DNA of 64,000 nucleotides from Neoarius graeffei. Its lineage: Eukaryota; Chordata; Actinopteri; Siluriformes; Ariidae. The notes beneath the pieces were generated by a model. The model did no database searches and was not told the origin of the DNA. It saw only the letters and a program-made list of their open reading frames with translations. Both the position numbers and the translations under genes were made by a program. The stretch spans positions 38,311,732 to 38,375,731 of the forward strand of contig NC_083587.1 in assembly GCF_027579695.1 (NCBI RefSeq). The letters run 5' to 3'. Shown here piece after piece: positions 1-64,000 of the stretch. Positions within the stretch are counted from its first letter, which is position 1, and every line of letters begins with the position of its first letter.

Positions 1-224
1 CATTTTGGTGGGTTTTGAACATATTTTGGGCTGGAAAACTTCAGCAGTATCTGGCAACAGATACTGCTGACGTTTACCAGCCCAAAATATGGCAACAGAT
101 ACTGCTGACGTTTACCAGCCCAAAATATGGCAACAGATACTGCTGACGTTTACCAGCCCAAAATATGGCAACAGATACTGCTGACGTTTTCCAGCCCAAA
201 ATATGTTCAAAACCCACCAAAATG
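1..224. repeat. 38-bp tandem repeats inside an inverted repeat
   Basis: Copies of a roughly 38-bp unit (ggcaacagatactgctgacg plus tttaccagcccaaaatat) run from about 52 to 205. The first 39 bases are the reverse complement of about 187-224, so the array sits between two inverted arms that could pair into a hairpin. The left arm is cut by the window edge or nearly so. This resembles a foldback or short DNA element with an expanded internal satellite; no protein is involved. Confidence 0.85.
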
Positions 225-269
225 CACTTGAAACCGCTCAACTGGGCGGTAAAAATCCCAATCTGGCAA

Positions 270-538
270 CACTGTGTAGGCACTGCTGATGGTAGTAAAA
301 CACGTTTGTGATGAACTGAACACCCAAGAGATTCTTTTAAGCTGGGAAGGGTGTCAAAACAATCCAAATCGAAGTGTTCAGAGCACAGGACGGATGTTGG
401 TGAGGGCTCCCACTTGTCACGAGTGCGCCTGACTTGCTTCACCCACTTCGCATGCAGCTCGGGATCTCTGGGAAACTTGAATAAACTTACCCCATCCTTG
501 TAGGTTTTGGAGCAAAAGCCAACACAACGCGAAGGCAT
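270..538 (-). CDS. THAP zinc-finger exon (N-terminal, partial)
   Basis: Read from 538 downward, the first 60 or so residues form a THAP domain: the starting CVGFC cysteines, a [13 protein letters not shown] segment and a later CSEHF motif complete the C2CH zinc-binding set. THAP domains bind DNA and occur in host regulators and in P-element and Kolobok transposases. The recognisable protein stops near VLLPSAVPT, after which the frame runs into the 38-bp repeat array, so a splice donor near 270-290 is likely. No later exon was found. It could be a host THAP gene or a transposase N-terminus. Confidence 0.7.
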
Positions 539-540
539 AA

Positions 541-680
<140 letters not shown>

Positions 681-1004
681 CTAATAATGACAAACTGAAC
701 ACCTGTCGCATCAACAATAAACTGGTAAGTTAGGAGGAAGGTTCTTTCGCTGACGTCATATAGCTCCTCCTCCGTCTCCTGGGTGCTGCAGCCCTGTCAA
801 ATTTGCCCAAATAGCCGCGTTTTTTTATCATAACTTGTAAAATAGGCGCCCTCATGAATTAATATATGGATCATCGGGAATTACTTTTTATGTTATAAAA
901 CATCACCAAAGATGTCAAAAACGTGTCATCAGCACTTTAAACTAGTGGTCTCTATGCCTATGGGGTACACCAAACCTTCCTAACACCCTCCAGAACATTT
1001 TCAC

Positions 1005-1135
1005 TTCTGCTAGTGTAACCTGCCTCTTCCTGCACGGTCCAGCCCTGCACACGCCCGGGATCGAACCTGCGACTTAGCAGCACCATGGACTGGGAGTCGA
1101 GCACGCGAGCGAGTGAGCTAAAACCCTAGGGTGCC
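1005..1135 (-). mobile_element. tRNA-derived SINE head
   Basis: On the minus strand this segment has a B box GGTTCGATCCC (1067-1057) and, upstream, an A-box-like TTAGCTCACTCGC (1122-1110), in the order and rough spacing of a tRNA gene or tRNA-derived SINE. It lacks a clean cloverleaf, so a SINE head is more likely than a functional tRNA. The neighbouring bases 676-1000 and 1140-1969 show no gene or family I recognise. Confidence 0.6.
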
Positions 1136-2136
1136 AGCGTCACTCACTAGCATGTCTGTTAGGCTTTCGGGAGGGAGGTTTTACCTATGTTCTACTCGCA
1201 CAGCTAAGCTAGCATTACACTAGAACCACTACTTAGCGTTTGAAGGTAATTAATTTGCCCTTCACATGATCATGTGATCCAGTTCATGTATAGTGGATGT
1301 TTTGTATTATATGTTGCTTTTGGGAAACGTTTGCCACGTAACTGAAAAGATCAGAGGGGTGCTTATGACCAGGTCCTTCTTGACTCCTGCCAGTGCAGTT
1401 GACTTCTGCACGATTCGGCTCACACTCTTGGACCTCAACCTATGACCTTGCCCAACACGCTCTTCTTGTAGCATTCATCTTTAACTCATTCCCTTGTTAC
1501 CACACAGGCGCGGTTATCTGCCCTGATCTTATGAGCTTCTTGGGTGCTCGTGGGGATGTGGCAGCATCCGGCGGTAGCCTACACTTTGTGATCCTGGTCC
1601 TGACGTGCAGGACAGCTCTGCCAGCGCAGAGCCAACTGGATCAAGAGAGGCTCGTCAGGACCGCACCTACCATTGTCTTATATGTGCATCTCAAATTTCA
1701 GATCATGAACTAGTGAAATACTTATTTTTACCAGTGTATGTATTTTAACTCAGCCTACCGAATGCCGAGGTCATCTAAACATGTTCTGTCATTGACACTT
1801 TGTTTGTGCCTGCATTAATTTAATTTTGCCTATAATTTTCCCATAGGGATTTTCACCTTACAAACCAGGGGGCATTCAATGCTAACATGAAAAACTACAG
1901 GCTTCAGGTTCAGGTTTCTTGCCAACTCTATAGCTGGTAACCGGTGTGACCGATCTTCTCGAGGTGTTGTTAAAGGCGCACTATATATGAGTCCCTGCAT
2001 TTGAGTTTGAGTTTTATTCAAAGAGCATTTGGCAGCCCAAGAGCTGAATTACATGTTCTGTACATTAGATAAAAGGTACACTGACAAGTCAAACATACTT
2101 AGAGTTAAAATCACAAACAAATATATATACAAAATA

Positions 2137-3738
2137 CAACCCCAATTCCAAAAAAGTTGGGACAAAGTACAAATTGTAAATAAAACCGGAATGCAATAAT
2201 TTACAAATCTCAAAAACTGATATTGTATTCACAATAGAACATAGACAACATATCAAATGTCGAAAGTGTGACATTTTGAATTTTCATGCCAAATATTGGC
2301 TCATTTGAAATTTCATGACAGCAACACATCTCAAAAAAGTTGGGACAGGGGCAATAAGAGGCTGGAAAAGTTAAAGGTACAAAAAAGGAACAGCTGGAGG
2401 ACCAAATTGCAACTCATTAGGTCAATTGGCAATAGGTCATTAACATGACTGGGGATAAAAAGAGCATCTTGGAGTGGCAGCGGCTCTCAGAAGTAAAGAT
2501 GGGAAGAGGATCACCAATCCCCCTAATTCTGTGCCGACAAATAGTGGAGCAATATCAGCAAGGAGTTCGACAGTGTAAAATTGCAAAGAGTTTGAACATA
2601 TCATCTACAGTGCATAATATCATCAAAAGATTCAGAGAATCTGGACGAATCTCTGTGCGTAAGGGTCAAGGCCGGAAAACCATACTGGGTGCCTGTGATC
2701 TTCAGGCCCTTAGACGGCACTGCATCACATACAGGCATGCTTCTGTATTGGAAATCACAAAATGGGCTCAGGAATACTTCCAGAGAACATTATCTGTGAA
2801 CACAATTCACCGTGCCATCCGCCGTTGCCAGCTAAAACTCTATAGTTCATAGAAGAAGCCGTATCTAAACATGATCCAGAAGCGCAGACGTCTTCTCCGG
2901 GCCAAGGCTCATTTAAAATGGACTGTGGCAAAGTGGAAAACTGTTCTGTGGTCAGACGAATCAAAATTTGAAGTTCTTTATGGAAATCAGGGACACCGTG
3001 TCATTCGGACTAAAGAGGAGAAGGACGACCCAAGTTGTTATCAGCGCTCAGTTCAGAAGCCTGCATCTCTGATGGTATGGGGTTGCATTAGTGTGTGTGG
3101 CATGGGCAGCTTACACATCTGGAAAGACACCATCAATGCTGAAAGGTATATCCAGGTTCTAGAGCAACATATGCTCCCATCCAGACGACGTCTCTTTCAG
3201 GGAAGACCTTGCATTTTCCAACATGACAATGCCAAACCACATACTGCATCAATTACCGCATCATGGCTGCGTAGAAGAAGGGTCCAGGTACTGAACTGGC
3301 CAGCCCGCAGTCCAGATCTTTCACCCACAGAAAACATTTGGCGCATCATAAAACGGAAGATACGACAAAAAAGACCTAAGACATTTGAGCAACTAGAATC
3401 CTACATTAGACAAAAATGGGTTAACATTCCTATTCCTAAACTTGAGCAACTTGTCTCCTCAGTCCCCAGACGTTTACAGACTGTTGTAAAGAGAAAAGGG
3501 GATGTCTCACAGTGGGAAACATGGCCTTGTCCCAACTTTTTTGAGATGTGTTGTTGTCATGAAATTTAAAATCACCTAATTTTTCTCTTTAAATGATACA
3601 TTTTCTCAGTTTATACATTTGATATGCCATCTATGTTCTATTCTGAATAAAATATGGAATTTTGAAACTTCCACATCATTGCATTCCGTTTTTATTTACA
3701 ATTTCTACTTTGTTCCAACTTTTTTGGAATCGGGGTTG
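2137..3738 (+). mobile_element. Tc1/mariner element, copy 1
   Basis: The element begins CAACCCCAATTCC and ends with the inverse, with TA on both sides (2135-2136 and 3739-3740), the standard Tc1/mariner target duplication. Each end is an imperfect repeat of about 200 bp containing the motif AAAAAAGTTGGGACA twice, near the outer tip and again next to the gene. This matches the IR/DR architecture of several fish Tc1 elements. It sits inside the 3' part of a LINE remnant. Confidence 0.92.
2445..3569 (+). pseudogene. Tc1 transposase, one nonsense codon
   Basis: The frame starts with a paired helix-turn-helix DNA-binding region (about residues 20-115, including KIAKSLNIS and a GRKTIL linker) and continues to a DDE domain: D in LWSDESKF, D in FQHDNAKPH and E in SPTENIW, the last two 34 residues apart (DD34E). 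A TAG at 2850-2852 breaks the frame between the two domains; the other copy in this window has Lys there. One Ser codon is also missing relative to that copy near LNISS. It is therefore not able to make a full transposase, although the terminal repeats look mobilisable in trans. Confidence 0.9.
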
Positions 3739-5515
3739 TAAAACATCATAGTTAGCCATTCCAATTACAATGTGCTATTCAGAAGTTGAACAAGGTAAGG
3801 AAGTGGACTTTTAGAGTATCGTACAGTGCGAACTGGCAACTGATCAAGTTTTTTGTTCTGTCTAGTTTCCCTACCACTTATCTGTCCCCGCAGTCGTGGA
3901 AACCAATGTTTGTACTGTTCAGACTTGTACAGTTTCTGGGCAAACTTCAGACACAGCATAACACGTCGGTCCTCAAGTTTTTGGAGTCGTAGAGCTTCAC
4001 AAGCTGCAGAGTAACTGTGAAAGTTGTTGCCAAGGATGATCTTAGTTTCACGCACTTGGATGTTCTCTATCTTCATCCGTTGGCTGTCCGTTAAGCCTGG
4101 ATGCCACAGAGGTGTTGCATACTTCAGGACCGGTCATACGAAACTTGTGTAGACTGTAAGCAGGTCCTGTATGGGTAACTGAAACTGCTTCAGCCTACAT
4201 AGGAGGTACAGCCTCTCTTTCCCTTTATTAGTCATTTCTGTGACATACGTGCCCCACTTCAGGTCTGACTGAAAGATTACTCCTAAACATTTGGCAATAC
4301 TGACGACCTCAAGTTCATGGCCGCCAATGGTGAGAACAGGGGGTGGAGGTGGGTTCCGGACAAAGCAGACCTGCATGGCTTTACACTTTCCCGGGTTCAG
4401 TTTCATTTTATTGGTTTCAGTCCACGTAGAGAGTTTGTTAAGATCATCCTGCAGGTTGGATGGGTTAGTGCATAATGCCACTTCCGTTAACGTTCCACGT
4501 AAATACCAAACAAAAACAGAGCAAGCTCGCCCTCCCTCCCATGTTTCTGTAACTGTCATGAACACGCAAGGAAATGGAAAGTGGATTTGTGCTAAGCTGT
4601 TCATAGTTGTCCCATTAAAACAATTGAGATGACATTTATAGAACAACATCCTCCAGCAAAACTTTAGGTTAGCAAGTGCTGGACTAGGTAATGTACAAGA
4701 CAAGTCTAGGTAACGTTAGTCACTAAGTAAGGGATAATGAACGACACGAACACCTCGACCGTGCATTCGTCACCGATAGATGCACGCAAGTTTCTTTATC
4801 CCGCTTATACAAGTAACATTACCATTACCAGTTTGTTAGATGCACTTCAATGCTAGCTGTTAGCCAATAGCTACATAGCTACCTTAGCCAGTACAACCTA
4901 CAACCATAGTTACCACAACTTTGTAGTTTCGCTGTCGTGAGAAAGCTTTAGAAAATAATCACTTGATTGGCACGAGGGCTCAAGTGTGCATGAATCTTGC
5001 AACCAATCTTGACTTTACCTACCTGTCCAGTAAGAATTTAACCACCTGTGCATCGGATTGGAAGCCCTTCTGCCAGCGGAGTTTTCTCCACCTTTGGAAC
5101 GATTCCCTAATGTAAACCCAGGTCTTCGTTCGCTCCTTCTCAATTTCTCTTCTTCTCGCCCTATATTCCTCTATGTGTCATTTCTTCGGTCGTGCCTCAG
5201 CCATTTTCAAAAAATTATCGGCGCTGTCCAGCTAGATAGGCTCGCAGATTCACGCTACTCAACTCTGTTAGCTCCCACCCCCTCCCCCAACCATCTTGCT
5301 GGTGATTGGCTGGAATGGTTTGTTATATTTTGGTGCTCAACCTGTCCCCCTAGTGTTTGTTTGGCGTTTACAGCCCCGTGTTGTCTCCAGAGACCGGGCT
5401 TTTTCACAATGTATTCAGGGGGCAGGCAGCTAGCTAATCAAAGGAAGATGCCTACGATTTTTGACAAAAATGAAATCGCGCTGAAACCATGCAGGAACTC
5501 ATAGTGCACCTTTAA

Positions 5516-6680
5516 CTTGGGATAAACATTTGGACGTCATCACGTTCAATTAATGGGCTTGTTCGGGGGGCCTGGATTCCTGGTTGAAAGCAATGCATTC
5601 TGGTTATGTTTCACGGACTTTTGCCCAATGAAAAACTTCCATTCAGTCAAAATCAAGCCTAGCATGCATTGCTTGAAAGCCACCTCAAACCAGGTCAGGT
5701 TTACCTTACTTACTGCGGATGTGACCATGAGTTGATAAGATAGCAAATCACGCTTAATGATACGTTATAGCCATCTTCAGTGCAGCATAAATCATGGCTT
5801 TTTTCATAAAAGATAGCACCATTTCATCGTATCACGGCGTATTGAAACTGCACTCAGAAAGGTAAATCTAACTGCATGTGATGACGCCCAGATGTTTATT
5901 GATGATTATCCCCAGTTAACAAGCGCCCCAAGAGGATTGGTCACACCGGGGCAGGGGAGCGTGTCTCTGGAAGGCTACCTCTCCCATTTGTGCTTGTATT
6001 TGCTCTGTCTTACTCTCCATTGAGTTTTCTTACTTGCTGAGCTGTCACCCCTTCACACACTGTTTTTTTTTCTGGACTGTAGTGTACTCCAGTTAAAGCG
6101 ACTGGGAACAGTCCAACTTCAGCCGTGTACTCCCGTCATTGTAATAAAAGTGTAGAATAGCCTACAAACCAGTGTAGGTTACTTCCCTTGCGAATAACAA
6201 ATTTAACACCATCTCTTCTGCTTGCACCCCACTGTTGTCTCTTGTCTTCAATTGTTGGAAATTAACGAAAAATGTGAAAAGTTAAGTTGAGTCAGTGCAC
6301 TAAGGCACATGACAGATTTTAAACTGCACTGCCATTGTTTTCTACCATAAAATAAAGCGGCAGGAAATCAAACACCGAACCTGGAAATGGTGAGATAGGC
6401 GAATTACACCTGTGGAAAATAAGTGTTCAAAAGAGCACTTTACAAAAGAAAGCTTATGAAGTACATAGTTACTCCTCTGTGCTGAGTGCTTTATTTTGGA
6501 ACAACCTAAGCCTTTTGAACCCTAAGCTATTTTGCATCTAATGATTGTTCCTGTTTTTCTCTCCATAGAAGCATGCCAGTAGAAATATCTGTACATATTT
6601 GGGTAGGGCGGATTGTCCAGAATCTGCAAGTATTTACAATAATTAATACTTATTGTGTATACTGAATTATATTTTTTCGA
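5516..6680. other. No gene recognised
   Basis: Unique-looking sequence without a convincing exon or repeat family. The two overlapping short frames near 5550-5740 are reverse complements of each other and have no recognisable domain. It may be intron or intergenic DNA upstream of the Hint exon. Confidence 0.4.
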
Positions 6681-6682
6681 GA

Positions 6683-7463
6683 GAGTGGAGAGTGTGACTA
6701 TGACTATGAAAGAGGACCTCATTCAGTGGGCTGCTTGGCAAAGCTATGGACTTCTGTCGGTTGTAATCTAGAGGCTGATCTTTCCCCGAACAAAAGACAT
6801 GATTACTGGTCTCAATACAATGACTGGACAGTTGCTCAGGTGAGGGCAGAAATGGCAACGCTACCAAGCCATGAGGAGTTGCACTATAATCCTGATTGTC
6901 AGGTGGATAAGTGTTTCCCTGCTCATGCCACTGTGGTCACTAGTGAGGGGAAACAGAAGACAATGGCAGAGTTGAGGCTGGGGGACAGGGTCCTTGCCAT
7001 GGATGCTGACGGACAGCTGGTCTTCAGTGAGGTCATCCTGTGGCTGGACCGTCACCCTTCTGCAGTGGAGCTCTATGTCCTGCTGACCACAGAAGGATCC
7101 TCAGAGCCCCTCGCCCTGTCAGATGACCACGTCACTTTCATCACCACATCCAGTGGAACAGCCACCTCAGCCAGTGACATGATCCCAGTGTTCGCCAAAG
7201 ATCTGAAGAGGGGTCACCTGGTCTACCGCCATGACTCATGGACTAGCTCACTGGTGGCTCGCCATGTCACTAATGTCCAGGACTCAAAGGACTTGGGTGC
7301 CTATGCCCCTATGACTGTTGAGGGAAATTTGATTGTAGACGGGTATTTGGTGTCCTGCTATGCGCTCTGCAGTGTCGTCAGTACCTTGCCCATCTCCCTT
7401 TTACATGCTTCCACAGCCTGCACTGAAAAAGCCATCAGAAGTGTTGTTTCCTTTTTAAGCTGA
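6683..7463 (+). CDS. Hedgehog-type Hint (Hog) domain protein, last exon
   Basis: A pyrimidine-rich tract ending in AG near 6682 may open this exon; the frame then runs to TGA at 7461-7463, about 260 residues. The C-terminal 185 residues form a Hint domain: CFPAHATV at the start (catalytic-type Cys codon 6911-6913), LGDRVLAMD, a His in SDDHVTF (7128-7130), FAKDLKRGH, and YAPMTVEGNLIVDG...SCYA as in hedgehog Hog domains. Such domains cleave their own backbone and, in hedgehogs, attach cholesterol. The residue before the Cys is Lys, not the usual Gly. Upstream is a Cys/Trp-rich stretch (CLAKLWTSVGC...DYWSQYNDW) that is not the hedgehog signalling domain. I cannot name the gene. Confidence 0.7.
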
Positions 7464-8861
7464 TTTAATTTCCCCTGTGCCTTCTTTGATGTGTGTCAAA
7501 ATACAAGGCTTTAGAGAAAATAATATTTAGATTGTTTTTAATTCAAGCCTTTTCATCAAAAAGAAAATGAGTTGTTATTATGCCACAGAGGCCTCATTGC
7601 ACACAGCAACAGGAAAGTATATCTGCCAATTTTCCCTTTGTTTTCCCTCCAACCAAGCTTGAGTCCCTTAGTGCCCACAGAGAAGAACACAGTATCCCAA
7701 ATCTTAGAGGAATCATGATTCTGCTCTATTGTCATGAATCACTCATGAATAAACATAAAACAAATATAGCTGATGCACTTCCTAGTGCACTGACTAGATT
7801 CCAAACACATTTGGAATCACACAATTTGAGGCAGAAAGTCACACCAGAGAAAATGCAGAGGCAACGGTCTTTAAAATTTCATCGTTTTGAGATGGACGAG
7901 TATCTCCAAAGACATACTGACTGCAGGCTATGTGTGTGTTTCTTTCTGCATGGATCAGGACATATTGCACCATTCAATTTTGTAGTATTCAGGCTTGCAA
8001 AGGGACCGCATGGCAAAGCATCTGTTATGACATGTCATGGGTTCTTTCCATAGTCATGGTGTGACAGCCATAAAAAAAACAACCACATGTTAACCTCTAG
8101 GGTGGGAAGACATTTTAGCGCACATGACAGAGACAGGGGAAGGAGAAGGAAACAGTGCGTGCGTGTGTGTGTATGTGTGTGTGTGTGGAGGAGAGAGAGG
8201 AAGAAGGAGAAAAGAAAGAATGAGTGTAAGATAGACAGAGCACGAGACAGAGGAAGTCGAGGACTTAACATAGAAAGCGATGCTGCCAGAGAAAGCAGGG
8301 TAGCATGAACAGCGAGCAGTGGAGCAATGTCATGCTGGGTTTACGATTATAGGGGTTAAACCTCTCTCTGTTGAGGCCCGACGGCCATCACAGAGATAGA
8401 GTAGAACCCCCGACACAGTCGGAGCCTGTGTGTCCTTCCTCGGGCGCTTCAGCATTGCACTATGATTGCTGTCCAAGCATGCTGCACCATCAGTAACAGA
8501 GCCCTGACACAATCAATGCCTGCAGATCTGATCTGCCATCGGCTGGCTGAACTATTCCCCTCCCCCCCCGTCCTCCCATTTGCAATTGTTGTGCTGACCG
8601 TAATGGCTATTGAGGGGGCTCCCAGGCCAAATAGATGATCCACAAGTCTAAATTACTCACAGAGTCCCTGATCGGTGGGAGCAGGCAGCGTGGCGACGTG
8701 CAGCCAATGAGGTGCAGTGTCAATTCCTGTCAAAAAGAGGACAAATGAATGACAGTGCCGGCACTGTTTATGCTCCCACCACCGCCTTTTAAGCCCATGC
8801 CGATGGGACAATGAGAGGTTAATTCATCACCAAACGCCAGTGTGCTACCACATAGTAGAAA

Positions 8862-8897
<36 letters not shown>

Positions 8898-9361
8898 GAA
8901 AAGAAATACGTTAGGAAGCATGCTAGCACAACCAGCGTGTCTCTCCAAATGCGCCGCATGATGGGCACGTTCAACAGCATGCATTTTTAACGGGCTGCCA
9001 CTGCTCTCAGGGCTCCATTAGCAGCAGAGGGTCAGAGTGGCCCCATCTAGCGGGAGGGAAGATCTGGAGGGGGGTTGTGGGGGGGACGGAGTTGCTGTGA
9101 GTGCAGTGTCACCGTGTCCAAATGCAGATTCGGCCAGTGGAATTAGACGAGAAGCAAACCCCTCTGTTCCCAAGCTGTGACAGCCCCAAGAAAGCCACCA
9201 TCTGCACCCACAAGCCTATCATGCCCACCGCAAAGCCTGCTCACAAAATAACGGGCTCCCATTCACCAAAAAATCTGGGTAGACCAATATTTCAGCGCCC
9301 TAGGGGAGTAGCCATAAAAAAGACAAACACACACACACACACACACACACCTGGTGCCCAC
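7464..9361. other. Gene-poor stretch with microsatellites
   Basis: Presumed 3' flank of the Hint exon and intergenic DNA. It holds a GT run (8159-8190), a GA run (8868-8894) and a CA run (9327-9349). Several short frames exist on both strands but overlap simple sequence and show no domain. Confidence 0.5.
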
Positions 9362-9488
9362 TCCTTGTGCTCTCCAGGCAGCACAGAACATGCCCAGCAC
9401 AAATCCCTCTGCTCCCCTCTCCTCACATGTCCCTTCATTCTGATGCTGCTCTTTTCAGATTGGCCCTAGCAGAGGAACTTTGCTTTTT
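9362..9488 (+). repeat. Dispersed repeat, third copy
   Basis: The segment with TTGTGCTCTCCAGGCAGC, a run of CTCTGCTCCCCTCTCC and ATGCTGCTCTTTTCAG is closely matched at about 60563-60690 (same strand) and, inverted, at about 47400-47530. In those places it lies next to a Tc1 fragment and a DIRS end. No coding function is supported. Confidence 0.75.
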
Positions 9489-9823
9489 TATGCCTCCGCA
9501 GCCGTTTCGGGTTGTCCGTGCGTCCGTCCGTCCGTCCGTCCCGAAACCTTGTGAACGCGATATCTCCAAGGCTAATGAAAGGAATTTCACCAAACTTTCA
9601 CCATTTGTGCACTTTGGGACAAACATAAACTGATTAGATTTTGAGATCAAAAGGTCTAAGGTCAAGGTCACTGTGAGGTCAAATGTCTGTCCGAAAACCT
9701 TGTGAACACAATGTCTCCAAGGTTGATACAAGTAATTTCACCAGGTCAAGATTACTGTGAGGTCAAATGTCCATCCCCAAATCACAACTGAATAAGGCGT
9801 GTAGTCTACCGGGCGGAGGCATC
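9489..9823. mobile_element. Short inverted-repeat element (TATGCCTCCGC ends)
   Basis: The left end TATGCCTCCGC (9489) is mirrored by GCGGAGGCAT (9813). Inside are two diverged direct copies of a unit with AACCTTGTGAAC, TCTCCAAGG and a GGTCAAGGTCACTGTGAGGTC stretch, and a CGTC tetranucleotide run near 9520-9540. It has no coding potential and fits a non-autonomous MITE-like repeat. Confidence 0.65.
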
Positions 9824-9825
9824 CC

Positions 9826-9929
9826 CATCGACGCCATGGATAGACTCGAAAATGTCATGGGAAGTTAAAGGAACGGCCCTCTCCTGGCTCAGATCTTATT
9901 TAACTGATCGCTATCAGTTTGTTGATGTA
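9826..9929 (+). pseudogene. LINE reverse transcriptase scrap
   Basis: About 33 codons read MDRLENVMGVKGTALSWLR then SYLTDRYQFV, matching the segment just upstream of the PQGS motif in L2/CR1-type reverse transcriptases. It stops exactly at the TA where Tc1 copy 2 begins; the sequence after that element does not obviously continue it. Confidence 0.65.
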
Positions 9930-11533
9930 CAACCCCGATTCCAAAAAAGTTGGGACAAAGTACAAATTGTAAATAAAAATGGAATGCAATGATGTGGAAG
10001 TTTCAAAACTCCATATTTTATTCAGAATAGAACATAGATGACATATCAAATGTTTAAACTGAGAAAATGCATAATTTAAAGAGAAAAATTAGGTGATTTT
10101 TAAATTTCATGACAACAACACATCTCAAAGTTGGGACAAGGCCATGTTTAGCAATGTGAGACATCCCCTTTTCTCTTTACAACAGTCTGTAAATGTCTGG
10201 GGACTGAGGAGACAAGTTGCTCAGGTTGAGGGATAGGAATGTTAACCCATTCTTGTCTAATGTAGGATTCTAGTTGCTCAACTGTCTTAGGTCTTTTTTG
10301 TCGTATCTTCCGTTTTATGATGCGCCAAATGTTTTCTATGGGTGAAAGATCTGGACTGCAGCGTGGCCAGTTCAGTACCCGGACCCTTCTTCTACGCAGC
10401 CATGATGCTGTAATCGATGCAGTATGTGGTTTGGCATTGTCATGTTGGAAAATGCAAGGTCTTCCCTGAAAGAGATGTCGTCTGGATGGGAGCATATGTT
10501 GCTCTAGAACCTGGATATACCTTTCAGCATTGATGGTGTCTTTCCAGATGTGTAAGCTGCCCATGCCACACATACTCATGCAACCCCATACCATCAGAGA
10601 TGCAGGCTTCTGAACTGAGCGCTGATAACAACTTGAATCGTCCTTCTCCTCTTTAGTCTGAATGACACGGCGTCCCTGATTTCCATGAAGAACTTCAAAT
10701 TTTGATTCGTCTGACCACAGAACAGTTTTCCACTTTGCCATAGTTCATTTTAAATGAGCCTTGGCCCAGAGAAGACGTCTGCGCTTCTGGATCATGTTTA
10801 GATACGGCTTCTTCTTTGAACTATAGAGTTTTAGCCGGCAATGGCGGATGGCATGGTGAATTGTGTTCACAGATAATGTTCTCTGGAAATATTCCTGAGC
10901 CCATTTTGTGATTTCCAATACAAAAGCATGCCTGTATGTGATGCAGTGCCGTCTAAGGGCCCAAAGATCACGGGCACCCAGTATGGTTTTCCGGCCTTGA
11001 CCCTTACGCACAGAGATTCGTCCAGATTCTCTGAATCTTTTGATGATATTATGCACTGTAGATGATGATATGTTCAAACTCTTTGCAATTTTACACTGTC
11101 GAACTCCTTGCTGATATTGCTCCACTATTTGTCGGCACAGAATTAGGGGGATTGGTGATCCTCTTCCCATCTTTACTTCTGAGAGCCGCTGCCACTCCAA
11201 GATGCTCTTTTTATCCCCAGTCATGTTAATGACCTATTGCCAATTGACCTAATGAGTTGCAGTTTGGTCCTCCAGCTGTTCCTTTTTTGTACCTTTAACT
11301 TTTCCAGCCTCTTATTGCCCCTGTCCCAACTTTTTTGAGATGTGTTGCTTTCATGAAATTTCAAATGAGCCAATATTTGGCATGAAATTTCAAAATGTCT
11401 CACTTTCAACATTTGATATGTTGTCTGTGTTCTATTGTGAATGCAATATCAGTTTTTGAGATTCGTAAATTATTGCATTCCGTTTTTATTTACAATTTGT
11501 ACTTTGTCCCAACTTTTTTTGGAATCAGGGTTG
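9930..11533 (-). mobile_element. Tc1/mariner element, copy 2
   Basis: Same family as the element at 2137-3738, inserted in the opposite orientation, with TA at 9928-9929 and 11534-11535. Both ends carry the two AAAGTTGGGAC-type repeats, although the inner repeat at the 10.1-kb end has lost a few bases. Length agrees with copy 1 to within a few bases. Confidence 0.92.
10148..11224 (-). pseudogene. Tc1 transposase, one nonsense codon
   Basis: Read from 11224 down, the N-terminal paired helix-turn-helix region is intact and includes the Ser codon missing from copy 1. A TGA at 10747-10745 replaces Trp in the HLKWTV segment of copy 1 (TGG to TGA), and the frame then continues through [17 protein letters not shown] and SPIENIW, so the DD34E residues are all present. 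A Met three bases later could start a domain-only product, but without DNA binding. Confidence 0.9.
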
Positions 11534-11535
11534 TA

Positions 11536-12341
11536 GTATTGGGTTCTCTGAACTTGTTCAGTGCGGAAATGCAGAATGGCATGGTTTATTGACATGATAC
11601 CAATCTACAACATGAAGGAATACCACATTGTTAAAACTGGCTTAAGCATGGGAATCGGCCTATCAGGAAGTTTCCACCTGTTTTTCCACATGTATTTCTT
11701 CCTAAGTGTGCCATCTGTGTAGGTGTACCTGCAGTTTAAAAGCAAGCCCACTCATTCTCTCCTTGTCTGTCTTCTGAGTCCTGCTTGTAGCCATTGAGAA
11801 CACTAGTTTGATCAACACTCAGACTTCAGAAGACATTGAAAATATTCTGGTAATCATTAGTGGCTGAGCTTTTTCATATTTTTTTCAGTAGTAACTAATG
11901 CTACTACTGCAAATACTAATACTATTCATTTGACCTTGACAGTATGAAGTTTTATCATTCATTACTCAGACCTTCCACCATTACAAAGAATTTCAACAGA
12001 AATCAAACCACTATGAAAACTCTACTTGTCTCATGGTCTTCCTCCTTTTCTCAATCCCTAATCATCTCACTCACTCATTCTCTCTCTCTCTCAGTCATTC
12101 ACATAGTCACTCACTCACTTGTATATTCACTCACTCAGACACTCACTCACTTACATATTCGCTCACTCACTTACATATTCACTCTCACTATCATAGTCAC
12201 TTACTGTATATTCACACACTCAGATTCACTCACTCATTCATACACATGAATTCACACACTTATTGAATCACTCTACTCACATGCTCACTCACTCACTTGC
12301 TTATTCACTCACTCACAAACTCTCTCCTCCTCCCACCGTAC
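11536..12341. other. Intergenic DNA with CACT-rich low complexity
   Basis: No exon seen. From about 12058 to 12320 the sequence is dominated by irregular (TCACTCAC) and related motifs, a degenerate minisatellite on which Ser/His/Thr-rich false frames arise. Confidence 0.7.
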
Positions 12342-12350
12342 AGAATAACG

Positions 12351-12500
12351 ATGGTGATCTACACAGTGATGGTGTACACGGGGAAGAGAGCCTTGGCTGG
12401 GACAACAAGCTACATCTCCATCAAATTCCATGGTCCCCAGAAGGAGAGTGATGAAAAGGATTTGGATACAGGACTCTGCTCTGGCTTTTGGCAAGGATCA
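12351..12500 (+). CDS. Lipoxygenase-like first coding exon (PLAT start)
   Basis: A pyrimidine tract ending CCGTACAG precedes this exon, whose ATG at 12351 opens MVIYTVMVYTGKRALAGTT followed by a SYISIKFHG strand. The pattern Y-x-V-x-V-x-TG...AGT...Y-I-x-I-x-x-x-G is the start of the PLAT beta-barrel at the N-terminus of animal lipoxygenases, which binds membranes and calcium. A donor GTAGGT follows at 12501, phase 0. A lipoxygenase catalytic exon lies on the same strand at 37025, but exons 2 to 12 were not found between them. Assignment to lipoxygenase rather than another PLAT protein is inference from that neighbour. Confidence 0.55.
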
Positions 12501-12731
12501 GTAGGTGCACACATATGGCAGCAAGAGCTGAGGAGGCTAATTGGTAGCCTACAGATGTTCACTATGGTTGACAGTATGTTGTCAAGGACCAGACAGGAGA
12601 GGAGATCAAATGCACTCAAACCACAGTTTAATAATAACAGGGGAAAAGGGAGTTGGGAGAATGTGTGTAGTTCAGTGGCAGGAGGACTGAGAGGCAGGGA
12701 TGGCTGGTGGGAGCGTGGTGGTGATGTCTGA

Positions 12732-12823
12732 GGTCTCCCATCCAAGTACTGACCAGGTCCAACCCTGCCTAGCTTCTGAGATCAGACAGGATCAGGCATT
12801 GTCAGAGAGTTGTGGCTGTAGGC
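12732..12823 (-). other. 5S rRNA-derived module in Gypsy-1 3' LTR
   Basis: Read on the minus strand from 12823, these 92 bases align without gaps to roughly nucleotides 1-92 of vertebrate 5S rRNA as I remember it, beginning GCCTAC and ending CAGTACTTGGATGGGAGACC; about fourteen positions differ by eye. The A-box, intermediate element and most of box C of the type 1 Pol III promoter fall inside. The 3' stem of 5S is missing. A TTTT (minus strand, at 12647-12644) about 85 nt downstream could act as a Pol III terminator. Confidence 0.88.
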
Positions 12824-13227
12824 TGACAGCACTTGGGTTTCAGGCAGTCTCCCAGCAGTAGTCCCTCAGCAGGCTGGAGTTAGTGAGCAGGCTGGAACAC
12901 AGAGTCACAGATCAGATAGCAAGATAGGGGACAGAAATGCAGGGTCAGGTTACTGGGGCTGACGAGTAGGGCTCCAGGCAGGGCTGCTCACACCGGGCTG
13001 ATGGAGAGGCAGGCGAGCAGCAGGGCTGGGCAAGCTGGAGATCAGGTGAAGGTACATGAGAGGCAGGGTCGACAAGACAGAAGGCAGATCAGGTTACCGG
13101 GGCTGGAGAGCATACAGAGTCAGACGGAACAGAATATCGTCAGGAGTCAGAGTAGTAGGAACACAGAGCAGGTTATCACGCTGGAAGTTGCAGACGATCT
13201 GACACTGAGGCTTGGGAGAACTGCAGC

Positions 13228-13234
13228 TTAAATA
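13228..13234 (-). promoter_or_regulatory. Gypsy-1 LTR TATA box
   Basis: TATTTAA on the coding strand, with the predicted transcript start about 30 nt later at 13204. The RNA would begin TGTCAGATCG, which is complementary to the primer site at 17727-17739, supporting this start. Confidence 0.6.
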
Positions 13235-13375
13235 CACACAGGGGGGAAGCAGGTGATCGGCAACAGCCAATGACAGTCACTGAAAGTTAATAAGAGGAAG
13301 TGAGAGCGGGCGTGGCTGGTAATGCTGAGTGGAGATGTTACCTGAAGAGAGAAGCCCACAGGTAGGACCATGACA

Positions 13376-13396
13376 GAACCCCCCCCCCCCAAGGGA
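13376..13396 (-). promoter_or_regulatory. Gypsy-1 polypurine tract
   Basis: On the coding strand a run of about a dozen G residues within a purine-rich stretch lies immediately before the 3' LTR, the expected place for plus-strand DNA priming. Confidence 0.8.
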
Positions 13397-13464
13397 CGGC
13401 TCCAGAAGTCCCTAGCCACAGATCCACCAAGACGGGCGGGAGGAGGGGGAATACCGGTGGAGGG

Positions 13465-16400
13465 TCAGAACTCCTCTGACCGGTCAGGGTCCAAGGCCTC
13501 AGGATCTGGTTCAGAATTGGACTCGGGGACAGTAGCGGTTGGCGCATCGTCATTCCGACAAGGACCCCTTGGTCGACTCCTCCGGTTGGCCGGCTGGTCC
13601 GGATGCAGGCGATGAAAGGTGCTGATGAGGGTACGGTCTAAAATTCTCCCAGCAGGAACCCACATCCTCTCCTCAGGACCATAGCCCTCCCAATCCACCA
13701 GGTATTGGAGGCCCCTGCCCCTGCGCCGTGACTTCAGCAGTCGCCGGACGGAGTAGACCGGGCCACCATTGATGAGGCGAGGAGGAGGAGGAGAAGGTGC
13801 AGCTGGGACCAGCGGGCTCTCGTGCACTGGCTTAATCTTTGAGACGTGGAAGGTGGGGTGCACTCTCATAGACTTGGGCAGTCGGAGCCGGACAGCAGAC
13901 TGGCTGATTATCCTCTGGATCGGAAATGGTCCGACAAACCGAGGTGCCAGCTTACGAGACTCCACCTGGAGGGGCAGGTCCTTGGCTGACAACCACACCT
14001 TCTGGCCCACCCAGTAGGTGGGCACAGGCGTCCTCTGCCGGTTGGCTCCAATGGAGTAGCTGGTGACTGACTTGAGGAGTGCAGCGCGGGCTTGAGACCA
14101 GGTGCGGCGGCATCGGCGTGCATAGGTGAGGGCAGACGGGCAGGTGACCTCTCCCTCCTGGCTGGGGAACAGGGGTGGTTGGTAGCCATACACGCAGTGG
14201 AATGGGGACAGTCCAGTGGCTGAGCTGGTGAGGGAGTTGTGAGAGTATTCCACCCACAGCAGGTGCTCACACCAGGCCCTAGGGTTGCGTGACACCATGC
14301 ACCGAAGTGCCTTCTCCAACTCCTGGTTAGTCCGCTCAGACTGGCCGTTGGACTGGGGTCGGAATCCGGAGGTGAGGCTGGCGGTGGCCCCGAGCAGGTG
14401 ACAGAATTCCTTCCAGAAAGAGGAGGTGAATTGCGGCCCCCGGGCCAAAACGATGTCCCTGGGCAGCCCATGGATGCGGAAGACCTGCTGCAGGACGATC
14501 TGGGCGGTCTCTTTGGCCGATGGTAGTTTTGGGAGGGGAACAAAGTGTACCATCTTGCTAAAACAGTCCACGATGGTGAGTATGACAGTCATCCCATTAG
14601 AAGGGGGCAGACCCGTAACAAAATCCAGGGAAATGTGGGACCAGGGTCGCATAGGCACAGGCAGAGGCTGGAGCAAACCGGCAGGAGGCCGGCTGGAGGA
14701 TTTATTCTGATTACAGGTAGGGCAGGCTCGGATGAAGTCTCGCACATCCCTGCTCATAGATGGCCACCAGAACCATTGGGCGAGCAGGTGGTAGGTGCGA
14801 GTGGAACCAGGGTGGCAGGCTAGACGGGAGTCGTGTCCCCATTGTATAACCTGGGATCGCAGGTCTTCAGGAACAAAGAGGCGACTTGCAGGGCATGCAC
14901 TGGGGCTGGGTTGGTCACAGAGGGCTTCCCGCACTCGTTCTTTGATGTCCCAGATCAGAGCAGCAACGATACAGGGGTCAGGTAGGATTGGAGCCGGATC
15001 CTTGGAGAAGGCATCATCCTTCTGGAACTGGCGGGAGAGTGCGTCAGGCTTGGTGTTGCGAGATCCAGGCCGGTATGAAAGGGTGAAATTGAATCTGGTG
15101 AAAAAGAGAGCCCAGCGGGCCTGTCTGGGGTTGAGTCTTTTGGCGTTGCGGATGTATTCCAGATTCATATGGTCTGTTCAGACCAGGAATGGGACTACGC
15201 ACCCCTCCAGCCAGTGACGCCATTCCTCCAGGGTGAGCTTGACCGCCAGCAGTTCCCGGTTGCCTATGTCGTAATTGCGTTCGGCCGGCGATAGCCGGTG
15301 GGAGAAGAACGCACAGGGGTGGAGTTTGTTGTCATCTGCTGACCTCTGTGAGAGCACTGCCCCAACTCCCACATCTGAGGCGTCCACCTCAACGATGAAT
15401 TGCCGCTCCGCATCTGGCATCTGGAGGACGGGAGCAGTGGTGAACCGAGCCTTGAGGGTGGCAAAGGCTTCGTTGGCAGCCGGAGTCCAGGTGAAGAGCT
15501 GTTTGGTGCTGGTCAAGGTGGTGAGGGGTGACACAACAGTGCTGTAATTACGATTGAATTTCCTGTAGAAATTAGCAAAGCCCAGGAACTGCTGAAGCTT
15601 CTTCCTGCTCTCTGGTACTGGCCATGAAGTCACTGCTGAGACTTTGGCAGGGTCCATCTGGATGCTCCCCTCTGCCACGATGTACCCCAGGAACACCACA
15701 GACTTGGTGTGAAACTCACACTTCTCTGCCTTGACGAAGAGGGAGTTTTCAAGGAGACGACGGAGCACTTGCTGGACATGCTGGGTGTGTTCGGACAGGG
15801 TTTTAGAGAAGATCAGGATGTCATCGAGGAAAACGAACACGAACTTGTTCAACATATCTCACAGGACATCATTCACCAGAGCCTGGAATACCGCTGGCAC
15901 GTTGGTAAGGCCAAACGGCATCACCCGGTATTCATAGTAACCGGTGGGGGTGTTGAACGCGGTCTTCCACTCGTCTCCCTCCCTTATCCGAACCAGGTGG
16001 TAGGCATTCTGGAGATCGAGTTTGGTGAAGATCGTGGCTCCCTGGAGCAGCTCGAAGGCGGAGGTAAGCAGTGGGAGAGGGTATCGGTTCTTGACGATGA
16101 TGTCGTTGAGACCCCTGTAATCGATGCAGGGGCGCAGGGATCCATCCTTCTTTCCCACGAAGAAGAACCCAGCGCCGGCGGGAGAAGAGGATGGACAGAT
16201 GAGGCTGGCAGCCAGAGAGTCACTGATGTAGGTCCCCATCGCCTTCCTTTCCGGGGCGGACAGAGAGTAGAGACGGCCCTTGGGTGGTGCAGTGCCTGGG
16301 AGTAGATCAATGGAGCAGTCGTAGGGCCGGTAAGGAGGCAAGGAAGTGGCCTTGGCTTTGCTGAATACCTCCCAAAGGCTGTGATAACACACTGGGACAT

Positions 16401-17721
16401 TAGTGAGGTCGGGGGCAGAGCTGGCAGGTGGAGTACGAGGGGTTAGAGTGGAGGCTCGTAAGCAGGTCCGGTGTCAGTCCTTGCCCCATTCTCTTATCGC
16501 TCCAGTGGCCCAGTCGAGGTGAGGACTGTGCTGGCGGAGCCATGGATAGCCCAGGATGAGAGGTTGGCCGGGGGAATGGAGCAGGTGAAACTGGATGGTT
16601 TCACGGTGGTTGCCTGACAGACTCATTGGGACAGGGGCAGTGAGGCAGGTGACGGAGCCAAGGAGATGGCCATCCAGCGCCCTGGCTGGAACGGGAGAGG
16701 ATAAGCGATGGCTTTGCAGACCCAACTGGTGCGCAAGCTCGGTATCCATGATGTTAGCCTCGGCGCCAGAGTCAACCAGGGCGGCCAGGGTGTGGGTGGA
16801 ATCCGACAGATGAAGGCAAACTTGGAGCATAGGTTTCTGGCTGGTGGAGGATTGGATGATCATTGAGCTCAGCTGGGCCCCTCCTATGTCCGGTGAGCTC
16901 GAGCTTCTCCATGCGCTGATGACTGACTGAGTCTGGCGGGCCCTCTCTTGTCGACGGGTCTGGACCCAGCGGTCAATGCGGACGGCCAGGGCAATGGCCT
17001 CATCGAGTGTCAACGGTTGTTCATACGAGACCAATTCGTCCTTCATGTAGTCGGTCAGGCTGTGCAGAAAGGCGTCCACCAGCGCCTGCATGTTCCACTT
17101 GCTGCGCCGGGCCAAGGTCCAGAAATCGATCGAGTAGTCAGCCACTGTTCGTCTGCCTTGGCGAATACTCATCAGTCCTTCGGATGCCTCTACCGCCGAC
17201 GAGCCCAGGTCGAAGACCTTAATCATCTCCGCTGCAAACAGGGAGAAGGAGGCACACGCCGGTGTCTGGCGTTCATACTCAGCAGTCCCCCACAGGCGGG
17301 CGCAGCCAGTCAGATGAGTGATGGCGAAGGCCACCTTCGCTGCCTCCGACGTGAAGGTTCTAGGCTGCAGGTCGAACAGCAACCGGCAGCTGGTCAGGAA
17401 AGCACGGACTTGGGAGGGGTCACTGTCAAAACGCTCCGGACTGCCGACCTTGGGTTCCGGGGCATCGAGTGCAGCAGGAGCACCTCCCGGAGCTGGCCAG
17501 TCAACGGCGGGTATGACAGGGGCTGATGCAACAAGGGGCGGTGATGGTTGACTCGGAGGAGCAGGGGGTACTAGGGCGGTGAGCAGCTGGAGTGCTTGGT
17601 CCAGTCATTGTTGCTGCTGACCAAGCTGGATCAGGGCTGCAACGTCAGCAGACATCTGACTGATATCTCCTTTGGTGTGTTGCAGCCGGTCTAGGGCAGA
17701 GGGTTCGGGCGCTGACTCCAT
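13465..17721 (-). pseudogene. Gypsy-1 gag-pol
   Basis: From the ATG at 17721-17719 one frame reads gag, then a protease with DSGAEANIMD, reverse transcriptase with FLDD, RNase H, an integrase with HHCC-type finger, and a C-terminal chromodomain ([12 protein letters not shown]). TGA stops interrupt it at about 17607-17605, 16476-16474, 15861-15859 and 15180-15178, with no frameshift seen. The CCHC knuckle expected between gag and protease is absent and both lie in one frame, suggesting an internal deletion. The second integrase Asp, normally in an SDRG motif, is Ala (VLARGPQF). The element cannot be autonomous. Confidence 0.9.
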
Positions 17722-17726
17722 GTCTT

Positions 17727-17739
17727 GGTCAGATCGTTC
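17727..17739 (-). promoter_or_regulatory. Gypsy-1 self-priming site
   Basis: Directly inside the 5' LTR the coding strand reads GAACGATCTGACC. Its ACGATCTGA is complementary to TCAGATCGT at the predicted RNA 5' end (13204 and the equivalent in the other LTR). No match to a tRNA 3' end (TGG...) is present. Self-priming is established for Tf1 and proposed for the sushi group. Confidence 0.65.
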
Positions 17740-18526
17740 TGTCAAGGACCGGAGAGGAGATCAAATGTACTCAAACCACAGTTTAATAATAACAACAGGG
17801 GAAAAGGGAGTTGGGAGAATGTGTGTGAAGTTCAGTGGCAGGAGGACTGAGAGGCAGGTGGGAGCATGGTGGTGACGTCTGAGGTCTCCCATCCAAGTAC
17901 TGACCAGGCCTGACCCTGCTTAGCTTCTGAGATCAGACAGGATCAGGTGTTGTCAGAGAGGTGTGACAGCACTTGGGTTTCAGGCAGTCTCCCAGCAGTA
18001 GTCCCTCAGCAGGCTGGAGTTAGTGAGCAGGCTGGAACACAGAGTCACAGATCAGATAGCAAGATAGGGGACAGAAATGCAGGGTCAGGTTACCGGGGCT
18101 GAAGAGTAGGGCTCCAGGCAGGGCTGCTCACACCGGGCTGATGGAGAGGCAGGCGAGCAGCAGGGCTGGGCAAGCTGGAGATCAGGCGAAGGTACAGGAG
18201 AGGCAGGCAAGAGGCAGAGTCGACAGGACAGAAGGCAGATCAGGTTACCGGGGTTGGACAGCAGACAGAGTCAGACAGAACAGAATATCATCATGAGTCA
18301 GAGTAGTAGGACCACAGAGCAGGTTATCACGCTAGAAGTTGCAGACGATCTGACACTGAGGCTTGGGCAAACTGCAGCTTAAATACACACAGGGGGGAAG
18401 CAGGTGATCGGCAACAGCCAATGACAGTCACTGAAAGTTAATAAGAGGAAGTGAGAGCGGGCGTGGCTGGTAATGCTGAGTGGAGCTGTTACCTGAAGAG
18501 AGAAGCCCACAGGTAGGACCATGACA
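17740..18526 (-). repeat. Gypsy-1 5' LTR
   Basis: Second copy of the 790-bp repeat, with the same TG...CA ends. It has the matching TATTTAA box near 18380 and its own 5S-derived module (17883-17965), which lacks about the first ten bases seen in the other copy. This copy would drive element transcription toward lower coordinates. Confidence 0.93.
17883..17965 (-). other. 5S rRNA-derived module in Gypsy-1 5' LTR
   Basis: The same module in the other LTR. From AGCTAAGCAGGGTC to GGATGGGAGACC it is closer to 5S rRNA than the other copy, with only about two differences over 43 bases by eye. The first ten or so bases of the 5S body are deleted here. A TTTT lies at 17805-17802 on the minus strand. 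Confidence 0.88.
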
Positions 18527-18870
18527 CATGCTAATTGTATGTAATATATATATATATTTTTTTTTCAAAACTGAATTGCCTAAATGTGCTTACATGAAAT
18601 GTATTTTTAAATAAAAAAGCTCTACCAAGGCTCTCAAGTTTTGAATGCAGGCAAGAGTGACACCCCCCCCCCCCCCCCCCCCCGTTGGGGGGGCCGGTTG
18701 GACGGGTCGCAGGAATGGGGGAGAAGTGTTGCTGTTATTAATAACTGCTCAGACTTGCAGAAGAAAGGATAACACACGGCACTGACAATTCAACCGAATA
18801 CAAAGTCTTTATTCAATTTCCGTGTATTGAAATAAGTGTATGTATGTGTGTGAGAGAGAGAGCAGAGAGA
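18527..18870. other. Short unassigned stretch with poly-C
   Basis: Contains a TA run, then a run of about 21 C (18663-18683) and a GA-rich patch (18851-18874). No gene seen. Confidence 0.6.
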
Positions 18871-18874
18871 GAGA

Positions 18875-19168
18875 TTATGACTGGTGTTTATTGTAAGTGT
18901 TTGTTGCCTTTTTGAAGTCCTTCATCATTTGTGTTGTTGACTCCCACTTAAAACAGTTCGGCTCAAGTCCAGCCATTTTCAGGGTCATGATACAGGCCAA
19001 TGTCCCGTCCAGAGACAAGCTGTTTCGGGTTGAGGTTTTGTTCAGACTGACCATTGAAAATACCCTCTCGACATCAGCATTTGAATGAGGAAGCACCAAA
19101 ACCAAGGTTGTTATCTTTGATAACCTCCCAAATTGGTTCAAGCCAGTCGCCTTTGAAAAAGGAACCAA
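18875..19168 (-). pseudogene. hAT transposase C-terminal fragment
   Basis: The translation contains LPHSNADVERVFS, the hallmark of the hAT dimerisation domain, followed by a typical STRNSLSLDGTLACI helix. Upstream parts of the transposase, including the catalytic residues, were not found, although a few related codons extend toward 19260 in another frame. This is a dead fragment or the last exon of a domesticated hAT gene. Confidence 0.75.
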
Positions 19169-19634
19169 GGGCCTCTATTACTTCCTTTTATCTTAATAAT
19201 GAGCAAGTCATGTGTGCAAAAAAATTTCTTACTTTGTTCTTTTTTGAGGACATTCTTCCCTAAAACTCCTCAACGTCAAAGGATGTTGGGTCCTGTAATC
19301 TGTAATAGTCAGACTTTCCTCTTCCCTATATCTTCCCCTAGAGTCACGCAGTTTCTATATTATGAACAATAAAAACTTAATCTTTCACAAACGGGTCTTT
19401 CATAACTGCTGACAAGTTAAAAAAAAATCTTCACTCTTACTGGTATTCACATGCTGCTTTAAACACATGTTAGTGTCGCTGTTATTATTACTGACCAGCG
19501 TCTGTTATTGCCTGTGAACAAGTGGAGCGGCTCGCCAGGGGATCATTTAAACAGGTGTAATACAGCTCAGCTCCTGTAAAACCTTACCATGTCCATGCTA
19601 ATTATCTGGGCAACATTCTCTCACAGCAGGCAAG

Positions 19635-20361
19635 TTGTCATTTCTTGTGTCAACAAGACACATTAGACAAGACAGAAGCCTTAGCATCGAGGTCTACCGG
19701 AAACCCACCCACACAGACCAGTACCTACTCTTCGACTCTCACCACCCATTGGAACACAAATTGGGGGTCATTAGGACCTTGCAACACAGGGCTCAGAACA
19801 TCCCTACAACGGTAGACAGAAAAGAGAAGGAGCAGAATCACATCAAGAAAGCACTTCAGAACTGCGGGTATGCCAACTGGTCTTTCTTCAAGAGCAGAAA
19901 AAGGAACATAACAGACAAGGAGGATAACAGGAACAAACGCAAGAATATTGTCATTCCCTACATTTCTGGCCTATCTGAGAAACTCAGGAGGATCTTCTGC
20001 AAACACAACATTCCGGTACATTTCAGACCCAGTAACACCCTGAAGCAGAAACTGGTCCACCCTAAGAACAGAATAGCCAGGCACAAACAGAACAATGTAG
20101 TGTATGCTATTCAGTGCAGTGAGGAATGCATGAACTCATATATTGGTGAAACAAAACAACTGCTTCACGGGCGTATGGCTCAACACAGGAGAGCCAGTTC
20201 CTCAGGCCAGGACTCTGCTGCCTACCTTCATCTTAACAACAAAGGACACTCATTTCAAGATTGCAACGTACGCATTTTAGCCAGAGAGGATCGTTGGTAT
20301 GAGCAAGAAGCCATTTTTGTCAACCTGGAATGGCCATCACTGAACAGAAGTGGGGGTCTAA
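19635..20361 (+). pseudogene. Penelope-like RT tail and GIY-YIG endonuclease
   Basis: Early residues (LSIEVYRKPTHTDQYLLF) match the C-terminal part of Penelope-like reverse transcriptases. Residues about 150-240 form a GIY-YIG nuclease: VVYAIQC, then SYIGETKQLLHGRMAQHRR and a later E in WYEQEAIFV. It would nick target DNA for priming. The native frame continues across the MITE into GLRHHLSAT, then meets TAG, so the terminus may be slightly truncated. The RT catalytic core is missing. Confidence 0.85.
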
Positions 20362-20991
20362 GGCTACATCCACACGACAACGGCAACGAGATGTTATTTA
20401 AAAAAATATCACGGCCAAATGGGCAACGATCAGTAAAATATCAGGTCCATATGACAACGCAACGCTTGCTGAAAACGATGCAATACACATGCCACACCTC
20501 TAGGGGCGCTGTAAGACGGTCCCTTCGGAGACACCAGAACAATAGAAGAAGTAAGGACGCATGCGCATAAACTATTATGTGCGAGACTTCATATTAGCCA
20601 CAAAGTCAGAAAAATCTGTTCGTAAAATTGCATTATAATGACCAAATACAATGAAAAGTATTTTTCCAGTCTCACCTGTGAAAGGTAATCCCATGTGATC
20701 TCGTTTAGACAGTAAACCTGTTGGTACAGTTAAATGCAGCACATGAATGAGGCATCTTTATTCTCCGCTTTGACCTATCCAATATGGCGGCGAGGATGAT
20801 GTATGATTCTACGCAGAAGGCGGCGTCTTTAATGGTCCGGAATAAATTGAATGCTACACGTTGATGGATTAATTTGTTCTTCTACACCCTTTTTGAGGAA
20901 TGTATTGTAGGACTTAAACCAACATCTGAAGAGGTGAGATCGCTCCTTTTTTTCCCTATTTTTGCTGGTGGGATTGACTCTGCCCTAAGGG

Positions 20992-21025
<34 letters not shown>

Positions 21026-21367
21026 TTGCACCATTACACAATAAATATTCACAGTGAAAATATTTTGTAAGCTCGTTTCATGAACCAAGTTATAGGATTT
21101 GTTGACAACTCGCATCGAGTTTGTTACACTTCTACCCGGTGTGAAGCACTGACAGTCATGTGGTTGTGACGTCATCGTAAACAAATCCGTTCTACTCATC
21201 CAGACGACTTCGCAACGGCAACGTTGCCAGATTTTTCCACTCTGGAACCCGTTCTCAAAAGATTGCGTTTTGGGGCACCCAAAACGCCGGTGCCGTGTGG
21301 ACGCCAGGCCGAAACGATAAACAATTGTATCGGATTCACCTGAATCCGTTGCCGTGTGGACAGGGCC
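20362..21367. mobile_element. Non-autonomous DNA element with TAA duplication
   Basis: Ends GGCTACATCCACACGACAACGG... and its counterpart read inward from the right, GGCCCTGTCCACACGGCAACGG, are inverted repeats. TAA flanks both sides (20359-20361, 21368-21370), and removing the element restores the Penelope-like frame. A 3-bp TWA-like target and these termini suggest PIF/Harbinger; hAT would give 8 bp. Interior is non-coding, with a CT run at 20996-21021. Confidence 0.75.
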
Positions 21368-21720
21368 TAAGACATCATTTATCAGCCACCTAGTCCTTGG
21401 CACACTTCCCAGATAACTGAATGCACACCAAAACTCAGCTGTTTTCAGTGATTCACAGGAGGACAGAGAGAATCAGCATTCCATCGATCACCTTAACGGG
21501 CAATCCATTGATCACCCTAACGACTCTCGAGGCCGTTCACATCCAGCCCCCATTGACCCACACCAACAGGATGACTCAACCACACCTTAGATGAGCTTTT
21601 CATCCATGAGAGGATAAATACCTGATACTCCCTATTAGTCAGACAAAACTGAAGAAGCCTTTCGGATGAGAGGTGAAACATCTTCAAGAATCTTCAAGCA
21701 AGTCCAGTTGCTCTCTTTTA

Positions 21721-22798
21721 CCACCCACAGCATTTGGATTTGCTAGTCTTTGGTCCAATGAAAAATGCCGTCACATTTTTCTTCTTGCAGTGTCTTCCCA
21801 TCTAAACAGAAATGTTGAAATGCCAAAAATGAGAACTAGGCCTAAAAAGTGTTTCTGCAGTTATTACAGAATCAGTAGGATTTATATTTTCCTTAAATTA
21901 TTGCATAGGAATGACATACAGTGTGTTTCCATGCAGGGAGATAGCAGAGGTAGAACTCATACTTACAATGGCAATGATGTTTGATATTGATGTATATTTC
22001 TAAATACTATCATTCATTATCTTGAACTGCAATTATTCTTTTTTGAGAGTAATGCACATACAGTAATACTATGCTATTTGCACCCAGGTGTATATAGTCA
22101 AAAATGCTGTTTGCACTCGGTCGCGGTCGGCATAGTAAATGTGGCTATTTACACCCAAGTGTACATAGCATAGAATAGCAGAGACAAGCACCCGGGTGTC
22201 TGTAGCATACAATGCTACTTACACCCAAGCATACTTATGTGTATGGAAACAGCATAAGTCTTGATTTGCTTTCTGAAGTGGAAAGTGGGGGTGCTTCCTT
22301 AAGAGGCCAAGCTGAGTCTGCTACTGAGCAGGCATCACAGCAATATAATGCAGTTGTAGCCTAATGCCATTTCCATGTCAAAAGTACTGTATTCCTACAT
22401 AAGAACTGCAAAGTATTCCTGTCTGAGAATGAGGCTCTGAAAGATAATTATGTATACCTTTCTTACAAAGTCCTGCTCCTCTACAAATCATTTGCACAAT
22501 CTCAATAACTTTCTGTTCTCCTCACACCTACAGTCCCCTGGTCCTCCAATTAAGACCATTTGACCATCCCTCACACCCGATTGGGAGAGAGCTTCCATGT
22601 TGGTGCCCTCTGTGGAGCAAGCTACTCCTCTCCATCTGTTATCGCTCTTTTTTGGGCCTGTGCATAACACACCTAAAAGCACACCTTTTCAGCATGGCCT
22701 TTGTTCTCTAAACCCCTCCCTCCAACTCAGTCAAACCTTGGATATCTTGAAAGGCACAAAATGAAACCACTTGATTGTTGTTACTATTGTGCATTTTT
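21721..22798. other. No gene recognised
   Basis: Mostly unique sequence. Around 22070-22235 a motif like TTTACACCCAAGTGTACATAG, partly self-complementary, recurs four or five times in diverged form. No coding exon supported. Confidence 0.5.
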
Positions 22799-22866
22799 AT
22801 GAAGAATTTCAAAGGAATCAGATTTTGATATCTCTATCAAAATCTGATTCCTTTGAAATTCTTCAT
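22799..22866. repeat. Perfect 32-bp inverted repeat with 4-base loop
   Basis: Bases 22799-22830 are the exact reverse complement of 22835-22866, separated by TCTC. An RNA from either strand would form an uninterrupted hairpin. It abuts the 3' end of a LINE. Lack of any mismatch points to a recent origin or selection; a small-RNA precursor, a foldback event or an assembly artefact are all possible. Confidence 0.9.
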
Positions 22867-25135
22867 ATTCAAGTCAAGTTTATTTGTATAGCGCTTTTAA
22901 CAATAAACATTGTCGCAAAGCAGCTTTACATAATTTGAACGACTTAAAACATGAGCTAATTTTATCCCTAATCTATCCCCAATGAGCAAGCCTGCGGCGA
23001 CGGTGGCAAGGAAAAACTCCCTCAGACGACATGAGGAAGAAACCTCGAGAGGAACCAGACTCAAAAGGGAACCCATCCTCATTTGGGCAACAACAGACAG
23101 CATGACTATAACATTAACAGTTTTAACATGAAGACAGTTTCGTTGATGTTGTAACTCTTCATTGATGGAAACTTGAGTGCAAAACTGTTCATGACAACTG
23201 CAGTCCTAAAGTTAGCAAGTCAACTGTAGTCCTCAGTCATAAAAGCATTACTGTAAGAGTCCAATGCGTCCTCCAGGTGTAACTTCCAACTGTCCTCATG
23301 GGGCCATCCTCCACAGGAGCAATGCGATAAGATTCCAACCAGACACAGGGCACCAGGATGGATCAAGCAGGTCCGAGGGGCAGAAGAGGTCAGCATCTCG
23401 ATCCCAGGACCGACATGTAACTCAGAGAGACAGATTGGGGGGGGGAAACACAGGTTGTTAGGCATGCCCTAAAAATGACACAAGTATTAAGTCTGTGTGG
23501 TAGGCTCGCAGAGACGAGAGTCTTGACATCAGGCATAATACACAACAATGGCATGTTAATATGGTTAAAAAATATCATGAGCCTGCTCTGGCTGGATACC
23601 TGATTGGGTGATGGGAGCACACTCCTCAGCAATGATGGGATGCAGATGGGACCCTTAGGGCTGGCCAAGACAATTCAGTTACATTTCACCGGATCTGGGA
23701 CATGCGACAGAATGTCTGACAGCCGATTCCCTGCAGGCTATGATAGCCATTCGAGGTCTCCACCCTCTCCACCAAAAGATTTCCTGTTGACTCCATGTAT
23801 CTCAGAGGGACAGATTTGGGGGGAGGGGGGGAGAGAGGGAAAGAAAACACAGGTTGTTAGGTATGTCCAATGCCACCTGAATAAGTAGGAACAGTATACA
23901 TATTGCACTGAGTACAAGCAGGGACTCCGGCAACTAACTATGACAGCATAACTAAAAGGGGAGAGCCAGAAGGCATGAGGGAGCCCCAGGACATAAAGCA
24001 GCCAGCCACTACACCATCAACAAACTCGAGTGAGCAAGCGAGTGGGGACTGACAGCATCCATACATCCCAGTTTACCAAAACACTCTATGTCTGAGGACC
24101 CTCCAGATCTACACCTTTACCTCATAAACACCATTAACAAAAGGCTTGACTAAACACTGAGACTGTGTCTGATTCCCGAACATTACATGGAAGGCTGTTC
24201 CATAACTGTGGGGCTTTGTAAGAAAAGGTTCTGCCCCCTGATGTAGCCTTCACTATACGAGGTACCAGCAGATAGCCTGCACCTTTTGATCTAAGTAGGT
24301 GTGGTGGGTCATAGAAGACCAGAAGTTCACTCAGGTACTGTGGTGCGAGACAATTCAGTGCTTTAAAGGTCAATAGTAGTATTTTATAATCAATATGAAA
24401 TTTGATTGGGAGCCAATGCAGTGTGGATAAGACAGGCGTGATGTGGTCGTATTTTCTAGTTCTAGTAAGGACTCTTGCTGCTGCATTTTGAGCTAACTGG
24501 AGCTTGTTTATGCACTTATTGGAACATCCAGACAGTAAGGCGTTACAATAATCCAACCTGGAGGTAACGAAAGCATGAACTAGTTTTTCCACGTCATGTA
24601 GTGACATTAAATTTCTTAGCAATATTTCTGAGATGAAAGAAAGCTATCCAGGTAATGTTATCAATGTGAGTTTCAAATGAAAGACTGGGATCAATAATCA
24701 CTCTGAGGTCTTTTACTGCTGCACGTGAAGAAACAGAAAGGCCATCCAGAGTCACTGTGTAATCAGAAAACTTACTTCTAGCTGCATGTGGTCCTAGTAC
24801 AAGTACTTCAGTCTTGTCAGAGTTAAGCAGAAGGAAATTAATAAGCATCCAGTGTCTAATGTCCTTAACACATTCCTCAATTATATAAAGCTGGTGTCTC
24901 ATCAGGTTTTGCAGAAACATACAACTGTGTGTCATCAGCATAACAGTGGAAACTAATACAATGTTTATGAATAATATCACCCAGAGGTAAGATATATAGA
25001 GAAAAAAGCAGTGGACCCAAGACAGAACCTTGTGGAACACCAAACTGTACCTCAGTACATCTAGAAATATCACCATTTATATCATTTATATCAGCAGATA
25101 TTAATATAGGTAATACATGTAATGTCAAAAACACT
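22867..25135 (-). mobile_element. L2/CR1-like LINE, 5'-truncated
   Basis: The 3' end on the minus strand corresponds to a plus-strand start TCAAGTTTATTTGTATAGCG, a very common fish LINE tail. About 1.2 kb of 3' untranslated sequence, including two diverged copies of a segment with AACACAGGTTGTTAGG, precedes the reverse transcriptase remnant. Truncation is near 25135. Confidence 0.8.
24134..25134 (-). pseudogene. LINE reverse transcriptase, frameshifted
   Basis: Read from 25134 down: [17 protein letters not shown], then [10 protein letters not shown] with the catalytic YADD, then in a second frame [15 protein letters not shown], and finally LDYCNALLSG, QNAAARVLTRT and LHWLPIKF of the thumb. 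At least two frame changes separate these blocks. The endonuclease and fingers are missing. L2, Maui and Rex1/Babar elements all share these motifs, so the clade is not fixed. Confidence 0.85.
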
Positions 25136-25298
25136 GGTTCTTTCTGCCCATCAGTCAGTCAGTCAGTCTGTATTTATTTTAAATTGATTTACACACTGAC
25201 ATTAACATGTAAATTAGCAGTTGGCTGTCTTGTGTATTTTCTAATCACGTGGCACTGTGATTTTAAAAGAATGATATAAAAAACATTTACGCAATTGC

Positions 25299-25824
25299 TG
25301 TCACAGCCATGAGGACAGGGTTGAACCCAAGCACAGACTCCGAGTAAGGAGCAAACTTAGTTTTAATGCAGAACCACTGGAGACTTCTCAGACAATCCAG
25401 GAATTACATTTGAGATTGATTAAACAAGGACTAGCCAAACAGCAGCAGAGCCAAACCGTAGACACAAGGCTCTGACTAGGCCAAGCCGCATAGACTTAAC
25501 TGACAAAATAATCCTGCAAGGAGCAGCACACAAGACTGGGTTTAAATACATACGAATTAACAAGACTAACAAGGTTAACAAGACACAGGTGAGGATGAAA
25601 CAAGGTAATGATCAAACAAGGCACAGGTGAGGGGCAGAGACATGGACACAGTGGATAAGTACATGACTGGTATAAACAAAGAGCACATGGCAGACACAGG
25701 AAATGACTCAACCAAAACAGGAAGTGACAGATAAGACAAACAGACAGGGCAAAACAAAAGCACTAAACTACAAGACAAGGAGAAAAACACGAAATACAAA
25801 AACAATCAACACAGGATCCTGACA
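25299..25824 (-). mobile_element. Solo LTR
   Basis: The 526-bp segment starts TGTCACAGCC and ends GGATCCTGACA, with 5-bp duplications ATTGC on both sides (25294-25298, 25825-25829). No internal retroviral sequence remains, the signature of LTR-LTR recombination. A TTTAAATA box near 25540 supports minus-strand orientation. Confidence 0.85.
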
Positions 25825-26085
25825 ATTGCAACATGGGAAGAAACAGCTTCATGATGAGGCCACACCAATTTAATTAGTTGGTTCTCAGATTTTTTCAGGA
25901 AAAATATGACGCGAACGAGCAAAATTAAAAAAAAAATGCTCTGATGGTAAAATTAGCGGTGGAAATAGACCAAACAATATAGGCAAACTAGTAAACAGAT
26001 AGGCTAAATAAACGATTGAATTACAGTCAATTAAACATCTACAATGCACAGAAAAAAAGATTTGACCAGGAATAGGCTACTTCAC
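25825..26085. repeat. Dispersed repeat, copy 1 (hosts solo LTR and Gypsy-2)
   Basis: TTGCAACATGGGAAGAAACA through to GGCTACTTCAC is matched at 36434-36696. Copy 1 was cut by two LTR insertions: the solo LTR at its left edge and Gypsy-2 at TTCAC. Confidence 0.85.
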
Positions 26086-26563
26086 TGTTAAGGTTTTGCT
26101 GGGATTCGAACCTGGTTCGTTGGTGTGATAATCCAGCAAACCCCCACTAGGCCACCAGGGGGATGACTCAAATGCAGAGGCGTGAGGCGGAAGTAGAAAA
26201 AGAATCAAAAGGTTTATTTAAACTATATACACTATATACAGGGCAAAACAAAAGACAAAAAAAAAACAAAGAGTATAATCCAAAAGAAAAGCAAAGTGCA
26301 AAAATACAAAAGCTAAGAAGATCAAAAAACACAGTACAAAGGAAACTGGAGATAAACATAACAGCACAAAGACTCCGTGACAAGAGGACTGAACTCAGGG
26401 GTATAAATACACAAACTAATTAAGGACACAGGTGAAGATAATTAGGCAATTAACACAAACACAAAACACAGGAACAGTGGCGGCCTCTAGAGGCCAAAAT
26501 AAACACGACATGAAAAGGAAATAACAGCGGCCTCTAGAGGCCAAAACAGTCCTAGTCCTAACA
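26086..26563 (-). repeat. Gypsy-2 3' LTR
   Basis: Starts TGTTAAGG and ends CCTAACA on the plus strand. On the coding strand it has a TATTTATA box (26409-26402), the predicted RNA start near 26379, and a tRNA-like module at its 3' end. A purine tract with eight G lies just inside the element (26564-26578). Confidence 0.95.
26092..26161 (-). other. tRNA-like Pol III module in Gypsy-2 3' LTR
   Basis: On the minus strand an A box TGGCCTAGTGG (26154-26144) and a B box GGTTCGAATCC (26112-26102) fit the consensus of tRNA internal promoters, and the distance between them is what a tRNA without a long variable arm has. The T-loop TTCGAAT is intact, but the T stem pairs only partly and the acceptor stem does not pair, so it is a tRNA relic rather than a working tRNA. 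Confidence 0.8.
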
Positions 26564-26575
26564 GGACCCCCCCCT

Positions 26576-29500
26576 CTAGGAGCGTCTCCTGACGTTCCCA
26601 GGGCGATCCGGATGGGCCGAATGGAAGTCCCGACATAGTTCTTTATCAAGGACATCCCGAGCAGGAACCCAGCAGCGCTCCTCAGGACCATAGCCCTCCC
26701 AGTCCACCAGATATTGCAACCCGCCGCGGACCCGGCGGGAGTCAAGCAGGCGATTCACAGTGAACACAGTCTGCCCCTGGAAGATGCGGGGGGGTGGGGG
26801 GTTCCTAGGGGCAGGGGCATACGTAGATGTCAGTACGGGCCGTAACAGGGAAACATGGAAAGTGGGGTTGATCCTCAGAGTCCGGGGCAACTGGAGCCGG
26901 TAGGAGACAGGGTTCACCCTGCGCACCACCTTGAAGGGGCCAATGTAGCGAGGAGCAAGCTTGCGGTTCTCCACCCGCAGTGGAAGGTCCTTAGTGGACA
27001 GCCAAACACGCTGCCCAGGGCGGAAAGCGTGTGCAGGTCTTCTATGGTGGTTGGCCTGAGTCTGGTTGGTTCTGGAGGTCTGTATGAGGGTCTTCCTGAC
27101 CTTGCTCCAGGTCTTGCGACACCGTCTCACATATTGGTTGACCGAGGGCACCCCCGCGTCCTCCTCCTGGTCCGGGAACAGAGGTGGCTGGAACCCGAAT
27201 TGGCACTGGAATGGCGACAGCTTGGTGGCCGATGACTGCAGGGTGTTGTGGGCGTACTCCGCCCATGGCAGCCAGGTGCTCCACGATGTCGGGTTATCCA
27301 TAGCCAGGCCTCGCAGGGTGGTTTCCAGGTCCTGGTTGAGCCTCTCCGTCTGACCATTGGACTGTGGGTGAAACCCAGAGGAGAGGCTGGCAGTGGCTCC
27401 GATGACCTTGCAGAACCCGTGCCACACTCGGGAGGAGAACTGGGGCCCTCGGTCTGAGACGATGTCCTGTGGAAGACCAAAGACTCGGAAGACATGATTA
27501 AACAAAAGTTTCGCAGTTTCAAGAGCAGAGGGGAGTTTGCACAGTGGTATGAAGCGGCAGGCCTTGGAGAATCTGTCAACTAAGACCAAAATGACCGTGT
27601 TACCTTGTGACTCAGGGAGACCCGTGATAAAGTCGACTGCCACGTGGGACCAGGGACGCCGGGGAATGGTCAGAGGATGCAGGAGACCCTGGGGACGCTG
27701 TCGTGGGTTCTTGGTTCTGGTGCAAACCTCACAGGACAGGACAAATGACCTTACTTCCTTCTCCATGTTAGGCCACCAGAAGCGTCTTTTCAGGAAGTCC
27801 AGGGTCCTCCGAGCTCCCGGGTGGGCGGTGAGAGGGGAAGAGTGACCCCACTGGAGAACCTTGGCCCGGGCTTGATGTGGGACGTACAAGAGGCCTGGTG
27901 GCCCCGTCCCAGGACCGGGGTCCTGGCGTTGGGCTCGTCGGACAGCCTCCTCAATACCCCAGCGGACAGGGGCCACAATCCGGGACACAGGGATAATAGG
28001 CCCGACTTCATTCTCCCTGTTAGTGGCAGAGAACAGTCTGGACAGTGCGTCAGGTTTGGTGTTCTTGGAGCCGGGGCGGTATGAGAGGGTGAAGTCAAAC
28101 CGACTGAAAAACAGGGCCCACCTAGCCTGTCGAGGGTTCAGTCTCTTGGCTTGCTGGAGGTACTCCAGGTTCTTGTGGTCAGTCCAAACCAGGAATGGAT
28201 GTTGTGCTCCCTCCAGCCAGTGCCTCCACTCCTCAAGGGCCAGTTTGACCGCTAGCAGTTCTCGATCCCCCACATCGTACCGGGACTCAGCAGGACTCAG
28301 GCGGTGGGAGAAGTAAGCGCAGGGGTGCAGCTTTCCTTCCGAACGTTGAGAGAGCACCGCGCCGACACCACTGTCCGAGGCGTCCACCTCCACGATGAAT
28401 GGTTGGGAGGTGTCCGGGAGAACCAGAATGGGTGCCGTGCAGAAGCGGTCCTTGAGGTCTTTGAACGCCTTTTCTGCCTGAGGAGACCAGCCATAAGATC
28501 CACCTGTCCCTTTGGTGAGGTCAGACATGGGTGCTGCCACAGAACTGAAGTTCCTGATGAACTTGCGGTAGAAGTTAGCGAATCCTAAGAACCGCTGAAC
28601 CTCCTTAACGGACTTGGGAGTAGGCCAATCCCGGACGGCCAGGGTCTTGGCAGGGTCCATTTGGAGTTGGCCTGTCCGTACAATAAATCCCAGAAAGGAG
28701 ACCTCGGGAACATGAAATTCGCATTTCTGGGCCTTGGCAAACAGATTGTTCTGTAGCAGCCTCTGGAGAACCTGGCGGACATGGTGGCGGTGCTCCTGCA
28801 CGGTCTTGGAAAAGATAAGGATGTCGTCGAGGTAGACAAAAACGTATAGGTTAATCATGTCCCTTAAGACGTCGTTGATTAGGGCCTGAAAAACAGCTGG
28901 TGCGTTGGTGAGTCCGAAGGGCATCACCTGGTATTCGTAGTGCCCAGACGGGGTGTTAAAGGCAGTCTTCCACTCGTCTCCCTGTCGGATACGGATGAGG
29001 TGGTATGCGTTCCGTAGGTCCAACTTGGTGAAGACGGTGGCGCCTTGGAGCAGGTCGAAAGCTGTGGACATCAGCGGAAGGGGATATCGGTTGCGCACAG
29101 TGATCTTATTCAGGCCCCTGTAATCAATACATGGTCGGAGCCCCCCATCCTTCTTGCCGACAAAGAAGAAGCCGGCTCCAGCAGGTGAAGTGGAGGGTCA
29201 AATAAACCCAGAGACCAGGGCATCTTTGAGGTATTCCTCCATGGCCTTGCGTTCTGGCTGAGAGAGTGAAAACAGTCTGCCACGAGGAGGGGTAGTCCCA
29301 GGGAGCAAGTCGATGGCACAGTCGTAGGCCCGGTGCGGAGGAAGAACGGCGGCCCTGCTCTTGCTGAATACCTCCTTGAGATCCCAGTACTCTGTGGGAA
29401 CTTGAGATAACTCGGTGAGATCAGGGGGCTCGGCAGGAGACACAGGAGAGCTAGAGAGCAGACAAGAGGCATGGCATGCAGGGCCCCATTCCACAACCTG

Positions 29501-29971
29501 GCTTGTTACCCAGTCTATGCGAGGGTTGTGGCGAGTAAGCCAAGGAAGGCCTAGAATAACTGGGAACTCAGGTGAAGGAATCAGGTGCAGGGATATTTCT
29601 TCCTTGTGACCTTGAGACTGGAGGAAAACAGGAGAAGTAACTTGGGTGACTCTTCCATCACCTAACGCTTGGCCATCGAGGGCAGACACAGACAGTGGGA
29701 CTTCAAGAGGTGCAGTCGGAATATTGATGCTTTGGGCGAAGTGAATATCCATAAAGTTCCCAGCCGCCCCTGAGTCTATCAAAGCTTGACAAGAGTGGAC
29801 AGACTCACCCCAGGAGATGGAGACCGGGATGTAGATTCCTTGACCAGGGAGTCCGGGAGAGAGGGTAGGCCCCGTCACAACCCTCCCTCGGCTGGACGGG
29901 GCGGTCCTTTTCCCAAGAGTTCGGGACATGATGCTCGGAAGTGACCAGGCTTGCCACAGTAGATGCAGCAC
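26576..29971 (-). pseudogene. Gypsy-2 Pol (protease-RT-RNase H-integrase-chromodomain)
   Basis: From 29971 the frame has a protease with LIDSGAAGNFMD, then a TGA at 29200-29198 (Arg expected: SGFI-stop-PSTSPAG), then continues in the same frame for 870 residues: RT with YLDD, RNase H, integrase with HHCC finger and SDRGPQF, and a chromodomain ([13 protein letters not shown]). Everything other than the single CGA-to-TGA change looks intact, so it has decayed little. The chromodomain is thought to steer integration to marked chromatin. Confidence 0.92.
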
Positions 29972-30894
29972 TTGTCCCTCCTTCTGCGCTCCCTCTCAGA
30001 TGCGGAGAGGCGAGTACGACCCACTTGCATGGGTTCTGGACAGTCACTGAAGGAGGTAGACGGTCTCCAGGTAGAGGTAGGGAGGCTGGGGGGGCTCAAG
30101 GCTTGGTGGCGTTCTCTCATCCTGTTGTCCAGACGAATAGCATGTGAGATGAGGGTTTCGAGGTCACTTGGGCATCCAATAGAGGCCAGACCGTCCTTGA
30201 TGGGGTCAGACAGACCATGGTGGAAGGCTGACACCAGGGCAGTCTCGTTCCATCCACTTACTGCTGCGAGTGTTCGGAACGAGATGGCGTAATCTGCGAC
30301 GCTTCCTCCTTGCCGGATGGACATGAGCTTTCGGGCTGCGTCGGTACTGATGTCTGCCTGATCGAAGACCCGAAGCATCTCTTCAGAAAACAGCTGGAAA
30401 TCAAAGCACTCAGGTCCCTGTCTTTGCCAGATAGCAGTAGCCCAGGCTCGCGCCTTACCAGCTAATAAGGTGATCACAAAGGCAATCTTGCGGCGAGCCG
30501 TAGTGTAGGTGGTAGGCTGAAGCTCAAAGGTGAGTTGACACTGGGTAAGGAACTCTCGGCACTCACTGTGCTTGCCGTCATACCTCTGTGGTGCAGGAAG
30601 GCTGGGTTCGCGAGGTGAAGAAGGCAGCATGGCAGGAGGCACTAGAGCAGGAGTGGGAGCTGGATCAGGAGCAGGAACTGGATCAGGAGCAGGAGATGCA
30701 GGCAGAGATGTCAGCTGTGCCAGGGTTTTCCCAATTTGCTGAAGCAGTTCCTCGTGGCGAGCGAGGGCCTCACGTTGGCTGGTGAGCGTACGTCCATGAG
30801 CGTCCATGGTCGCTCCGAAGCATGTCAAAGCTGCCATAATTCCCTGAAGGTTGGCCGGGTAGACAGTTGAAGCAGCCTCTGCTGAGTCGGTCAT
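29875..30894 (-). CDS. Gypsy-2 Gag
   Basis: An intact 339-residue frame starting at 30894, two bases beyond the primer site. The N-terminus has a short coiled segment and a Pro/Ala-rich stretch; the middle matches the sushi/PEG10-type capsid (SLPAPQRYDGKHSECREFL, then FELQP, FDQADIS); a CCHC knuckle CIYCGKPGHFRASC lies about 25 residues from the end. It packages element RNA into particles. Its 3' end overlaps the pol frame by about 97 bases. Confidence 0.9.
   Translation of the reverse strand: MTDSAEAASTVYPANLQGIMAALTCFGATMDAHGRTLTSQREALARHEELLQQIGKTLAQLTSLPASPAPDPVPAPDPAPTPALVPPAMLPSSPREPSLPAPQRYDGKHSECREFLTQCQLTFELQPTTYTTARRKIAFVITLLAGKARAWATAIWQRQGPECFDFQLFSEEMLRVFDQADISTDAARKLMSIRQGGSVADYAISFRTLAAVSGWNETALVSAFHHGLSDPIKDGLASIGCPSDLETLISHAIRLDNRMRERHQALSPPSLPTSTWRPSTSFSDCPEPMQVGRTRLSASERERRRRDKCCIYCGKPGHFRASCPELLGKGPPRPAEGGL
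29908..29914 (-). promoter_or_regulatory. -1 ribosomal frameshift heptamer GGGAAAA
   Basis: On the coding strand G GGA AAA falls in the gag reading phase (Leu-Gly-Lys), inside the gag/pol overlap. Pol is in the -1 frame. The bases after it are G/C rich and could fold. This is the classic X XXY YYZ arrangement; PEG10, a domesticated sushi element, uses a similar site. Confidence 0.75.
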
Positions 30895-30895
30895 G

Positions 30896-30906
30896 ACGGA
30901 GTCTTT
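30896..30906 (-). promoter_or_regulatory. Gypsy-2 self-priming site
   Basis: The coding strand reads AAAGACTCCGT immediately after the 5' LTR. This is perfectly complementary over 11 bases to ACGGAGTCTTT at the predicted transcript start in the LTRs (26378-26368 and 31201-31191), about 30 nt after the TATA box. No tRNA-type TGG primer site is present. Confidence 0.75.
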
Positions 30907-30907
30907 C

Positions 30908-31386
30908 TGTTAGGGTTTTGCTGGGATTCGAACCTGGTTCGTTGGTGTGATAATCCAGCAAACCCCCACTAGGCCACCAGGGGGATGACTCAAATGCAGA
31001 GGCGTGAGGCGGAAGTAGAAAAAGAATCAAAAGGTTTATTTAAACTATATACACTATATACAGGGCAAAACAAAAGACAAAAAAAAAACCAAAGAGTATA
31101 ATCCAAAAGAAAAGCAAAGTGCAAAAATACAAAAGCTAAGAAGATCAAAAAACACAGTACAAAGGAAACTGGAGATAAACATAACAGCACAAAGACTCCG
31201 TGACAAGAGGACTGAACTCAGGGGTATAAATACACAAACTAATTAAGGACACAGGTGAAGATAATTAGGCAATTAACACAAACACAAAACACAGGAACAG
31301 TGGCGGCCTCTAGAGGCCAAAATAAACACGACATGAAAAGGAAATAACAGCGGCCTCTAGAGGCCAAAACAGTCCTAGTCCTAACA
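30908..31386 (-). repeat. Gypsy-2 5' LTR
   Basis: Second LTR, almost identical to the first. The TATA box, RNA start region (31201-31191 reads ACGGAGTCTTT) and tRNA-like module are all conserved. Confidence 0.95.
30914..30983 (-). other. tRNA-like Pol III module in Gypsy-2 5' LTR
   Basis: The same A-box and B-box pair in the 5' LTR, identical by eye. It lies at the very 3' end of the LTR, just before the primer-binding site. Confidence 0.8.
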
Positions 31387-31527
31387 TTCACAAGAAGAAA
31401 AGGATGTATTTACTTTTACAGAGTAATGTGACTTGTCATTCTTTTACTTTTATAGCTTGAATCTAAAGTTTGTGGCTTCGTGAAGCAAATGTTGATGTAG
31501 TTTTCTGTTTGTCTTCTTTATCTTAAG

Positions 31528-31657
31528 GTGTTTTTTCTCAATCAACCCAGAGAAGGGCAGTAAGTTGGAAGAAACTCGCAAACCCAGACTGCATGTGAAC
31601 CCCCGTGTCCTCACCTTGATCCAGGAACTTTCGGATCATGAGTGGCATGATGTCTGA
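31528..31657 (+). CDS. Terminal coding exon of unrecognised gene, copy 1
   Basis: TCTTTATCTTAAG gives a splice acceptor; the exon then reads CFFSINPEKGSKLEETRKPR, then LHVNPRVLTLIQELSDHEW, and ends HDV-TGA at 31655-31657. Compared with the copy at 41156 it has three base differences, all synonymous. I do not recognise the family with confidence; it looks like the C-terminus of a multicopy fish protein. Upstream exons were not found. Confidence 0.6.
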
Positions 31658-34439
31658 GAACGGACTAAAGTCAATGAGTTTTCCAATCAGTTGTCAGACT
31701 GTTGCAAAGAAGTTGCATCATAAAAATTAAGACTGCATCCAGTTGTTAACAGTTTCTCGATTTTTGTATTTGCTTAATAGCAAATTCATATCTATTTTTG
31801 TGACAATACCTTTGTTATTGTTCTAGAAAGTAACATTCTGTAATTCACAGAAAGTTAAAGGTCTTTGTTTTGTAAAAGCAGTTTTTTACATTCTTTGTAA
31901 ATATTTTGTAGACCTTAAGATTCTTCCACCTATTTTTATAATTGGGTGAGTTAGATCCAATTCCAAAGTTCTGTTGGATTCTGTTTTGTAAAAACTCTCT
32001 AAAGACAAGTTTTTTTTTTTTTTTTACAATACTAAATCACAAAGCACCTTACAGATGATAGGAAGCTGCTCCCCAAATTCAAATTTGTCTTGGCAAAATA
32101 CAGTAACAAGATCATTGAACAGTCTTATAAGATATAACATAAATACACATTTTACCTGGTTTTTTTTTGTTTCTTTCTTTAATCAAGATGTAGCAAAAAT
32201 GTTTCTGTGACTTACCATCTTGACTTCTATCATCTGAATAAAATAGGGGCATATAGGGCAGAGAATTTTTCCAATAGCTCGAACATAACATTGGTCTCCT
32301 TGGTTTAGCAAACGCCTTGTACAGCTATTGGGCACATGCATGCATATATGCATAAATACTGTAGGCACTGCACACCAATTATTAATTTAGTCTTATGAAA
32401 TTGACTGTCGTCGAATCCCACACCTTATTGAGAGGGTGATAGTAAAAATGTTAAATTCAGAGATTGATTGGATATGACAGAAGAAAAAAAAGATATTTTG
32501 GTTAATCACATCTGATAAATCAAGGCAGTGTTTAATAATACTGGAGCTGAATGTTTTTGTAAATGTACACCCAAAATAGAAGTTGATTGTAGTGTGATTT
32601 AATAATTGCCAAAAAATGTCTAAATAGGTTTGAAAGTTGTTTCTCATCTTATTGTTTCTGATAAAGTCAAAATGGTTGAAAAAAAAATTACATCTGTTTA
32701 GCGGGTGTATTTGCTTCATGTTTTATGTTCAGAAATGACAAATGAACACCGCATTGAAAATACATTTTTCAAAGGCATGCAAGTGTAAGGTTTTTTTTTA
32801 TTATTATAGATACTCTTTATATGTGGCTTCTTCGTGTTTTAAAGTTGCATTTAAGTGGTAAATGTTTGTGGAAATTTAATGTTTATAGATATTATTTGAA
32901 AATATAATTATTACTAAAAAGAAAAATATTTAAAGCAAATTTAAATTCAGTTTTACATAAAATGTTAATAAAATTTTTATACTGGCATTTTAACAGTTTT
33001 AATCTGTTATTCAAAAGTATTTCTTCAGTAAGACTAAATTAAATTTCATGGACAACAAACAAACTATTTGTAAATCTTACTGGAAGAAAGTGTAAAATAA
33101 TAGCATTATTAGGATAATTCATCAGAAAAAAGTTTGTTAAATTTACTTGGTAAAACTGTTTTATTACAAAAAAAATAACCCTTTTAAAAATCACACTTAA
33201 AATTTGTACAAAATTATGGGACAATCTGTTTATTTTACAGTTTAACACTGTTGTAATTACTGTTTGGTCAGTAAAACTGTTTACATGTTCACTGTATTTT
33301 ATACTGAATTATTCTGGCAACCACAGCTGCCAGTTTTTTTTTTTGTAAAAACAATAGATTTTTTTTTTTACAGTGAAGTATATTGACCCTCTGTATATTA
33401 ATATAGCACATCTGTATATTGCCCTTATGTATTAATGCCAATTATTTATTCCCACCTCTTTATAACTGCTCTTAACTGCACATACTGTTTATACTGTAGC
33501 CTATTTACCGCACTTGCTGCTCATTGCACTTCTGATTAGATGCTAAACTGTATTTTGTTTCCTTGTATTTATACATGTGTAATGACAAAGTTGAATCTAA
33601 TCCAATATTAATATGCACGTTGAATACATGGACATATACTGTATGTATTATTTTTACATACTCCCTTACATTTTTTTAAATATTGAGGGAACAAAAGATG
33701 TGTTCTAACAAGGAAATGCAACATGATATTTTTGGTTTGATTCTTCCTAGAGACCTAAAAGTTCCTGTGAATTTTATGCATCTTGTCAATAGAGAAACAG
33801 TCCATTGTGTTGTAAGGTATTGCATCATCTATCAGATGACGGCTGGAATACAGGCATGCATGCTACTCAAGCACGTACACAACCAACTATGGATTCTGTT
33901 CATATGAGTGAATATGTGAATGAATAAGTTAGTGAGAGAGAGAGAGGATAAGTGAGTGAGTGAATGATACATAACATCTCTGTTGGTCAAGATGGAGAAT
34001 GCAGATGATCAAAAGCACATAATGTTTTATTTACCAACATAGGCCTAATCTTGACATATCAAAATGAGTTGCAGAAAATAATAAATCCATATTTCATATC
34101 CTGATACACTCTTTGTCAGCATTATGCAGGTCCATCGCAACAGGGGCCGGCAAACCAGGCCTGTCCAAACCAGGCCCCAAGCTGAAGGGGACCACCGGGG
34201 TATGCAAAGTACACTGAAATGGCCCTGATTATATGCATGACTAATATAAGTTGGTTATGAAAATCAGTTGCAAACTTAATTTGGAACTTGGAATTAAGCA
34301 CAGGCTCCAGCTTGCCTGTGACCCTGTAGAACAGGATAAAGCGGTTAGAGATAATAAGATGAGATGAGATGAGATGAGATGAAAAAAGCTTTGAAAAAAA
34401 GATTTTTTAGCTTTATCTTGCTCCATTTGGCTGAAATGT

Positions 34440-34814
34440 CATCTCTCTCTCATTATCTCTAGCCACTTTATCCTGTTCTACAGAGTCGCAGGCAAGCTGG
34501 AGCCCATCCCAGCTGACTACGGGCGAAAGGCAGGGTACACCCTGGACAAGTCGCCAGGTCATCACAGGGCTGACACATAGACACAGACAACCATTCACAC
34601 TCACATTCACACCTACAGTCAATTTAGAGTCACCAGTTAACCTAACCTGCATGTCTTTGGACTGTGGGGGAACAGGAGCACCCGGAGGAAACCCACGCGG
34701 ACACGGGGAGAACATGCAAACTCCACACAGAAAGGCCCTCGTCGGCCACGGGGCTCGAACCTGGGCCTTCTTGCTGTGAGGCGACAGCGCTAACCACTAC
34801 ACCACTGTGCAGCC
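34440..34814 (-). mobile_element. V-type SINE
   Basis: tRNA-derived head on the right (A-box-like GTGTAGTGGTTAGC with minor changes, B box GGTTCGAGCCC), a conserved central block (TGCATGTTCTCCCCGTGTCC on the minus strand) and a tail ending toward CATCTC repeats. Target duplication TGGCTGAAATGT flanks it at 34428-34439 and 34815-34826. Confidence 0.92.
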
Positions 34815-35016
34815 TGGCTGAAATGTGACATATCAAAAAGATTTTTTTTCAAAGCCCCCCCTTCTGAATGGTCAATTTATGGCAATAAATCTGACTTTGG
34901 CATAGATTTCTTGTGTTTTAGTGTAATATTCTACACTGAAATTCTACAAAACACTTTTATGGAAAAGGAGTATGACTCCGTGTGATGTCAGTAAAACATT
35001 TTACTGTAATAGCAAA

Positions 35017-35411
35017 TTACATTCGATATTGCAGTTGTTTGACTAGTGAGTGATAGCCAGGGCCAATTACATCTTGTAGAGATTTTGGATATTTTGCCAC
35101 CATCTTCTTTGCAACTTCTGTAGAACTCCTTTTACCTAAGCAAGAACTTTTTCGCATCATTTCAGACACCACAATCCTGACCATCTCCCTCCTCATTTTT
35201 GGACTTGGCCGTTTTCCTCTCTCTAATGACTGCATCAGTTCCTCTGAGAACTTTTCCCATGGTATCTCAAAGGTATCCACCCAGTCTGCTTCAGAAGTCT
35301 GGTTGCTGCTGGAGGAGTTTGATGACACACTTTGCGGGGACAAAGACTGCAGTGACGCAGGAGTATCTGGCGAAGTATTACTTGAGGACCTGCTGGTTTC
35401 AGGAGTCTGGC
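35017..35411 (-). pseudogene. Exon of unrecognised multicopy fish gene family (Ser-rich plus basic region)
   Basis: An AG acceptor on the minus strand at about 35412 opens an exon with a Ser/Thr-rich start, an EADWVDTFEIPWEKFSEEL segment, KRPSPKMRREMVRIVVSEMM and a C-terminal AKKMVAKYPKSLQDVIG. The segment resembles uncharacterised teleost proteins often annotated as SAM-domain-like. It ends at a possible GTAATT donor near 35016. Intact itself, but the neighbouring exon at 36 kb is broken and in the wrong order. Confidence 0.5.
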
Positions 35412-35537
35412 CTTCAAAAGCACACAAAAAACAAACACATACAAGTTATCAGAACTGAATATGAATATCATGTTTGCAACTGATCATTTAAATGTTGCTT
35501 TTGACACTGAGTGTTTCTAGTAATACATTTCACTTAC

Positions 35538-35745
35538 ATCTGAATTTCCAAGCAGCAAGTGCTTTTCTGGCTTGAACTGGTCTTAATGCTGACAGCAAGT
35601 CTTCCTCAACAATGAACTGGAAGTCATCATATGTTTCCACTCCAATCGACTGTAATGTCTCCTCAAGAATGTCTTTTGAAGCCTCTGGAAGGTCAGGCAA
35701 CACCTCATTGATGGCGCTGCTTAGAAATGTTTGCTCAGCTATTTC
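35538..35745 (-). pseudogene. SAM-like exon of the same family
   Basis: Acceptor TTTTATTCCAG at 35746 and donor GTAAGT at 35537-35532 bound an exon encoding EQTFLSSAINEVLPDLPEA, then LQSIGVETYDDFQFIVEEDL and RPVQARKALAAWKFR, which reads like a helical SAM-type domain. It is followed in order by the exon at 35411. Confidence 0.5.
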
Positions 35746-35999
35746 TGGAATAAAATCAGTTAGACAAGTTTTTTTGTGAAAAGAAGACAACTGTAATTTA
35801 ACACGTAGTTAACTATGTACAGATTAAAGAGACTTTTACTTAGTGTCAAAGATAATCTCATGCCTGATTCACACTTTTTATTTATGTACATCCTTAAGTT
35901 TTTAATCGAACTTTTCTCTCCCTGTTTTATTTGTTTGTTTGTTTACATCCACATATCACACATATTTGTTTTAAGTGGGATTTCCATTATGGTATACAA

Positions 36000-36430
36000 A
36001 GACAATTCTATTTTGAAAACACACTGTGTTTCAGAGGAATAACTTGTTGTCCATTTACCTGATAAGAGGTCAAAGGCTAAAAGCCGACCAAGTCATTTAC
36101 AAGTCATGTTAAGACACAATGTGCTTGAACTCTGTTTTGTCACTGAATACAGATTGTATTCAGAATGATAGACAGCTGTTTGTAGATCCATAACAAAATA
36201 CACAGCAGTTTCATTTTGAATCAGAATTAAAACCAGTTCTCCAAACTCCATATACTCATCATATTTTGATATCAGGAAACGCCCCTTTTTATACAATGTT
36301 CCCTTATATTGTATCTCTGTGGAAACACTTGTGTCTTTTTCTGAAAATCCCAGGTCTTTTACTGCATGTTTTATTACATCACTGTGGAGGCTGAAGTAAA
36401 AAACACAACTGTCCTTGACCAGCAGCAGCT
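36000..36430 (-). pseudogene. Broken C-terminal exon of the same type of family
   Basis: Reading down from about 36420: an EKDTSVSTEIQYKGTLYKKG segment, RFLISKYDEYMEFGELVLIL, then a frame change and a stop before PLTSYQVNGQQVIPLKHSV and a final TAG near 36000. The shift and the stop mark it as dead. It lies upstream of the two exons above, so these are probably remnants of separate copies. Confidence 0.45.
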
Positions 36431-36433
36431 GAT

Positions 36434-36866
36434 TGCAACATGGGAAGAAACAGCTTCATGATGAGGCCACACCAATTTAATTAGCTGGTTCTTGGATTTT
36501 TTCAGAAAAAATATGAAGCGAGCGGGCGAAATAAAAAAAAATAATAATAATGCTCTGATGGTAAAATTAGCGGTGGAAAAAGACCAAACAATACAGGCAA
36601 ACCAGTAAACAGGCTAAATAAATGATTGAATTACAGTCAATTGAACATCTACAATGCACAGAAAAAAAGATTTGACCAAGAGTAGGCTACTTCACAAGTC
36701 TTTAACGAAAGTAAAGGGGGCGATTTGATTGGTTTTCGACATCACGTGATCTCACGTCACGTGACCTTTTCTGTTGGCGGGAGTTTTATTTCGATTTTTT
36801 TTTTTCATTTTGCATTTTCTTCAAGTGGCGATTCCGAGAACCAACTAATCGAATTGGTGTGGCCTG
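36434..36866. repeat. Dispersed repeat, copy 2, with inverted ends
   Basis: Matches 25825-26085. GGCCACACCAATTTAATTAG near its left side is mirrored by AATCGAATTGGTGTGGCC near 36865, with TGA on both outer sides. It shows the uninterrupted target site of Gypsy-2. Non-coding. Confidence 0.75.
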
Positions 36867-37024
36867 AATTGTAGTCAAAGCTAAACTTAAATAAAATAAA
36901 TGAAATAAATGTAATGACCGCTTACAAACAAAGTACTGTAAGTACTGTGGCCTGATGTTTTACATGAATTAACACATTTTTATCTTACAGGAACTTGTTT
37001 CATATACATGTCTTTATTTCTCAG

Positions 37025-37125
37025 GAATGCCTAAGTCTTTTCAGACAGTGCGTGACCTCATCAAGTTCATTACCATGGTGATCTTCACGGCATCTGCCCA
37101 ACATGCTGCTGTCAACAATGGACAG
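37025..37125 (+). CDS. Lipoxygenase catalytic-domain exon
   Basis: Acceptor TTTATTTCTCAG at 37024 and donor GTAATA at 37126 bound a 101-bp exon encoding [20 protein letters not shown] then [13 protein letters not shown]. The QHAAVN segment holds the third iron-ligand His and the Asn position of animal lipoxygenases, which oxygenate polyunsaturated fatty acids. The exon is intact. It lies on the same strand as the PLAT-like exon at 12351, but no other lipoxygenase exon was found, and the intron after it is broken up by palindromes that copy the exon's end. Confidence 0.85.
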
Positions 37126-38696
37126 GTAATATTTTAAACTATCTGTGAGTCAATCAATTTGCCCCATGTTTTGAAAGAATGCTTAAAAAAAGAAAACCAT
37201 GCCGCCACTTGTTTATTGAAGGTAGGCTACAAAGACGGTCTCAGTGAAGTTAGTGTGAGTTGAAATCGCGTGTTTGGGTTGCAGGTAATGTGCTGTGCTG
37301 TTTGAAGACACACCGCATACCTGTGGTGTTCTGTTGCAAAATTATTTCATGCATTATTTAATGCCTCATAGGTAGCCGGCCAGGCCTTCCTACACACTTC
37401 CGCTTGACTATCATCTCCCTACAGTGCTAATCTGGATTTGATCCCATTGAGCTCGTTGTCTCAGGAGGCATTTTAACTTGACCATTCAGCCTCATAGGTA
37501 GCTATGTCTTCAAACAGCACAGCACATTACCTGCAACCCAAACACGCGATTTCAACTCACACTAACTTCACTGAGACCGTCTTTGTAGCCTACCTTCAAT
37601 AAACAAGTGGCGGCATGGTTTTCTTTTTTCTTTTTTTTGGTTTTCTTTTTTAACTCCTCCCTCTGTTCGCTGAATGGTCAAGTTAAAATGCCTCCTGAGA
37701 CAACGAGCTCAATGGGATCAAATCCAGATTAGCAACTCCTCCCTCTGTTCGCTGAATGGTCAAGTTAAAATGCCTCCTGAGACAACGAGCTCAGTGGGAT
37801 CAAATCCAGATTAGCACTGTAGGGAGATGATAGTCAAGCGGAAGTGTGTCAAGTTAAATGGTCAAGTTAAAATGCCTCCTGAGACAACGAGCTCAATGGG
37901 ATCAAATCCAGATTAGCACTGTAGGGAGATGATAGTCAAGCGGAAGTGTGTAGGAAGGCCTGGCCGGCTACCTATGAGGCATTAAATAATGCATGAAATA
38001 ATTTTGCAACAGAACACCACAGGTATGCGGTGTGTCTTCAAACAGCACAGCACATTACCTGCAACCCAAACACGCGATTTCAACTCACACTAACTTCACT
38101 GAGACCGTCTTTGTAGCCTACCTTCAATAAACAAGTGGCGGCATGGTTTTCTTTTTTTAAGCATTCTTTCAAAACATGGGGCAAATTGATTGACTCACAG
38201 ATAGTTTAAAATATTACCTGTCCATTGTTGACAGCAGCATGTTGGGCAGATGCCGTGAAGATCACCATGGTAATGAACTTGATGAGGTCACGCATCAACA
38301 ATGGACAGGTAATATTTTAAACTATCTGTGAGTCAATCAATTTGCCCCATGTTTTGAAAGAATGCTTAAAAAAAGAAAACCATGCCGCCACTTGTTTATT
38401 GAAGGTAGGCTACAAAGACGGTCTCAATGAAGTTAGTGTGAGTTGAAATCGCGTGTTTGGGTTGCAGGTAATGTGCTGTGCTGTTTGAAGACACACCGCA
38501 TACCTGTGTTGTTCTGTTGCAAAATTATTTCATGCATTATTTAATGCCTCATAGGTAGCCGGCCAGGCCTTCCTACACACTTCCGCTTGACTATCATCTC
38601 CCTACAGTCCTAATCTGGATTTGATACCATTGAGCTCGTTGTCTCAGGAGGCATTTTAACTTGACCATTCAGCGAACAGAGGGAGGAGTTGTAAAT
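37064..38696. repeat. Palindrome cluster copying lipoxygenase exon and intron
   Basis: The segment from the exon (GCGTGACCTCATCAAG, 37064) to about 37487 is followed by inverted pieces (37497-37640, 37651-37735, 37733-37850, 37857-38293) and then a direct copy (38294-38696). The inverted piece ends in the exon sequence at 38293. Two or three inner pieces are tandem partial repeats of TCAAGTTAAAATGCCTCCTG. The pattern suggests template switching or foldback. Confidence 0.9.
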
Positions 38697-39874
38697 GCAG
38701 AGCAGGAATGCTATCAGTTAAGGCAGGCTATCAGTCAAAGGCTGATCCAATCTTTTTAAACATAAACACCTCCAGCAAGCAATCGTTTCTCAATACCTGA
38801 ATGTCCAGACCCTCTGTACGAAACAAAGTGTATTACGAGGAGCTGGTCTATTACCAGGTTACCTCATAGGCAACAGCCGTGTTTGTGCTGCAAGTTATTT
38901 TTAACATAATGTATTTTTTACTCACGTGTGTTGGCATGTTGTTGCAAGATCTGTAAAATTCAAACTATAGGCTACAATGTTGAGGTGAGATGGTAATTCC
39001 TTTGAACGGTAAGAGGTGTGTTTGACACATGATGAGCTACTGAGCACAGGAGTCGTCGATGGCTGGCACACTGATGCACTGCACTGGGAGAATGTATGTG
39101 AGAGGGGGAGTGGCTGCAGCAGATAGAGCGGCAGAAGGCAGAAGTGCTTCTTTTACAGTTTTTTTTCTGAATACTTAAACACTAACAGTGATTCTTTTGG
39201 TATGATTTCTGAAACGATTAACACTTTTAGCCAATCTATTAACAAAGTTTGCCAAACTAAAAGCCCAATCAGCTCTTTACACTCAATTTGAAATTTTGTA
39301 ACTCAACTTTTGCTAAACTGTAAAACACAACACACTGCACAGCACACTTATTGCAGAACTGTAAACACAACTCACTGCATAAGACTCATTTTGCAATTTT
39401 ATAGCACACTTACAAAAAATATTCACGTCTGTCTCTTCTACTCAGACTATTCTGAGAATTACCTTCCTACACTGACACATGCCAAAGCACTTTTTGATAA
39501 TTACTTCATTCAACATTCAGACCTTTAGTACTGCAAAAAAAGACAGGTAAGGATTTGTCTGGATTACAATTTTGGACAATATTGGACGGAGAGTGAAAGA
39601 GGTATAAGAATTAGAGAAGTGGAAGAGGTGAAGAAATAAGGTAGAAAAGGACAAGAACCATTAAGTGAAAAAGTGTAGAAAAGGTTGAGATCAAATATCA
39701 AAATCTCTGCGAAAATAGTAAAAAAAAATACTAAGCTGCATGTATTACAAAGTTGTAAGATACTGAAAACTGACATGCACTGCACACAGAGTAAGCAAAA
39801 GCCAAATGTGTTTTCCATTCTTACTGTCAGTGTGCAGTTGGTGCTTTGTGTGCTTAATAATGTTATGGGTTGTG
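38697..39874. other. No gene recognised
   Basis: Unique A/T-rich DNA between the palindrome cluster and the next duplicated unit. Runs of AACACTA/TGTAAAAC motifs near 39120-39420 may be an old DNA element, but no termini were confirmed. Confidence 0.4.
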
Positions 39875-41094
39875 TGTTAATATAGCACATCTGTATATTG
39901 CCCTTAATGCCAATTATTTATTCCCACCTCTTTATAACTGCTCTTGACTGCACATACTGTTTATACTGTAGCCTATTTACCGCACTTGCTGCTCATTGCA
40001 CTTCTGATTAGATGCTAAACTGTATTTTGTTACCTTGTATTTATACATGTGTAATAACAATAAAGTTGAATCTAATCCAATATTAATATGCACGTTGAAT
40101 ACATGGACATATACTGTATGTATTATTTTTACATACTCCCTTACATTTTTTTAAATATTGAGGGAACAAAAGATGTGTTCTAACAAGGAAATGCAACATG
40201 ATATTTTTGGTTTGATTCTTCCTAGAGACCTAAAAGTTCCTGTGAATTTTATGCATCTTGTCAATAGAGAAACAGTCCATTGTGTTGTAAGGTATTGCAT
40301 CATCTATCAGATGACGGCTGGAATACAGGCATGCGTGCTACTCAAGCACGTACGCAACCGACTATGGATTCTGTTCATATGAGTGAATATGTGAATGAAT
40401 AAGTTAGTGAGAGAGAGAGGATAAGTGAGTGAGTGAATGATACGTAACATCTCTGTTGGTCAAGATGGAGAATGCAGATGATCAAAAGCACATAATGTTT
40501 TATTTACCAACATAGGCCTAATCTTGACATATCAAAATGAGTTGCAGAAAATAATAAATCCATATTTCATATCCTGATACACTCTTTATCAGCATTATGC
40601 AGGTCCATCGCAACAAGGGCCGGCAAACCAGGCCTGGCCAAACCAGGCCCCAAGCTGAAGGGGACCACCGGGGTATGCAAAGTACATTGAAATGGCCCTG
40701 ATTATATGCATGACTAATATAAATTGGTTATGAAAATCAGTTGCAGACTGAATTTGGAACTTGGAATTAAGCACAGGCTCCAGCTTGCCTGCGACCCTGT
40801 AGAACAGGATAAAGCGGTTAGAGATAATGAGATGAGATGAGATGAGATGAGATGAGATGAAAAAAGCTTTGAAAAAATGATTTTTTAGCTTTATCTTGCT
40901 CCATTTGGCTGAAATGTGACATATCAAAAAGATTTTTTTTTCAAAGTCCCCCCTTCTGAATGGTCAATTTATGGTAATAAATCTGACTTTGGCATATATT
41001 TCTTGTGTTTTAGTGTAATATTCTACACTGAAATTCTACAAAACACTTTTATGGAAAAGGAGTATGACTCCATGTGATGTCAGTAAAACACTTT
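39875..41094 (+). repeat. Duplicated unit, copy 2 (3' part only)
   Basis: Corresponds to 33395-35000 of copy 1 (without its SINE) and 43380-44616 of copy 3. It joins copy 3 head to tail at 41094/41095. Confidence 0.92.
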
Positions 41095-41155
41095 AGTTTG
41101 TGGCTTCGTGAAGCAAATGTTGATGTAGTTTTCTGTTTGTCTTCTTTATCTTAAG

Positions 41156-41285
41156 GTGTTTCTTCTCAATCAACCCAGAGAAGGGCAGTAAGTTGGAAGA
41201 AACCCGCAAACCCAGACTGCATGTGAACCCCCGTGTCCTCACCTTGATCCAGGAACTTTCAGATCATGAGTGGCATGATGTCTGA
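41156..41285 (+). CDS. Terminal coding exon of unrecognised gene, copy 3
   Basis: Same acceptor, length and stop as the exon at 31528. The differences are TTT/TTC, ACT/ACC and TCG/TCA, each a synonymous third-position change, while flanking non-coding DNA differs freely. This favours a real protein-coding exon in both copies or in their recent ancestor. Confidence 0.6.
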
Positions 41286-42769
41286 GAACGGACTCAAGTC
41301 AATGAGTTTTCCAACCAGTTGTCAGACTGTTGCAAAGAAGTCGCATCATAAAAATTAAGACTGCATCCAGTTGTTAACAGTTTCTCGATTTTTGTATTTG
41401 CTTAATAGCAAATTCATATCTATTTTTGTGACAATGCCTTTGTTATTGTTCTAGAAAGTAACATTCTGTAATTCACAGAAAGTTAAAGGTCTTTGTTTTG
41501 TAAAAGCAGTTTTTTGCATTCTTTGTAAATATTTTGTAGACCTTAAGATTCTTCCATCTATTTTTATAATTGGGTGAGTTAGATCCAATTCCAAAGTTCT
41601 GTTGGATTCTGTTTTGTAAAAAATCTCTAGAGACAACTTTTTTTTTTCACAATACTAAATCACAAAGCACCTTACAGATGATAGGAAGCTGCTCCCCAAA
41701 TTCAAATTTGTCTTGGCAAAATACAGTAACAAATCATTGAACAGTCTTATAAGATATAACATAAATACACATTTTACCTGTTTTTTTTTGTTTCTTTCTT
41801 TAATCAAGAAATGTTTCTGTGACTTACCATCTTGACTTCCATCTGAATAAAATAGGGCAGAGAATTTTTCCAATAGCTCGAACATAACATTGGTCTCCTT
41901 GGTTCAGCAAACGCCTTGTACAGCTATTGGGCACATGCATGGATATATGCATAAATACTGTAGGCACTGCACACTAATTATTAATTTAGTCTTAAGAAAT
42001 TGACTCTGTCGTCAAAACCCACACCTTATTGAGAGGGTGATAGTAAAAATGTTAAATTCAGAGATTGATTGGAATATTATGACAGAAGAAAAAAAAGATA
42101 TTTTGGTTAATCACATCTGATAAATCAAGGCAGTGTTTAATAATACTGGAGCTGAATGTTTTTGTAAATGTACACCCAAAATAGAAGTTGATTGTAGTGT
42201 GATTTAATAATTGCCAAAAAATGTCTAAATAGGTTTGAAAGTTGTTTCTCATCTTACTGTTTCTGATAAAGTCAAAATGGTTGAAAAAAAAATTACATCT
42301 GTTTAGCGGGTGTATTTGCTTCATGTTTTATGTTCAGAAATGACAAATGAACATTGCATTGAAAATAAATTTTTCGAAGGCATGCAATTGTAAGTTTTTT
42401 TATTATTATTATAGATACTCTTTATATGTGGCTTCCTTGTATTTTAAAGTTGCATTTAAGTGGTAAATGTTTGTTGAAATTTGATGTTTATAGATATTAT
42501 TTGAAAATATAATTATTAATAAAAAGAAAAACATTTAAAGCAAATTTAAATTCAGTTTTACAGAAAATATTAATAAAATTTTTATACTGGCATTTTAACA
42601 GTTTTAATCTGTTATTCAAAAGTATTTCTTCAGTAAGACTAAATTAAATTTCATGGACAACAAACAAAAACTATTTGTAAATCTTACTGGAAGAAAGTGT
42701 AAAATAACAGCATTATTAGGATAATTCATCGGAAAAAGTTTGTTAAATTTATTTGGTAAAACTGTTTTA

Positions 42770-43143
42770 GGGCAGCATGGTGGTGTAGTGGTTAGCGCTG
42801 TCGCCTCACAGCAAGAAGGTCCGGGTTCGAGCCCCGTGGCCGGCGAGGGCCTTTCTGTGTGGAGTTTACATGTTCTCCCCGTGTCTGCGTGGGTTTCCTC
42901 CGGGTGCTCCGGTTTCCCCCACAGTCCAAAGACATGCAGGTTAGGTTAACTGGTGACTCTAAATTGACCGTAGGTGTGAATGGTTGTCTGTGTCTACCGT
43001 ATGTGTCAGCCCTGTGATGACCTGGCGACTTGTCCAGGGTGTACCCCGCCTTTCGCCCGTAGTCAGCTGGGATAGGCTCCAGCTTGCCTGCGACCCTGTA
43101 GAAGGATAAAGCGGCTAGAGATGAGATACTGAGATTAGATGGG
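42770..43143 (+). mobile_element. V-type SINE
   Basis: Starts GGGCAGCATGGTGGTGTAG with A box and B box (GGTTCGAGCCC), contains the conserved central block, and ends in GAGATGAGATAC-like repeats. Target duplication AAAACTGTTTTA at 42758-42769 and 43144-43155. Confidence 0.93.
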
Positions 43144-44616
43144 AAAACTGTTTTATTACAAAAAAAAAACCCTTTTAAAAACACACTTAAAATTTGTACA
43201 AAATTATGGGACAATCTGTTTATTTTACAGTTTAACACTGTTGTAATTACTGTTTGGTCAGTAAAACTGTTTACATGTTCACTGTATTTTATAGTGAATT
43301 ATTCTGGCAACCACAGCTGCCAGGTTTTTTTTGTAAAAACAATAGATTTTTTTTTACAGTGAAGTATATTGACCCTCTGTATATTAATATAGCACATCTG
43401 TATATTGCCCTTATGTATTAATGCCAATTATTTATTCCCACCTCTTTATAACTGCTCTTGACTGCACATACTGTTTATACTGTAGCCTATTTACCGCACT
43501 TGCTGCTCATTACAATTCTGATTAGATGCTAAACTGTATTTTGTTACCTTGTATTTATACATGTGTAATGACAATAAAGTTGAATCTAATCCAATATTAA
43601 TATGCACGTTGAATACATGGACATATACTGTATGTATTATTTTTACATACTCCCTTACATTTTTTTAAATATTGAGGGAACAAAAATGTGTTCTAACAAG
43701 GAAATGCAACATGATATTTTTGGTTTGATTCTTCCTAGAGACCTAAAAGTTCCTGTGAATCTTATGCATCTTGTCAATAGAGAAACAGTCCATTGTGTTG
43801 TAAGGTATTGCATCATCTATCAGATGACGGTTGGAATACAGGCATGCGTGCTACTCAAGCACGTACGCAACCGACTATGGATTCCGTTCATATGAGTGAA
43901 TATGTGAATGAATAAGTTAGTGAAAGAGAGAAGATAAGTGAGTGAGTGAATGATACGTTACATCTCTGTTGGTCAAGATGGAGAATGCAGATGATCAAAA
44001 GCACATAATGTTTTATTTACCAACATAGGCCTAATCTTGACATATCAAAATGAGTTGCAGAAAATAATAAATCCATATTTCATATCCTGATACACTCTTT
44101 ATCAGCATTATGCAGGTCCATTGCAACAGGGGCCGGCGAACCAGGCCTGGCCAAACCAGGCCCCAAGCTGAAGGGGACCACCGGGGTATGCAAAGTACAT
44201 TGAAACGGCCCTGATTATATGCATGACGAATATAAGTTGGTTATGAAAATCAGTTGCAGACTGAATTTGGAACTTGGAATTAAGCACAGGCTCCAGCTTG
44301 CCTGCGACCCTGTAGAACAGGATAAAGCGGTTAGAGATAATGACATGAGATGAGATGAGATGAAAAAGGCTTTGAAAAAATTATTTTTTAGCTTTTTCTT
44401 GCTCCATTTGGCTGAAATGTGACATATCAAAGCCCCCCCCCCCCCCCCCCCCCCCCCCCCTTCAGAATGGTCAATTTATGGTAATAAATCTGACTTTGGC
44501 ATAGATTTCTTGTGTTTTAGTGTAATAGTCTACACTGAAATTCTACAAAACACTTTTATGGAAAAGGAGTATGACTCCATGTGATGTCAGTAAAACACTT
44601 TACTGTAATAGCAAAA

Positions 44617-44704
44617 CACACTTTTGATTATTATGCGACCAATGGCTTGAATTGAATTGGATATCTAGATGGCATATTTGATATAATGCATGCTTATGAA
44701 TGGG

Positions 44705-44779
<75 letters not shown>

Positions 44780-44895
44780 CTATGTTCACAGTAGCAGTAT
44801 ACATTTTAAAACAGTATGATGATTGATATCACCAATTCAGAAACTTGGTGACATAGTATTGCCTATGGGGACCTGACTTTGACCATAAATTAATT
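44617..44895. repeat. Spacer with (TA)n microsatellite
   Basis: Unassigned DNA with a TA run at 44709-44777, between the last duplicated unit and the large inverted repeat. Confidence 0.8.
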
Positions 44896-45368
44896 GACTT
44901 ATCAACCGTTTGGTCATGCAAATTTTCAAAAAATTATTTAACCATGAAGGTGTTATTTTATTTTGTAGGTAAATTAATTGGTATGTTATTTGACTTCATT
45001 TTAACATAGATTTGAAGAAAAAAAAAGTATTACCTTTGAAAACTTGATAGATGTGATTTGGCAAAATATGGCCGAAATTGCTTCATTCTTCAGATCATGT
45101 TTAGTTAAAAGGTGTGGCCTTCGACATCACAGGGGTACTGAGCAAACTATTTGTGTTTAACATGTGCCCAGGTGGTAGAAAGGTGTCTTATGATTGAATT
45201 CATGACAGATGGAAATTTGGTGAGATTTGGTGTTTTAAAATGTGCTCTACCAAATGGTTGAGCGGTCAGTTAAAGGGTTAAAAATGGGCGAATTAGCACA
45301 AAGTCTGTCTGTAATATCATTTTTGGAAAATCAACTGTAGTTAAATTGTGCTTGCCAAAGAGGGCGCA

Positions 45369-45439
<71 letters not shown>

Positions 45440-45442
<3 letters not shown>

Positions 45443-46696
45443 AAATGCCTACCCCAAATTTTGAATTTCAGTATTCTTGAAAACATTTTTCAGTATTTTG
45501 GAATGACTTTCAGTAACATTAATTTATGCGCATTTCCATTATAAAGAGGTGTATATATACCAATATGTTTAACATTTAAATTATTAAAAAGAACTGTTTT
45601 GTGTGAATTGAATAAACAAAACGCAAGCAGCCATCTCAACTGAATTTCCACTCAACAAATTTCTAGAGCATACAATATATCACATTTTTATAAATACAAT
45701 AGTGTTCCCTGTTTGCAGACATTACGGTTGACTACCAATCATTGGTATTGAATGCAACTCCTCAAAAGTATTATATTATATTGCCTGGCAAAATGTTCTA
45801 CCTGTTAACGGATTCTAATAAAATTAAAAAAAAAATTCTTATTTCATACCAAAGAGAGTCCGATATTGTTATCTTAATGTCCCAATATATAAATACTTCA
45901 GCATAATGCTTCAGAAGAGACATTGAATAAAATGACATTTATAATTGTATTTAAAACAGTGGAATGATCAATTTTTTGCCACAATCCCAACAGCACTAAT
46001 CATAAAATTCTGTTTTTGATCATACTACATGTACATTTGCACTTGCAACACTGAAAAGACTTTGAATTAAAGAAGTACAGCCAGTGTTTGATATTTCAGT
46101 GAATAAAAATCATACATGTAAAAAGAAAGTGAATAAGTTTAACTCACATTTCATGGCACTAATCGGCAAATTCAACTCCAAGCATAGGTCAACCATCACC
46201 GCTTCAGCACGTGTCACGTTCTGTGTCTTTTCATCCACAGATTTCATAAAAAACTGCTGGATACCCCCAGATTTACTTTCCGCCTGACTCAGCATTTCAG
46301 CATACTCCATATGTTTTTTTTGTAGTTGACATGCCGCCTGCAGTCATCGCGACCACCATGAGTGATGTTAATGTCAGTTCTACACAGTTTGCAGTGCGCA
46401 TATCCATTGCCCTTTTGACTGGGTGTAATGCAATGCCATTCTACCGTATCGAAAATAGTGCGAACAAATGTGCGGAATCGGCGCATGTCACACACAGCAT
46501 GTGTGGTTGTCGTAAAAATAAATAGCCTAGCCGTGAATCGCGCATGGATTGAAAAAGTCGCTTGGACATTTAAAAACAACTCACTGGAATTTTTTAAGAC
46601 TTTATAATAATTCCGTACAGAATAACACTGTTTGCCGTAACATCGTATTTACGTAACTTTTCCGTACAAAATACGGCCAATCCATACTAGTAGGCA

Positions 46697-46700
<4 letters not shown>
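45440..46700 (-). mobile_element. hAT element, internally deleted
   Basis: Ends CAGAAATGCCTAC and, inverted, GTAGGCATCTG, each starting CAG as in hAT; the 8-bp target would be GTGTGTGT, hidden in the microsatellite. It encodes only the N-terminal part of a transposase. Confidence 0.6.
46110..46579 (-). pseudogene. hAT transposase N-terminus with BED-like finger
   Basis: Reading down from 46579: WHCITPSQKGNGYAHCKLC then RTDINITHGGRDDCRRHV gives a C-x2-C...H zinc finger of BED/ZBED type, followed in another frame by MEYAEMLSQAESKSGGIQQF and a TRAEAVMVDLCLELNLPIS helix common in this transposase family. Frame changes between blocks and absence of a catalytic core mark it as dead. Confidence 0.6.
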
Positions 46701-46742
<42 letters not shown>

Positions 46743-46743
<1 letters not shown>

Positions 46744-47274
46744 ACTATATTGCCAAAAGTATTTGCTCACCCATCCAAATTATCGGAATCAGGTGTTCCA
46801 ATCACTTCCATGGCCACTGGTGTATAAAATCAAGCACCTACGTGTAGGCATGCAGACTGTTTTTACAGTTTGGAGCTGGCCCCCTCCTCTTCCAACATGA
46901 CTGTGCACCAGTGCACAAAGCAAGGTCCATAAAGACATGGATGACAGAGTCTGGTGTGGATGAACTTGACTGGCCTGCACAGAGTCCTGACCTCAACCTG
47001 ATAGAACACCTTTGGGATGAATTAGAGCGGAGACTGAGAGCCAGGCCTTCTCGTCCAACATCAGTGTGTGACCTCACAAATGCGCTTCTGGAAGAATGGT
47101 CAAAAATTCCCATAAACACACTCCTAAACCTTGTGGACAGCCTTCCCAGAGGAGTTGAAGCTGTTGATGTCGGTGGACCGACATCATATTGAACCCTATG
47201 GATTAGGAATGGGATGTCACTTAAGCTCATATGTGAGTCAAGGCAGGTGAGCGAATACTTTTGGCAATATAGTG
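46743..47274 (+). mobile_element. Tc1-like element, internally deleted (left arm)
   Basis: Ends CACTATATTGCCAAAAG and its inverse with TA on both sides. Keeps the transposase C-terminus on the plus strand, with HDCAPVHKARS (second catalytic Asp) and QSPDLNLIEHLWDELERR (catalytic Glu), then the tail to about 47192. The DNA-binding region and first Asp are deleted. A different family from the elements at 2.1 and 9.9 kb. Confidence 0.88.
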
Positions 47275-47683
47275 TATGTGGAGGGGGGTGTATGTGTGAT
47301 GGGGTGGACGTCTTTTTATTGGAATGGATCCCGGGGGGGTGGCTGGAGGGTCAGAGGTGAGGCCCCCCCACACCCTCCTTTAGGGAAAGAAAGCAAGGAG
47401 AAAAAAAAGCAAAGTTCCCCTGCTGGGGCCAATCTGAAAAGAGCAGCATCAGCATGAAAGGACATGTGAGGAGAGGGGAGCAGAGGGATTTGTGCTGGGT
47501 ATGTTCTGGGCTGCCTGGAGAGCACAAGGATATGAAAAGGTTGCATGAGAATAAGAATGTCTGGTGTGAACATATGAAAACATGGGAACATTGCCAATGA
47601 GAAAATTGATTTCCTTGGAAGACAGGTAAGGATATGAAAAGGTTGCGTGAGAAAAAGAATGTCAGGTGTGAACGTATGAAAAT

Positions 47684-47960
47684 GTAAGTTACGAAGGTAA
47701 CTATGGATCTGTGAGACCGAGGGATGACCATCACTACGGTCTAAAAAAGGAATGATCACCTTCGTTCTGCCTATCACCGAGACCATATGTCAACAAAGTC
47801 ATGTCCATGACCTCCAGAAGCAGAACGACTCACGTTATAAATAGCAGAGATTGCTCCTGGTTCAGTCTCCTACCTTGAGTGCCTCAGGATGGTCCGAGTG
47901 ACATGGATAGTGACGGTCATCCCTTGGTCTCACAGATCCATAGTTACCTTCATAACTTAC
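47684..47960. repeat. DIRS terminal inverted region, left arm
   Basis: GTAAGTTACGAAGGTAACTA at 47684 is mirrored by an inverted copy ending at 47960, over about 54 bp. This kind of inverted terminal block, with GGTCTCACAGATCCATAG, is characteristic of fish DIRS elements. The right-arm equivalent is 60131-60409. Confidence 0.75.
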
Positions 47961-48400
47961 AATCTGTTTCGACCTCGCTCTGACCGTCACTACAGTCTAA
48001 AAAGAGATGACACATACCAAAAGAGTGGCAAGGAACCCAGAATTAATCATTAGAACCTCGCTCGGTCACGGACATGAGTGCGGCGTTGCCGACCGGAGCT
48101 GGGTGAGTTACGTCCACCCTGTAAAATCTGGTAAATGTGCATGGCATAACCCATGAAGCCGCTGCACAGATATCCCCTGCTGCCACACCTCTAAGGGCAG
48201 CCCAAAATGTAGCCACACTTCTGGTAGAGTGAGCCCTCGTACCCGAAGGGACCGGTATCCCCTGAGCCCTGTAAGCGTGGGAAATAACCTCCACCAGCCA
48301 ATGAGACAGCCTGTTTGGAAAGCAGCAGCCCGCACTTTGCCGCCCCATAACAGACAAAAAGTTGAGAGTGCATTCTCCTCAAGGACTGTGTACGGGCCAG

Positions 48401-48436
<36 letters not shown>

Positions 48437-48584
48437 TTTATTTAAAGGCACCTTTCTAGCATCCAAGGACACCGTACAAAAATGAAAGACAAACCATACA
48501 TTAAAATTACAAAAAAAAACAAACAAAAAAAACATTAAAACAAGTTACAATTCAAAATTAAAAATTAATTAGACAATACAGTGA

Positions 48585-51178
48585 TTAAATTTGAAAAGCA
48601 AGTTTGAACAGGTGTGTTTTGAGTAAGGATTTGAACTGTGGAAGGGAATTGATATTTCTAAGTTCGTGAGGTAATGAGTTCCAAAGCCGGGGAGCAGAGC
48701 AGCTGAAAGCTCTGCTCCCCATGGTGGTGAGAAGGGCAAAGGAGACAGTCAAGTGGATAGAAGAAGAAGATCTGAGGGAAGGAGAGGGAGTGGCAACATG
48801 GAGGAGATCGGACAGATATGGGGGAGCGAGGTTGTGGATGGACTTGAAAGTTAACAGAAGGATTTTGAATTCAATTCGAAACTTGACTGGGAGCCAGTGG
48901 AGCTGCTGCAAGATGGGCGTGATGTGGTGGATGGAGGGAGTTCTGGTGATGATGCGGGCAGCTGAATTCTGGACCAGTTGGATCTTATGGACAGATTCGT
49001 GAGGGAGACCAGAGAGGAGGGAGTTGCAGTAATCCAGACGAGAAGTGACGAGGCTGTGGACAAGAATAGCAGTGGCATGGGGAGTAAGGGAGGGGCGGAG
49101 ACGGTTAATATTGCGTAAATGGAAATATGCAGACCGGGTAATGTTATTGATGTGGGATTGGAAGGAAAGAGTGCTGTCGAGGATGACACCCAGACTCTTA
49201 ACCTGTGGGGAGGGGGAGACAGAGCAATTGTCAATATAAAGAGAGAAACTGTCAATTTTGGATAGTGATGATTTGGTGCCAATGAGGAGAACCTCAGTTT
49301 TGTCACTGTTTAGTTTGAGGAAGTTGGAGGAGAACCAGGTTTTTATTTCTGCTAGGCAGTCAGTAACAGAGGAGGGTGGAAGGTTGGAAGTGGGTTTACT
49401 GGAGAGGTAGAGCTGGGTGTCATCCGCATAGCAGTGGAAACTGATATTATATTTACGGAAGATGTTGCCAAGGGGAAGGAGATAAATGATGAAAAGGAGG
49501 GGCCCCAGGACAGAGCCCTGGGGCACACCTGAAGTGACAGGGGAAGAGTGGGATGTGAAAGATTTAAGCTGAATGAACTGAGTGCAGCAGGAAAGATAAG
49601 ATTTAAACCCGTCAAGGGGGGGTGTGAGTGATACCAATGGATGCTAATCTATTGAGGAGGGTGAAGTGACAAATGGTATCGAAGGCTGCACTCAGGTCAA
49701 GGAGGATGAGGATAGTGAGTAAACCAGAATCAGCTGCCATGAGGAGCTCGTTGGGGATTTTGATTAGAGCTGTTTCTGTGCTATGGAGGGGACGGAAACC
49801 AGACTGAAACTGTTCATACAGGTTATTGTGGAAGTGGAGTGGATGGAAGTGGAGTTGATTAGCTACTGTTTTTTCAAGAATTTTCGAAATGAAGGATAGA
49901 TTAGAGATACGGCGTAGGTTATTGAAGTTGGTAGGATCTGCACCAGGTTTTTTCAATATTGGTGTTATTGCAGCAGTCTTAACCCTCATCCTACCATGCT
50001 ATTTTACACCTTAATCTTACCATGTGGGGTCCGTTTGGACCCCAATACTTTTCTTTAAAATTAAAGCTTATAAAGACAAAATCACCAGATAAGTTTTGTT
50101 CAGAACATCTTGTATTAATAACAGCAATACACTAAAGGGCCCAAGGCATAAAGAACACACTTAACCTTCATCCTACCAGCCAATTTTACATACACAAACT
50201 ACCAGGCAGGGTCCGTATGGACCCCAGGAGGGAATACCTTGAAATCAATGCAGTAAGAACCAATTCAATGCAGCAAACAGACATAACTTTATTGAAGAAC
50301 AAAATCCACTATGGCTGAATATCAATGATGTATTATAAATGCAATAACATTGCAATAATATTGCAATAACTAGCATACATGTAGCAAATTATAGCGCCAC
50401 AAAAAAAATTGGCATTATATACATGATTTTTGCAGCTCATGCAGCTGTAAAACATTCTGGATTACAACTTAGGTCTTTTCTTACAGAATTTAAAACAAAA
50501 AAGTAATTGTAAAATAATTTAGGGCTTTTGTTTTGCAGCCTGTGTTTATTGCAGCAGTGGGGTCCACACGGACCCCAAGAAGGAATGCCTTGGTAGTTTC
50601 ATTATGGAACATAAAAGAAATAAAAGAAGTTAACTTTCAGTGTGCTATTCAATTATAAAATGAAAGACAAATAAACTTTACTCTGGGGTCCGGTTGGACC
50701 CCAGTAACAAATTAATTATACCTTCACAATGCAAAAAGCTGATCTTCTGGTGCTTTAGTGTTTTAATTAAGACATAAATTCCGACAAATTCATAAAACGG
50801 TGAGGCAGTATGTCACATATTTTTAAAATGGCAAACAAACATATAGGTGCGGGGTCCAGATGGACCCCACTTGGTAGGATGAAGGTTAAAGGACGTAGGA
50901 ACAGTTCCAGTGGAAAGAGAGGAATGGATGATGGCAGAGATGAAAGGGACCAGAGAAGGAAGGCAGGCTTTAACAAGAACAGTGGGGAGGGGGTCCAGCT
51001 GACATGTGGATGGCTTAGACTTATGGATGAGATCTGAGATTTCTGAGGCAGTGGGAAGCTGGAAGGAGGAAAAGGAGTGAGAGGATGGAGGAAGTTCAGG
51101 TAAACTGATGGGGGTGGATTGTGAACCGAGATGCTGGTGAATTGTTTGGATTTTTTCAGCAAAGAATGACATGAGGGA
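48585..51178 (-). pseudogene. LINE-A reverse transcriptase, minus copy
   Basis: From 51178: the linker after the endonuclease (LPTASEISDLIHKSKPSTC), an interruption by the TTAA element, then KTAAITPILKKPGADPTNF, SFISKILEKTVANQL, LLDLSAAFDT, a frame change, then [26 protein letters not shown] and the thumb ([19 protein letters not shown]) to the terminus near 48585. Only one or two frame changes spoil it; the YADD centre is intact. The endonuclease is missing. L2/CR1-like clade. Confidence 0.88.
49983..50885. mobile_element. piggyBac-like MITE with repeated palindromes
   Basis: TTAA at 49979-49982 and 50886-50889 flank inverted ends CCCTCATCCTACCA and TGGTAGGATGAAGG. Removing the element and one TTAA restores the LINE-A reading frame. 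The interior holds five copies of an interrupted palindrome GGGGTCCnnnnGGACCCC (about 50026, 50209, 50559, 50684, 50851). Confidence 0.88.
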
Positions 51179-52235
51179 GTTACAGAAAGCAGGTGAGTAC
51201 AGATAAGCCCTCAAGGCCCTGACTGGGCACAAAGTGAGCAACTTGTCCTGCTCTGCCTGCGAGGCAGAGGAAGGCTGGAATTGGGACACCTGGTTGATGG
51301 ACTGCTGATTAAGAACCTTTGGCAGAAAAGCTGGATTTGGCCAAAGCGACATGCCAGTGCCTCCTGCCTGCCACCTTAGACAGTCATCGCTAATGGAGAG
51401 AGCACACAGCTCTCCAACCCGCTTTGCTGAACAGAGTGCCAAGAGAAAAGCAGTCTTAAGGGACAAAGATCGCAAATCTGCATCTGAAATAGGCTCCTAT
51501 GGACCTTCAGTGAGCGATGTTAAGACTGTGGGCAGATCCCAGCTCGGCGCCCGCAAGGTGCGACCTGGACGCAACCGGTGGGCTCCCTTCAAGAACTGGC
51601 CAATCAAAGAATGCCTACCCAGGGGTCTGTTGCCTGTGCCCTGGTGAAAGGCTGAAATGGCCGAAGCATAGACCTTTATTGTACTGACTGCCTTGCCTTG
51701 ATCCAAATGGGACTGCAAGAAGCGTAAAACATGTGGCACAGGGCAAACTGCTGGCTCAAGACCCATGCCGGCACACCAATCTTAAAAGATCCTCCATCTG
51801 AGTGCATAGCAAGCTCTAGTAGATGGAGCCCTGGAGTTATCAAGTGTCTCTTGAACAGACTCGTCTAGCTGCTCAGTGACAGACTCTGCAGGGGCCAAAC
51901 CCATAGACGTAGGGTACCTGGGTTCGGATACCAGATCCACCCATCCATGTGTGACAGAAGATCCGCTCTGCATGGTAACTGCCATGGCTGACCCTGCAGC
52001 AGCCGGAGCATGTCCGGGAACCAAGGCCTCGATGGCCACCGTGAAGCAACCAGCAGGACTAAGTGTTGGCCCTCTCCGATCCTCCGGAGGACCTGAGCTA
52101 TGAGAGGGAGTGGAGGAAAAGCATACAACAAGCTTGTTGGCCATTCTTGTGACAGAGGCCGGTGCTGTCTCAGGGAGCCAAATGTCGATAAGATATAAAT
52201 TGTTTGGTCTTTCCAGACGCAGTCTTTGCACGTCC

Positions 52236-52605
52236 ACACCGCTCGTCCATATCTGTCCATTCCATCCATTCTATTCAAATTCAAATTGATCTCCGAAAAA
52301 CGTATTCCTTGCAAAGCTGAAAGCTGCTCCGAGATAACAACCATTTTGTGGTTAAAGTTCTGAATGTCAACAGTCCGAGTGCCAACAGCTTTGCCCACCA
52401 CTCCAATCATATCGGGTAGCTTTGTGGGGCTTTGAACAGCTGTCACCGTTGTCTTATTTCCTCGATATACCAGGGCAATGCCTAATCCAATCAGCAAAAG
52501 TCCTGTAATCATGGTTCCGAATAGGTAGATATCTTCAATGTCCTCCACAGAAAGAATTGCCAGGCACACAACCTGCCACCGCTCCTAGGCATCCATTGTG
52601 TAACC
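52236..52605 (-). CDS. Unrecognised single-pass membrane protein frame
   Basis: From about 52605 the frame reads [10 protein letters not shown], one TAG, then [20 protein letters not shown], a hydrophobic span [20 protein letters not shown], a basic RGNK, and a hydrophilic tail ([38 protein letters not shown]). This is the layout of a small type I or III single-pass protein of about 115 residues. The frame then fuses with the DIRS remnant at about 52236. I do not recognise it; it could be a cellular exon, or the product of a retroelement. The TAG suggests decay. Confidence 0.4.
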
Positions 52606-52879
52606 AGCCGCAAACATTCCAGCAGGACAGACGGGTTCCCCCGAACCCAGGCTTCTCATCGAGAAAACTGTGTCAATTTTGTTAGGAGACCAATTTATCA
52701 ATTCCATGCTTGTTTTAGTTTAGAAAGTAATGCAGGGAGAGTCTCTTCAAAAAGTACAGCAGATGAGACAAGACACAGAAGCACAAGCAGGGAAAAAAAG
52801 GAGGGAGGGGGAGAGCAGAAAATGCGACCGCCTTCCATGGAAGCACGGAGAGAAAAAAAAAACACCTTCCTTAAATATA

Positions 52880-53635
52880 ACATCAGTTTCCACTGCTATG
52901 CGGATGACACCCAGCTCTACCTCTCCAGTAACCCCACTTCCAACCTTCCACCCTCCTCCGTTACTGACTGCCTAGCAGAAATAAAAACCTGGTTCTCCTC
53001 CAACTTCCTCAAACTAAACAGTGACAAAACTGAGGTTCTCCTCATTGGCACCAAATCGTCACTATCCAAAATTGACAGTTTCTCTCTTTATATTGACAAT
53101 TGCTCTGTCTCCCCCTCCCCACAGGTTAAGAGTCTGGGTGTCATCCTCGACAGCACTCTTTCCTTCCAATCCCACATCAATAACATTACCCGGTCTGCGT
53201 ATTTCCATTTACGCAATATCAACTGTCTCTGCCCCTCCCTTACTCCCCATGCCACTGCTATGCTTGTCCACAGCCTCGTCACTTCTTGTCTGGATTACTG
53301 CAACTCCCTCCTCTCTGGTCTCCCTCACAAATCTGTCCATAAGATCCAACTGGTCCAGAATTCAGCTGCCCGCATCATCACCAGAACTCCCTCCATCCAC
53401 CACATCATGCCCATCTTGCAGCAGCTCCACTGGCTCCCAGTCAAGTTTTGAATTGAATTCAAAATCCTTCTGTTAACTTTTAAGGCCATCCACAACCTCG
53501 CTCCCCCATATCTGTCCGATCTCCTCCATGTTGCCACTCCCTCTCATTCCCTCAGATCTTCTTCTTCTATCCATTTGACTGTCCCCTCCGCCCGTCTCAC
53601 CACCATGGGGAGCAGAGCTTTCAGCTGCTCTGCTC
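52880..53635 (+). pseudogene. LINE-A reverse transcriptase fragment, plus copy
   Basis: Starts within [18 protein letters not shown] and continues through [43 protein letters not shown] and LHWLPVKF, where a TGA (53450) replaces Arg; it then runs to the hAT insertion at 53636, with the rest of the C-terminus at 54738-54844. Same family as the minus copy. Everything upstream of the YADD is absent because the inverted repeat begins there. Confidence 0.88.
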
Positions 53636-54729
53636 CAGTGGTGTAGTGGAGATTTTTAAAGTGGGGGTATGCGATTCGTGACGTCTCCCCTTCTCCCCTC
53701 CCCTCTCTCTCTCTCTCTCTCCTTCTGTTCCTCTCCCTCGCCCCACTCCCTCACCGCGGAGGCGGGGGCCGGCTCCACCTCATTCATTTCTATGGAATTA
53801 ATTGAAAAAAACCCCACTTTTTCAAACATCCGCTGCTCTGGCATGCTTTCACCTAGAGACATGATTCAAACTCTAAAACGTAGGAAAACTTCTCCTCTGT
53901 GGATCTGGCATTCAACTTTTCTGCTAGGTTCTACATTTTCGGATCAGTCCCGGCTCAAACGCCATGTGGGGTCCGGTAGAAAATCCGGCTTTATAATGGG
54001 TGTCTATTGCGTTACACACCAGTGGAGCTCATTTAGTTAGAGTGTAGAGAGCTTGAAAAAATAGCTCAAACTTTCTCGCTTAAACTGTGTTTTCAGCCAA
54101 AAATTTCACTCTACAGACATGATTTTCTCAAAAGTAGTAGTCACACTTGTCCTGATTCACACAATGTGTCTACCTAACCAATAGGATTTACAGTTTTTGA
54201 ATGAGAAGCCTCAAACTGAGGAGAGTGCAGCTGGGAGGCCTCATTGACACCCATTATAAACGTGACAGAAAAGTCACTCATTTGTAACTCGCTCTAGTGT
54301 CCTCACTTTTAACACTACAGACAAAAAAATTACATCATTGTATTCAGGAGACCCTTGTAGCACTCACTGTGAAATAATTTTGTGAATAGCTGCTTTCGTT
54401 TTCAAGTTATTCGTCGTTGTTCAAGGCCTGCTCCTGAGCAAAAAACAGCAGAAAACTGACAAGATCTTGTGTGACTCAGCGCTCCTGCTCAGGCCCGTCA
54501 CCATGCCGACTGGGGCCAGTGAGGGAGCAGAGAGGGGAGGGGCTGCTGTCTCAAGCACACACATGATCATTGTAGCGTCATAGCAGGTCACACATTCACG
54601 GCCAGCAAACATGCGTGACCAAATTGCTTCGCGCACTGCATCCTCTCACAATTTCCAGCAGGGGAATTGTCACCTCGGGAGAAGTGGGTGGACGGCGTAC
54701 CCCCGTGTACCATGCCCACTACACCCCTG
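53636..54729. mobile_element. hAT non-autonomous element
   Basis: Ends CAGTGGTGTAGTGG and CACTACACCCCTG (inverted) with a perfect 8-bp duplication CTCTGCTC at 53628-53635 and 54730-54737, diagnostic for hAT. Non-coding interior with a CT run near 53700. Confidence 0.92.
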
Positions 54730-54984
54730 CTCTGCTCCCCAGCTTTGGAACTCATTACCTCCCAAACTTAGAAATATCAATTCCCTTCCACATTTCAAAT
54801 CCTCATTCAAAACACACCTGTTCAAACTTGCTTTTCAAATTTAATCACTGCACTGTCGAATTAATTTTTAATTTTGAACTGTAACTTGTTTTAATGTTTT
54901 TTTTTTTTTTTAATTTTAATGTATGGTTTGTCTTTCAGGCGGCACGGTGGTGTAGTGGTTAGCGCTGTTGCCTCACAAAAACTG

Positions 54985-57900
54985 CGGCCCGTTGTTGGAC
55001 CAGTGGACTACCATCCCCGGCTCCTGCGCTCACTCCGATCCTGGAAAGGAGGGATTAACCTCGGTAACATTCGGCCCCTTGGTCGGGCACCCCAGAAGGT
55101 ATGTGGCTCGATTTCAGCCAAGATTGCCTTGGTCAAAGCAAGATCGATTGTCAACAAGACTTTCATATTGAATGACTTTTTTAGAACTCATGAACTGGAT
55201 CTGCTTTGCGTAACGGAGACGTGGCTGAATGTGGGTGAGTCTGGCCCTTTCACTGAACTGCTGCCGCCTGATTGCACGTATTTTAGTTCACCTAGGACTA
55301 CAGGAAGAGGTGGAGGCGTAGCCTCTGTGTTTAAAAACAGCCTGAAATGTACGCAAACATCAGTCCAGAATTTCTCTAGTTTTAAGCTAATGGCATTTGA
55401 ACTCAAGCACTCTCAGCCAGTTTTTTGTGCTGTGATCTATCGGCCACCGAACTACAATAAGGACTTTATCAGTGACTTTTCCAATTTCCTGTCAGAAATT
55501 TTGCCAAAGTATGATCAAGTTCTAATAGTGGGTGACTTTAACATACATGTATGCTGTCCATCAAAGCAAATGGTTAATGACTTTCTGAACGTTATTGATT
55601 TGTTTGGTCTTATATGCCGCTTTTCCACTACAAACGCGGCTGAGCCGGGCTGAGCCGTGCCGTGCTGAGTCGAGCTGAGCGGGGCTGTTGGAGTTGCATT
55701 TCGACTACAACCGCGCTGAACCGTGCTGGCTGGAAGTGGGTGGACACATTGGGTGGAGTTAGCGAAAGTGGGTGGACGTCACGTGATGTCGTTAAGCAGC
55801 GCAAACAGTGACATCAGTGATCTTTTAAGCGGTAGTCTCACGACCCGAATAGTAAACAATAAACATGGAGGACATGGAGTCGTTAGTGTTGCTGGTCTTG
55901 GTGCTGTGGCTTGTTGTCACCGACAACGCCAACAGATACTGGCAAGAGCGTATAGATGAGGCGAGGCGCATAAGGCTTCAGAAATTCTCGTAATTCGTAA
56001 TTCTCTTTCTTCCGGGTTTACGGTGTTTATAGATCCCAGCGTGCTCGCAGGGCGTGTGTGGGCATGTGAGGACACTCCTCCTCACCAATCAGTGCACAGG
56101 GGAGTGTCTGCTCACACCCCCAGCCTCACTCAGCTCGCTTTGGCTCGCTTCAGCCCCACTCCAAAACCGTGCGAGTTTTAGGGGCTAAGCAGGGCTGAAG
56201 CGAGCTGAGTCGTGCTGTTTTTTGGTAGCCGAAATGCGAGCCGTGTCGGGCTGAAGTGAGCTGAAGCGAGCTGAAGTGAGCTGAAAAAGGGTAGTGGAAA
56301 AGGGCCAATACAGTCTGTGACTGAATACACTCAAGTGCACGGTCACACATTAGATTTGGTACTCTCCTGTGGGTTATCTGTGTGTAACGTTAATATGTGC
56401 GATGCTGTTTTTTCTGACCATAGGCCTGTATTATTTGATGTCTCCCTCTCTTGTTAAGCTGAGCGTTGTGCCCCCGTGCGCTACCGCCGCATTTTAAATT
56501 CCACCACTGCTGCTCGGTTCTCGGCGGCTTTTTCTCCTGCCGCTGATAATCTTACAGAACACTCAAGTCCAGATAACCTAATCTACTCATTTAACTCTGC
56601 TTGTCTCAACATTCTCGATGCAATAGCTCCAGTCAAAAAACTGCGGCCAAGAAATAAAATAGAGCCCTGGTTAAATGATGTTACTCGCGCGTGCAGACAG
56701 GAATGCAGAATAGCTGAACGCAAGTGGAAAAAAGATAAGCTGCAAATTTCTTTTGATATCTTACAAAGCAACTGGGTCAAATATCAAAGAGTTGTCAAAA
56801 GTGAGAAAACAAAATATTTCTCTAATGTCGTCCAACAGAACAGCAACAATCCACGCACGTTATTCAAAACTATTGACAGTGCTTTAACTGCACCTCAACC
56901 TACCGGGAGTGATGCTACTCCCTTAAGATGTGAAGGATTTTTACATTATTTTGTGGAAAAGATCTCTAATATCAGATCTATTATATCTCCTCCCTTGGCT
57001 GATCCGTCCTCCTCTGTTACATGCCACAAGGTGTTTAGTGAATTTGAACCTGTGTCTCTCTCTCTCTCCTCCTGGAAACCATTGGGCAGCTGAAATCCAC
57101 ACCTGGGCCCACAGACACTATTCCTCCACGTCTCATTAAAGACACTATTGACACTACTGGAGCCAGTATTTTAGCCATAATAAACTCCAGTCTTACATCA
57201 GGCATTGTACCCATGCATTTTAAGCACGCTGTTGTGCAGCCTTTAATTAAGAAGCCAAACCTGGATACCTCAGTCTTCTCTAATTACAGGCCTATATCTA
57301 AGCTCCCATTTTTATCTAAACTGTTGGAAAAAAAATTGTATTTAAACAGCTTCAATCTCATTTAGATGCAAATAATCTTTTAGAGCCTTTTCAATCTGGT
57401 TTTAAAGCTCGGCATAGCACAGAGTCAGCACTCCTTAAAGTCTTTAATGATTTGCTGCAAATTACTGATAGTGGTGATTTTGTGATTCTGGTACTCCTTG
57501 ACCTTACAGCTGCATTTGACACAGTAGATCATAGCATCCTTATTGATCGCTTAGAACAGTGGGTTGGCTTAAAGGGAACAGCCTTGGAATGGTTCAAGTC
57601 ATATCTTGTTGACAGAAGTTTTTCTGTCAGCATTGGAGAACACACCTCTTCCTCTGCACCCCTCCCCTATGGGGTCCCCCAGGGGTCAATTCTTGGCCCT
57701 ATCCTCTTCTCCCTCTACCTTTTGCCATTAGGTTCCATTTTAAAGAAATATAACATCTCTTTTCATTGTTATGCTGACGATACCCAGATTTATATGCCAC
57801 TGAAGCCCACTAACTCCCAGTCAGTTTCTAAGCTCATTGATTGTCTTGAGGACATTAAAGCCTGGATGTCCTTGAATTTTTTAATTTTAAATGAAAACAA

Positions 57901-58610
57901 AACTGAGGTTTTATTCTGTAAACCCAGCAAGGCCTGCAAAAATAACTTGGACCTTGGCCCTCTGAGTCTTTTTGTCAAAGATTCAGTAAGAAATCTAGGT
58001 GTAATTTTTGACTCAGACTTCAAAATGGAGAAACAAATAAATACTGTTGTCAAATCTAGTTTCTTCCATTTAAGACTCCTATCAAAGGTCAAACCTTTTT
58101 TATCTCCTAGTAATCTGGAGACTGCTATACATGCTTTTATTACGTCCCGCCTTGATTACTGTAATGCTTTGTATGCTGGTCTTAGCTGCTCTTCCTTGTC
58201 AAGGCTCCAACTTGTTCAGAACGCTGCGGCACGGTTCCTGACCAGAACACACAAGCATGAGCACATCACACCTGTTCTGAAGGCTCTCCATTGGCTCCCT
58301 GTGCGTTTTAGGATACATTTTAAAATTCTGTTGTTTGTTTTTAAGTCTCTGAAACATTTAGCCCCATCCTACATAGCAGACCTCCTTCATCATCATACAC
58401 CCCTGAGATCACTGAGGTCCTCTGACCAACTACTGCTAACTGTCCCACCCTCTAGACTAAAGAGTAGGGGGGGATTGTGCTTTTGCAGTTATAGGCCCCA
58501 AACTATGGAATGAACTCCCACTGCATGTAAGGCTTGCCCCCTCAGTGCCCATCTTCAAGTCCCGCCTGAAAACACACTTTTTCTCCCTGGCGTTTGATTC
58601 TCTATGAGTG
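54985..58610 (+). pseudogene. L2 endonuclease-reverse transcriptase frame
   Basis: The apurinic endonuclease domain reads INLGNIRPLG, LLCVTETWL, GRGGGVASVF, VIYRPPN and VLIVGDFNIHV; it continues after the MITE (VHGHTLDLVLS, FSDHRPVLF). The linker (RNKIEPWLNDVTRACRQE) follows, then frame changes near 56460, 57080 and 57340, then the reverse transcriptase: [51 protein letters not shown] and LHWLPVRF. All catalytic signatures are visible but the frame is broken by the MITE, small indels and stops. Confidence 0.9.
55615..56307. mobile_element. GC-rich non-autonomous DNA element
   Basis: Ends TGCCGCTTTTCCACTAC and GTAGTGGAAAAGGGCC are inverted; ATA flanks both sides and removal restores the L2 frame (Leu-Ile-Gln-Ser). 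Interior shows many GAGCTGAAG and GCCGTGCTGAG-type repeats. The 3-bp target suggests PIF/Harbinger relatives. Confidence 0.8.
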
Positions 58611-58678
58611 GTGTGATGTTATGTGACTTGGTATAGTGAAGATCCATGTCTGTTGTCCATGATTTGCTTTTAGGGTCT

Positions 58679-59053
58679 CATCTCATCTCATCTCATTATC
58701 TCTAGCCGCTTTATCCTTCTACAGGGTCGCAGGCAAGCTGGAGCCTATCCCAGCTGACTACGGGCGAAAGGCGGGGTACACCCTGGACAAGTCGCCAGGT
58801 CATCACAGGGCTGACACATAGACACAGACAACCATTCACACTCACATTCACACCTACGGTCAATTTAGAGTCACCAGTTAACCTAACCTGCATGTCTTTG
58901 GACTGTGGGGGAAACCGGAGCACCCGGAGGAAACCCACGCGGACACGGGGAGAACATGCAAACTCCACACAGAAAGGCCCTCGCCGGACCCGGGGCTCGA
59001 ACCCAGGACCTTCTTGCTGTGAGGCGACAGCGCTAACCACTACACCACCGTGC
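58679..59053 (-). mobile_element. V-type SINE in the L2 3' region
   Basis: Complete minus-strand copy with B box and central block, ending in CATCTCATCTC repeats. Duplication GCTTTTAGGGTCT at 58666-58678 and 59054-59066. Confidence 0.94.
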
Positions 59054-59657
59054 GCTTTTAGGGTCTATGTGTGATTTTATGTCTCTGTCTTTTATCTGCT
59101 TTTAGGTTTTATATATGATTTTTATGTATATTCACTTCATTCTTACTTATTTTTATTTATTTATTTAATTACTCTCATTTTAGATGGACTGTACAGCACT
59201 TTGGTCAACTGTTGTTGTTTTTAAAGGGCTTTATAATAAACCTGAACTTGAACTTGAACAGAAAGAAGGTCCGGGTTCGAGCCCCGTGGCCGGCGAGGGC
59301 CTTTCTGTGTGGAGTTTGCATGTTCTCCCCATGTCCGCATGGGTTTCCTCCGGGTGCTCCGGCTTCCCCCACAGTCCAAAGACATGCAGGTTAGGTTAAC
59401 TGGTGACTCTAAATTGACCATAGGTGTGAATGTGAGTGTGAATGGTTGTCTGTGTCTATGTGTCAGCCCTGTGATGACCTGGCAACTTGTCCAGGGTGTA
59501 CCCCACCTTTCGCCCGTAGTCAGCTGGGATAGGCTCCAGCTTGCCTGCGACCCTGTAGAACAGGATAAAGCGTCTACAGATAATGAGATGAGATGAGGTT
59601 TGTCTTTCATTTTTGTACGGTGTCCTTGGGTGCTAGAAAGGCGCCTTTAAATAAAAT

Positions 59658-59688
<31 letters not shown>

Positions 59689-59691
59689 CTG

Positions 59692-60409
59692 GCCCGTACA
59701 CAGTCCTTGAGGAGAATGCACTCTCAACTTTTTGTCTGTTATGGGGCGGCGAAGTGCGGGCTGCTGCTTTCCAAACAGAGGCTGTCTCATTGGCTGGTGG
59801 AGGTTATTTCCCACGCTTACAGGGCTCAGGGGATACCGGTCCCTTCGGGTACGAGGGCTCACTCTACCAGAAGTGTGGCTACATCTTGGGCTGCCCTTAG
59901 AGGTGTGGCAGCAGGCGATATCTGTGCAGCGGCTTCATGGGTTACGCCATGCACTTTTACCAGATTTTACAGGGTGGACGTAACTCGCCCAGCTCCGGTC
60001 AGCGACACCGCCCTCATGTCTGTGACCGAGTGAGGTTCTAATGATTAATTCTGGGTTCCTTGTGACTCTTTTGGTATGTGTCATCCCTTTTTTAGACCGT
60101 AGTGACGGTCAGAGCGAGGTCGAAACAGATCGTAAGTTACGAAGGTAACTATGGATCTGTGAGACCGAGGGATGACCGTCACTATCCTTGTCACTCGGAC
60201 CATCCTGAGGCGCTCAAGGTAGGAGACTGAACTGGGAGCAATCTCTGCTATTTATAAGGCGAGTCGTTCTGCTTCCGGAGGTCATGGACATGACTTTGTT
60301 GACATATGGTCTCGGTGATAGGCAGAATGAAGGTGATCATTCCTTTTTTAGACCGTAGTGATGGTCATCCCTCAGTCTCACAGATCCATAGTTACCTTCG
60401 TAACTTACG
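59692..60409 (+). pseudogene. DIRS tyrosine recombinase C-terminus and end, right arm
   Basis: Plus strand: LARTQSLRRMHSQLFVCYG, GTRAHSTRSVATSWAALRG, and FTRFYRVDVTRPAP, matching the left copy and including the His-x-x-Arg and Tyr. The terminal inverted blocks follow at 60131-60184 and 60354-60409. One frame change occurs near LSKQRLSHWL. N-terminal parts are absent on this side. Confidence 0.85.
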
Positions 60410-60825
60410 TTTTCATATGTTCACACTTGACATTCTTATTCTCACCCAACCTTTTCATATCCTTACCTGTCTTCCAAGGAAATCAATTTTCTCATTGGCA
60501 ATGTTCCCATGTTTTCATATGTTCACACCGGACATTCTTATTCTCACGCAACCTTTTCATATCCTTGTGCTCTCCAGGCAGCCCAGAACATACCCAGCAC
60601 AAATCCCTCTGCTCCCCTCTCCTCACATGTCCTTTCATGCTGATGCTGCTCTTTTCAGATTGGCCCCAGCAGGGGAACTTTGCTTTTTTTTCTCCTTGCT
60701 TTCTTTCCCTAAAGGAGGGTGTGGGGGCCTCACCTCTGACCCCTCCAACCCCCCTCCCCCCCCCCCGGGGATCCATTCCAATAAAAAGACGTCCACCCCA
60801 TCACACATACACCCCCCTCCACATA

Positions 60826-61223
60826 CAATATATTGCCAAAAGTATTCGCTCACCTATCATGGGAATTTTTGACCATTCTTCCAGAAGCGCATTTGTGAGG
60901 TCACACACTGATGTTGGACGAGAAGGCCTAGCTCTCAGTCTCCGCTCTAATTCATCCCAAAGGTGTTCTATCGCCTTGAGGTCAGGACTCTGTGCAGGCC
61001 AGTCAAGTTCATCCACACCAGACTCTGTCATCCATGTCTTTATGGACCTTGCTTTGTGCACTGGTGCACAGTCATGTTGGAAGAGGAAGGGGCCAGCTTC
61101 AAACTGTAAAAACAGTCTGCATGCCTAGGTGCTTGATTTTATACACTAGTGGCCATGGAAGTGATTGGAACACCTGTTTCCGATAATTTGGATGGGTGAG
61201 CAAATACTTTTGGCGATATAGTG
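60826..61223 (-). mobile_element. Tc1-like element, internally deleted (right arm)
   Basis: Mirror of 46743-47274 with TA on both sides. A further deletion removed the transposase end; the HKARSIKTWMTESGVDELDW and SPDLKAIEHLWDELERR parts remain. Confidence 0.85.
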
Positions 61224-61857
61224 TACATACACACACACAGTACACACACACACACACACACATATACACGTGCTGCGCCCTCTTTGGCAAGCACAATTTA
61301 ACTACAGTTGATTTTCCAAAAATGATATCACAGACAGACTTTGTTCTAATTCGCCCATTTTTAACCCTTTAACTGACCGCTCAACCATTTGGTAGAGCAC
61401 ATTTTAAAACACCAAATCTCACCAAATTTCCATCTGTCATGAATTCAATCATAAGACACCTTTCTACCACCTGGGCACATGTTAAACACAAATAGTTTGC
61501 TCAGTACCCCTGTGATGTCGAAGGCCACACCTTTTAAGTAAACATGATCTGAAGAATAAAGCAATTTCGGCCATATTTTGCCAAATCACATCTATCAAGT
61601 TTTCAAAGGTAATACTTTTTTTTTCTTCAAATCTATGTTAAAATGAAGTCAAATAACATACCAATTAATTTACCTACAAAATAAAATAACACCTTCATGG
61701 TTAAATAATTTTTTGAAAATTTGCATGACCAAACGGTTGATAAGTCACTACACCCCTGTTCACAACAGTTACTTAAAAGCAAACACGAGCTGAGTTACTA
61801 GTGCTACAACTGTCACAATAGTGAGCTCTCTCTGTATGTCTCTCTCTGTCTGTGTAG

Positions 61858-63516
61858 GCACTGCAGAGGAACGCAGAGTTCTGGAGAAAGCGGAGGAGTT
61901 TGGCTGTCAGCGGGAGAAGGCTTCTGTGCCTCCGGCAGATGTGGAGGTAGAGATCCTTGCTCTGGAGGTGCAGTGGGGTGAAGATTTTGACCTGGAGTTG
62001 CAGTTCACCAACCGCAGCAGTCAGCAACGTGTGGTGAACATCTACATCAGTGGTAATGTGGTCTACTACACAGGAGTGCCGAGTGCTGAGGTCATCTTTG
62101 AGACACCGGTTGTGGAACTGGGGCCACAGCAGAGTAAGTGTGTATGTTTGTGTATGGTTGGGTGTGTGTGTGTCTTTTTGGTATTTCTAAGTGTCAGTCC
62201 ACTTGTAAAACTCATTTTGTAACCTTAATTTTTTAAACACATTTCACCATCAACATGATTGTGCCTGTATTGGAGTGCGGTTTTAATAATTGCTTATTAA
62301 TAGTAGACAATAAATTTGATGGCTAGCAAACTCATATGAATTAAATATCTAAATATTTAAGTGGTTTCACTTCAGATTTTCATCATAAAGCATCCTTATG
62401 CATATCATGGCTAAAATTTGAATGCATATTGCACTATATGTGCTTTACTGCCACCTATTGGTTCCAGGTAAAAAGGAAAAAATTGTGGTGCGCAGTAAGG
62501 ACTATCAGAGTAAGCTGGTGGAACAGGGGAACCTGAACTTCATCACTACAGGGAAAGTGAAAGAGACGGGTCGAATCATAACCACCATGAGGGTTGTCTA
62601 TGTGCACAATCCCAAACTCACTGTGCAGGTCTGATGCACCATCCTGATCAAAATCATTACAAACCAACCGATATTTGAATTGTTGATTTTACACACCAAA
62701 GTCTCATAATATACAAGCTGTTCTACTTTATGTTTTGGCTTATATTTTTAACTTCTGCCTAATATGTGGGGTTGGAAGTGAAATTAAAATGCCTGCCATT
62801 GGTTTGACATGAAATTTGCAATTTGTTTACATATAAACAGACATTTATGTCAATTATATGCAACTCTATTCAAACATCTGCATGTCATTATTTTGCAGAC
62901 TGTGTTACTGAGGTTTGAGGTTTGGCTGGGCTTTTAAACTCCTAGGAGACATTGATGCCTTTCCTAATAATTCCACTGATTATTGTGGGCATTTTCCTCT
63001 TTATGGTCCATCTTTCTCTCTCTCTCAGGTGGCTGGTTCTCTCAGAGTGGCTGAAGAGATATATGTAACAGTGGAGTTCACCAACCCCTTCAAATTCAGT
63101 TTGGAAAATGTGTATGTGCGTACAGAGGGGCCTGGCATCGTGCCAATCAATACTAAACAGTACAGGTAAAAGATTTTCTCACAGGCACAGGATGTCAAAT
63201 GGTCAGACATTAGTCTCACATCATTCAGAAGGGCTTCTCATGTGTGCTTTTATCTGGTGTCTTTGTTGAATGTACTAAAATGAACAAAATAATATTCATA
63301 TTCATAAGATTACAAAAAGTGCATGCCCACCCCCCCCAACAACAACTTAAAAAATGTCTCTCTGTGTTTTGCAGCCTAATTGCCCCAGGCAGCTCTATAA
63401 TATGGAGTGAGTGTTTCAGTCCTCGAAGAGCAGGAACCACCAAACTGATAGCCAGCCTGGACTGTGCTGCTCTCCGGCAGGTGTATGGGGAGGTGGAGGT
63501 CACCATCCAGCCATGA
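61858..63516 (+). CDS. Transglutaminase, last four coding exons
   Basis: Exons at 61858-62133, 62468-62628, 63029-63165 and 63375-63516 have AG acceptors and GT donors (GTAAGT, GTCTGA, GTAAAA) with matching phases, giving about 238 residues to TGA. They encode the end of the core linker (AEERRVLEKAEEFG) and the two C-terminal beta-barrels (VQWGEDFDLELQFTNRSS, VVYYTGVPSAEV, LVEQGNLNFITTGKVKETG, VTVEFTNPF, LIASLDCAALRQVYGEVEV). The family crosslinks Gln and Lys side chains; keratinocyte-type (TGM1) and factor XIII A are the nearest by eye. The catalytic core exons are not in the window, so the gene would have to extend beyond the 61.8-kb repeat block. Confidence 0.85.
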
Positions 63517-63716
63517 GAGAGAGAGAGAGAGAGAGAAAAGGAAAGAAATAATATTACAGAAATTCCATAGGTCAGTCTCTATAATGTTTGCTGACTGAAG
63601 AAAGAAAATCAGTTATATACTTTTAAACAATGTCTTGGACAAGCATCATGTTACCTTATTTACCATTTTACAGTTTTGTTTAAATGAATGTCAACATAAT
63701 CGAGACCTGATTCTTA

Positions 63717-63722
63717 AATAAA
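63717..63722 (+). terminator. Polyadenylation signal AATAAA
   Basis: AATAAA about 200 bases after the transglutaminase stop codon, preceded by an untranslated region with a GA run (63513-63535). Confidence 0.75.
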
Positions 63723-63896
63723 GAGCATTTGAAAAACTTTTCTGCTGTAATTTTTGCACAGTCATCCCATTCCAAAATGCAGATGGAATAAACCCCTAAT
63801 TCTTTGACCCAATGAACTGGCCTTATCTCAAAGCTTACAATATATAATATTAAATTAGATGATAGAAAGGTAGTCTATCTGTAAAGATTACCTTTA

Positions 63897-64000
63897 ATTT
63901 TTAAAAAGGTTGCTGGTTCGATTCTCCGAACCAGCAGGACTGGCTCAAGTGCCCATGAGCAAAGCACCTAACCCCCAACTGCTCTGACAAGTGTGGTGGT
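63897..64000 (+). mobile_element. SINE fragment running off the window
   Basis: GGTTGCTGGTTCGATTC (a B-box-like motif) followed by CCAGCAGGACTGGCTCAAGTG and CACCTAACCCCCAACTGCTC, a common teleost SINE body. It continues past the window end. Confidence 0.7.

Follow-up and report, generated by a model that had tools for sequence, protein, structure and literature searches.

A coding LTR retrotransposon carries a large part of its host's 5S rRNA sequence in both of its long terminal repeats (LTRs), and the same module recurs across its family. The element lies within the window, by which is meant the whole stretch of 64,000 nucleotides of DNA that was analysed. All genome searches were done on the 2.34-Gb assembly that contains this window.

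That 5S sequence was captured, and that its presence is family-wide, is close to certain. What the module does is a different question. The best explanation for the whole is that a chromovirus captured 5S and that the internal control region was then kept as a putative TFIIIA/TFIIIC site. We give this reading, which is drawn from sequence comparisons, very nearly an even chance of being right.

The element

The element has the following parts, all on the minus strand:

12580..18526, minus strand, Ty3/Gypsy chromovirus copy (Tf1/sushi type) with two LTRs, LTR ends TGTCATGG...CCTTGACA
17740..18526, minus strand, 5' LTR, 787 bp, from LTR-LTR alignment
12580..13375, minus strand, 3' LTR, 796 bp, from LTR-LTR alignment
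16474..17382, minus strand, open reading frame (ORF) with gag and aspartic protease domains, from domain search
15859..16392, minus strand, ORF with one part of the reverse transcriptase domain, from domain search
15178..15855, minus strand, ORF with the remaining reverse transcriptase and RNase H, from domain search
13465..15168, minus strand, ORF with integrase (H2C2, rve), SH3_Tf2-1 and chromodomain, from domain search
13379..13390, minus strand, G run directly 5' of the 3' LTR, likely the polypurine tract, from LTR alignment

The copy spans about 5.9 kb, and its flanks, GCATG and ACATA, are equal at three of five bases. The coding region is interrupted, with the domains spread over four separate ORFs. 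In the integrase ORF, rve, H2C2, SH3_Tf2-1 and Chromo each score above their Pfam cut-offs.

Relatives of this ORF were taken from the 120 listed of 2404 protein matches. Among these 120, the top two have 80% and 76% identity. The ones named by organism, which do not include these two, are all fish, for example Xyrichtys novacula with 70% identity. In IMG/VR and GTDB contigs, neither the exact module pattern nor the integrase ORF found relatives. The element is a Tf1/sushi-type chromovirus with coding sequence, and its host looks like a fish. The original prediction had also called it a chromovirus, and the domain search agrees, finding sequences from gag to chromodomain.

The 5S module

The module and its possible stop signal are located as follows:

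12732..12823, minus strand, 5S nt 1-92 in the 3' LTR (nt 1 at 12823), 76/92 positions matching host 5S, supported by shuffles, Rfam 34.7 bits
17883..17965, minus strand, 5S nt 10-92 in the 5' LTR (nt 10 at 17965), 72/83 positions matching host 5S, supported by shuffles, Rfam 48.6 bits
17802..17805, minus strand, TTTT past the end of the module in the 5' LTR, possible terminator for Pol III, from sequence

The host 5S reference is the reverse complement of a locus in the same genome (L002). The module of the 3' LTR aligns to it ungapped, and in the 5' LTR there is an 11-nt loss over the 5S start. Local alignment to 5S gives scores of 122 and 120, where the highest scores from 1000 dinucleotide shuffles each are 32 and 37. 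The Rfam 5S model scores the 5' LTR copy above its gathering score of 38 (E 4.6e-7) and the 3' LTR copy under it (E 0.0022). Shuffles and Rfam scores together rule out a chance resemblance to 5S.

Box C of 5S covers nt 80-97. Since the 5S match stops at nt 92, the box C of the module is without its last five bases; in one subfamily (L117, L118) the match extends to nt 94. What we take to be box A, the intermediate element (IE) and the box C part lie at 12774-12760, 12757-12752 and 12744-12732 in the 3' LTR, and at 17925-17911, 17908-17903 and 17895-17883 in the 5' LTR. A TTTT begins 78 nt (5' LTR) and 85 nt (3' LTR) past nt 92. Of 80 LTR loci of the family as cut, 24 show no TTTT 3' of nt 1; some deep-subfamily loci among the 80 were cut short.

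The original prediction described a sense-oriented 5S body at exactly these coordinates in both LTRs, with box A, IE and most of box C, and with TTTT about 85 nt downstream. Alignment to host 5S bears this out, at scores that no shuffle reached, so that the significance on which the claim depended is also there.

Of 16 hand-chosen family loci, 12 pass the Rfam 5S cut-off. This means that LTR copies may enter automated annotation as 5S genes.

The genome also holds 5S-like sequence in other contexts. Five loci (L113, L114, L115, L116 and L120) are dispersed copies of 5S nt 64/67-113, with IE and box C and without box A. Three of these (L113, L115, L116) have upstream sequence in common, while the likeness of L114 and L120 is confined to the 5S part and a few following bases. 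These copies apparently belong to another 5S-bearing repeat. A further locus, L119, is a near full-length 5S pseudogene (107/116) with tRNA-SINE-like sequence downstream.

Presence across the family

The genome has 1297 matches, with at most 2 mismatches, to a 24-base pattern that spans box C and the LTR junction. The reversed pattern has none in the same genome.

Two sets of LTRs were selected on sequence outside the module. The first (L009-L038) holds 30 of the 40 places scored with the upstream 547 bp, and all 30 carry the module; one of them, L009, is the window's own 5' LTR. Once second LTRs and duplicated segments are removed, 21 elements are left. The second set (L093-L112) represents a deep, divergent subfamily selected on the first 333 bp, from which 20 of 40 places were fetched. 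Here the module is in 19 of 19 readable LTRs. In the remaining one, L108 (contig C24, 49.8 Mb), most of the 5S module reads N, either an assembly gap or withheld sequence, and the locus was dropped from the set; the near-fixed sites discussed below are the same with or without it.

A third set (L039-L088) has an exact box C and junction match, and comes from the first 100 of the 1297 places, on contigs C1-C3. It is uninformative on the conservation of nt 74-98, because that is how it was chosen. Three of its loci (L054, L057 and L058, contig C1, around 89-93 Mb) have an identical 40-base flank before the LTR, and so count as one insertion that was multiplied with its surroundings and not as three.

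Subfamilies vary in the LTR segment 5' of the module. One subfamily has it nearly abutting LTR position 365, an arrangement that a deletion between two CAGCC motifs would explain.

A one-off capture is ruled out by the 30 of 30 and 19 of 19 LTRs and by the junction matches. Other family members do carry the module.

A second 5S piece and a probable route of capture

Directly upstream of the module there is more 5S-like sequence:

17966..18014, minus strand, second 5S-like piece (about nt 66-114), directly 5' of the module in the 5' LTR, from shuffles
12826..12874, minus strand, counterpart of this piece (about nt 66-114) in the 3' LTR, located through LTR-LTR alignment

The score of this piece is reached by 8 of 1000 shuffles for the window copy, by 1 of 1000 for L086 and by 0 of 1000 for L015 and L054. 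The second piece thus appears weak in the window copy and clearer in relatives. The order of 5S in the LTR is [5S 66-114][5S 1-92], head-to-tail with no spacer.

Such an arrangement suggests capture by template jumping. The chromovirus would have acquired host 5S rRNA sequence before the subfamilies split, and would since have kept it in the R region of its LTR. A reverse transcriptase may have copied one 5S RNA up to its 5' end, and may then have jumped to the 3' end of another 5S RNA, and from there to the element RNA. The complementary ends of 5S would offer matching bases for the jump. Reverse transcription at the RNA level is, we infer, the simplest route. The alternative is that a duplication with deletions at the DNA level produced the same order.

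Likely promoter and self-priming layout

The signals expected of a Pol II-driven, self-primed element can be placed around the module:

18379..18385, minus strand, TATTTAA, likely Pol II TATA box, LTR position 142, from sequence
18345..18354, minus strand, likely R start GTCAGATCGT, LTR position 173, complement of bases after the LTR
17728..17737, minus strand, likely self-primer binding site, complementary to 18354-18345
17782..17787, minus strand, ATTAAA, possible poly(A) signal, LTR position 740, from sequence

The bases that follow the LTR complement the LTR itself. The R-start complement begins 31 nt after TATTTAA, and an exact self-complement as long as its 10 nt turns up in 13 of 2000 shuffles. 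A self-complement of at least 10 nt is present in 14 of the 80 loci, which are an unsorted mix of 5', 3' and solo LTRs; three of the 14 are copies of one duplicated segment. This is how self-primed Tf1/sushi elements are laid out.

Given its place at about LTR 553-644, the module falls inside R, within the presumed Pol II transcript. The genomic RNA would be made by Pol II from the upstream TATA box and would prime itself. A Pol III RNA that starts at 5S nt 1 would be without the self-primer, which means that the module would be no replication promoter of the kind reported for Cassandra.

A second self-priming chromovirus-like element lies at 26086-31386 on the minus strand, with LTRs at about 26086-26563 and 30907-31386. 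These LTRs are near-identical, and the element has a 5-bp flanking repeat, TTCAC. Its self-primer has an 11-nt match at the same 31-nt distance as in the first element. In each LTR a consensus A box TGGCCTAGTGG is followed after 31 nt by a B box GGTTCGAATCC, the two boxes spanning 30976-30924 and 26154-26102. This is a tRNA-type Pol III promoter pair, and 0 of 20000 shuffles contain such a pair. Pol III control regions may thus recur in chromovirus LTRs of this kind. The element was also considered as a relative with an empty LTR site, an idea that was rejected because its LTR aligns with that of the first element no better than shuffles do (score 42, null mean 46).

Conservation of the module

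The original prediction held that the boxes should be better conserved than the rest of the LTR. In this simple form it fails: no part of the LTR varies more among recent copies than nt 1-79, also when CpG sites are excluded. What stands is a narrower result from comparison between deep subfamilies, in which nt 50-92 are conserved better than nt 1-49.

The two LTRs of one element are expected to be identical at insertion. Over 21 LTR pairs, non-CpG divergence is 55/1265 (4.3%) in nt 1-64 versus 191/11845 (1.6%) outside the module (p=2e-9). Within an element, nt 1-64 therefore differ about 2.7 times more than the rest, CpG sites excluded. At CpG-type sites, the counts are 38/69 and 113/543. The pairs include the window's own, and also L015/L021, whose members lie 6.8 kb from each other and perhaps do not form a simple pair. 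Gene conversion, mistakes in copying or a locally biased mutation process are possible sources of the excess in nt 1-64.

Diversity over 27 LTRs gives a similar picture. At non-CpG sites it is 0.046-0.075 in nt 1-79, 0.028 in nt 80-92 and 0 in the next 13 positions; further downstream it is 0.034-0.035, and upstream 0.011-0.020, in a set that was selected on its upstream part.

At 5S nt 46-52 of the family LTRs, GAAGCT and GCTGCT alternate, with CCCTGCT once, before AAGCAGG. This series of variants completes an inverted repeat, and it recurs within LTR pairs and in the separate 5S pseudogene L119. Such a recurrent change in box A may contribute to the variability of nt 1-79.

The deep subfamily differs from host 5S by near-fixed non-CpG changes at 7/39 sites in nt 1-49 and at 0/41 in nt 50-92 (p=0.005). 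The seven changes are not seven clean events, since three adjoin a small deletion common to many deep-subfamily copies. Across 54 elements, in part chosen through box C, near-fixed changes number 6/39 and 1/41 (p=0.054); these 54 are the 80 loci minus 26 second LTRs or likely duplicates.

When the two sets chosen without regard to box C are compared with each other (21 against 19 elements), conservation is higher in nt 50-92 than in nt 1-49 (p=0.003). Against flanking LTR, nt 50-92 are not clearly better kept in the same elements (rank test, p=0.10). When the 21 are compared with the 19, mostly different columns are 2/41 in nt 50-92 and 18/83 in flanking LTR (p=0.019). Of six subfamily comparisons, two put nt 50-72 above background at p<0.05, and three do so for nt 1-49. 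All in all, selection on the internal control region has moderate rather than strong support.

Possible functions

The likeliest function is that the control region is kept as a putative TFIIIA/TFIIIC site, acting through a short RNA or through LTR accessibility; we put this slightly below an even chance. Such a site would give a short RNA of about 175 nt, or would help to keep the LTR accessible. Use of the module by TFIIIA and Pol III is plausible. A passage of PMC12409998 states that TFIIIA binding is stronger at IE and box C than at box A, and this, together with the better kept nt 50-92, supports the reading. The same paper has it that sites bound by TFIIIC can be insulators. Counted against the reading are the box C that is cut at nt 92, the 24 of 80 loci without TTTT, the variability of nt 1-79, the p=0.10 of nt 50-92 against flanking LTR, and the showing of nt 50-72 in only two of six subfamily comparisons.

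A more specific form of the idea is a dual-promoter lineage, in which the genomic RNA comes from Pol II while a selected Pol III control region in R recruits TFIIIA/TFIIIC. That recruitment would give a short RNA, an open LTR or a barrier to silencing. We regard this fuller version as rather doubtful.

Ranking close behind the TFIIIA/TFIIIC site is a module that does nothing at all: an ancestor picked up 5S by accident, and every copying of the LTR has since taken it along. This has a sizeable chance of being correct, though clearly below even. The module is after all the most variable LTR part in recent copies, the comparison of nt 50-92 with flanking LTR reaches only p=0.10, 24 of the 80 loci, as cut, have no stop run, and the Pol II and self-primer parts would suffice for replication. 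It is harder to see on this account why the module was retained in every one of the 30 and 19 LTRs not selected on it, why near-fixed changes avoid nt 50-92, and why that stretch is kept better than nt 1-49.

The module may also descend from a SINE with a 5S head, like SINE3, that inserted into the LTR and lost its body. Such an origin has been proposed in print for Cassandra and Ajax (PMC10886601, in excerpt), and this genome does have a 5S pseudogene followed by tRNA-SINE-like sequence (L119). In the loci inspected, a limited test, nt 92-94 are however followed by LTR sequence and no SINE body, and in the one locus tested (L117) there is no flanking direct repeat of at least 6 bases around the block. 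A simple SINE head would also not give the [66-114][1-92] order. We consider a SINE origin unlikely.

A role for the RNA itself is more improbable still. 5S RNA is bound by TFIIIA and by ribosomal protein L5, and the 5S-like part of R might bind either of them for export or packaging, as the module is within the presumed transcript. Folding gives a structured-RNA role no support in the one copy used, the stretch from the window's 5' LTR, which folds no better than shuffles (z = -0.10). Moreover nt 1-49, which make up half of the 5S fold, are poorly kept. Finally, a chance resemblance or one-off capture has practically nothing left to it, given the shuffle and Rfam significance and the 1297 genome matches.

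Relation to known elements

LTR elements with a Pol III promoter include TRIMp3. For 5S, the plant element Cassandra is described in excerpts from PMC10853983 and PMC10886601 as a short non-coding TRIM with a 5S promoter in its LTR, from which it is transcribed. Like the chromovirus, it has box A, IE and box C derived from 5S within the LTR, and a passage of PMC10853983 has these boxes conserved beside variable stretches there as well. The chromovirus differs in having gag-pol-chromodomain sequences where Cassandra is short and non-coding, in the TATA box and self-primer 5' of its module, and in its head-to-tail 5S pieces.

Ajax comes from two nemerteans. In the relevant part of PMC10886601, it is a non-coding TRIM of 421-434 bp with a 5S promoter in its LTR and a tRNA-Leu primer site. 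Both are animal LTR elements with a partial 5S that covers box A, IE and box C, but the element described here has about 5.9 kb, coding domains and a self-priming layout. The original prediction knew of no described animal Ty3/Gypsy example. Ajax (PMC10886601, in excerpt), an animal element with a 5S promoter in its LTR, calls for a correction here, although it is short and non-coding. The author of Ajax argues, in a passage of PMC10886601, that coding partners must use Pol II promoters and that a long shared LTR stretch is unlikely. A 2026 meeting report (PMC12859917, in excerpt) terms Helenus and Ajax non-autonomous.

The Tf1/sushi (V-clade) chromoviruses are self-priming according to part of PMC6317226, and the same source allows the element to be likened to them in its integrase with chromodomain, its SH3_Tf2-1, its self-priming layout and its fish relatives. 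It differs in the 5S module of its LTR, none having been found described for this group in the openly licensed literature. The element is thus a Tf1/sushi chromovirus with a Cassandra-like LTR part, and not a member of Cassandra or Ajax.

SINE3, in a passage of PMC10886601, is likewise a retroelement with a 5S internal promoter. It is a short non-LTR element however, and the module here sits in an LTR with no SINE body seen. Other 5S-related work, seen in excerpt, names the 5S control elements (PMC3123226) and describes the Dada transposons of fish, some of which are located in 5S genes (PMC8869645).

No coding LTR retrotransposon with a 5S module was found in the openly licensed PubMed Central literature, covered mostly through titles and the starts of abstracts. 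The published cases found are short non-coding elements, beside which a coding chromovirus with 5S in its LTR would be new. The head-to-tail order of the 5S pieces is a sequence trace of a possible capture route for such modules. A high-copy coding family with a 5S control region beside a TATA box also qualifies the view that LTR elements with a Pol III promoter are short and non-coding, and it offers a testable case of TFIIIA or Pol III occupancy of an LTR that would be driven by Pol II.
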